Of a stretch of 32,729 bases of DNA, positions 1 through 32,729 are shown in pieces. The DNA is from Bacteroidales bacterium (GTDB taxonomy: Bacteria > Bacteroidota > Bacteroidia > Bacteroidales > UBA12077). The first letter of the stretch is position 1. Every line of letters starts with the position of its first letter. The notes under the pieces are model-generated. The model was not told the origin of the DNA. It saw only the letters and a list, made by a program, of their open reading frames with translations, and did no database searches. The stretch spans positions 1 through 32,729 of the forward strand of contig JAUWQL010000026.1 of NCBI GenBank assembly GCA_030611105.1, read 5' to 3'. A program made the translations under genes and the position numbers.

Positions 1-54
1 TTGAATCTTGAAACTGTCACTAAATTTTCTGCGACGTCTTTCTGACGTACTCAT
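1..54 (-). CDS. Transposase N-terminus (partial)
   Basis: The first 18 codons read MSTSERRRRKFSDSFKIQ and continue past the left edge. A basic N-terminus followed by RRKFSxxFK is typical of the helix-turn-helix OrfA protein of IS3-family and related elements, which binds the IS ends. The family cannot be fixed from 18 residues. Its position just inside the presumed IS terminus supports the call. Confidence 0.55.
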   Translation of the reverse strand, partial: MSTSERRRRKFSDSFKIQ

Positions 55-140
55 TTTTAATTGTTCTCTTCTTACCATTTTTCCACTTTTTAAGTTTAAA
101 TTTGTTCTTAAAAGTGGTCAACTTATTTTAGGCATTGACA
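1..140 (-). mobile_element. End of an insertion sequence (partial, runs off left edge)
   Basis: On the minus strand a likely terminal inverted repeat starts at 140 and reads TGTCAATGCCTAAAATAAGT inward, followed by a leader and a transposase start codon at 54. An inverted repeat (CCACTTTT near 83-90 and AAAAGTGG near 110-117) lies between terminus and gene. Such hairpins often shield IS genes from transcription entering from outside. The other end and any target duplication lie outside the window, so the family assignment (IS3-like) and the exact terminus are inferred. Confidence 0.6.
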
Positions 141-247
141 GTTTTTAAGGATTTAATCAGCGAATTGCCAAACGTTAAGTGCTCTTGAAAGTTTTCAGGA
201 CTACTTCCTGCCAACTGTTTCCTGTTAACTTCGAGTTTCTAATTCAT

Positions 248-880
248 TTATTTCCTCCAGTTTTCAGGATCTATTCTCCAATTTTCAAGAGTTTCCACAT
301 CTGACTCTTTTACGTATTCAGATTCTAATGCAGTTTTTATTAAAACATCGTAATTACTTAAAGTATACAAATTAATCTTTGCCTCCTTAAAATTTTGCTC
401 AGAAATCTTAAAACCATAGTTAAAAATCGCTACCATCCCTAACACCTCAACATCAGCATTTCTGAGAGTTTCAACAGCCTTTAAACTACTTTTACCCGTA
501 GAGATTAAATCCTCAATAACAACAACTTTTTTGCCTGCCGGAATTTCACCTTCGATCATGTTACCCAATCCATGTTCTTTTGGTTTTGGACGCACATATA
601 TAAAAGGTACATTCATTGCTTCAGCTACTAAAACACCAATTGCAATTGCACCTGTTGCAACACCCGCAATAACATCCGGTGTTCCATATTTTTCTTTAAT
701 TATTTATATAAATCCGTCTCTGATTTCATCTCTGATTTCAGGATATGATAATGTTTTACGATTGTCGCAATAAATAGGCGATTTCCAGCCCGAAGCCCAG
801 GTAAAAGGACTTGCAGGTTGCAACTTTATTGCCTTAATTTGTAATAGTGATTGAGCAATTTTTTTCTCTAAATTTTCCAT
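248..880 (-). pseudogene. pyrE: Orotate phosphoribosyltransferase, interrupted by an in-frame stop
   Basis: PyrE converts orotate and PRPP to OMP in de novo pyrimidine synthesis. From the ATG at 880 the frame gives 211 codons, the usual family length. The N-terminus has the family stretch [20 protein letters not shown], and the PRPP-binding loop VVVIEDLISTGKSS lies at about codons 119-132. Codon 59 (704-706) is TAA. The frame resumes without a shift and the downstream protein stays well conserved, so only this codon is abnormal. The surrounding TTTATATAAATAATT is low-complexity AT, where FINII (an Asn at the stop) would be expected. Restart at the internal ATG (616, codon 89) would lose the N-terminal substrate region. 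Either a recent nonsense mutation or a sequence error is possible. The gene diverges from the Nudix gene, only 7 bases away. Confidence 0.85.
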
Positions 881-884
881 ACCA

Positions 885-892
885 CAAATGTA
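885..892 (-). promoter_or_regulatory. Candidate -7 box for pyrE overlapping the Nudix start codon
   Basis: The minus strand reads TACATTTG, a full match to the Bacteroidota TAnnTTTG box. Transcription would begin at about 880, the pyrE ATG, so the mRNA would be leaderless or nearly so. The -33 match is weak (TTC about 20 bases upstream). The box covers the ATG of the divergent Nudix gene at 888. Confidence 0.4.
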
Positions 893-1502
893 TAAAGTTT
901 TTTACAAGGATCGAACAGTTTTTTTTGTTGAAAATGATCGTAATTGTGTTGAAAATAACAGCACTAAAATTCATTACTTTAAGAATAAAAAGCAATTAAA
1001 AACAGCTTTGAATATTTTCCTAAATAATTCTGAATTAAACAGTTTATATATTGTTTATAAAGATATTAACCATGCTTTTAAGAAATTCACCAAACTATAT
1101 AAGCTTATCGAAGCAGCCGGTGGATTGGTAAAAGCCGATAATGATACTATTTTAGTGATTCATCGACGAGGTAAATGGGATTTGCCAAAAGGGAAGCTTG
1201 AAAAAAATGAACTGCCGGAAATCGGAGCCATAAGAGAAGTTGAAGAAGAATGTGGAATAGGAAATCTTGAAATATTAAAACTTCTTGAAATTACCTATCA
1301 TACGTATATATTAAATGAGAAAGATATTCTTAAACGAACATTCTGGTATGAAATGTTCCATAAGGGAAACCAAAAACCTAAACCACAAATGGAAGAAGAT
1401 ATTACGGAAGCTAAATGGTTTAAAATTGACGACCTTAATGAAGTAATTAATAATACTTTTCCTTCAATTATTGAGGTTTTAAAAAAGGGTAAGATAATAT
1501 AG
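888..1502 (+). CDS. Nudix hydrolase
   Basis: This 204-residue protein carries a perfect Nudix box (GX5EX7REUXEEXGU) at residues 102-124, from G102 through E108 to REVEEECGI at 116-124. It therefore hydrolyses a nucleoside diphosphate linked to another group with divalent metal. The roughly 75 residues before the Nudix fold form an N-terminal segment I do not recognise. The substrate cannot be predicted. A Nudix gene beside pyrE is, to my knowledge, a recurring arrangement in Bacteroidota. The start at 888 is the first ATG and lies 7 bases from the divergent pyrE start, so its promoter must sit inside pyrE. No clear one is seen beyond a TTG-N16-TAATTTG near 815-842. Confidence 0.9.
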
Positions 1503-1508
1503 TTTCGA

Positions 1509-1530
1509 GCCTGCCTGTCGGCAGACAGGT
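1509..1530. repeat. Short palindromic intergenic element between convergent genes
   Basis: The segment CTGCCTGTCGGCAGACAGG can fold two ways: CCTGTC/GACAGG with loop GGCA, or CTGCC/GGCAG with loop TGTC. It lies in the 36 bases between the convergent Nudix and thioredoxin-like genes and is far more GC-rich than its surroundings. It resembles dispersed palindromes I know from Bacteroidota chromosomes. It may serve as a two-way terminator. Confidence 0.55.
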
Positions 1531-1538
1531 TCTGAGTT

Positions 1539-2945
1539 TCAAATATCACCTCTTGCTCTCATTTTCTGAAATATAATAAACTCGGCATTTTGATCCGGCG
1601 AAGGAGCTGGCGAAATTGCAAGTTTACCTTCTTTATCAATAAAATAATATGTTGGGAAAGCTCTAATATCATAATCTTTAAACACATCGGGCTGATTACC
1701 ATAGTACAAGAATGTGAATAAATATCCTTTCATCTCAACAAATCGCTTCATTTGAGAAAGACTTTCATCCATACAGATTATAACTATTTCAAAATGATCT
1801 TTATGATTTTCGTAAAGTTTTTCGAGCATGGCAAACTCTTTAATACATGCATAACTAATGCTTGTACAAAAACCTAAATAAACATATCTTCCTTTATAAG
1901 AATTTAAAGAAACCAAATTACTGTCCAGATCATATAATTCAAAAACAGGAGGTTTATATCCAACCATAAGTTTAGTAACCTTTTCACGAATATTTTTAGC
2001 AATTAATTTATGCTCATTTATATTAGTTTGAACTTCAAGCGAGTCAAGCACAGTTAACATTGCCGATCGGGAAAACTTGTCGTTATAGAATTCATCGTGT
2101 AAACATTTTAAGATTACAAGTTCTTTTAATATATCATTTGTTAAAACCGAATCCAGACCTAAAGTTCGCTTTAAGGATTTTATGCTTTTTAATTTGCCAA
2201 TATCATTGTATATCTGTTTTCCTGTTTCAGTTCTTCCAAAATATAAAAGATACTCATCGTAAACCTGATTAAATAAATCCATATATGCAGGATTTTGATA
2301 AAGTACCTCGTTGTTTAAATAGTATGTATTAGAAATACTCTTCATTTTTTCCTGGTAAGACAAATGACGGAATGAAGCATATTTATATTTTTTAAAATCA
2401 TTAAAAAAATTGTTTGATACATCTGAAAAAAGAGAATCTACTTTTAGGATTGATCCGTCAACATTCAGTTTGCTTGACTTACTATAAATTAAATATGAAT
2501 TATCCTTGATCATTTTAAAGTAAACAGCATCGAAGAAAGCAAGCTGGTAGTTTAGTTCTGATTCTGAAGAGTTCTTAATTCCCAGATGGTACCGAACTGG
2601 TTCAAAATAAGGATTCAACTCATCAGCCAATGTTTTTTCTTTCATTTTCGGGAACAAAAGATCATATTCTTTCCCCGGCTCTACAAAAATAAAAGCTTCG
2701 TATGCTCCCAAATGGATGAATACATATGTGGTCTCGTCTGTTTCGAAAGAACATGAAAAATCTCCATTATCCTCAATAACACAAGTACAAAGCTTTTTTT
2801 CTGTATAAGTAATTTGATCGGAGAAAGTTAAAAAAGTAAATATTTTGCCAGCATATTCAGGCTCATTCCCTTTTAAAACTACCTTTTCGGCAAAAAGCGT
2901 AAGAGGTAATACAAAGAGTATTATCAATAATTTACTTTTCAGCAT
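1539..2945 (-). CDS. Exported thioredoxin-fold (TlpA/redoxin-like) protein with atypical SxxC site
   Basis: The 468-residue protein starts with a signal peptide (residues 1-19, cleavage likely after LFA). It then has about 300 residues typical of Bacteroidota TlpA-like proteins (an N-terminal beta domain and helical linker), and a C-terminal thioredoxin fold from about 325 to 460. In the fold, the usual WCxxC lines up with I-S364-Y-A-C367, so the first nucleophilic cysteine is a serine. C360 sits seven residues before C367. The cis-proline loop (AFPTY, P431) is kept. The protein is thus periplasmic and redox-fold, but unlikely to be a standard dithiol reductase. It is the last gene after coaD (11-base gap), probably in one transcript. 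The exact role is unknown. Confidence 0.75.
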   Translation of the reverse strand: MLKSKLLIILFVLPLTLFAEKVVLKGNEPEYAGKIFTFLTFSDQITYTEKKLCTCVIEDNGDFSCSFETDETTYVFIHLGAYEAFIFVEPGKEYDLLFPKMKEKTLADELNPYFEPVRYHLGIKNSSESELNYQLAFFDAVYFKMIKDNSYLIYSKSSKLNVDGSILKVDSLFSDVSNNFFNDFKKYKYASFRHLSYQEKMKSISNTYYLNNEVLYQNPAYMDLFNQVYDEYLLYFGRTETGKQIYNDIGKLKSIKSLKRTLGLDSVLTNDILKELVILKCLHDEFYNDKFSRSAMLTVLDSLEVQTNINEHKLIAKNIREKVTKLMVGYKPPVFELYDLDSNLVSLNSYKGRYVYLGFCTSISYACIKEFAMLEKLYENHKDHFEIVIICMDESLSQMKRFVEMKGYLFTFLYYGNQPDVFKDYDIRAFPTYYFIDKEGKLAISPAPSPDQNAEFIIFQKMRARGDI

Positions 2946-2956
2946 TTTTACAATGA

Positions 2957-3427
2957 TTATTTTATTTTCTTGATTTTCATTTTTGTCGGAATAAACTTGC
3001 TTGCATCACCACCATGACGGAGAATATCCCTGACAATTGAAGAATTTATCGGAGTATGTTCCGGCATAGTTAAAAAGAACACCGTCTCGATACTCTCGTA
3101 CATAGCTTTATTAACTTGAGCAATTGCCCTTTCATATTCAAAATCGGCAGCTGTTCTTAAACCTCGCAATATATATTTTGCCTCTAAACTTTTACAAAAA
3201 TCTATAGTAAGACCCTCGAAATGGACAACTTCAATTTTCGGGTTTCCCTCGAACACCTGATTAATAAACTTTTTTCTATCATCAAGAGAAAACAATGCAT
3301 CCTTTTTTGGGTTATAACCAACAGCTATATATATTTTATCGAATAGTACCTGTGCCCTGCTTACAATGGATTCATGTCCTACAGTAAACGGATCAAATGT
3401 TCCGGGAAATACAGCTATTTTGTCCAT
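2957..3427 (-). CDS. coaD: Phosphopantetheine adenylyltransferase
   Basis: CoaD transfers AMP from ATP to 4'-phosphopantetheine, giving dephospho-CoA, the penultimate step of CoA synthesis in the cytoplasm. Starting at the ATG at 3427 gives 156 residues, the normal length, beginning MDKIAVFPGTFDPFTVGH with the nucleotidyltransferase TxGH motif at 15-18. Further family signatures are the LRGLRTAADFEYE segment and the C-terminal INSSIVRDIL motif. An in-frame ATG at 3454 would add nine residues absent from the family, so 3427 is preferred. It lies between the receptor-like gene (stop 3457) and the thioredoxin-like gene in one apparent operon. Confidence 0.95.
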   Translation of the reverse strand: MDKIAVFPGTFDPFTVGHESIVSRAQVLFDKIYIAVGYNPKKDALFSLDDRKKFINQVFEGNPKIEVVHFEGLTIDFCKSLEAKYILRGLRTAADFEYERAIAQVNKAMYESIETVFFLTMPEHTPINSSIVRDILRHGGDASKFIPTKMKIKKIK

Positions 3428-3456
3428 AATTTTATTTTTAAATTGATGTAACAAAC

Positions 3457-4236
3457 TTAATACATTTGTTTGAAATATGCAGGAACTTTTATTAAATGCG
3501 ATCCGTACCAGGAGAATTTCTTTCCGTCTACCAATATCACTTTGGTAAAAGGGAAATATCTTGTAAACTCTACAACATGATCATTTGTAAAAGAATATGG
3601 TTCTGTAGACAACAGGATATATTCAGGTTTTTTATTTCTAATTTCTTTAACAGAAATTATTAGATATCTTTCTTTTCTGTTTTCAAAAACATTTTCACAA
3701 CCTGCTCGATTTAACATATCATTTATAAAAGTATCACTATTAATTGTCATTATCGGGTTATCCCAAATTAAGTATGTAACTTTTCTTTTCGAAGAAATAA
3801 TTCCCTCTAATTGCTTAAACTGATGTTCGATATTTTCTATTAACAAACTTGAGTTTTTCTCCTTATTAGTCAAAATACCAATATCTTTAATAAGCTCAAG
3901 AGCACCACTGAAAGTTTTAACATCACTAATGTAAACGTTAAAATTATCCATTAAGGCTTCTATTTCCTCTTTTGTATTTTCTTCTTTCGATGCTATAATC
4001 AAATCAGGTTTTATCGAGTTTATTAAAATTAAATCAACATTTTTAGTACTTCCAACTATTGTTTTATTTTTTACTTTTTCTTTTGGATAAATGCAAAACC
4101 GTGTAATTCCAACTATCTGATTATCTAGTCCTAAATCAAAAAGCAGTTCTGTAATTGAAGGCACAAGAGATATAATTTTAGTCGGGCCTTGAATAAGATT
4201 TACCCTTCGCCCTATTTGGTCGGCTACAATTATCAT
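3457..4236 (-). CDS. Helical-backbone metal/cobalamin receptor-like protein without signal peptide
   Basis: The 259-residue product matches the BtuF/FepB-type binding-protein fold: KIISLVPSITELLFDLGL near the N-terminus, then the VGITRFCIYP and KPDLIIAS strands, a long central helix, and a second lobe with EYILLSTEP. Such proteins normally bind cobalamin or iron chelates in the periplasm for an ABC importer. Here neither the preferred start (4236, MIIVADQIG) nor the upstream ATG at 4293 gives a convincing signal peptide, and no permease or ATPase is adjacent. A cytoplasmic role is therefore possible. The start at 4293 is disfavoured because it lies inside a -7 promoter box (4291-4298). The ligand is unknown. 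It is probably the first gene of an operon with coaD. Confidence 0.75.
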   Translation of the reverse strand: MIIVADQIGRRVNLIQGPTKIISLVPSITELLFDLGLDNQIVGITRFCIYPKEKVKNKTIVGSTKNVDLILINSIKPDLIIASKEENTKEEIEALMDNFNVYISDVKTFSGALELIKDIGILTNKEKNSSLLIENIEHQFKQLEGIISSKRKVTYLIWDNPIMTINSDTFINDMLNRAGCENVFENRKERYLIISVKEIRNKKPEYILLSTEPYSFTNDHVVEFTRYFPFTKVILVDGKKFSWYGSHLIKVPAYFKQMY

Positions 4237-4290
4237 AGTCTTTTTTAGGATAAATAATTTTATTTTTAATAAATGATAATAATATCTTAT

Positions 4291-4298
4291 CAAAGATA
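4291..4298 (-). promoter_or_regulatory. Candidate -7 box for the receptor-coaD operon
   Basis: The minus strand reads TATCTTTG, a full TAnnTTTG match, about 55 bases before the preferred start at 4236. No good -33 TTG is seen at the expected distance. Confidence 0.4.
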
Positions 4299-4389
4299 AA
4301 TAGTTTTACCGTAAAGCTTGACTTACATTAATAATTTTCGTATTTTATAATTTTCAATAAAATAACTTCATTAAAGACTGCAGTAAACC

Positions 4390-4938
4390 ATGAAAGAAAG
4401 AAAAGAATATGAAACACGGGCTGAAATAATTGTTAAACAGTTAAAGGCTAAAATTTATGAGCTTGAAGCAAAGGCCCTTGAAGCAAAACTCAATGCAAAA
4501 AGCGGGTTAGGCGAACTTGACAAAAAAATAAAATCTCTTAAAAATCAACGAGAAAAACTGGATCGGAAATTTGATGAATTAAAAAATACAAGCAAAGAAA
4601 AGTGGAGTGTTTTTGTTTCAGAATTTGAAGAATTCATTGAAATAGTTAAAACCGACAAACAAAGTTTTTCTGAGAAAGCCGAAATCTGGATTGAAGATTT
4701 TTCAGTTAAGATTGATGAATTAGAGGATAAGGCAAAACATGCAAATGAAGAAATTAAAGTTAAAATTAAAGAACAAGTTGAAAACATAAAAAAACACAAA
4801 GTAAAACTTGAAGAAAAGTTAACAGAACTTAAAGAATCGCAAGATGATAATTGGCAAAAATTAAAAGACGGTTTTGAGGAAAATCAACATAAAGTTAAAG
4901 ATTCTATTAAAAAGGCTTTTGACTATTTTAAAAAATAG
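4390..4938 (+). CDS. Coiled-coil protein with internal duplication
   Basis: This 182-residue protein is almost entirely charged and helical, rich in Lys, Glu, Leu and Ala with heptad spacing, and has no signal peptide or membrane segment. Two related halves of about 75 residues are visible. AKIYELEAKA (20-29) matches VKIDELEDKA (106-115), and KLDRKFDELKNTSKEKW (56-72) matches KLEEKLTELKESQDDNW (139-155). This implies a duplicated amphipathic helix unit, like apolipoprotein-type or stress-related coiled-coil proteins. I do not recognise a specific family. It is a single gene followed by a terminator. A TTG-N20-TATTTTAT near 4318-4348 is a weak promoter candidate. Confidence 0.75.
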   Translation: MKERKEYETRAEIIVKQLKAKIYELEAKALEAKLNAKSGLGELDKKIKSLKNQREKLDRKFDELKNTSKEKWSVFVSEFEEFIEIVKTDKQSFSEKAEIWIEDFSVKIDELEDKAKHANEEIKVKIKEQVENIKKHKVKLEEKLTELKESQDDNWQKLKDGFEENQHKVKDSIKKAFDYFKK

Positions 4939-4998
4939 ATGTGGACAAATAAAAAACAGTAGGTTCACGACATAATAGCAAAAAGAAAGAACAGAATT

Positions 4999-5030
4999 AA
5001 ACAGGCTCACGATATATCATGAGCCTGTTT
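4999..5030. terminator. Bidirectional terminator hairpin
   Basis: An 11-bp perfect stem (AAACAGGCTCA / TGAGCCTGTTT) with a 10-base AT-rich loop lies between the convergent coiled-coil and LiaF-like genes. A and T tracts flank both sides. Confidence 0.8.
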
Positions 5031-5044
5031 AATATATAAAACTA

Positions 5045-5581
5045 TTAATAACTTTTAACTTTAAGATCGCCAAAAACTACATCAGCTTTTATATAAATAT
5101 GGTTTGTATCCCTGTTAAAAGCATCACTCTCATACCTTCCTGTACCAAATGAAGCAGTATTCCCATTCGGTAGTTTAGCATTAGCAAACACTACATCAGC
5201 TTTTATTTTAACAGGAGTTTTTTCATCAATTTTTAAAATTACTCCTCCAAAAATAGTGTTAATTTCAATCTCTTTCGAGCCTTCAGAAAGATCAATATTT
5301 CGTAAATCGATAACCGAACTACCAAAAATAATATTGTATTCTTTAAAATTCTCGTCCTGGCCATCTATTCTACTTTCGCTGAAGATGGTTGTATTCTCAT
5401 TGACATGTCCATGCCAGAAATTAAAATTACCAACCAGTAATTTTATTCCAATAAAAATAAAAAAGAATGCAATAACGAATTTAACGATGGGGAAATTGAT
5501 GTTAAAAACAACACGAATAACAATTCCTAATCCGATAAGAATTAATAAAGCTCCCCAGAATAAACCAGCTCCCATTTTCAT
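5045..5581 (-). CDS. LiaF-like membrane protein (cell-envelope stress family)
   Basis: From the ATG at 5581 the product has 178 residues. Two hydrophobic segments open it (about 3-22 and 28-48: LFWGALLILIGLGIVIRVVF, then IVKFVIAFFFIFIGIKLLVG), as in LiaI/LiaF-type proteins. They are followed by a soluble beta-rich domain with the repeated pattern IIFGSSVIDL, TIFGGVILKI and VVFGDLKVKS, the hallmark of the C-terminal domain called cell-wall-active antibiotic response in Firmicutes. In Bacteroidota the role is not established. An upstream in-frame ATG at 5659 lies inside the lon terminator hairpin, so 5581 is preferred. The gene follows lon on the same strand but is separated from it by that terminator. 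Confidence 0.8.
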   Translation of the reverse strand: MKMGAGLFWGALLILIGLGIVIRVVFNINFPIVKFVIAFFFIFIGIKLLVGNFNFWHGHVNENTTIFSESRIDGQDENFKEYNIIFGSSVIDLRNIDLSEGSKEIEINTIFGGVILKIDEKTPVKIKADVVFANAKLPNGNTASFGTGRYESDAFNRDTNHIYIKADVVFGDLKVKSY

Positions 5582-5650
5582 AGTTTTAATGATTAAACAA
5601 TAGTTAAAAAAGATAAATTTACGGATTTTACAGGAAATATCAATTAAAAA

Positions 5651-5673
5651 TCCGATCATAAAAAATGATCGGA
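5651..5673 (-). terminator. Intrinsic terminator of lon
   Basis: On the minus strand TCCGATCAT and ATGATCGGA form a 9-bp stem around five T residues, followed by TTTTTAATTG. It sits 27 bases after the lon stop. Confidence 0.8.
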
Positions 5674-5699
5674 TATCAGTTCTTTGTTTATTACTTTTT

Positions 5700-8162
5700 T
5701 TAAGAAACTTTCAATGGTTTTTTGACTTTATCTTTTAGTATTGCAATATCTAAGACTTCCATAATTTCATTCACATAATGAAAGCTTAATCCTTTTAGAT
5801 ATATATCTTTTATTTTGCTAATATCTTTTCTGTTATCATCAGATAAAATTATGTCAGTAATATTGGCACGTTTTGCAGCTAATATTTTTTCCTTAATGCC
5901 TCCAACAGGCAACACTTTACCACGTAAAGTAATTTCACCGGTCATTGCTGTTTTTTGTCTAACTTTTCTCTGTGTAAAAATTGATGCAAGTGATGTTGCC
6001 ATAGTAACACCAGCCGACGGGCCATCCTTTGGAATAGCTCCTTCAGGAACATGAATGTGGATGTTCCAGTTTTCAAAAGCTTCGTCAGGAATATTTAATT
6101 CCGCTGCATGCGATTTTATGTATTCAAGTGCAATTACAGCAGATTCTTTCATTACATCACCCAAATTACCTGTTAAAGTAAGTTTTCCTTTTCCTTTACT
6201 TAAACTACTTTCAACAAATAATATTTCTCCTCCAACGGCAGTCCATGCCAAGCCTGTTACAACACCGGCAAATTCATTTCCCTGATATTTATCTTTTGAA
6301 AACTCAGGCGGACCTAAGATTTCTTTAATATTATCAACTGTAAGCGATTTATTAAACTCCTCTTCCAAAGCAATTTTTCTGGCCAGGCTTCTTGTTACCT
6401 TAGCAATCGTTTTATCTAAAGTTCTAACACCCGACTCGCGAGTATGATTTTCGACGATATATTCTAGAACTTTCCTGTTATAAGAAACTTTCGATTTTTC
6501 TACACCATGTGCATCAAGCTGTTTCGGAATTAAATGACGCTTAGCAATTTCTATTTTCTCTTCAACAATATAACCACTAACATCAATCATTTCCATCCTG
6601 TCGCGTAATGCAGGATTAATTGTCGATAATGTATTAGCAGTAGCTATGAACATTACATTTGAGAGATCAAATTCCAGTTCCAGATAATTATCGTGGAATG
6701 CACTATTTTGTTCAGGATCTAAAACTTCCAGAAGTGCAGAAGCAGGATCACCATGAAAATCTTTTCCAACCTTATCAATTTCGTCTAAAATAAATACAGG
6801 ATTTGATGATTTTGCCTTTTTTATATTTTGAATAATTCTTCCCGGCATTGCCCCAATGTATGTTTTTCTATGTCCACGAATTTCAGCCTCATCATGTAAT
6901 CCTCCTAATGACATTCTTACATATTTTCTGTCTAAAGCTTTTGCTATTGATTTGCCGAGCGAGGTTTTTCCAACTCCCGGAGGGCCATACAAACATAATA
7001 TTGGTGATTTCAAATCGCCTTTTAATTTAAGTACGGCTAAATATTCCAATATTCTGTCTTTAACTTGTTCTAATCCAAAATGATCTTTGTCGAGAATTTT
7101 CTGAGCTCTTTTCAAATCAAAGTTGTCATCGGTAAATTCATTCCATGGAAGATCGAGTAATGTTTGTAAATAATTTAATTGTACAGAATATTCTCCCGTT
7201 GCCGGATTTAACCGGTTTAATTTTTCAACTTCTTTATTAAAAGTTTCAGCAACTTCTTTACCCCACTTTTTATCCTTGGCTTTTTTCTTAATATCTTCTA
7301 TCTCCTGATCTAATGGATTTCCACCTAACTCATCCTGGATAGTTTTCATTTGTTGATGCAGCAAATACTCTCGCTGCTGACGATCTAAATCAGTTTTTAC
7401 CTTACTTTGGATATCATTTTTTAACTCAAGCATTTGTACTTGCTTAGTAAGATGTTCCAGCAATCGAATTGACCGCTCTTTTAAGTTATCAAGCTTAATA
7501 AGTTTTTGTTTATCTTCAATATCGATATCGCTATTAGAGCAAATAAAGTTTATCAAGAACTTACTATTTTCAATATTTCGAACCGCAAATGAAGCTTCAG
7601 GCGGAATATTACTTGATAATTTGATAATTCTCAATGAAAGGTCTTTAAGAGACCCAACAATCGCTTCAAATTCCCGGGTTTTATCTTTTGGCTTTTTATC
7701 TTTTAATAAAGTAACTGTGGCTTTATGATAAGGTTCGGCCTGAACCATTTGAATCATCTCAAACCGCTGTCGTCCTTGAATAATAACAGATGTACTCCCA
7801 TCAGGCATTTCAAGCACTTTCAGAATATGAGCTATAGTACCTACTCTGTACATATCTTCTTCTTCAGGCTCATTTACCTGAGAATCAATCTGAGCTACAG
7901 TACCAATTACTTTATTCTTTTTGTAAATTTCATTTATAAGACGAATTGATTTTTCTCTTCCTACAGTAATCGGAAGAATCACTCCCGGAAATAACACGGT
8001 ATTTCTTAAAGGCAAAATTGGAAGTTCTTTTGGTAATTCTGATTTTTTAAAATCTACATCATCCTCATTGTCTGAAATTAACGGAATAAACTCACCATCA
8101 CTTTCCATATCTGCTGCAAAAAATATACTTTTAAATTTACTCTCTTTTATTTTATCACTCAT
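5700..8162 (-). CDS. lon: ATP-dependent protease Lon
   Basis: Lon is a cytoplasmic AAA+ serine protease that degrades misfolded and regulatory proteins. The 820-residue sequence has the N-terminal substrate domain (about 45-245), a coiled linker, and the AAA module with Walker A GPPGVGKT (393-400) and Walker B VFILDE (456-461). The C-terminal protease domain holds PKDGPSAG with catalytic S716, and GGIKEK with K759, matching the Ser-Lys dyad of E. coli Lon in spacing (43 residues). The acidic N-terminal extension of about 45 residues is common in Bacteroidota. The gene has its own terminator. Upstream (8243-8261) is an inverted repeat, TTGGCA-N7-TGCCAA, which might be an operator. It is not a CIRCE element. 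Confidence 0.97.
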   Translation of the reverse strand: MSDKIKESKFKSIFFAADMESDGEFIPLISDNEDDVDFKKSELPKELPILPLRNTVLFPGVILPITVGREKSIRLINEIYKKNKVIGTVAQIDSQVNEPEEEDMYRVGTIAHILKVLEMPDGSTSVIIQGRQRFEMIQMVQAEPYHKATVTLLKDKKPKDKTREFEAIVGSLKDLSLRIIKLSSNIPPEASFAVRNIENSKFLINFICSNSDIDIEDKQKLIKLDNLKERSIRLLEHLTKQVQMLELKNDIQSKVKTDLDRQQREYLLHQQMKTIQDELGGNPLDQEIEDIKKKAKDKKWGKEVAETFNKEVEKLNRLNPATGEYSVQLNYLQTLLDLPWNEFTDDNFDLKRAQKILDKDHFGLEQVKDRILEYLAVLKLKGDLKSPILCLYGPPGVGKTSLGKSIAKALDRKYVRMSLGGLHDEAEIRGHRKTYIGAMPGRIIQNIKKAKSSNPVFILDEIDKVGKDFHGDPASALLEVLDPEQNSAFHDNYLELEFDLSNVMFIATANTLSTINPALRDRMEMIDVSGYIVEEKIEIAKRHLIPKQLDAHGVEKSKVSYNRKVLEYIVENHTRESGVRTLDKTIAKVTRSLARKIALEEEFNKSLTVDNIKEILGPPEFSKDKYQGNEFAGVVTGLAWTAVGGEILFVESSLSKGKGKLTLTGNLGDVMKESAVIALEYIKSHAAELNIPDEAFENWNIHIHVPEGAIPKDGPSAGVTMATSLASIFTQRKVRQKTAMTGEITLRGKVLPVGGIKEKILAAKRANITDIILSDDNRKDISKIKDIYLKGLSFHYVNEIMEVLDIAILKDKVKKPLKVS

Positions 8163-8242
8163 AATAATATTATCCTTATTAAAAACTTAAGCCCTCACGA
8201 CATCCTGTCAGCCTTTCTATAAAAAAATATCAGGAATTAGAA

Positions 8243-8261
8243 TTGGCAATCACTATGCCAA
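8243..8261. promoter_or_regulatory. Inverted repeat upstream of lon
   Basis: TTGGCA and TGCCAA flank a 7-base spacer, 80-100 bases before the lon start and 24 bases after the GlmU-like stop. It could be a lon operator or a weak end structure for the upstream gene. No T tract follows directly, so termination is less likely. Confidence 0.3.
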
Positions 8262-8284
8262 AAATTAAATTATATTTCTCGGGG

Positions 8285-9472
8285 TTAAAATAAACGATAT
8301 TTAGATGTTCTTTCAAAAATTTCTTTTAGAATGTCTTGTTCGACTTCATCCAGTTTTATATTTCTTCGCTCCATAACTTTTCCTGCTACTTCAAAAGCCT
8401 TATTAATGCCATAAACCGTAAACCCGTGTGCTCCTCCCCACGAAAATGAAGGAACAAAATTACGAGGAAATCCTTCTCCGAAAATATTCGCGTTTACTCC
8501 AACAACTGTTCCTGTATTAAACATTGTATTTATGGCACATTTAGAATGATCGCCCATAATCAGACCACAAAATTGCAATCCTGTTTGTATGAAGCGTTCT
8601 TTTTCATAATTCCACACACGTACTTCGGCGTAATTATTTTTCAGATTCGAATTATTGGTATCAGCACCTAGATTACACCATTCGCCAATTACAGAATTAC
8701 CTAAAAATCCATCATGAGCCTTATTTGAGTATCCGAAAATTACGGAATTATTTACTTCGCCACCCACTTTTGAATAAGGTCCAATTGTTGTTGGACCATA
8801 GATTTTAGCAGATATTTTTAATACAGAATGATCACACAAAGCAAAAGGCCCGCGAATTACACTATTCTCCATAATCTCGGTGTCTTTTCCAATATAAATC
8901 GGGCCGGTATCCGCATTTAGTGTAGCAAACTCTATTTTTGCCCCTTCCTCAATAAAAATATTCTCTTTCCCTAATACATTATTTGTAGTGCTTAATTTTG
9001 CTGATTTTCTACCTTTAGTCAGTAAGTCAAAATCAGATTTTATATTTTCTCCATTTAATCTAAAGATATCCCAGGGCCAAATAATTTTAATTATATCCTT
9101 AGTGTAATCCTTTCTGTTATATTTATTTATGTCTGTATAATCAAAGTTACTAACGCTTTGTTGCTCAAGCTTAACTGCAATTATTTTATCGTTTTTTACA
9201 AGAGCCTCATTTAAATTTATATTTTGAAGACTCTTTAATAAACTGGCATTTGGAATAACTGAACCACTTATTAAGATATTTTCCTTTTCAATATTTAACT
9301 TATATTTTACTTGCAAATACTCTTGAGTAAGGTATGACATTTTAACACCAAGATGTTTCTCCCATTTTTCTCTAATTGTTAAAATTCCTGATCGAACTTC
9401 GCAAACAGGCCTTGTAAAAGTCAATGGTAATAAGTTATTCCAGGATTTATCGTCAAATAAAATATAATTCAT
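8285..9472 (-). CDS. GlmU-like sugar nucleotidyltransferase / left-handed beta-helix protein
   Basis: The 395-residue protein belongs to a family common in Bacteroidota and annotated as putative sugar nucleotidyltransferase or GlmU-like. It opens with NYILFDDKSWNNLLPLTFTRPVCEVRSGIL, a variant nucleotidyltransferase start in place of the canonical GGxGTR loop. After a linker (about residues 100-170) comes a hexapeptide-repeat left-handed beta-helix (about 175-350) with repeats such as TGPIYIGKDTEIMENSVIRG and GPTTIGPYSKVGGEVNNSVI. The beta-helix suggests sugar-phosphate acyl or nucleotidyl transfer in envelope precursor synthesis. The substrate is unknown and activity may be altered. It lies between rpmE2 (with its own terminator) and lon. 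Confidence 0.8.
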   Translation of the reverse strand: MNYILFDDKSWNNLLPLTFTRPVCEVRSGILTIREKWEKHLGVKMSYLTQEYLQVKYKLNIEKENILISGSVIPNASLLKSLQNINLNEALVKNDKIIAVKLEQQSVSNFDYTDINKYNRKDYTKDIIKIIWPWDIFRLNGENIKSDFDLLTKGRKSAKLSTTNNVLGKENIFIEEGAKIEFATLNADTGPIYIGKDTEIMENSVIRGPFALCDHSVLKISAKIYGPTTIGPYSKVGGEVNNSVIFGYSNKAHDGFLGNSVIGEWCNLGADTNNSNLKNNYAEVRVWNYEKERFIQTGLQFCGLIMGDHSKCAINTMFNTGTVVGVNANIFGEGFPRNFVPSFSWGGAHGFTVYGINKAFEVAGKVMERRNIKLDEVEQDILKEIFERTSKYRLF

Positions 9473-9498
9473 AACGCAGTCTTTTTTAATGACATTGA

Positions 9499-9506
9499 CA
9501 AATTTA
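9499..9506 (-). promoter_or_regulatory. Candidate -7 box for the GlmU-like gene
   Basis: The minus strand reads TAAATTTG, a full TAnnTTTG match, about 26 bases before the start at 9472 and just after the rpmE2 terminator. The -33 region overlaps the terminator and lacks a clear TTG. Confidence 0.4.
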
Positions 9507-9512
9507 CATAAA

Positions 9513-9537
9513 AAAAGCTCCGGAATTCGGAGCTTTT
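9513..9537 (-). terminator. Intrinsic terminator of rpmE2
   Basis: The GCTCCG / CGGAGC stem with a 5-base loop is flanked by A residues. On the minus strand it is followed by seven Ts. It lies just past the rpmE2 stop at 9560. Confidence 0.85.
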
Positions 9538-9559
9538 CAAATTTTATACAGAGTATGGA

Positions 9560-9823
9560 TTATTTTTTCTTTTCTATATGTTTTTTATACTTACTCATAT
9601 ACTTATCAACACGTCCAGCTGTGTCAACAAGTTTCATTTTACCCGTATAGAAAGGGTGAGAAGTATTTGAAATCTCAATTTTTATTAATGGATATTCTTT
9701 CCCATCATCATATTTAATGGTATCTTTTGTAGGCGCAGTTGATTTTGTTAAAAACATTTCACCATTTGACATATCCTTAAAAACTATTAAACGATAATTG
9801 TCCGGATGTATTCCCTTTTTCAT
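9560..9823 (-). CDS. rpmE2: 50S ribosomal protein L31 type B
   Basis: This 87-residue large-subunit ribosomal protein matches type B L31: [26 protein letters not shown] at the start, [24 protein letters not shown] in the second half, and a lysine-rich tail. It has no cysteines, so it lacks the zinc ribbon of the C+ form, and its synthesis would not depend on zinc. A clear AAAGGAG Shine-Dalgarno sequence (9831-9837) lies 7 bases before the ATG, unusual for this phylum. The gene has its own promoter and terminator. Confidence 0.95.
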
Positions 9824-9881
9824 CTTTAAACTCCTTTATATTTTGCTATACTTTTTATTCTAAATAAAACTTAATGGCTTG

Positions 9882-9911
9882 CAAAATTAATTATTGTTAT
9901 TATAAATACAA
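9882..9911 (-). promoter_or_regulatory. Promoter of rpmE2
   Basis: The minus strand has TTG (9911-9909), a 19-base spacer and TAATTTTG (9889-9882). Both boxes match the Bacteroidota consensus. Transcription would start near 9876, giving a leader of about 53 bases. The same octamer occurs again at 9909-9916. Confidence 0.6.
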
Positions 9912-9952
9912 AATTAAATTGCTGTTTTTTAATTATTTATTTAAGGGGACCT

Positions 9953-11410
9953 CTAAAGCGAGAACCATTTATTCAAATCATAGTTTGATTTACCTTTCAT
10001 CTCTTTGTGTACAAACTCATTGGTGTATTTATTATATTCATATTCCATTCCCCATTTTTTATGATTTTTTGCAACTTCTTCAACTGCAAAAACAAAATAA
10101 TCAATTTCAGAATCTAAAGTTGTCGGATGAATCGACCAACGTATCCACCCTGGTTTTCGCGAAAGATCACCGTGATTAATCAAATCGGTTATTTCACGTG
10201 AATAATCATAACTTACATCTAAAAGATAATGCCCGTAAGTTCCTGCACAGGCACACCCCCCGCGTACTTGAATTCCATAACGATCACTCAATAATTTAAC
10301 AACCAAATTAAAATGAACATTCTCAATATAAAAAGAAAGTGCTCCTATACGATTTATCACATTATCGGCTAAAATCTTAACTCCCTGAATAGTTTTTAAA
10401 CCTTTAAACGCCCGAGGGATTAATTCTTTTTCGCGATTTTCAATATTTTCGATTCCCATTTGATTTTTTAATTCAAATGTAAGTGCTGTTTTTATAGCTT
10501 GTAAAAATCCCGGTGTTCCTCCGTCTTCTCTTAATTCAATATCATCAATATATTTATACTCTCCCCAGCGGTTTGTCCAATCTACTGTACCTCCTCCAGG
10601 GCTATCCGGTACTTTGCAATTATATAAACTCGAATCAAATATCATAATACCTGCCGTGCCCGGTCCGCCGAGAAATTTATGTGGCGAAAAGAAAATTGCA
10701 TCAAGTTTTTCCATTGGATCTTCAGGGTGCATATTTATTTCTACATAAGGTGCCGATGCCGCAAAATCAATAAAACAAACGCCACCATATTCATGCATTA
10801 ATTTTGCCAATTTATGAAATGGAGGTTTTACTCCTGTAACATTTGATGCAGCAGAAAATGATCCTATTTTCAGTTTTCTGTCTTTGTACTTTTCTAATTG
10901 TTCACGAAGCTTTTCGGGATCGACTAAAAGATTTTCATCGGGATCGATTATCACCACATCACAAATTGTTTCGTGCCAGGATGTTTGATTAGAATGATGC
11001 TCCATGTGAGTAATAAAAACAACAGGTTTATCATCATCCCTCGGGCATTGACTTTCAATTCTTTTAAGACCTAATATTCTTTGAAATTTATTTATAACAG
11101 CAGTCATTCCAAATCCGGCTTGCATTAAAACATCATTTGAATCTGCATTTACGTATTGTTTAATTAATTTTTGAGCATAATGATAACTATGAGTCATTAA
11201 AGTTCCTGTTTCGCTTGTTTCGGTATGAGTATTTGCTACAAAAGGACCGAACTCCTCTAATATTTTTTGCTCAATAGGTTTATATAATCTGCCACTTGCA
11301 ATCCAATCGGCATACATAATTTTTTGTTCTCCATAAGGAGACTTGTATGTTGAATCAATTCCAACTATATTTTTCCTAAATTGCTCAAAATAAGATTCTA
11401 ATGATTTCAT
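9953..11410 (-). CDS. Class V aminotransferase, SufS/Csd-like cysteine desulfurase homologue
   Basis: The 485-residue PLP enzyme has the class V aminotransferase layout. MEHHSNQ (H138) stacks on PLP, CFIDFAASAP (D215) binds the pyridine nitrogen, and SPHKFLGGPG carries the PLP lysine K245. A C-terminal loop, RGGCACAGTYGHYL, has C386 and C388 where SufS-type enzymes hold the catalytic cysteine. Cysteine desulfurases take sulfur from cysteine as an enzyme persulfide; some relatives act on selenocysteine or other substrates. It is longer than SufS (about 400 residues), with insertions around 265-300 and 395-425. It follows a second desulfurase gene on the same strand, but a terminator and a -7 box between them suggest separate transcription. 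A link to the DsrC operon is inferred from position. Confidence 0.8.
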   Translation of the reverse strand: MKSLESYFEQFRKNIVGIDSTYKSPYGEQKIMYADWIASGRLYKPIEQKILEEFGPFVANTHTETSETGTLMTHSYHYAQKLIKQYVNADSNDVLMQAGFGMTAVINKFQRILGLKRIESQCPRDDDKPVVFITHMEHHSNQTSWHETICDVVIIDPDENLLVDPEKLREQLEKYKDRKLKIGSFSAASNVTGVKPPFHKLAKLMHEYGGVCFIDFAASAPYVEINMHPEDPMEKLDAIFFSPHKFLGGPGTAGIMIFDSSLYNCKVPDSPGGGTVDWTNRWGEYKYIDDIELREDGGTPGFLQAIKTALTFELKNQMGIENIENREKELIPRAFKGLKTIQGVKILADNVINRIGALSFYIENVHFNLVVKLLSDRYGIQVRGGCACAGTYGHYLLDVSYDYSREITDLINHGDLSRKPGWIRWSIHPTTLDSEIDYFVFAVEEVAKNHKKWGMEYEYNKYTNEFVHKEMKGKSNYDLNKWFSL

Positions 11411-11443
11411 TACAGAGTGATTTTTATAATACTAACTGGGACA

Positions 11444-11451
11444 CAAAAGTA
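11444..11451 (-). promoter_or_regulatory. Candidate -7 box for the 485-residue desulfurase-like gene
   Basis: The minus strand reads TACTTTTG, a full TAnnTTTG match, about 34 bases before the start at 11410. No clear -33 TTG is seen. Confidence 0.4.
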
Positions 11452-11510
11452 GAATAAAGGTTTAAAAAAGAAAAATAAAATTTTGATATTTTTCAATTAA
11501 TTCCTTAAAA

Positions 11511-11538
11511 TTAACTCCGCCCTAAAGGACGGAGTTAA
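11511..11538 (-). terminator. Terminator of the DsrC/desulfurase operon
   Basis: A 9-bp perfect stem (TTAACTCCG / CGGAGTTAA), with an inner CCT/AGG, lies 60 bases after the desulfurase stop at 11598. On the minus strand TTTTAAGG follows. Confidence 0.8.
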
Positions 11539-11597
11539 TCAAACAAATATTAAAGTCGTAAAGTAGAATTAAATAAAAGTAAGAAGTGTTGTACTGT

Positions 11598-12758
11598 TCA
11601 CCCTCTAATGGATGCGATATCCTTTACTGCTTCGATTGCTTTATCAATATGTTCCTGAATAGTAAACGCACCAATACTAAACCGTACAGCTCCATGTATA
11701 TCAAATGTTCCAATTACCTCATGTACAAGAGGAGCACAATGCAAGCCTGTACGGCATGCAATATTATAATCGACATCCAGCATGGTTCCTACATCCCCTG
11801 CTTCAAATCCTTTGACATTGAAACATAATACAGGATTTTGATTTTCTCTGCTTGTTGCACAATATGTTGTTACATTTTCAATATTTTGCATACCGGCACG
11901 GAGTTTTTCCCAAAGATCCATTTCTTTGTTATGGATGTTTTCAATTCCTTGTTCATTAACCCATTTCACTCCGGCATGTAAGCCAGCTACACCAACTAAA
12001 TTCATTGTTCCGCATTCCAAACGATAAGGAAATTCTTCGAGATGAGTTTTTACTGCTGATCTTACTCCGGTTCCTCCAAATCGTGTTCCTTTAATAGGAA
12101 TACCTTCCATAACATATGAGCCTCCAATTCCTGTAGGTCCCATTAAACATTTGTGTCCGGTAAACACTAAGGCATCAATTCCCATGGCTTTCATATCAAC
12201 AGCTACCGCACCGGCACTTTGGCTTGTGTCGGCTATGAAATATACTCCTTTATCTTTACATATTTTACCTATTTCTGCCAATGGCTGTATTGTTCCAATA
12301 ACATTAGAACAATGATTTACAACCACCATCTTTGTATTTGACTTAATTGCATTTTTTATATCATCTGGATTAACATATCCATCCTGGTTAAAAGTAACAT
12401 ATGTTAATTCAATAGTGCCATCTTGCTCAAGGTGATATAACGGACGTAAAACTGAATTATGCTCAAGTTTTGTTGTTATAACGTGATCTCCCTTTTCTGC
12501 CATACCTTGCAACAGCATGTTAAGCGAATCACTTGCATTATAACTAAATGTCAGGCGTTCCGGATCATCTCCGTTAAAAAGCTCGGTTAGCATTTTTCTG
12601 GTGGCACTAACCATTTCTTCTGTTTCAATGGCAGCATCAAAACCAGATCGCCCGGGACTTACTCCATGAGTTCGATAAAAAGTATCCATAAATTTATATA
12701 CTTCTTCGGGTTTAGGAAAAGTAGTCGCCGAGTTGTCTAAATAAATTAAATCGTTCAT
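11598..12758 (-). CDS. Cysteine desulfurase family protein (class V aminotransferase)
   Basis: This 386-residue PLP enzyme starts with the NifS-family opening IYLDNSATTFPKP. It has EHNS (H100) for PLP stacking, D177 in FIADTSQSAG, the PLP lysine K203 in TGHKCLMGPTGIGG, and the catalytic cysteine C341 in the loop CRTGLHCAP. It should convert cysteine to alanine, holding the sulfur as a persulfide for transfer. The TGHKxLxGPxG form fits the cysteine desulfurase subfamily common in anaerobes and Bacteroidota rather than IscS. It is the fourth intact gene of the dsrC operon, after a 155-base structured spacer. This suggests it supplies sulfur to, or acts on, the DsrC carrier. That link is inference from gene order. 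Confidence 0.88.
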   Translation of the reverse strand: MNDLIYLDNSATTFPKPEEVYKFMDTFYRTHGVSPGRSGFDAAIETEEMVSATRKMLTELFNGDDPERLTFSYNASDSLNMLLQGMAEKGDHVITTKLEHNSVLRPLYHLEQDGTIELTYVTFNQDGYVNPDDIKNAIKSNTKMVVVNHCSNVIGTIQPLAEIGKICKDKGVYFIADTSQSAGAVAVDMKAMGIDALVFTGHKCLMGPTGIGGSYVMEGIPIKGTRFGGTGVRSAVKTHLEEFPYRLECGTMNLVGVAGLHAGVKWVNEQGIENIHNKEMDLWEKLRAGMQNIENVTTYCATSRENQNPVLCFNVKGFEAGDVGTMLDVDYNIACRTGLHCAPLVHEVIGTFDIHGAVRFSIGAFTIQEHIDKAIEAVKDIASIRG

Positions 12759-12830
12759 TTTATTTGTGTTTTAGTATGTTTTGTTTTAGTATCTTATTCC
12801 ATAACCTTAAATCCGCAGCAATTAATTTAA

Positions 12831-12913
12831 AAGCCTGATAGCAAGGGCTTGGTTTAAACCAATAATTTCGCCAACAGGCTTAATATCAATAAACCAAACC
12901 CTCGCCTGCGAAA
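12831..12913 (-). other. Structured spacer between dsrK-like and desulfurase genes
   Basis: In the minus-strand RNA, 12905-12891 pairs with 12855-12841 over 15 bp including two G-U pairs. In addition, 12913-12908 (TTTCGC) pairs with 12871-12866 (GCGAAA), and 12881-12875 (AAGCCTG) pairs with 12837-12831 (CAGGCTT). The second and third stems each have one arm inside the loop of the first, so they form pseudoknots or alternatives. A GGTTTAAACC palindrome (12851-12860) lies in the middle. No known riboswitch is recognised. It could be a cis-regulatory RNA, a processing site or a repeat remnant. Confidence 0.45.
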
Positions 12914-14209
12914 TCAAGGCATGACAATTGCATCTGCAACAATCTCTGCAATTGTTTTTATTTGTACATTCAGTTTAAAAGCAGCATTAATTTGTATTAA
13001 CTGATCAGCACAGTTATGACAAGGAGTAACAACTATTTCTGCACCTGTTTTTCGAATTTGTTCAGCTTTTAATTCTGCAATCTTCATACGACGGTCGTTA
13101 TATTCGCTCATAGCTAATTGACCACCTCCTCCGCCACAACATAAATTATCGGCTTTGGTAGGACTCATTTCGATAAAATTCTTAACAGATTTTTCTAAAA
13201 TATATCGTTGTTCATCAATAACACCGCCACTTCGAGCAAGATTACAAGGGTCGTGAAGAGTTACTTTTTGTTGTATTTTTTCAGGATCAACAATGATTTT
13301 GCCTTCTCTAATATACTTCCCAATAAATTCAACTGATGTTGTAACATCAAATGGATATTCTTTTTGTATATAATTTGGTCCTTCCCAACGAAACGCTCTT
13401 GATCCATGTCCACACTCAGCCAACACACATGTTTTTGCATTTAGATTAAATATTTCGTCATACAATCGTTGTGATATAATAGCTGCTTCCTCATTATTTC
13501 CTGAATAGTATGCATAGTTTGTTACATCATACATTTTTGTAGATAATGTCCAGCTCTCTTTTGCCACATGAAAAATTTTTGCCATAGCAGAGATTGACAG
13601 TGGAAAGAATTTTGGTTCTCTGGGATTTAGAGTATATAAGATATCTTTGCCTTTCTCATTTAAATAAATTTTAGCATTGTCATCATTTACTTCAAATCTA
13701 AGATCATCTTCGAGCCATGTTAATGTATCTACAAAATCCTGATCACTGATTCCCATGTTATTACCTGTTTCAATAGCTGCATTCACAGTCGCTTGTAAAG
13801 ATTCCGGAACATAGCCCATATTGGAAAGCATTTTTCTCCCCGTACTCACCAAATAACTAATATCAACACCAATCGAACAATGAGAAACGCAGCGACCACA
13901 CATGGCACATGCTCCAAATAGTAGATCTATCATTTCTTCTACGGTCTCATTATTTAACTCTCTGGCTCCAACAAGTTTAGGAGCTATTTTACCGATAAAT
14001 GTTTTATATCGCCTGTATATTGATGCAACTAAATCTACTTTTTTAGCCGGTATATATTTTTCATTATGATCTGTAAGATAATATATGCAACTTTCTGCAC
14101 ATAGTCCACAATGGACACAACTATTAAGATGTGTAAGAAGTTTACTATCCTTAAAGTTTTCAAAAACTTCTAAGCCTTTATCAATTTTTTCTTGTGTCAG
14201 GTTTTCCAT
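12914..14209 (-). CDS. DsrK/HdrD-like iron-sulfur reductase subunit
   Basis: From the ATG at 14209 the protein has 431 residues. It holds two ferredoxin-type [4Fe-4S] motifs, CVHCGLCAESC (C31, C34, C37, C41) and CAMCGRCVSHC (C101, C104, C107, C111). A C-terminal CCG domain follows, with C322, C357-C358-G and C397-x-x-C400, the pattern that binds the noncubane cluster in HdrB/HdrD and DsrK. A degenerate first CCG half is seen at ECGHGSRAFRWEG. Known relatives (HdrD, DsrK, TmcB, HmeD) reduce or oxidise disulfides or trisulfides with electrons from a membrane cytochrome b. The start at 14209 comes one base after the dsrM-like stop, indicating coupling; an ATG at 14248 would add 13 residues and overlap that gene. 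The protein is soluble and probably docks on the cytoplasmic face. Confidence 0.88.
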   Translation of the reverse strand: MENLTQEKIDKGLEVFENFKDSKLLTHLNSCVHCGLCAESCIYYLTDHNEKYIPAKKVDLVASIYRRYKTFIGKIAPKLVGARELNNETVEEMIDLLFGACAMCGRCVSHCSIGVDISYLVSTGRKMLSNMGYVPESLQATVNAAIETGNNMGISDQDFVDTLTWLEDDLRFEVNDDNAKIYLNEKGKDILYTLNPREPKFFPLSISAMAKIFHVAKESWTLSTKMYDVTNYAYYSGNNEEAAIISQRLYDEIFNLNAKTCVLAECGHGSRAFRWEGPNYIQKEYPFDVTTSVEFIGKYIREGKIIVDPEKIQQKVTLHDPCNLARSGGVIDEQRYILEKSVKNFIEMSPTKADNLCCGGGGGQLAMSEYNDRRMKIAELKAEQIRKTGAEIVVTPCHNCADQLIQINAAFKLNVQIKTIAEIVADAIVMP

Positions 14210-14210
14210 A

Positions 14211-14855
14211 TCATATTTTTTTAGGTGGCCAAGCGTTACGCCATCCATAAAAGAAACCTAAATGGTAGCGAGCTGCAAAGAAATAAACCGTATGCTTTAA
14301 CTTTCCAACAGGAAAATACAGTAATAGAATTCCGGTTAATACAAAATAGACCGGACTTAGTTGAATATTCAATATGGTAAGAGCTGTAATAAACTGGAAT
14401 AATGTTACCAATATATTTGAAATAAAATCATCAGGATTGGACAAAGCAAGAAGTTCCTTTTTAATCATTCTTTTAATTAAAATACCTAATCCATTTAATC
14501 CGGTAATAAATAAAAAGGCAGGAATGATCCAATAAAGCAAACCTTCAAAATAGATATTGAATATCATTAAAAAAAATACAGCTATGGACAGGAAAGTTCC
14601 AAGATGATATAAAATACCGGCAGTATAAGTTGGTAAGTGCATAAAAGCGGATTCTTTTTTTGCCGGATTCATAGCTCCGGTAAATGAATACATTATTGCT
14701 TTTTGTGTATTACCAACTTTTTTCGAGAAATCTTTTGGTTTGCCTAATCTTACCAATCTTACAAGATGCGTTGAACAACTTAACAAGCATACTGTTAATC
14801 CAATTAATGCAAACCAAATATACCAAGACGTATCCGCATGTATTAAATTAAACAC
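14211..14855 (-). CDS. DsrM/NarI-like membrane cytochrome b subunit
   Basis: The 214-residue protein has about five transmembrane segments (roughly 12-32, 75-102, 106-128, 145-165 and 168-190). Histidine pairs H73/H84 and H188/H198 stand where NarI-family cytochromes hold heme b, and H30 lies in the first helix. It is shorter than typical DsrM. Such subunits oxidise menaquinol and pass electrons to a DsrK/HdrD-type partner, or the reverse. Its start overlaps the dsrC stop (ATGTTTAA), and its stop is one base from the next start. These spacings imply translational coupling and a stable DsrC-DsrMK unit. Confidence 0.83.
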   Translation of the reverse strand: MFNLIHADTSWYIWFALIGLTVCLLSCSTHLVRLVRLGKPKDFSKKVGNTQKAIMYSFTGAMNPAKKESAFMHLPTYTAGILYHLGTFLSIAVFFLMIFNIYFEGLLYWIIPAFLFITGLNGLGILIKRMIKKELLALSNPDDFISNILVTLFQFITALTILNIQLSPVYFVLTGILLLYFPVGKLKHTVYFFAARYHLGFFYGWRNAWPPKKI

Positions 14856-15165
14856 ATCCGTCGGGTTTTGGAAGACCGGCTACACGACAAGCTCCACGAG
14901 CAGGTCCTAATGGAAAAAGTTCGTATATTTCTCTCAGACGCAAACCTGTTTCCTGACAGATAGTACGAATCATTGGAGCCATTCCTTTTTCTTCGTAATT
15001 TTGCCGGATAATATTCACAATAGCCCAATGCTTTTCATTCATTTCTTCAATTCCATCGGATTTTGCAAATAATTTGGCTACGTCTTCATTCCAAATATCA
15101 GGATTTATCAGAAAGCCATCTCCATCAACTTTAAATTCTTTATTCTCAATTTCAATTGTTGCCAT
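14848..15165 (-). CDS. dsrC: DsrC/TusE family sulfur carrier with both redox cysteines
   Basis: The 105-residue protein is a clear DsrC: KHWAIVNIIRQNYEEKG in the middle, then RTICQETGLRLREIYELFP and the tail GPARGACRVAGLPKPDGCV. Both conserved cysteines are present, C93 and the penultimate C104, exactly ten residues apart (CX10C). TusE proteins keep only the last one. In sulfate reducers and sulfur oxidisers this tail forms an intramolecular trisulfide that DsrMK reduces. Here the next genes encode DsrM-like and DsrK-like proteins, so the reductase is paired with its carrier, but no dsrAB is visible. The gene overlaps dsrM-like by 8 bases and follows a broken small gene by 19 bases. Confidence 0.93.
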   Translation of the reverse strand: MATIEIENKEFKVDGDGFLINPDIWNEDVAKLFAKSDGIEEMNEKHWAIVNIIRQNYEEKGMAPMIRTICQETGLRLREIYELFPLGPARGACRVAGLPKPDGCV

Positions 15166-15184
15166 AATTTAAAAGATTATTTAG

Positions 15185-15399
15185 TTAGTGATTATTATCT
15201 TCTTCATCAAATTTATCAATGATTTGTTCAATAGATAAAGTGGTATCGGGCAATACAAAATCAGGACAAAAACTTAATACATTTTTTGTTACATATCGTT
15301 TACATATACTCCACTTATCTCTCCCAACCCTGCAATACTTACAGAGGTATTGATCAGCTTGTTAATTAACAAACTATCTGAATTAATAAGTTTACACAT
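15185..15399 (-). pseudogene. Small cysteine-rich protein gene with a frameshift, upstream of dsrC
   Basis: An open frame of 58 codons (15361 to the stop at 15185) reads as convincing protein: QADQYLCKYCRVGRDKWSIC followed by KRYVTKNVLSFCPDFVLPDT and an acidic tail ending DKFDEEDNNH. It contains four cysteines (CxxC, C ten residues on, then C twelve further), suggesting a metal or cluster site. The frame has no start codon and is closed upstream by TAA at 15362. In the next frame an ATG at 15399 gives MCKLINSDSLLINKLI. One missing base near GATC (15352-15355) would join them into a protein of about 72 residues. I do not recognise the family. Its place 19 bases before dsrC suggests it belonged to the operon. 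A sequence error is equally possible. Confidence 0.55.
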
Positions 15400-15621
15400 T
15401 GTATAGTTGGGACAAAAAGAATTTTCCACAAATGCGTTTTATCAAATTTTAAATATATTGATTTTATTTTATATAACAAAAGATGAAAAGATCCAATAAT
15501 ATTTATTAAAATTCTGATTCCGTAAAAACAAACCTAACAAGCTGATAATTAAGATGTATTAGATTTATTAGACACCTGATATAGAAAGAATGAAACCCTG
15601 ACTTGCGACTTTTAGGTAAAA
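15400..15621. other. Intergenic region upstream of the dsrC operon
   Basis: With the broken small gene, the stretch 15166-15621 lacks an intact gene. The part from 15400 to 15621 is AT-rich and shows no coding pattern on either strand. It holds a candidate -7 box at 15529-15536 and must contain the end of the flippase transcript, but no clear terminator hairpin is visible. Confidence 0.5.
15529..15536 (-). promoter_or_regulatory. Candidate -7 box of the dsrC operon
   Basis: The minus strand reads TAGGTTTG, a full TAnnTTTG match, 130 bases before the small-gene ATG at 15399. A matching -33 TTG is missing, so this is tentative. Confidence 0.3.
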
Positions 15622-17007
15622 TTACAGAGTTAAAACGCCACGATCTAATAACACGAAAACGGTTCCTAATACAAAACTATAGAACGCATACCATTTTATT
15701 GGGATATATTCAATCGGGCTTATTCCTAATTTGAAATAGTTATATATTATAAGCCCAACTTTTGAAACAAAGTATACAGTAATTGTTGCCAAAGCAACAC
15801 CAACAACACCATAATCTTTAACTAAGTATAGGCTTAGAAATACATTAGCCACAAGCTCAAAAACTGAAGTCAGTAAAAGAATTCGTCCCTTTTTTAGTCC
15901 AATGATTATGGTATGAGGGAATAATAACCTGCTTACAATTGCAAGAATATATATTACAAAAATATCGGCACTTCTAGTAAATTCCTGCGAAAACATTCCT
16001 CTATATAATGGTTTAGCGAAAAGCAATAAAAAAATAGATAAAGGATACATAGAATGCATTATTCGAAGTGATTTCTTCTTAATCTGAGCCAGAGTATCTT
16101 TAAGTTTATCCTTTCGGGAAAATTCCATTAGCATGGCGGAACTTAAACCTGCTGCCATCATAATAACAAAAGGCAACTCCTTGGCTCCATAACGAAATAT
16201 TGCAAAACCTTCGGCTGAATAATGTGTGGTTACTACTAATCCATCAATATATTGAGCTGAACCACTCACCAAAACACTAAATATTATTGGTCCGGAAAAA
16301 GCCAGTACTTCTTTAATGAAAGGAAAGGAAAATTTTATTTCGGCATAATTGTATAAGAGAGTAACTAACCATATATTCTTAATAACAGAAACCAAAACCA
16401 GTCCTCGAAGTGACCAGATTACATCATATCCTAAAGTCACAGGTAATATAACTCCAATTAATTGCAATGTTGAGGTAATATATCCATAGCTTAAAGTATT
16501 ACTGTTTTTATCCTGAATCATGTAAATATATTCGATCAAATTGACAGGACTACTTAATAATAAATACCATAGGGTTATATTTAATAAGGGCACATTACCC
16601 TTGTATCCAAATACAGAAAAGTTACCTTTTATAGTTAAACCGATTAAAAATATAACTACGCTAAAGAACATCAGAATAACGTACATATTAAATACCTCAG
16701 GAGACTTAGTCCCAACAACCTGTTCTTTTTCACCAAAAGTTTTACTGCTTTTAAATAATGGAAGAAATGACTGGATTAAACCGTTTACCCAGAAGAAACT
16801 CGCTACACTTGCAATAAAGATTGATACTTCAAACAATCCTATTTCTTCTTTCGACAAACCGATTTTTGTAAAAACTATCGAAATTATAAGGAATGTAAGA
16901 AATCTTAAGATGTTTATTGCCTGTAAACCCGTAACGTTATTAACGTATCTCTTTGCCCCTAGCACTTGCTTTTTTTTGAATTCAAGTTCAAAAATACATT
17001 TAAACAA
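15622..17007 (-). CDS. Polysaccharide flippase (Wzx/MATE-like, MOP superfamily)
   Basis: The 461-residue protein is highly hydrophobic, with about twelve transmembrane segments. It has the typical opening of lipid-linked oligosaccharide flippases (NNVTGLQAINILRFLTFLIISIVFTKIGLSKEEIG as the first helix and loop), a central FSGPIIFSVLVSGSAQYIDG helix resembling the second half of the MOP fold, and YGVVGVALATITVYFVSKVGLI near the end. It probably moves a lipid-linked sugar unit across the inner membrane for surface polysaccharide or LPS. No glycosyltransferases are beside it, so the substrate is open. The basic first 18 residues precede the first helix. Confidence 0.82.
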   Translation of the reverse strand: MFKCIFELEFKKKQVLGAKRYVNNVTGLQAINILRFLTFLIISIVFTKIGLSKEEIGLFEVSIFIASVASFFWVNGLIQSFLPLFKSSKTFGEKEQVVGTKSPEVFNMYVILMFFSVVIFLIGLTIKGNFSVFGYKGNVPLLNITLWYLLLSSPVNLIEYIYMIQDKNSNTLSYGYITSTLQLIGVILPVTLGYDVIWSLRGLVLVSVIKNIWLVTLLYNYAEIKFSFPFIKEVLAFSGPIIFSVLVSGSAQYIDGLVVTTHYSAEGFAIFRYGAKELPFVIMMAAGLSSAMLMEFSRKDKLKDTLAQIKKKSLRIMHSMYPLSIFLLLFAKPLYRGMFSQEFTRSADIFVIYILAIVSRLLFPHTIIIGLKKGRILLLTSVFELVANVFLSLYLVKDYGVVGVALATITVYFVSKVGLIIYNYFKLGISPIEYIPIKWYAFYSFVLGTVFVLLDRGVLTL

Positions 17008-17089
17008 TAAAATAAAAAACTAATTAACTTTTTTTAGGATTTATTGCACGCAAATATTTAACAATTCGGGAAAATATTTTTTCTCATTA

Positions 17090-17121
17090 TTGCAAAATAT
17101 AAAAATTCTTCTTTATATTTG
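17090..17121 (+). promoter_or_regulatory. Promoter of tRNA-His
   Basis: TTG (17090-17092), a 21-base spacer and TATATTTG (17114-17121) match both Bacteroidota promoter boxes. Transcription would start near 17127, a few bases before the mature tRNA 5' end. Confidence 0.65.
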
Positions 17122-17134
17122 CAGTCCGAAAAAT

Positions 17135-17212
17135 GGTGGTTGTAGCTCAGTCGGTTAGAGCGCTGGATTGTGGTTCCAGAGGTCGTGGGTTCGATTCCCA
17201 TCATCCACCCCA
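17135..17212 (+). tRNA. tRNA-His (GTG anticodon)
   Basis: A full cloverleaf is present. The D arm is TAGCTCAGTCGGTTAGAG, the anticodon arm CTGGATTGTGGTTCCAG carries GTG, and the T arm is GTGGG-TTCGATT-CCCAT. The extra G-1 (17135) faces C73 (17209), the identity feature of tRNA-His, and CCA is encoded (17210-17212). The acceptor stem GTGGTTG / CATCCAC has a U-U mismatch at position 5:68 where relatives usually have U-A. The gene stands alone with its own promoter and terminator. Confidence 0.95.
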
Positions 17213-17244
17213 AAAAGCTTCGATAAGATGTCGGAGCTTTTTTA
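17212..17244 (+). terminator. Terminator of tRNA-His
   Basis: AAAAAGCTTCGA and TCGGAGCTTTTT form a 12-bp stem (one G-U pair) with a 7-base loop, directly after the CCA. The T tract on the plus strand runs into the stop codon of the convergent methyltransferase gene. Confidence 0.85.
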
Positions 17245-18039
17245 TTTATAAAAACGCCTCTGTCGCATTGCTTCAAAAACTAATATAGCTGTTGATGTTG
17301 AAACATTTAATGAGTCAATTTCACCACTCATTGGAATAATAATTTGCTCATCAGCAGCTTTTAACCATTTTTCGGTTAATCCATCAGCTTCGGTTCCCAT
17401 TACAATTGCTGTTGGTTGAGTAAAATCTCTTTCGTGGTAATACTTATTTGCTGTTAGAGCTGCCGCATATGATTTAACACCTTTTTCTTTTAGCCAGTTA
17501 ATAGTTTCATCGCTTGAGCACGCAATCACTTGATTTGTAAAAACACAACCTACACTCGAACGAATTACATTAGGATTATATATATCGGTTAAAGGATCGC
17601 AAATAATTACAGCATCAACATTAGCTGCATCTGCAGTACGTAAAATGGCACCTAAGTTACCTGGTTTTTCTACCGACTCAAGTACAATTACAAGAGGATT
17701 CTCCCGCAATTTAATATTTTCCAGTTTAAGCTGTTTTGGTTCTGCCAAAGCAATAAGGCCTTCAGTTGAGCCACGATATACTAGTTTCTCAAAGATCTCT
17801 TTACTTATTTCAAAGCATTGTGCATTAATGTTAAAATTCGTATTAACAACATCCATAGGAATAATATCAGGACAAATAAATAAAGTTTTCAATTGTATAC
17901 CTGACTTTATAGCAAGGTTAATTTCTCGCATTCCTTCAATTACAACAAGATTTTGTTTTTTACGCTCCGAGGATTTTTGTTGAAGCTTGATTATATTTTT
18001 AATTTTTGGATTTTGCGGACTTGCAATCTTTTCAATCAT
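17242..18039 (-). CDS. SpoU/TrmH-family RNA 2'-O-methyltransferase
   Basis: The 265-residue SPOUT enzyme transfers a methyl group from SAM to a ribose 2'-OH of rRNA or tRNA. It has an N-terminal L30e-like substrate domain (about 1-105, starting IASPQNPKIKNIIKLQ) and the three SpoU motifs: EKPGNLGAILRTADAA (about 128-143), VMGTEADGL and IPMSGEIDSLNVSTSTAILV. The target base cannot be set from sequence; RlmB and TsnR-like enzymes share this architecture. Its stop overlaps the tRNA-His terminator. Confidence 0.88.
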   Translation of the reverse strand: MIEKIASPQNPKIKNIIKLQQKSSERKKQNLVVIEGMREINLAIKSGIQLKTLFICPDIIPMDVVNTNFNINAQCFEISKEIFEKLVYRGSTEGLIALAEPKQLKLENIKLRENPLVIVLESVEKPGNLGAILRTADAANVDAVIICDPLTDIYNPNVIRSSVGCVFTNQVIACSSDETINWLKEKGVKSYAAALTANKYYHERDFTQPTAIVMGTEADGLTEKWLKAADEQIIIPMSGEIDSLNVSTSTAILVFEAMRQRRFYK

Positions 18040-18103
18040 ATCTTTTATAATAATATTTTAATGTCGTTTAGTTAAGAATAGGGCGCTGATTTTAACAGAT
18101 TAA

Positions 18104-18814
18104 TCACTTATCTAAAACCTTAAACACAAATCCGACTCCATGCTTATTTTCAATAGCAACACCAGGAACAGATTTAAAATATTTTCTTAATCGCGTTATA
18201 AAAACATCTAAACTACGGCCTGCAAAATAGTCGTTTTCGCCCCACAAAACATTTAATATTCTTTCGCGAGTAACTATAGTATTTTTATTTTCAACAAAAA
18301 ACTTTAAAAGTTCTGCTTCGCGATATGTTAAACTATTTTCTTTTGCACCCACTAACAGTTTTAAATTCTCACAATCAAAAATTGCTTTTCCGATCTTTAT
18401 ATTCTGATCTTCTGTCTCGGGATCAATAATTTTTTTGCGCTTTAAAAAAACTTTTATACGTAGAATAAGCTCTTCAATATTATAAGGTTTAATAATATAG
18501 TCATCTGCACCTAATAACAGGCCCTTAATTCTATCTTCGGGCAAAGTTTTCGCAGTAATAAATAAAATAGGAATCTCATTGTTTACCGATCGTACTTTAT
18601 GTGCTAAATCGAACCCGTCCATTTTGGGAAGCATAACATCAAACAAGCAAATGTCGAAAGTATCATTTGAGAAAAGCTCAAATGCTTTTACTCCATCAAC
18701 AGCATTGACAACATCAAAACCCTTTCTCTTTAGATTGTCAGTTGTAATAAAACTTAAAGTTTCATCATCCTCAACATATAATATTTTAGGAGCTTTATTC
18801 ACAGTCATCATCAT
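18104..18814 (-). CDS. OmpR-family response regulator (RprY-like)
   Basis: The 236-residue protein has a receiver domain (about 9-125) with D16/D17 in the acidic pocket, phosphoacceptor D59 in FDVMLPKMDG, and K109 in YIIKPY. A winged-helix DNA-binding domain (about 135-233) follows, with RSLDVFITRLRKYF as recognition helix and GVGFVF as wing. The 20-base overlap with the upstream histidine kinase gene shows they form one translationally coupled pair. It resembles RprY of Bacteroides. Targets are unknown. Confidence 0.92.
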   Translation of the reverse strand: MMMTVNKAPKILYVEDDETLSFITTDNLKRKGFDVVNAVDGVKAFELFSNDTFDICLFDVMLPKMDGFDLAHKVRSVNNEIPILFITAKTLPEDRIKGLLLGADDYIIKPYNIEELILRIKVFLKRKKIIDPETEDQNIKIGKAIFDCENLKLLVGAKENSLTYREAELLKFFVENKNTIVTRERILNVLWGENDYFAGRSLDVFITRLRKYFKSVPGVAIENKHGVGFVFKVLDK

Positions 18815-20072
18815 TTAAAGGAATAATAATTATAAATTCAGTGCCAAATTTAAGCTCACTTTTAAACTTAAATTGCCACCGATGCCTTTTAATAACATCT
18901 TTAACATAACTTAAACCCAAGCCAAACCCCTTCACATTGTGCACATTACCTGTAGGAATACGAAAAAACTTTTTGAAAATTTTCTTTTGATATTTTTTGT
19001 CAATTCCAATTCCATTATCCTTTATTTTCAAAAAAAGATGCTTTTTATCCGATTCAGTTGAAACGATTATTTCAGGTTTCACTTCACAATACTTTAATGC
19101 ATTATCGATTAAATTTATGATAAGATTTGTAAAATGGAATTCGTCGGCACATACAATATAATTTTTAGCTTTTAAATCCATAGAGGAATGTCCCTGCTTA
19201 TCGTTTACACGCCAAATTACATTATCCATTATTTTAAGTAAAAACTTATGCAGATCAATATTCTCTTTATTTAATCGCCTTATACTTTCCAGCTCACTCA
19301 TACCAAGCACTTTTTCAATATGCCCCAATAAAGCATTTGCCTGAGATTTTATTATTTGCGAATATCTTTTAATTCTGTCAGGTTCATTAATAATATCCTT
19401 CTCATTTAATACATCGGTCGAAAGGACAATTGAAGATAATGGAGTTTTAAACTCATGTGTAAGATTATTTACCACATCTTTTTGTAATTCAGAAAAACGC
19501 TTTTGCTGTAGAATAACAATTAAAGCATAGGCTAAGAACAAAACCACAAAAATTAAAATTCCCGATAAAATATATATGCTGTTGATATTACCTAATATAT
19601 ACTGTTTGCGCCACGGGAAATAAATTCCAAAATAGTAAACAAACTCTTCGTGTTTAGATAACTCAATATTTGAAGGTTTATCCTCCTTTTCACTCAAATT
19701 AATGTATTTGCCATATAACATTTCATCTGTTTGGCAATCATAAATAGCATATTCAAAATCAAGTTTTATATTTTGTTTTTCGAATGTTTTAATAAGATAA
19801 TGTTCAAGTATATCGGCATCAATAAAATCATTTACATTAACCAAAAAATAATCCGGAGAACTTTGATATACAGGGTTTACCCCAACATATTCATAATTAT
19901 TTAATTCGTAGATTTGCTCCACTACATCCCAAAGTGCAATCTGAATCTTTTGATTTAATTTTCGTTCCTCGTTATTGAAAGCAACCTGAAAAAAATAAAC
20001 CTGAAGAACAATAATTCCAATAATAGAAATTAAGCCTAAAAAAACAACCAATCGAATTGCCGGTTTCCTCAT
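18795..20072 (-). CDS. Membrane sensor histidine kinase (RprX-like)
   Basis: The 425-residue kinase has a first membrane helix (about 7-30) and a periplasmic sensor of about 135 residues. A second helix (about 165-188) leads to the kinase core: H box NLTHEFKTPLSS (H206), N box NLIDNALKY, G1 DNGIGI, and G2 GFGLGLSYV near 390. It autophosphorylates on H206 and passes phosphate to the overlapping response regulator. The sensor domain is not one I can name. No promoter of the TAnnTTTG form is visible upstream. Confidence 0.92.
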   Translation of the reverse strand: MRKPAIRLVVFLGLISIIGIIVLQVYFFQVAFNNEERKLNQKIQIALWDVVEQIYELNNYEYVGVNPVYQSSPDYFLVNVNDFIDADILEHYLIKTFEKQNIKLDFEYAIYDCQTDEMLYGKYINLSEKEDKPSNIELSKHEEFVYYFGIYFPWRKQYILGNINSIYILSGILIFVVLFLAYALIVILQQKRFSELQKDVVNNLTHEFKTPLSSIVLSTDVLNEKDIINEPDRIKRYSQIIKSQANALLGHIEKVLGMSELESIRRLNKENIDLHKFLLKIMDNVIWRVNDKQGHSSMDLKAKNYIVCADEFHFTNLIINLIDNALKYCEVKPEIIVSTESDKKHLFLKIKDNGIGIDKKYQKKIFKKFFRIPTGNVHNVKGFGLGLSYVKDVIKRHRWQFKFKSELKFGTEFIIIIPLNDDDCE

Positions 20073-20401
20073 AAAGCGAATTTAGAAAAATAATTCGTTA
20101 CCTGAATAAAATTAACATAAGTTAACAAAATATGGAATTGCTTTTATATACTCCTCTTAAACTAAATACCCTAACTTAACAATTACTACACATTGTATCT
20201 TATTGATTATTAATCAAAATCAAAGCATTTTTTTAAAGCAATCTCTAATAATTATTGGATTTTTAATATTTATTCCTCTATCTTTGTTTTGTTATAAGTT
20301 GAGCATTAAGTTTAGTCTGACTCCTATTTAGTTCATTAATTTTTCAAACTTACTTTTTACTCTTCTAAAACTAAATTATTAATTTAACATTTTTTATTAT
20401 T
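20073..20401. other. Intergenic region between kinase and RRM genes
   Basis: This 329-base divergent spacer is AT-rich and has no coding pattern. It holds the RRM promoter (20255-20286) followed by an untranslated leader of about 110 bases rich in CT and TTTA segments. No strong hairpin is seen in the leader. Confidence 0.55.
20255..20286 (+). promoter_or_regulatory. Promoter of the RRM gene
   Basis: TTG (20255-20257), 21 bases, then TATCTTTG (20279-20286) match both Bacteroidota boxes with the same spacing as the tRNA-His promoter. The predicted start near 20292 leaves a leader of about 110 bases. Confidence 0.6.
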
Positions 20402-20647
20402 ATGAACATTTTTATCGCAAATTTGAACTTTAAGGTTCAAAGTGAAAAATTGCAAGAAATTTTTGAAGAATACGGTGAAGTATCTTCAGCAAAAGTTATT
20501 TTTGACCGTGGTTCTGGTCGCTCTAAAGGATTTGGCTTTGTTGAAATGCCAAACGACGAGGATGCTGCCAGAGCAATGGAAGACCTTGACGGTGTTGAAA
20601 TTGAAGGTAAAGCAATCGTAGTAAAAAAAGCGAAGCCCAGAGAATAA
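20402..20647 (+). CDS. Small RRM-domain RNA-binding protein
   Basis: The 81-residue protein is a single RNA recognition motif, with RNP2 IFIANL at 3-8 and RNP1 RSKGFGFVEM at 40-49 carrying the aromatic RNA-stacking residues. It ends in a short basic tail (KKAKPRE). Bacteroidota and cyanobacteria carry several such proteins, thought to act as global post-transcriptional regulators in place of Hfq. The gene is monocistronic, with its own promoter, long leader and terminator, as for highly expressed Rbp genes. RNA targets are unknown. Confidence 0.93.
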   Translation: MNIFIANLNFKVQSEKLQEIFEEYGEVSSAKVIFDRGSGRSKGFGFVEMPNDEDAARAMEDLDGVEIEGKAIVVKKAKPRE

Positions 20648-20727
20648 GGCAACCGCTCAAGAAATCAAGAAAGATATTAATCTGACTTAGTTTTTATGTC
20701 TTAGAAAAGATTATATAACTCTATATT

Positions 20728-20762
20728 CCTCAGAAGTTAAACTTCTCGGGGATTTTTATTTT
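20728..20762 (+). terminator. Terminator of the RRM gene
   Basis: CCTC-A-GAAG and CTTC-TC-GGGG form a stem with a small internal bulge and a 5-base loop, followed by ATTTTTATTTTT. It lies 80 bases after the stop. Confidence 0.75.
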
Positions 20763-20880
20763 TACTTCCAATAAATGCTTTGCACCAACTCCCTCTTTAT
20801 TATTACAACAATTTAAATTTCTAAAGCAACTATCATTAATAATAATACATCTTAAAAGAAAATAATCTAAATTAATAACT

Positions 20881-21861
20881 ATGAAACCTGCAAAATCCTA
20901 TCTTTTATTTATCTTGTTCATATCGTTAATTTTGTTTTCAGGATGTCCCTTAAATAATGATTTTGAAGAAGGTCGATTTCCTGACGCCCCTATAAACTTT
21001 GAAAGTATAAACTCTGAATTTGACGATTACAATGCTGCTGCACCATTTGATTTATATAACGAATTTTCATATTTATTTTCGTCGAACAGAAACTCTGCAG
21101 GCACAGAATATGATATTGTAAATTATTTTGTAGAATTTCACTATTTATCGGAAACTAACCAGGTATACTTCAATGCTTTAGACATTGGGTCTTCATATTA
21201 TGATTCAGCTCTTGTAAAAATAAACACTTCTTCGAACGAATTTGGCCCTTTTATGATGTACAGCCAGGATTATTTATACGATTTGTTTTTTTACGCCACA
21301 GATTCTTCAGGAAACCTCGACATTTACTATTTGCAACATTCTGTATACAATGACAACTGGGATGATCCAACACCTTTAAGCAAAATAAATACCGAATATA
21401 ATGAAGCATATCCTACTTTTAATCGAAATCAGGATGAAATGTATTTTTGTTCTGATGCCAGTGGAGTATATAACTTTTATAAAGTCGACTTATCATCAAG
21501 CACATCGGTAGTTGACTGGCTTCAAACGGAAGAGTTGCCTGTTTGGATAGTTTGTGATGTTATAAATAGTACTTCCGATGACAAATGCCCATATATTAAT
21601 GGAAACATAATGGTTTTTGCATCAGATCGTGAAGGGGGATATGGAGGTTTTGATTTATATTATTCAGAATATATCGATGAAAACTGGACAGAACCGGTAA
21701 ATTTTGGAGAAACAATTAATACGGAATATGACGAATTCAGGCCAATTACTATTTATGCTCATAATTATATAAATGATGTAATGTTATTTTCATCGAACAG
21801 ACCCGGGGGACTCGGAGGTTTCGATCTTTATTATGTTGGTATACCAAAAATGATACTCTAA
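20881..21861 (+). CDS. Lipoprotein with PD40 beta-propeller repeats
   Basis: The 326-residue protein has a lipoprotein signal (LILFSGC, C22 as the lipidated residue). The mature part holds repeated blades of the WD40-like PD40 type: AYPTFNRNQDEMYFCSD, NIMVFASDREGGYGGFDLYY and MLFSSNRPGGLGGFDLYY. These are typical of Bacteroidota outer-membrane-associated proteins. The repeats form a propeller that may bind peptidoglycan, a sugar or protein. No OmpA domain is attached, unlike many relatives. The role is unknown. Confidence 0.82.
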   Translation: MKPAKSYLLFILFISLILFSGCPLNNDFEEGRFPDAPINFESINSEFDDYNAAAPFDLYNEFSYLFSSNRNSAGTEYDIVNYFVEFHYLSETNQVYFNALDIGSSYYDSALVKINTSSNEFGPFMMYSQDYLYDLFFYATDSSGNLDIYYLQHSVYNDNWDDPTPLSKINTEYNEAYPTFNRNQDEMYFCSDASGVYNFYKVDLSSSTSVVDWLQTEELPVWIVCDVINSTSDDKCPYINGNIMVFASDREGGYGGFDLYYSEYIDENWTEPVNFGETINTEYDEFRPITIYAHNYINDVMLFSSNRPGGLGGFDLYYVGIPKMIL

Positions 21862-21916
21862 ATAAAATTAAAAAATGTGCAGAACGAGCTAAAATGCCTA
21901 AAATGTTTAGTCATTC

Positions 21917-21959
21917 TTGCCTGCAGCCCGCCTGCCAAAGCAAAGTGGTGGACAGGCAA
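21917..21959. repeat. Palindromic GC-rich intergenic repeat
   Basis: TTGCCTG (21917-21923) and CAGGCAA (21953-21959) form an outer stem. CCGCC and GGTGG form an inner stem around TGCCAAAGCAAAGT. The element is much more GC-rich than its surroundings and shares the GCCTG/CAGGC core with 1509-1530. It looks like a dispersed Bacteroidota repeat, perhaps with a terminator role after the PD40 gene. Confidence 0.5.
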
Positions 21960-22001
21960 ACAGATATAATTTGGCAATAAATTAAGAACTAAAATCATAA
22001 A

Positions 22002-23072
22002 ATGAAGAAAAAGTTTATACTGTTTATCTCAATCCTTGTTTTTACATTTCAAACAAATGCACAAGAAAATACTCTGGTCCTGGTTCATCCAACCGAATAC
22101 AATTTGAAACTTTTTACATATTTAATTGACCATGAAATAATAGATATTGATAATTTAAAAATTACAGGGGTTTATCATAAAAACGAAGTTTATGATTATA
22201 CTAAATCAGAATTGTTTTTAAAACAAAACAATTACCCTTTTATAAATCTAATAAAAGTTAGTGAAGAAATATTGCTTGAGAGTCTTTATCAAAAAAATAA
22301 TTGTACAAAAACATATCATGATCTTTTTAAAAACAGCAACGGAATATTATTTTTCGGTGGACCTGACTTACCTTCTAATATCTATGGTGAGAATATGAGT
22401 CTTTTAACCAGGATGACCGATCCTTACAGACATTATTTCGAAGCATCATTTTTATTTCATCTTTTAGGCGGCTCACAGAATTCTGAATTCATTCCCTTGT
22501 TGGAAGAAAATCCGGATTATACTGTTTATGGCATTTGTTTAGGATTGCAAACCATGAATACTGCTACAGGTGGAACAATGATCCAGGATATTCCATCAGA
22601 AATATATAATCTGAAGTATGTTGAAGAAGTTTTAAATACCAACAACAATAATCAGCACAGAAATTACAACAACAATTTATCTACTGATTCAACTTTATTC
22701 TCAGGTAATTTTCATGAAATAAAAATCAGCAATCAGAATCCTATAGTTGGAAATTATACAAAGAACCTGGAACCATTAATCTATAGCAATCACCATCAAG
22801 CCATTGAAAAGCCGGGTGAAAATTTAACTGTAATAGCAACCTCTACGGATGATAAAATTATTGAAGCCATTGCTCATACAAATTATCCAAATGTTCTTGG
22901 TATTCAATTTCATCCTGAAGGAACCTATTTACATAATCCTGAAATGAAATACAGAAAAGTAACTTCCGACACGTTAATTTCAGGGAAACAAATGTTGTTA
23001 AATCATGAAAGCTATCAATTTCATCTGGAACTTTGGAAAACTTTTTCTAAAAAGATTAATTCTCTTAAATAA
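22002..23072 (+). CDS. Secreted class I glutamine amidotransferase-like (peptidase C26) protein
   Basis: The 356-residue protein begins with a signal peptide (1-20, cleavage after TNA). The amidotransferase fold follows, with GGPDLPSNIYGE at 119-130, the nucleophile elbow YGICLGLQTMN (C179) and the catalytic H304 and E306 in QFHPEG. SNHHQAI at 262-268 resembles the PuuD/gamma-glutamyl hydrolase group. These enzymes are normally cytoplasmic, while this one should act in the periplasm or outside. It may cleave gamma-glutamyl amide bonds. An Asn-rich stretch (212-226) is inserted before the C-terminal half. No synthetase partner is nearby. Confidence 0.78.
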   Translation: MKKKFILFISILVFTFQTNAQENTLVLVHPTEYNLKLFTYLIDHEIIDIDNLKITGVYHKNEVYDYTKSELFLKQNNYPFINLIKVSEEILLESLYQKNNCTKTYHDLFKNSNGILFFGGPDLPSNIYGENMSLLTRMTDPYRHYFEASFLFHLLGGSQNSEFIPLLEENPDYTVYGICLGLQTMNTATGGTMIQDIPSEIYNLKYVEEVLNTNNNNQHRNYNNNLSTDSTLFSGNFHEIKISNQNPIVGNYTKNLEPLIYSNHHQAIEKPGENLTVIATSTDDKIIEAIAHTNYPNVLGIQFHPEGTYLHNPEMKYRKVTSDTLISGKQMLLNHESYQFHLELWKTFSKKINSLK

Positions 23073-23191
23073 CTGTTTTATAATATAGCTGAGTTTATTA
23101 TTAAGTAAAAAAATAAATTAAACATTGAGATTTCTAATATTATTATGTAACTTGCTTTTCTAACTGTAAATATTAATTAACACATATTATT

Positions 23192-24115
23192 ATGAAAAAA
23201 AAATACCTGTTAAATTTAACCCTGGCAATATTAGTGCCTTTCTTCTTTTTTAGTTGTGAAGAAGACGTTGATCCACCACAACCGGATTTTTCTGCTACTG
23301 TATCTTCATCAACCGGTGATATTTCAATAACATTTTCTGATATATCATCTAACAGTCCTGATTCATGGCTTTGGACATTTGAAGGAGGAAATCCTTCTAC
23401 ATCAACTGAGCAAAACCCAACGGTTACATATTCTTCGCATGGGACATTCGATGTAACATTAGTTGCAACAAATGAAGGAGGAGGAAATGAAGTTGTAAAA
23501 TACGATTACATCAATGTTGTACAATTTAACAATACAACCTGGACAGAAATGGATATTACAGTTAATTCCGTAACAAAAACAATTTCTGTTGATGGTTATG
23601 TGTTTTTTGCAAATATTAATAATACATCAATGAGCTATTACGCTGAAACCTCAGGTGAAACATCAACCGGCTCACAAATAGGTTTATTATTTTATTGGGA
23701 TGAAACAATTGATCTAAGTGAGTCTAGTGCCTGGGGTCTTAGTATTAATTATAATTATGTATTTATTAATGTTACAAATTATGGATATGATGACCTTTAT
23801 CCATTCCATGTGAATTATGGTACATCCGAAGAAAGTATTGATTACATTACAATTGAAAACGACTGGGCAAAAAAATCAACTGGTTACTACGATGCTAATA
23901 ATTATATGGAGATTAGAGCCTACTTGTATTCGACTCCGAGTAGTTGGGTATATTGGATTGAAAATACACATTTCAACTTACCTGGTGAATCAAATCAAGG
24001 ACTTAATTTATATTGGGATCCCAGTAAAGATTCAAATGCAATGAATGCCACAACAGAGTTTAAAAGCATAAAAAATATAAAAGGCAAGTCTATTCAACAA
24101 ACAGGAACTAAATAA
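23192..24115 (+). CDS. PKD-domain lipoprotein
   Basis: The 307-residue protein has a lipoprotein signal ending FFFFSC (C22), followed by acidic EEDVD resembling the Bacteroidota surface-export signal. One PKD domain spans about 30-108, with the typical WLWTFEGGNPSTSTEQNP turn and GTFDVTLVATN strand. The rest (about 115-290) is beta-rich, aromatic and unassigned. PKD domains often support carbohydrate or protein binding at the surface. The C-terminal part could be a novel ligand-binding domain. The next gene is a convergent GH16 glucanase, separated by a terminator. Confidence 0.75.
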   Translation: MKKKYLLNLTLAILVPFFFFSCEEDVDPPQPDFSATVSSSTGDISITFSDISSNSPDSWLWTFEGGNPSTSTEQNPTVTYSSHGTFDVTLVATNEGGGNEVVKYDYINVVQFNNTTWTEMDITVNSVTKTISVDGYVFFANINNTSMSYYAETSGETSTGSQIGLLFYWDETIDLSESSAWGLSINYNYVFINVTNYGYDDLYPFHVNYGTSEESIDYITIENDWAKKSTGYYDANNYMEIRAYLYSTPSSWVYWIENTHFNLPGESNQGLNLYWDPSKDSNAMNATTEFKSIKNIKGKSIQQTGTK

Positions 24116-24140
24116 AATATTCTATCTATTATATTAAAAA

Positions 24141-24192
24141 GCTGTCCAAAAAGAGTAATCCTTTGCAAAAGTAATTACTCTTTTTGGACAGC
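24141..24192. terminator. Long bidirectional terminator hairpin
   Basis: A 19-bp perfect stem (GCTGTCCAAAAAGAGTAAT and its complement) with a 14-base loop lies between the convergent PKD and GH16 genes. On the minus strand TTTTTAATA follows, so it terminates the GH16 transcript and probably the opposite one too. Confidence 0.85.
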
Positions 24193-24207
24193 CTCTTTCA
24201 TTCCTAT

Positions 24208-25947
24208 TTATTTCAAAATTTGAACCTTATATTCCCAAATTTCTTTTATATTATTAATTCTAATAATATATAGACCGTTTGGTATTTCTTCTGTGTTAAT
24301 TATGATATTAGAATTATTTGAGGTAAGCCGTTTCAAAACAACACCGCTTATGTCTATTAATTCAATATTATAATTATCTTCAACTGCAAAAGATATGTTG
24401 AGTCTATCTTTTGCTGGGTTAGGATATATTTCGCATTCTGATGTAATGCTATTTATTTTATCCAAAGCCGGAATCGCTAAACTATCATTTTCTATATTAG
24501 TGCTTTTCAATATGGGTCCGCCCACACATGTAACCCATATATTTTTAGTTAGTACAGGACCACAACCAATAATATTACAATCTTTGAGTTGGAGCTTGTA
24601 CGTTCTATTATAAGCTGAAGGCATAGGATGAACTGTAACTGAATAACCAGATGGATATAATTTAACAGAACCATCATTAGGACTGATAGACCAAGAATAT
24701 GATGAAGCATTTGGTTTAATATCTGATTTATATGTAGTCCTTGGAAATACATACGTGGGTTTTTTGCTGCCTTTAAATGATGAAGAACCTATGATTGTCC
24801 CTGGACCATTAATGTAAGATGGTTTTGAAGGAACGGAAGATACAACTAGTACGTTCTTAGATGAGGAAACTTTATTCCCATTTTCTAATGTAGTAGTTAA
24901 TGATACTTTCATTATTCCATCTTCAGAAGCACGAATAGAAACTATTTCGCCTGTTTGACTATTAGAGATATTATTCCCATATATTTGTGACCAACTGTGA
25001 TTTAAATTTGGATATCCTCTTGTTTGAAAATCTTTATAACTATTTTTCACCATTTGGTCTGGTCCTGATATTGCCGGTTTAACATCTACATCTTTTTGGT
25101 AAATACGAATATAATCGATCTCAAATTTTGCCGGGAAATAATTAGCACTGCTTGGTGGTGGGCCATCATAAACATGAGCACTAGCTACAGCAAGATTAGC
25201 AGCTACCCACATTGAAACAGGATATGTGTGGTTCTCTCTTCTTAATACTTTATTATTTAAATACCATACTATCTCAGCAGGAGTCCATTTAACAGCGTAT
25301 GTATAAAATACATCATCAGCATAATCAGAATTAATTATCTGATATGGCTGAGTATCTTGTCCCCCATTAGCATGCCAATTTGTGTGTATTATATTAGGAC
25401 TTGCTCCCTCAAATTCGAAAATATCTATTTCATCATTGTTGGAACCACGACCATAAAGCCAGAAAGCAGGCCACAACCCTTTTCCCTTAGGAATTTTACA
25501 TTTAATCTCAAAATAACCATGCAAATAATTAATTGGAGTTTTAACCATTCCAGAAGTATAATTAAAAATTCGTTTATTGGGTTTACCATCAGATAATATT
25601 TCTGTATCCCCCCTCCAATCTACACGCTCATAAACTGTTTCTTTCTTAGCTACAAGACTTAGTACGCCAGATGAGAATTCAAAGTTATTCCCTCTTGAGT
25701 ACCATTCTAGCTCTTTATTTCCGATTAAATTTCTCGTTTCATCGTAAGAATCTTTCCATAAATTATAATTTAATGTAGATTCATTAAATTCATCATTAAA
25801 AACCAGATTATAACCATCCTTGTGCAATGGATTATTTACAGGAGATGTTTCAACGTAAGGAGGATGAAAACAAGAAAAAACAGAATTAACATTCAATAAT
25901 ATTAAGAATAATATCATTCCAAGATTAATAAAGTAAGACTTCCACAT
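24208..25947 (-). CDS. Secreted GH16 beta-glucanase (laminarinase-like) with type IX sorting domain
   Basis: The 579-residue protein has a signal peptide (about 1-25) and a GH16 catalytic domain (about 45-292). The active-site motif EIDIFE gives nucleophile E173, assistant D175 and acid/base E178, in the beta-bulge form usual in laminarinases. WPAFWLYG and KFEIDYIRIYQ are further family strands. Two Ig-like/PKD-type linkers (about 295-370 and 375-475) follow. The last 75 residues are a type IX secretion C-terminal domain: YPNPAKDRLNISF, then ISGVVLKRL, then EIPNGLYIIRI. The enzyme should be exported by T9SS and cut beta-1,3- or mixed-linked glucans such as algal laminarin. The exact substrate is inferred. 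It lies 16 bases after lnt, possibly cotranscribed. Confidence 0.9.
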   Translation of the reverse strand: MWKSYFINLGMILFLILLNVNSVFSCFHPPYVETSPVNNPLHKDGYNLVFNDEFNESTLNYNLWKDSYDETRNLIGNKELEWYSRGNNFEFSSGVLSLVAKKETVYERVDWRGDTEILSDGKPNKRIFNYTSGMVKTPINYLHGYFEIKCKIPKGKGLWPAFWLYGRGSNNDEIDIFEFEGASPNIIHTNWHANGGQDTQPYQIINSDYADDVFYTYAVKWTPAEIVWYLNNKVLRRENHTYPVSMWVAANLAVASAHVYDGPPPSSANYFPAKFEIDYIRIYQKDVDVKPAISGPDQMVKNSYKDFQTRGYPNLNHSWSQIYGNNISNSQTGEIVSIRASEDGIMKVSLTTTLENGNKVSSSKNVLVVSSVPSKPSYINGPGTIIGSSSFKGSKKPTYVFPRTTYKSDIKPNASSYSWSISPNDGSVKLYPSGYSVTVHPMPSAYNRTYKLQLKDCNIIGCGPVLTKNIWVTCVGGPILKSTNIENDSLAIPALDKINSITSECEIYPNPAKDRLNISFAVEDNYNIELIDISGVVLKRLTSNNSNIIINTEEIPNGLYIIRINNIKEIWEYKVQILK

Positions 25948-25963
25948 AATTCAAATTTTTAGG

Positions 25964-27577
25964 TTAAACAATTGTTTTAAAAATAAAATCAAAACTAATA
26001 TAATCAATTAATGAAATTGAAATATATACTGAAAATTTACCAATAAAATTGCCATGAATCGAATAATATGTTTTATTATCATTTACAAAAAGTGTCCCTT
26101 TTATAGCATCTGGGTTTTTAGAGGAAATGCTCTGAATTATTTCACCTTTCTGATTTATAAATCCAGAAATACCATAATTGGATGATCTCGCAATGCTTCT
26201 TCTATTTTCAATAGCCCTAATTGCTGAAAAATAATGAAATTGTTTTGAACCAAATGTATTAGCATACCAACCTTCATTAAGAATTACAAAAAGAATATTT
26301 GCCTTATTTTTCACTTTTTCTGCAGTATATTCACTAAACAATGACTCATAGCAAATAAGAGGTAAAACTACTATTGAATCAGAGGATAAAAATAGTTCAT
26401 CCTTCTTTCTGTATGTAAAATTAAAATTGCCAAGTGAACCGATTGTATTCTGAACTTTTTTAAAAATAGTTGGATAAGGCGTTCTCTCCTCAAAAGGAAC
26501 AAGCTTTTGTTTAGTATGAAAAGGAATATTTAAAGAAGTGTCTAATTGAATGGCTAAATTATATGTATAATACCAAACATTAAATTTCTCACTAAATTTC
26601 AACTCATATTTTTCAAATTTCGTCGGTAAAGCTTTTCCTGCTTTATATAATTCAAACCCTATTGCCCCTGTAATAAGTTTTACTTTTGGATATTTTTTAA
26701 TGAATTCACGAATATTTTTAATGTCCTTATTTTCTGAGAATAATTCAATCCAGTCAATATTTGGTATGGCAGTTTCCGGCCACAATATATAATCAGTAGA
26801 TGAAGTGATACAACTTTTTGTCAAATCTAAATGGTGTTGAATTTGTTGATCAACAGACAATGAATTATTATACTTCTGGGTATAGCAGCTTAAATAAGGA
26901 TGAACGATGAGAATTTCTACAGATTTACCTTGTTCCTTATAATTTTTATATATAATTGAAGATAATAGGATTGGTATGAATACTATAAAAGCAGAAATAA
27001 ATAAATTTATCAATCTATATTTATTTTTTTGCTTTATAATTATTAATGCTTCATAAAACGAGTAGTTTACTAAAAGAATCCATAGTGTTCCACCTAAAAC
27101 TCCGGTATATTCATACCATTGAATTATAAACGGATGCATTGAGAAGCAATTGCCCAATGTGTAGAAAGGCCATGCTAATTGCCATTTTTCTTGTAAATAC
27201 TCAATAGACAACCAAAATAATATTATAAATACCAAATTTGAATAAAATTTGAATTTCAATAATTTGCTGCCATAAAACGCAACAATAAAAGGTAAAGTCA
27301 ATAAAAAGGAGTTAATAAGAAAGATTATTAAACTCCCTAAAAAATTCATCTTACATATCCAATGTGTCGAACCTATGTTCCATATCAAAAAGGCAATGTA
27401 AATATAAATATAGTTTAATGCTGATAATCTTTCGGTTATAATCTTATGGTTGATATATAAAAGAGGTATTAATGCAAAGAAAATAAAATATGTAAAAGGG
27501 AGAGGTGGCCATGAAAAAAACAAAAGTAGGCCAGATATAATGCTTAAACCAATAAAAATAAATTTGTTTTTTTTCAT
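25964..27577 (-). CDS. lnt: Apolipoprotein N-acyltransferase
   Basis: Lnt adds the third acyl chain to the N-terminal cysteine of lipoproteins at the outer face of the inner membrane. From the ATG at 27577 the protein has 537 residues. About seven hydrophobic segments (roughly 5-215, with SWPPLPFTYFIFFALIPLL early) are followed by a periplasmic nitrilase-like domain with the E-K-C triad: E268 in LWPETAIP, K358 in KQKLVPFEERTPYP, and C409 in LICYESLF. A final hydrophobic stretch closes the protein. An ATG at 27619 would add a less convincing 14-residue extension. The family is sequence-diverse but all three catalytic residues are present. Confidence 0.9.
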   Translation of the reverse strand: MKKNKFIFIGLSIISGLLLFFSWPPLPFTYFIFFALIPLLYINHKIITERLSALNYIYIYIAFLIWNIGSTHWICKMNFLGSLIIFLINSFLLTLPFIVAFYGSKLLKFKFYSNLVFIILFWLSIEYLQEKWQLAWPFYTLGNCFSMHPFIIQWYEYTGVLGGTLWILLVNYSFYEALIIIKQKNKYRLINLFISAFIVFIPILLSSIIYKNYKEQGKSVEILIVHPYLSCYTQKYNNSLSVDQQIQHHLDLTKSCITSSTDYILWPETAIPNIDWIELFSENKDIKNIREFIKKYPKVKLITGAIGFELYKAGKALPTKFEKYELKFSEKFNVWYYTYNLAIQLDTSLNIPFHTKQKLVPFEERTPYPTIFKKVQNTIGSLGNFNFTYRKKDELFLSSDSIVVLPLICYESLFSEYTAEKVKNKANILFVILNEGWYANTFGSKQFHYFSAIRAIENRRSIARSSNYGISGFINQKGEIIQSISSKNPDAIKGTLFVNDNKTYYSIHGNFIGKFSVYISISLIDYISFDFIFKTIV

Positions 27578-27914
27578 CACAATCATTACCATTTTGGGAA
27601 CTACACATAGAATTATCAATAAATAATTCTTCTCATATTATTAGTCCAATTTATCTTTAGAAAAACTAATTCCATTATAAAGCCATGTAGGTTATTATAA
27701 TGGAACTAGAACGTGAGACGAAATTAATAAAAATTTAAACAAAGGCTAATAAATAACTTAAAAAGTTATTAAATTATAGCAACTTAACAGTAATACTCGA
27801 ATAATAAATTAAACAAAATACTTGTTATTATATAATTTTTAGTGGCTTTTTTATAATCCCTAGACTAATGAGCTTTTTAATGAATGCAGCTATTATTATA
27901 TTTTAAAATTTAGC
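27578..27914. other. Intergenic region between eptA-like and lnt genes
   Basis: About 337 AT-rich bases hold one clear structure, the hairpin at 27670-27705. No coding pattern is seen on either strand and no TAnnTTTG box for lnt is found. Confidence 0.5.
27670..27705 (-). terminator. Terminator downstream of the EptA-like gene
   Basis: TTCCATTATAA and TTATAATGGAA form an 11-bp perfect stem, extended by CTA/TAG after one mismatch, with a 14-base loop. On the minus strand TTAGTTTTTC follows. It lies about 210 bases past the stop at 27915. Confidence 0.6.
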
Positions 27915-29567
27915 TTATCTTTTGTCGAAATCTTTTCCATCTTCTAAAATCCTTGGACGTTTTTCATTAAATTTTTCACTAAAAATACTTCTTTCCTCGT
28001 TCAAATATAGACTTTGTATACCGCTCAAATCCATTATTGAATGAAACAAATCATCGGCAACAAAAGGTTTATTATAGTTAGAATTAACGATTTTTGCTTT
28101 ATCAGGGTTTAATTTTAAATATGTTGGTGAAAGCCATACCAAAAAAGGAATCTCGACATTAACCTTTGGCAATTCGTTAGAGTAATCGTGCCCAACTCTA
28201 TCCAATTCATCATAAACATTCTCTCCATGGTCAGATAAATATATGACAGAAGCAATATGGTTTTTTTCAGGAGAAATATTTGAATTTATGATATTTAACA
28301 AACTATCAACAATAAAATCATTGTAAAGCATAGAATTATCATATTCGGCTATAGTTTTTTCTTTTCTATTGGCTCCACTGAAAACATCGAAATCGGCAGG
28401 ATATCTTTTTGAATAGGATGAATGACTTCCCATTAAATGCAAAATGATGAACTTTTTATTAACATTTTCATTTAATACTGAAAAAAAAGGATTAAATAAT
28501 TTTGAATCGTAAGAAGTGGTTAAAGTTGCTTCAAATGATGAATTGCTTGTGATATTGACAAATTTAAAATAATCAGACTTTTTTGCAAATACAGTCACCA
28601 GATTATCCCATATTCCGATAGGAGATTGATTTGAAATCCAGTAAGTTTTAAATCCAGCAGAATGAAAAACATCTATTATGTCGATATTATTTTCGAAATT
28701 TATTTTTTGCTCTAAATTCGATTCAGAAAGAAATGACAAAACGGCATTAAGGGTGTTTGAATATGGAGAAACAACATTATTATAGACAAATAAATCATTT
28801 CTGTTTTCTAACTTTGGATTGGTTTTTCTCGAAGCTCCATATAATGACATATGTCGCCGACTGCAGGATTCTCCAATAATTAATACAAAGGTTTGTTGAC
28901 TATAACTAAAAGTAGAATTTGCATTAACTTTTCGTGGAGCAATTTCTTTCATTGCTTCCTTGTATAGGTTAATATTATCAATAAAAGAGAAAGTAACTTT
29001 TACTAGTTGAGGAACTCCTTTTCTAATAAGTCTTCCATTTATAGCATTCTCAGAAATAAAGATAACAGATGCCAGCAAAATCACTCCAATAAGGTATGGT
29101 TTAATTTTCGATTGATAACATTTGACAGAATGCCTGAAAGATAAAAAAAATAAAAAAGTGTAAGGTATCAGGATTATTAATTCTACAGAAGCTTTTAAAT
29201 TAAAAAATTCCAAAGCCTCCTGAGGATTTGTATTAGATATTACTAAAATACTTGTTATAGTTAACGGACCTTTTATTATGATCCAATGACTTATTTCAAT
29301 CATACCCATAAAGAAATATAATAAGGTAGCAAATTGGTAAATGAATCTTTTATGCAACAAAATATAAGGAAAAGTAAATAGCGGAATCCATATTAAGTTA
29401 ATGATAATATAGCGGCTATTTGATAATTCGTAATCAATGATGAATCCTATGATGATAGGGGTAAAAGCTAACAATACTAAATATGGAGGGTAGATTTCTT
29501 TTAATATTTTAATTCCTGTATAAAATTTCTTTATTTTCATTATTTCTTTTATCGAATTACTTTCCAT
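27915..29567 (-). CDS. Phosphoethanolamine transferase (EptA/sulfatase family)
   Basis: The 550-residue protein has about five N-terminal membrane helices (roughly 28-46, 53-72, 76-98, 127-146 and 156-172) and a periplasmic sulfatase-fold domain (about 220-550). The active-site loop reads IGESCSRRHMSLYGASRKTNP (split as G232-E233-S234-C235 and onward), where EptA enzymes have GETxRxxHxSLYGYxRxTxP. The usual Thr nucleophile is thus a Ser here, with Cys following. The metal-binding loop DHGENVYDE and the later VGHDY and VEIPFLVW are kept. Such enzymes transfer phosphoethanolamine from PE to lipid A or other glycans, which lowers sensitivity to cationic peptides. The acceptor is unknown. M1 and M10 are both possible starts. 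Confidence 0.85.
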   Translation of the reverse strand: MESNSIKEIMKIKKFYTGIKILKEIYPPYLVLLAFTPIIIGFIIDYELSNSRYIIINLIWIPLFTFPYILLHKRFIYQFATLLYFFMGMIEISHWIIIKGPLTITSILVISNTNPQEALEFFNLKASVELIILIPYTFLFFLSFRHSVKCYQSKIKPYLIGVILLASVIFISENAINGRLIRKGVPQLVKVTFSFIDNINLYKEAMKEIAPRKVNANSTFSYSQQTFVLIIGESCSRRHMSLYGASRKTNPKLENRNDLFVYNNVVSPYSNTLNAVLSFLSESNLEQKINFENNIDIIDVFHSAGFKTYWISNQSPIGIWDNLVTVFAKKSDYFKFVNITSNSSFEATLTTSYDSKLFNPFFSVLNENVNKKFIILHLMGSHSSYSKRYPADFDVFSGANRKEKTIAEYDNSMLYNDFIVDSLLNIINSNISPEKNHIASVIYLSDHGENVYDELDRVGHDYSNELPKVNVEIPFLVWLSPTYLKLNPDKAKIVNSNYNKPFVADDLFHSIMDLSGIQSLYLNEERSIFSEKFNEKRPRILEDGKDFDKR

Positions 29568-29710
29568 AGATTTTAATTAAAAATTCTACCTCTTAATTTA
29601 TACAAGAGGGTGTGAATAATTTTGCACAAACAGATAACTGTATTATAAATTGCATCTTTCATCAAAAATAGTTAAAAATTGATTTAAAAAATTACCTGCG
29701 ACAACCTTTT

Positions 29711-30937
29711 TTATTTTACTGATTTCTCTATAATCTTCAAAATTACCTGAACAGCCTTTTCCATCGATTCCAATGGAATAAATTCATACTTGCCATGGTA
29801 ATTATGCCCACCCGTAAAAATATTGGGACAAGGCAAGCCCATATAAGAAAGTCTTGCGCCATCGGTTCCTCCACGAATTGGTTTTACATCAGCTTGCACA
29901 CCAACCTCAATCATTGCCTGTTTGGCTTGTTCAACAATATAAATAACAGGCTCAACTTTCTCTTTCATATTATAGTACTGATCTTTCAATTCCAATTTTG
30001 CAACTTCCTGATTATATTTTTTATTAATTAAGGCAACAATATCCTGTATCAAAGTTTTTTTGTTTTCAAACTTCACTCTATCATGATCACGAATAATATA
30101 CTTTATTTCTGAATTTTCAACGGTTCCGTTGAATTTTACGATATGGGAAAAACCTTCGTAACCAGTTGTTAATTCCGGCCTTTGCCCAACAGGAAGCATT
30201 TCATTTAATTCAGTAGCTACCAATATAGAATTAATCATTTTACCTTTTGCATATCCCGGATGAATATTCCTACCCTGAATTTTAACGGTAGCCGAAGCTG
30301 CATTAAAGTTCTCATATTCCAGCTCACCTATTGGTCCACCATCTACAGTATAAGCATAATCAGCTCCGAATTTCTTCACATCGAAATTATCAACTCCTTT
30401 ACCGATTTCCTCATCAGGCGTAAAAGCAACTTTTATGGTTCCATGCTCAATATGCAGGTTTTTAACCAGATGTTCCATAGCTGTCATAATTTCAGCAATA
30501 CCGGCTTTATCGTCGGCTCCCAACAGTGTTTCTCCACTTGCTGTAATAATCGTTTGTCCTTTGTAATTCTTTAATTCAGGAAATTCCTTTACCGATAAGC
30601 AAACATCCAAATCTTTATTAATGATTATATTTTTACCATTGTAATTTTCAAAAATCTGTGGTTTAACATTTTCTCCGCTCATATCAGGAGCAGTATCCAT
30701 GTGAGCTAAAAATCCGATAACAGGAACTTCTTTATCGATATTTGACCGTAAAGTAGCAGTTACATATCCGTACTGATCTACTTCAACATTTTCAAGCCTC
30801 AATTCATTTAATTCTTTTTCAAGTAATCGGGCTAAATTGAATTGTTTCTGTGTGCTTGGATAAGTTTCAGAATCCTCATCCGATTGCGTATCAATTTGAA
30901 CGTATTTTAAAAATCTTTCTAATATGGAAGCTTTCAT
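29711..30937 (-). CDS. pepT: Peptidase T (tripeptide aminopeptidase)
   Basis: PepT is a cytoplasmic dizinc M20 aminopeptidase that cleaves the N-terminal residue from tripeptides. From the ATG at 30937 it has 408 residues, the family length, and starts MKASILERFLKYVQIDTQSD. Zinc ligands and catalytic residues are seen in GFLAHMDTAPD, LLGADDKAG, FTPDEEIGKG (catalytic EE) and YTVDGG. The C-terminal FTGGHNYHGKYEF contributes the last histidine. A frame back to 31066 would add 43 residues not found in the family. A -7 box sits at 31095-31102. Confidence 0.95.
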   Translation of the reverse strand: MKASILERFLKYVQIDTQSDEDSETYPSTQKQFNLARLLEKELNELRLENVEVDQYGYVTATLRSNIDKEVPVIGFLAHMDTAPDMSGENVKPQIFENYNGKNIIINKDLDVCLSVKEFPELKNYKGQTIITASGETLLGADDKAGIAEIMTAMEHLVKNLHIEHGTIKVAFTPDEEIGKGVDNFDVKKFGADYAYTVDGGPIGELEYENFNAASATVKIQGRNIHPGYAKGKMINSILVATELNEMLPVGQRPELTTGYEGFSHIVKFNGTVENSEIKYIIRDHDRVKFENKKTLIQDIVALINKKYNQEVAKLELKDQYYNMKEKVEPVIYIVEQAKQAMIEVGVQADVKPIRGGTDGARLSYMGLPCPNIFTGGHNYHGKYEFIPLESMEKAVQVILKIIEKSVK

Positions 30938-31094
30938 ATCTCTTATTATTATACCTTTTGTAGCATTTATTTGTAAAGATAAAGGAATATCATCTGATTT
31001 GGTCATATCTTGTTTTGAAAATAATATATCTTTATAATCCATAAAATAAAAATGCCGTAAGGACACTTTATCCTTTTAATAATTTTACCAAATA

Positions 31095-31102
31095 CAAAAC
31101 TA
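31095..31102 (-). promoter_or_regulatory. Candidate -7 box for pepT
   Basis: The minus strand reads TAGTTTTG, a full TAnnTTTG match. It would start a transcript near 31090, about 150 bases before the preferred pepT start. No clear -33 box is seen. Confidence 0.3.
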
Positions 31103-31140
31103 ACGCTGTCGAAGTGTGATAATTAAATATAAAATTAAAA

Positions 31141-31830
31141 ATGCAAATTCATTTTATACTTGTTGAGCCTGCTGTACCCGAAAATGTCGGAGCTGCAGCA
31201 CGTGCTATTAAAACAATGGGCTTTTCATCGTTAAGATTAGTAAATACCAAAGCTCATTTAGACGAAAAAGCAAGTTGGCTGGCACATGCTTCTAATGAAA
31301 TATTGAAAAATGCACAAGTATTTAATTCCTTAAAAGAGGCCACACAAGATATTGACTGGATTATTGGAACATCGGCTAAAAAGCGAAGAGTAAACGAAGA
31401 TTATTATCCTTCGCATAAAATAAATGAATTGATTAAAGCAAAGGCATCGAGTATTAAAAACCTGGCTATAGTTTTTGGACGCGAGGAAAGTGGATTGACT
31501 AACGAAGAATTAAAGCTATGTGATATTGTTACCAGCATTCCAATGAAAACTACTTACCCGTCATTAAATCTTGCTCAATCGGTAATGATTTATGCATATA
31601 CATTATCGATGCTGGAATATGATGAAATAAAACCTTACAGTAAAACTGATCAGGCTGAATTAAACATCTTAAAAACTAAAACTGAAAATATTCTTTCTGA
31701 AATTGGTTTTATTAAAGATTCAAATATTTATAATCGTATAATGGAACGATTAATGATCCTAGGCGAAACTGATATTCATTTATTACTTTCAATCGAAAAT
31801 AAAATCAAAGAAATATTGCAGGAAAAATAA
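31141..31830 (+). CDS. trmJ: tRNA (cytidine/uridine-32-2'-O)-methyltransferase
   Basis: The 229-residue SPOUT enzyme matches TrmJ, which methylates the ribose at position 32 of tRNA using SAM. Its SAM knot motifs are EPAVPENVGAAARAIKTMG (about 9-27), VFGREESGLTNEELKLCD (about 117-134) and IPMKTTYPSLNLAQSVMIYA (about 139-158). IIGTSAKKRR matches the conserved basic segment of TrmJ. A short helical C-terminal extension (about 170-229) resembles the TrmJ dimerisation part. It stands alone between pepT (divergent) and rpoD (convergent). Confidence 0.9.
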   Translation: MQIHFILVEPAVPENVGAAARAIKTMGFSSLRLVNTKAHLDEKASWLAHASNEILKNAQVFNSLKEATQDIDWIIGTSAKKRRVNEDYYPSHKINELIKAKASSIKNLAIVFGREESGLTNEELKLCDIVTSIPMKTTYPSLNLAQSVMIYAYTLSMLEYDEIKPYSKTDQAELNILKTKTENILSEIGFIKDSNIYNRIMERLMILGETDIHLLLSIENKIKEILQEK

Positions 31831-31860
31831 GTCTTTCAGGACGAGACATTTTAACCAAAA

Positions 31861-31900
31861 AAAGCTGCTCCATCCCGATAGCTATCGGGAGAGCAGCTTT
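31861..31900. terminator. Nested bidirectional terminator between trmJ and rpoD
   Basis: The outer stem AAAGCTGCT / AGCAGCTTT encloses the perfect palindrome CCCGATAGCTATCGGG. The minus strand ends in seven Ts, fitting termination of rpoD. The inner palindrome is a sequence I recognise as dispersed in Bacteroidota genomes. Confidence 0.8.
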
Positions 31901-31920
31901 AATAAGCTAATTATGAATTA

Positions 31921-32729
31921 TTAACCCAAATACTTCTTAAGAAGCTTATTTTTAGAAGAATGTCTTAATCGGCGAATTGCCTTCTCTTTAATCTGTCGAA
32001 CACGTTCTCGTGTTAAACCTAACTCGTAACCAATTTCCTCTAAAGATAAGTCTTTACCACCAATACCATAGTAGTACCTTAAAACCATTCTTTCTTTTTC
32101 AGGCAAAATACTTAAAGTTCTTTCAACCTCTTTTGTAAGTGATTCTTCTAATAAGCCGTTATCAGCATTTGGAGAATCATGATTTTCCATAACATCCAAT
32201 AAACTTCCTTCCTCACCATCAGCAAAAGGGGCATCAACAGAGAGAGGTTTACCTGAAAGTTGCATAGTATCTTGAACTTTATCTGTTGGTAAATCAATGT
32301 ATTCGGCTAACTCCTCAGCTGTAGGAGTGCGATCGTATTTTTGCTCTAAGATTGAGTGTGCTTTATGAATTTTATTTAATGACCCAACTTTATTCAAAGG
32401 TAAGCGAACAACTCTTGATTGTTCTGCTATAGCTTGTAGAATAGATTGGCGAATCCACCATACTGCGTATGATATAAATTTGAAACCTTTAGTTTCGTCA
32501 AATCTTTCAGCAGCTTTAATTAATCCTAAGTTACCTTCGTTAATTAAATCAGGAAGACTCAAGCCTTGAAATTGATATTGCTTAGCCACAGAGATAACAA
32601 AACGCAAGTTTGCTTTCGTTAATTTTTCCAAGGCAGCCCTATCACCTTTATGAATTGTTTGTGCTAATTCTACTTCTTCTTCAGCAGTTACCATCTGCTC
32701 TTTTCCAACATCTTGTAAATATTTTTCAA
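31921..32729 (-). CDS. rpoD: Primary RNA polymerase sigma factor (partial, start beyond window)
   Basis: The frame runs from the stop at 31921 to the right edge, where it still reads [19 protein letters not shown], so the first residues (probably about 20) lie outside. Region 2 is visible as [19 protein letters not shown] then [18 protein letters not shown] and the -10-binding [20 protein letters not shown]. Region 3 follows ([14 protein letters not shown]), and region 4.2 ends with [20 protein letters not shown] as the -35-binding helix. The short form without region 1.1 is characteristic of Bacteroidota, whose sigma uses the TTG / TAnnTTTG promoters seen in this window. An ATG at 32694 is internal, not the true start. 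Confidence 0.95.

Follow-up and report, generated by a model that had tools for sequence, protein, structure and literature searches.

A conserved dsrC, DsrMK-like and cysteine desulfurase module in Bacteroidota genomes with no sulfite-reductase domain found

What does a DsrC protein with a complete CX10C tail do next to a cysteine desulfurase, in a genome where no sulfite-reductase domain is found? According to PMC3397948 (2012), the first tail cysteine of CX10C DsrC occurs only in organisms with DsrAB, except for the Methylococcaceae, Marinobacter and Lawsonia. The window, namely the whole stretch of 32,729 nucleotides of Bacteroidales DNA analysed here, contains such a dsrC gene in the following neighbourhood.

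15185..15429, minus strand: gene for a small Cys-rich protein (length in relatives about 80 aa), divided here between two reading frames
14848..15165, minus strand: dsrC, with the CX10C tail (C93, C104) and a third invariant cysteine, C70
14211..14855, minus strand: M, a DsrM/HmcE-like membrane protein of about five helices, with conserved His 30, 73, 84 and 188
12914..14209, minus strand: K, an HdrD/DsrK/TmcB-like protein that carries one CCG and two [4Fe-4S] motifs
11598..12758, minus strand: CSD1, a type II cysteine desulfurase of the TIGR01977 family, with H100, K203 and C341
about 11509..11540, minus strand: hairpin 3' of CSD1, a likely terminator (-24.4 kcal/mol, z -6.5)
9953..11410, minus strand: CSD2, a second class-V PLP enzyme of 485 aa with a GGCAC motif

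The four genes dsrC, M, K and CSD1 share the minus strand, and the order proposed by the first-pass annotation (dsrC, M, K, desulfurase, terminator) is real. As that annotation had it, the stop codon of dsrC overlaps the GTG start of M, by 8 bases, and a single base separates the stop of M from the start of K at 14209. The longest open reading frame of K starts at 14248, and relatives align from about 14209. The strong hairpin after CSD1 is absent from the list given by a simple terminator scan, and an Rfam search of the window returned one tRNA only.

The DsrC of the window has 105 residues and matches both Pfam DsrC (PF04358) at 120.2 bits (cut-off 24.9) and TIGR03342 at 103.1 bits (cut-off 53.5). 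Its CX10C tail, C93 and C104 as first annotated, is present in all 65 operon DsrC proteins, and both cysteines are invariant in 66 of 66 sequences including that of the window. C70 is the third invariant cysteine of the operon DsrCs, at a position occupied by S, S, T, S and T in five solved DsrCs. TusE and the single-cysteine DsrC paralogues of Bacteroidota belong to the same Pfam family, but the 12 paralogues inspected have S or T for the first tail cysteine and G at position 70. In addition, a small Cys-rich protein with five invariant cysteines in the family alignment is often encoded upstream of dsrC; a PDB search with it gave chance-level matches only (best E 0.1). C70 and this five-cysteine protein are new features of the module.

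Hydropathy indicates about five helices in the M of the window, whereas in the family average the second helix (residues ~81-99) falls below the threshold. Its four histidines are conserved in 39, 42, 43 and 43 of 43 sequences, as expected for two hemes, the number bound by DsrM according to PMC10504309 (section 7). The sole NCBIfam match of M is HmcE, at 20.7 bits and thus below the cut-off of 275; Pfam gave no match, and no PDB relative appeared at E-values up to 10. K carries two CX2CX2CX3C motifs and one CX34CCGX38CX2C motif, so that the two [4Fe-4S] motifs and the CCG motif read earlier are borne out. These cysteines are invariant in 71 of 71 sequences, window included, apart from C31 (70 of 71, with one gap). 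A scan of viral contigs with K found no relative, and we rejected carriage by a virus.

Profile comparison places K closest to TmcB (308 bits, cut-off 735) and HmcF (296 bits, cut-off 750), ahead of DsrK (NF045796, 238 bits, cut-off 400), with all three scores under their cut-offs. The pair resembles TmcB and HmcEF of sulfate reducers, HmcE being the sole match of M, but differs from them in scoring far under the cut-offs and in being encoded with dsrC and a desulfurase. The HdrED heterodisulfide reductase of methanogens likewise combines a cytochrome b with a CCG/Fe-S protein that acts on a disulfide. Unlike HdrED, the pair MK presumably has a protein, DsrC, as its substrate.

CSD1 scores 440.8 bits against TIGR01977, above the cut-off of 377, and its H100, K203 and C341 are invariant in 61 of 61 sequences, window included. 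Both K203 and C341 have aligned counterparts in the desulfurase chain 5b7s, and the enzyme has the PLP lysine together with a catalytic cysteine in an R[TS]GxxCA motif, which we take to be the signature of type II (SufS-like) desulfurases. A homologue of the superfamily, 30% identical, lies on contig C29 of the same genome, so CSD1 is not the sole enzyme of its superfamily there. The second-best NCBIfam match of CSD1 is the selenocysteine lyase SclA (326 bits, under the cut-off of 525), which would suit a role in selenium metabolism. However, of 44 module genomes only 27 have a selD match above the cut-off, and the genome of the window (68.8 bits, cut-off 125) is among the 17 below; we rejected this role as highly improbable.

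Does the desulfurase belong to the module? The evidence is genomic only, and the genomes are mostly incomplete MAGs. Module carriers comprise many Bacteroidales and some Ignavibacteria genomes. CSD1 was found at 51 of 57 dsrC-M-K loci at which K was found and enough flank was available; the six loci with no CSD1 nearby, a locus-level count, weigh against the reading that CSD1 loads DsrC. Measured from M, CSD1 lies within 4 kb in 33 of 43 M-found loci, or 33 of the 38 with enough flank, in three arrangements (downstream, upstream and convergent). In a sample of 393 genomes of the order, searched at an E-value fixed beforehand, co-occurrence is near-perfect: 42 have both CSD1 and M, two M only, two CSD1 only and 347 neither, and all four discordant cases are located at a contig end or close to one. 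Seven genomes retain CSD1 although it is unlinked to dsrC-M, on another contig, and three M-positive genomes with no adjacent K encode K elsewhere. Pairwise distances of K and CSD1 correlate over 51 loci with a Spearman coefficient of 0.67, a value that relatedness alone would also give. Conservation of the desulfurase with dsrC, whose lack the first-pass annotation had named as a refuting result, is seen across relatives. That an ordinary desulfurase stands here by chance, for which nothing speaks beyond the single window, is contradicted by both the locus counts and the co-occurrence table; we rejected this reading, whose probability is negligible.

The same counts bear on biosynthetic sulfur delivery, for tRNA thiolation or Fe-S assembly, as by TusE and SufS. 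Membership of DsrC in the DsrC/TusE family and the likeness of CSD1 to SufS-type desulfurases would fit such a function. It is nevertheless very unlikely: M is found in only 44 of the 393 genomes and absent from most, another desulfurase homologue exists, inheritance is shared with a four-histidine membrane protein and a CCG protein, and where the paralogues have a single-cysteine tail the operon DsrC has CX10C together with C70.

As for sulfite reduction, the NIR_SIR domain was found in none of the genome of the window, the 53 module genomes and the 44 M-positive genomes of the order sample, most of them incomplete MAGs. The first-pass annotation had seen no dsrAB in view and had named its presence elsewhere in the genome as a refuting result; on this negative search we rejected an ordinary Dsr set. 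The 0 of 44 M-positive genomes against 26 of 349 others is no significant departure within the order (Fisher p = 0.098). The Bacteroidota module is a large further exception to the rule that links CX10C DsrC to DsrAB, and among the papers listed by searches of the open-access literature we recognised no description of a Bacteroidota dsrC-MK-desulfurase operon. Compared to DsrC-DsrMK(JOP) of sulfate and sulfite reducers, it shares the CX10C DsrC, a membrane subunit with conserved histidines, an HdrD-like K, the encoding in one operon and a predicted reduction of DsrC by quinol. The differences are that no sulfite-reductase domain was found and a desulfurase takes its place, that no JOP-like family recurs among the neighbour families of the module, that K stays under the NCBIfam DsrK cut-off and that DsrC has the extra Cys70.

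We propose that CSD1 loads DsrC and that MK releases sulfide independently of sulfite reductase, the likeliest of the readings, to which we give an even chance. CSD1 would strip sulfur from cysteine, leaving alanine, and hand the persulfide on to Cys104, the penultimate residue of DsrC, where Cys93, perhaps with Cys70, would then join in a disulfide or trisulfide. Electrons would run from menaquinol by way of two b-type hemes, the Fe-S clusters and a noncubane cluster, and with them MK would reduce the DsrC disulfide or trisulfide and set H2S free. The net reaction would be cysteine + 2 e- + 2 H+ -> alanine + H2S, which would make cysteine an electron sink. Such a transfer has a parallel in PMC3397948 (section 7): A. 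vinosum DsrC gains sulfur from E. coli IscS and cysteine, or from sulfide, and loses this uptake when the penultimate cysteine is mutated. In the E. coli IscS-TusABCDE relay, as described in the same paper, desulfurase sulfur also reaches a DsrC-family protein, but that relay is biosynthetic and passes through TusA and TusBCD, whereas the operon of the window has no intermediate carrier and has a redox pair instead. That anaerobic Bacteroidota thereby respire cysteine, their terminal electron acceptor, by means of a desulfurase dedicated to this task, a three-cysteine DsrC and menaquinol-fed MK, and with no sulfite reductase, is a tentative suggestion, to which we assign a little under even probability.

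The direction of electron flow could also be opposite, from DsrC thiols to quinone. DsrC-MK might be a general thiol/disulfide redox hub in which DsrC receives electrons from cytosolic Flx/Hdr-like donors and MK hands them on to menaquinone, while CSD1 does no more than supply or clear DsrC sulfur. D. vulgaris DsrC works with FlxABCD-HdrABC (PMC10504309, section 8), and HdrA-, MvhD- and HdrC-like genes lie at 10, 9 and 7 of 80 loci. We regard this hub as unlikely, since HdrA-like genes at just 10 of 80 loci contrast with the nearly constant CSD1, whose strict co-occurrence a hub by itself leaves unexplained.

Other sources of sulfane sulfur are possible as well, given the genes for TusA, DsrE2 and a type III sulfide:quinone reductase (SQR) that adjoin the module in some relatives, next to those for HdrA, MvhD and HdrC, and given a type III SQR in the genome of the window itself (655 bits, cut-off 525, on an off-window contig). 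The module might handle sulfane sulfur derived from elemental sulfur, polysulfide or sulfide, with sulfide as the product of a reduction or the substrate of an oxidation, and with CSD1 as an extra feeder. DsrE2-like genes occur near 14, TusA near 9 and SQR-like genes near 5 of 80 loci, and the genome of the window has a DsrE2-like gene and a single-cysteine DsrC paralogue, both on contig C106; the earlier remark that no dsrEFH was in view is right as regards the window but fails for the genome. On the other hand, this second locus and the module are on different contigs, the searches gave no DsrAB by which sulfur on DsrC might be further oxidised, and single-cysteine DsrC occurs without a CX10C copy in the genus of the window: of 20 genomes, 17 show a single DsrC match, and all 10 inspected among the 17 have the single-cysteine form. 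We regard this sulfane-sulfur reading as unlikely.

If the mechanism of CSD1 loading and MK release is true, cysteine breakdown would be linked to the quinone pool and give a membrane-coupled route to sulfide, which may operate in lakes, rumen, digesters and groundwater, the habitats suggested by record titles, and which surveys with dsrAB as marker would overlook. Co-inheritance of CSD1 with DsrC and a membrane electron carrier may let these Bacteroidota dump electrons on cysteine sulfur.

Two further genes, both left out by the first-pass annotation, belong to the neighbourhood. The small Cys-rich gene of the window is in two pieces in different frames (15429-15355 and 15361-15185), which a profile built from relatives matches at 82 bits, and 15 of 80 relatives have CSD2 beside the module.

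The minus strand of the window encodes, in the order dsrC, M, K and CSD1, the four-gene operon described in the first-pass annotation, where M is a DsrM/HmcE-like membrane protein, K an HdrD/DsrK/TmcB-like Fe-S protein and CSD1 a type II cysteine desulfurase. DsrC carries the CX10C tail as claimed, and a strong hairpin 3' of CSD1 agrees with the terminator placed there; it is followed by CSD2, a second class-V PLP gene. M gave no match in the Pfam scan, and the three profiles matched by K in the window were matched by 20/20 K sequences scanned. A second sulfur locus lies on another contig (C106) of the same genome.

Features of the operon, its surroundings and the second sulfur locus
15185-15429, minus strand: small five-cysteine protein gene upstream of dsrC, split over two frames
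15165-14848, minus strand: dsrC, PF04358 and TIGR03342 both passed, CX10C end
14956-14958, minus strand: DsrC residue 70, third invariant cysteine of the operon DsrCs
14855-14211, minus strand: M, one weak NCBIfam match (HmcE, 20.7 bits)
14209-12914, minus strand: K, TmcB 308, HmcF 296 and DsrK 238 bits, each below cut-off
12758-11598, minus strand: CSD1, TIGR01977 passed
11410-9953, minus strand: CSD2, class-V PLP enzyme of 485 aa with a GGCAC motif
C106 (locus L033), 5709-8376: second sulfur locus, with SQR, DsrC, DsrE2-like and one more gene

Searching genome contigs with a three-sequence K alignment revealed 282 relatives, the best 80 of which were examined; these are labelled as Bacteroidota or Ignavibacteria, besides one labelled only "bacterium", and the Bacteroidota among them are mostly named "Bacteroidales" or "Bacteroidetes bacterium", with a few named to genus or family. 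Sufficient flank (at least 1 kb before and at least 1.5 kb after K) was available at 66/80 loci. The desulfurase is kept beside dsrC in these relatives, since 57 of the 66 loci have dsrC and M, and 51 of these 57 have CSD1 as well. Where CSD1 was matched (61 loci), the K-CSD1 gap spans 7-277 bases, with one exception of 2300. No dsrC was found at the other 9/66 well-flanked loci, 8 of which also lack M and CSD1. At least one of these dsrC-less loci (L125, genome G681) is a scattered module, not a lost one: dsrC-M lies at 11 kb and K at 286 kb of a 323,948-base contig (C18), and CSD1 on another contig. K stands alone in Bacteroidales loci L114-L116, L118, L121, L123-L125 and L127.

The association also emerged from a search that made no use of CSD1. 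A 39-row M profile matched 2/395 genomes of the phylum sample and 44/393 of the order sample, the latter in 28/206 genera. The 4 kb around M was read in 43 of these 44 genomes: all 43 have dsrC there, 40 have K, 33 CSD1 and 24 the small cysteine protein; among the 38 M loci with enough flank, CSD1 is within 4 kb in 33. The 44th genome (G652) has M, K and CSD1 together on a 3.9-kb contig. CSD1 lies downstream, upstream (L034, L197) or convergent (L177, L179, L185, L189, L191), and therefore the association has outlived rearrangement.

At the genome level, a CSD1 profile with a cut-off set ahead of the search (E <= 1e-150) matched 44/393 order-sample genomes, such that 42 have both M and CSD1, two M only (G613, G778), two CSD1 only (G540, G839) and 347 neither. 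Fisher's test on this table gives 1e-51, which ignores relatedness and hence is not a probability. The contigs that carry M in G613 and G778 measure just 3.2 and 4.1 kb, and both end inside K. Neither M nor K was found anywhere in G540 and G839; in G839 the contig end falls inside CSD1, and in G540 (L209) dsrC (8539-8865) lies about 50 bases before CSD1 (7326-8486), with the contig end about 400 bases upstream. Seven genomes (G025, G585, G681, G587, G762, G822 and G823) retain CSD1 although it and dsrC-M are on different contigs. Families f1, f4, f9 and f13 each include listed genomes with both genes and with neither, a distribution that suggests several joint gains or losses of the pair.

Counting the window, CSD1 residues H100, D177, Q180, K203, C341 and R359 are conserved in 61/61 sequences, the K cysteines in 71/71 (C31 in 70/71, with one gap), and DsrC C70, C93 and C104 in 66/66. 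Position 70 is S, S, T, S and T in five solved DsrCs aligned of eight matched. In the alignment of paralogues, which read 14/30 loci (L003-L032), it is G in 12/12 single-Cys DsrCs, the remaining two being of the operon type with C70. Histidines 30, 73, 84 and 188 of M are kept in 39, 42, 43 and 43 of 43 sequences, a pattern that would be compatible with two bis-His hemes; DsrM is described in part of PMC10504309 as binding two hemes, with the histidines kept.

No sign of dsrAB was found beyond the window either. NIR_SIR (PF01077), which matched in 11/14 control genomes, has no match in the window's genome (assembly 89.7% complete) or in any of 53 module genomes (50 traced from named records, plus G009, G058 and G025). 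In the order sample it matched 0/44 M-positive vs 26/349 M-negative genomes (p = 0.098), and thus M-positive genomes show no significant avoidance of it. A section of PMC3397948 holds that the first tail cysteine of DsrC occurs solely with DsrAB, three named exceptions aside. DsrMK without DsrAB is reported in portions of PMC10504309 for seven bacterial assemblies of a basal clade, whose bacterial members it identifies as Deltaproteobacteria and Clostridia, and its main text lacks the terms "bacteroid" and "desulfurase". Bacteroidota dsr genes are linked to Chlorobia and Kapabacteria with dsrAB in a part of PMC10591310, and to green sulfur bacteria in a part of PMC13293266. We recognised no account of a dsrC-M-K-CSD1 operon in searches of an open-access library.

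Type II desulfurases generally require a protein sulfur acceptor, and DsrC is the obvious candidate here. Excerpts of PMC3397948 describe A. vinosum DsrC as taking up sulfur upon incubation with IscS plus cysteine, or with sulfide, the penultimate cysteine alone being needed. In sulfate reducers, DsrMKJOP uses menaquinol electrons to free H2S from the DsrC trisulfide (PMC13232883, in part). We propose that CSD1 would pass cysteine sulfur to DsrC and that MK would deliver menaquinol electrons, upon which sulfide would leave DsrC. Joining DsrC loading with DsrMKJOP-type release would give, in net terms, cysteine + 2[H] -> alanine + H2S. How this proceeds chemically, in which direction and with what energy yield, is inferred.

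Two rival explanations bear on the genes found around the module. Labels of neighbours beyond the scanned members were assigned by reading sequences; per 80 K-found loci, there are 14 DsrE2-like, 13 Crp-like, 10 HdrA-like, 9 TusA and 9 MvhD-like genes. One rival has the module act as a redox hub alongside Hdr partners, the other has it process other sulfane sulfur. On C106, a single-Cys DsrC gene is accompanied by genes for a DsrE2-type protein (PF13686, 93.6 bits), a sulfide:quinone reductase of type III (655 bits vs a cut-off of 525) and a protein that could be assigned to no family with confidence; PF02635 had no match in this genome at the search threshold used. A lone DsrC match was seen in 17/20 genomes of genus g1.

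The small protein (about 80 aa, five invariant cysteines) lies 5' of dsrC in 27/80 K-found loci, and four members scanned matched nothing in Pfam or NCBIfam; the frame split in the window's copy reflects either sequencing error or decay. CSD2 is present in 15/80 loci, 5' of dsrC in 14 and after CSD1 in one, the latter being also the window's arrangement, and both cysteines of its GGCAC motif are invariant (16/16). Seven loci (L056, L057, L059, L073, L079, L083 and L103) hold a bigger cluster, CSD2-dsrC-M-K-CSD1-DsrE2-TusA-MvhD-HdrA-HdrA-HdrC, which looks like a fuller sulfur/electron island; in several of these, a Crp-like gene in divergent orientation and a NifX-like gene are present too.
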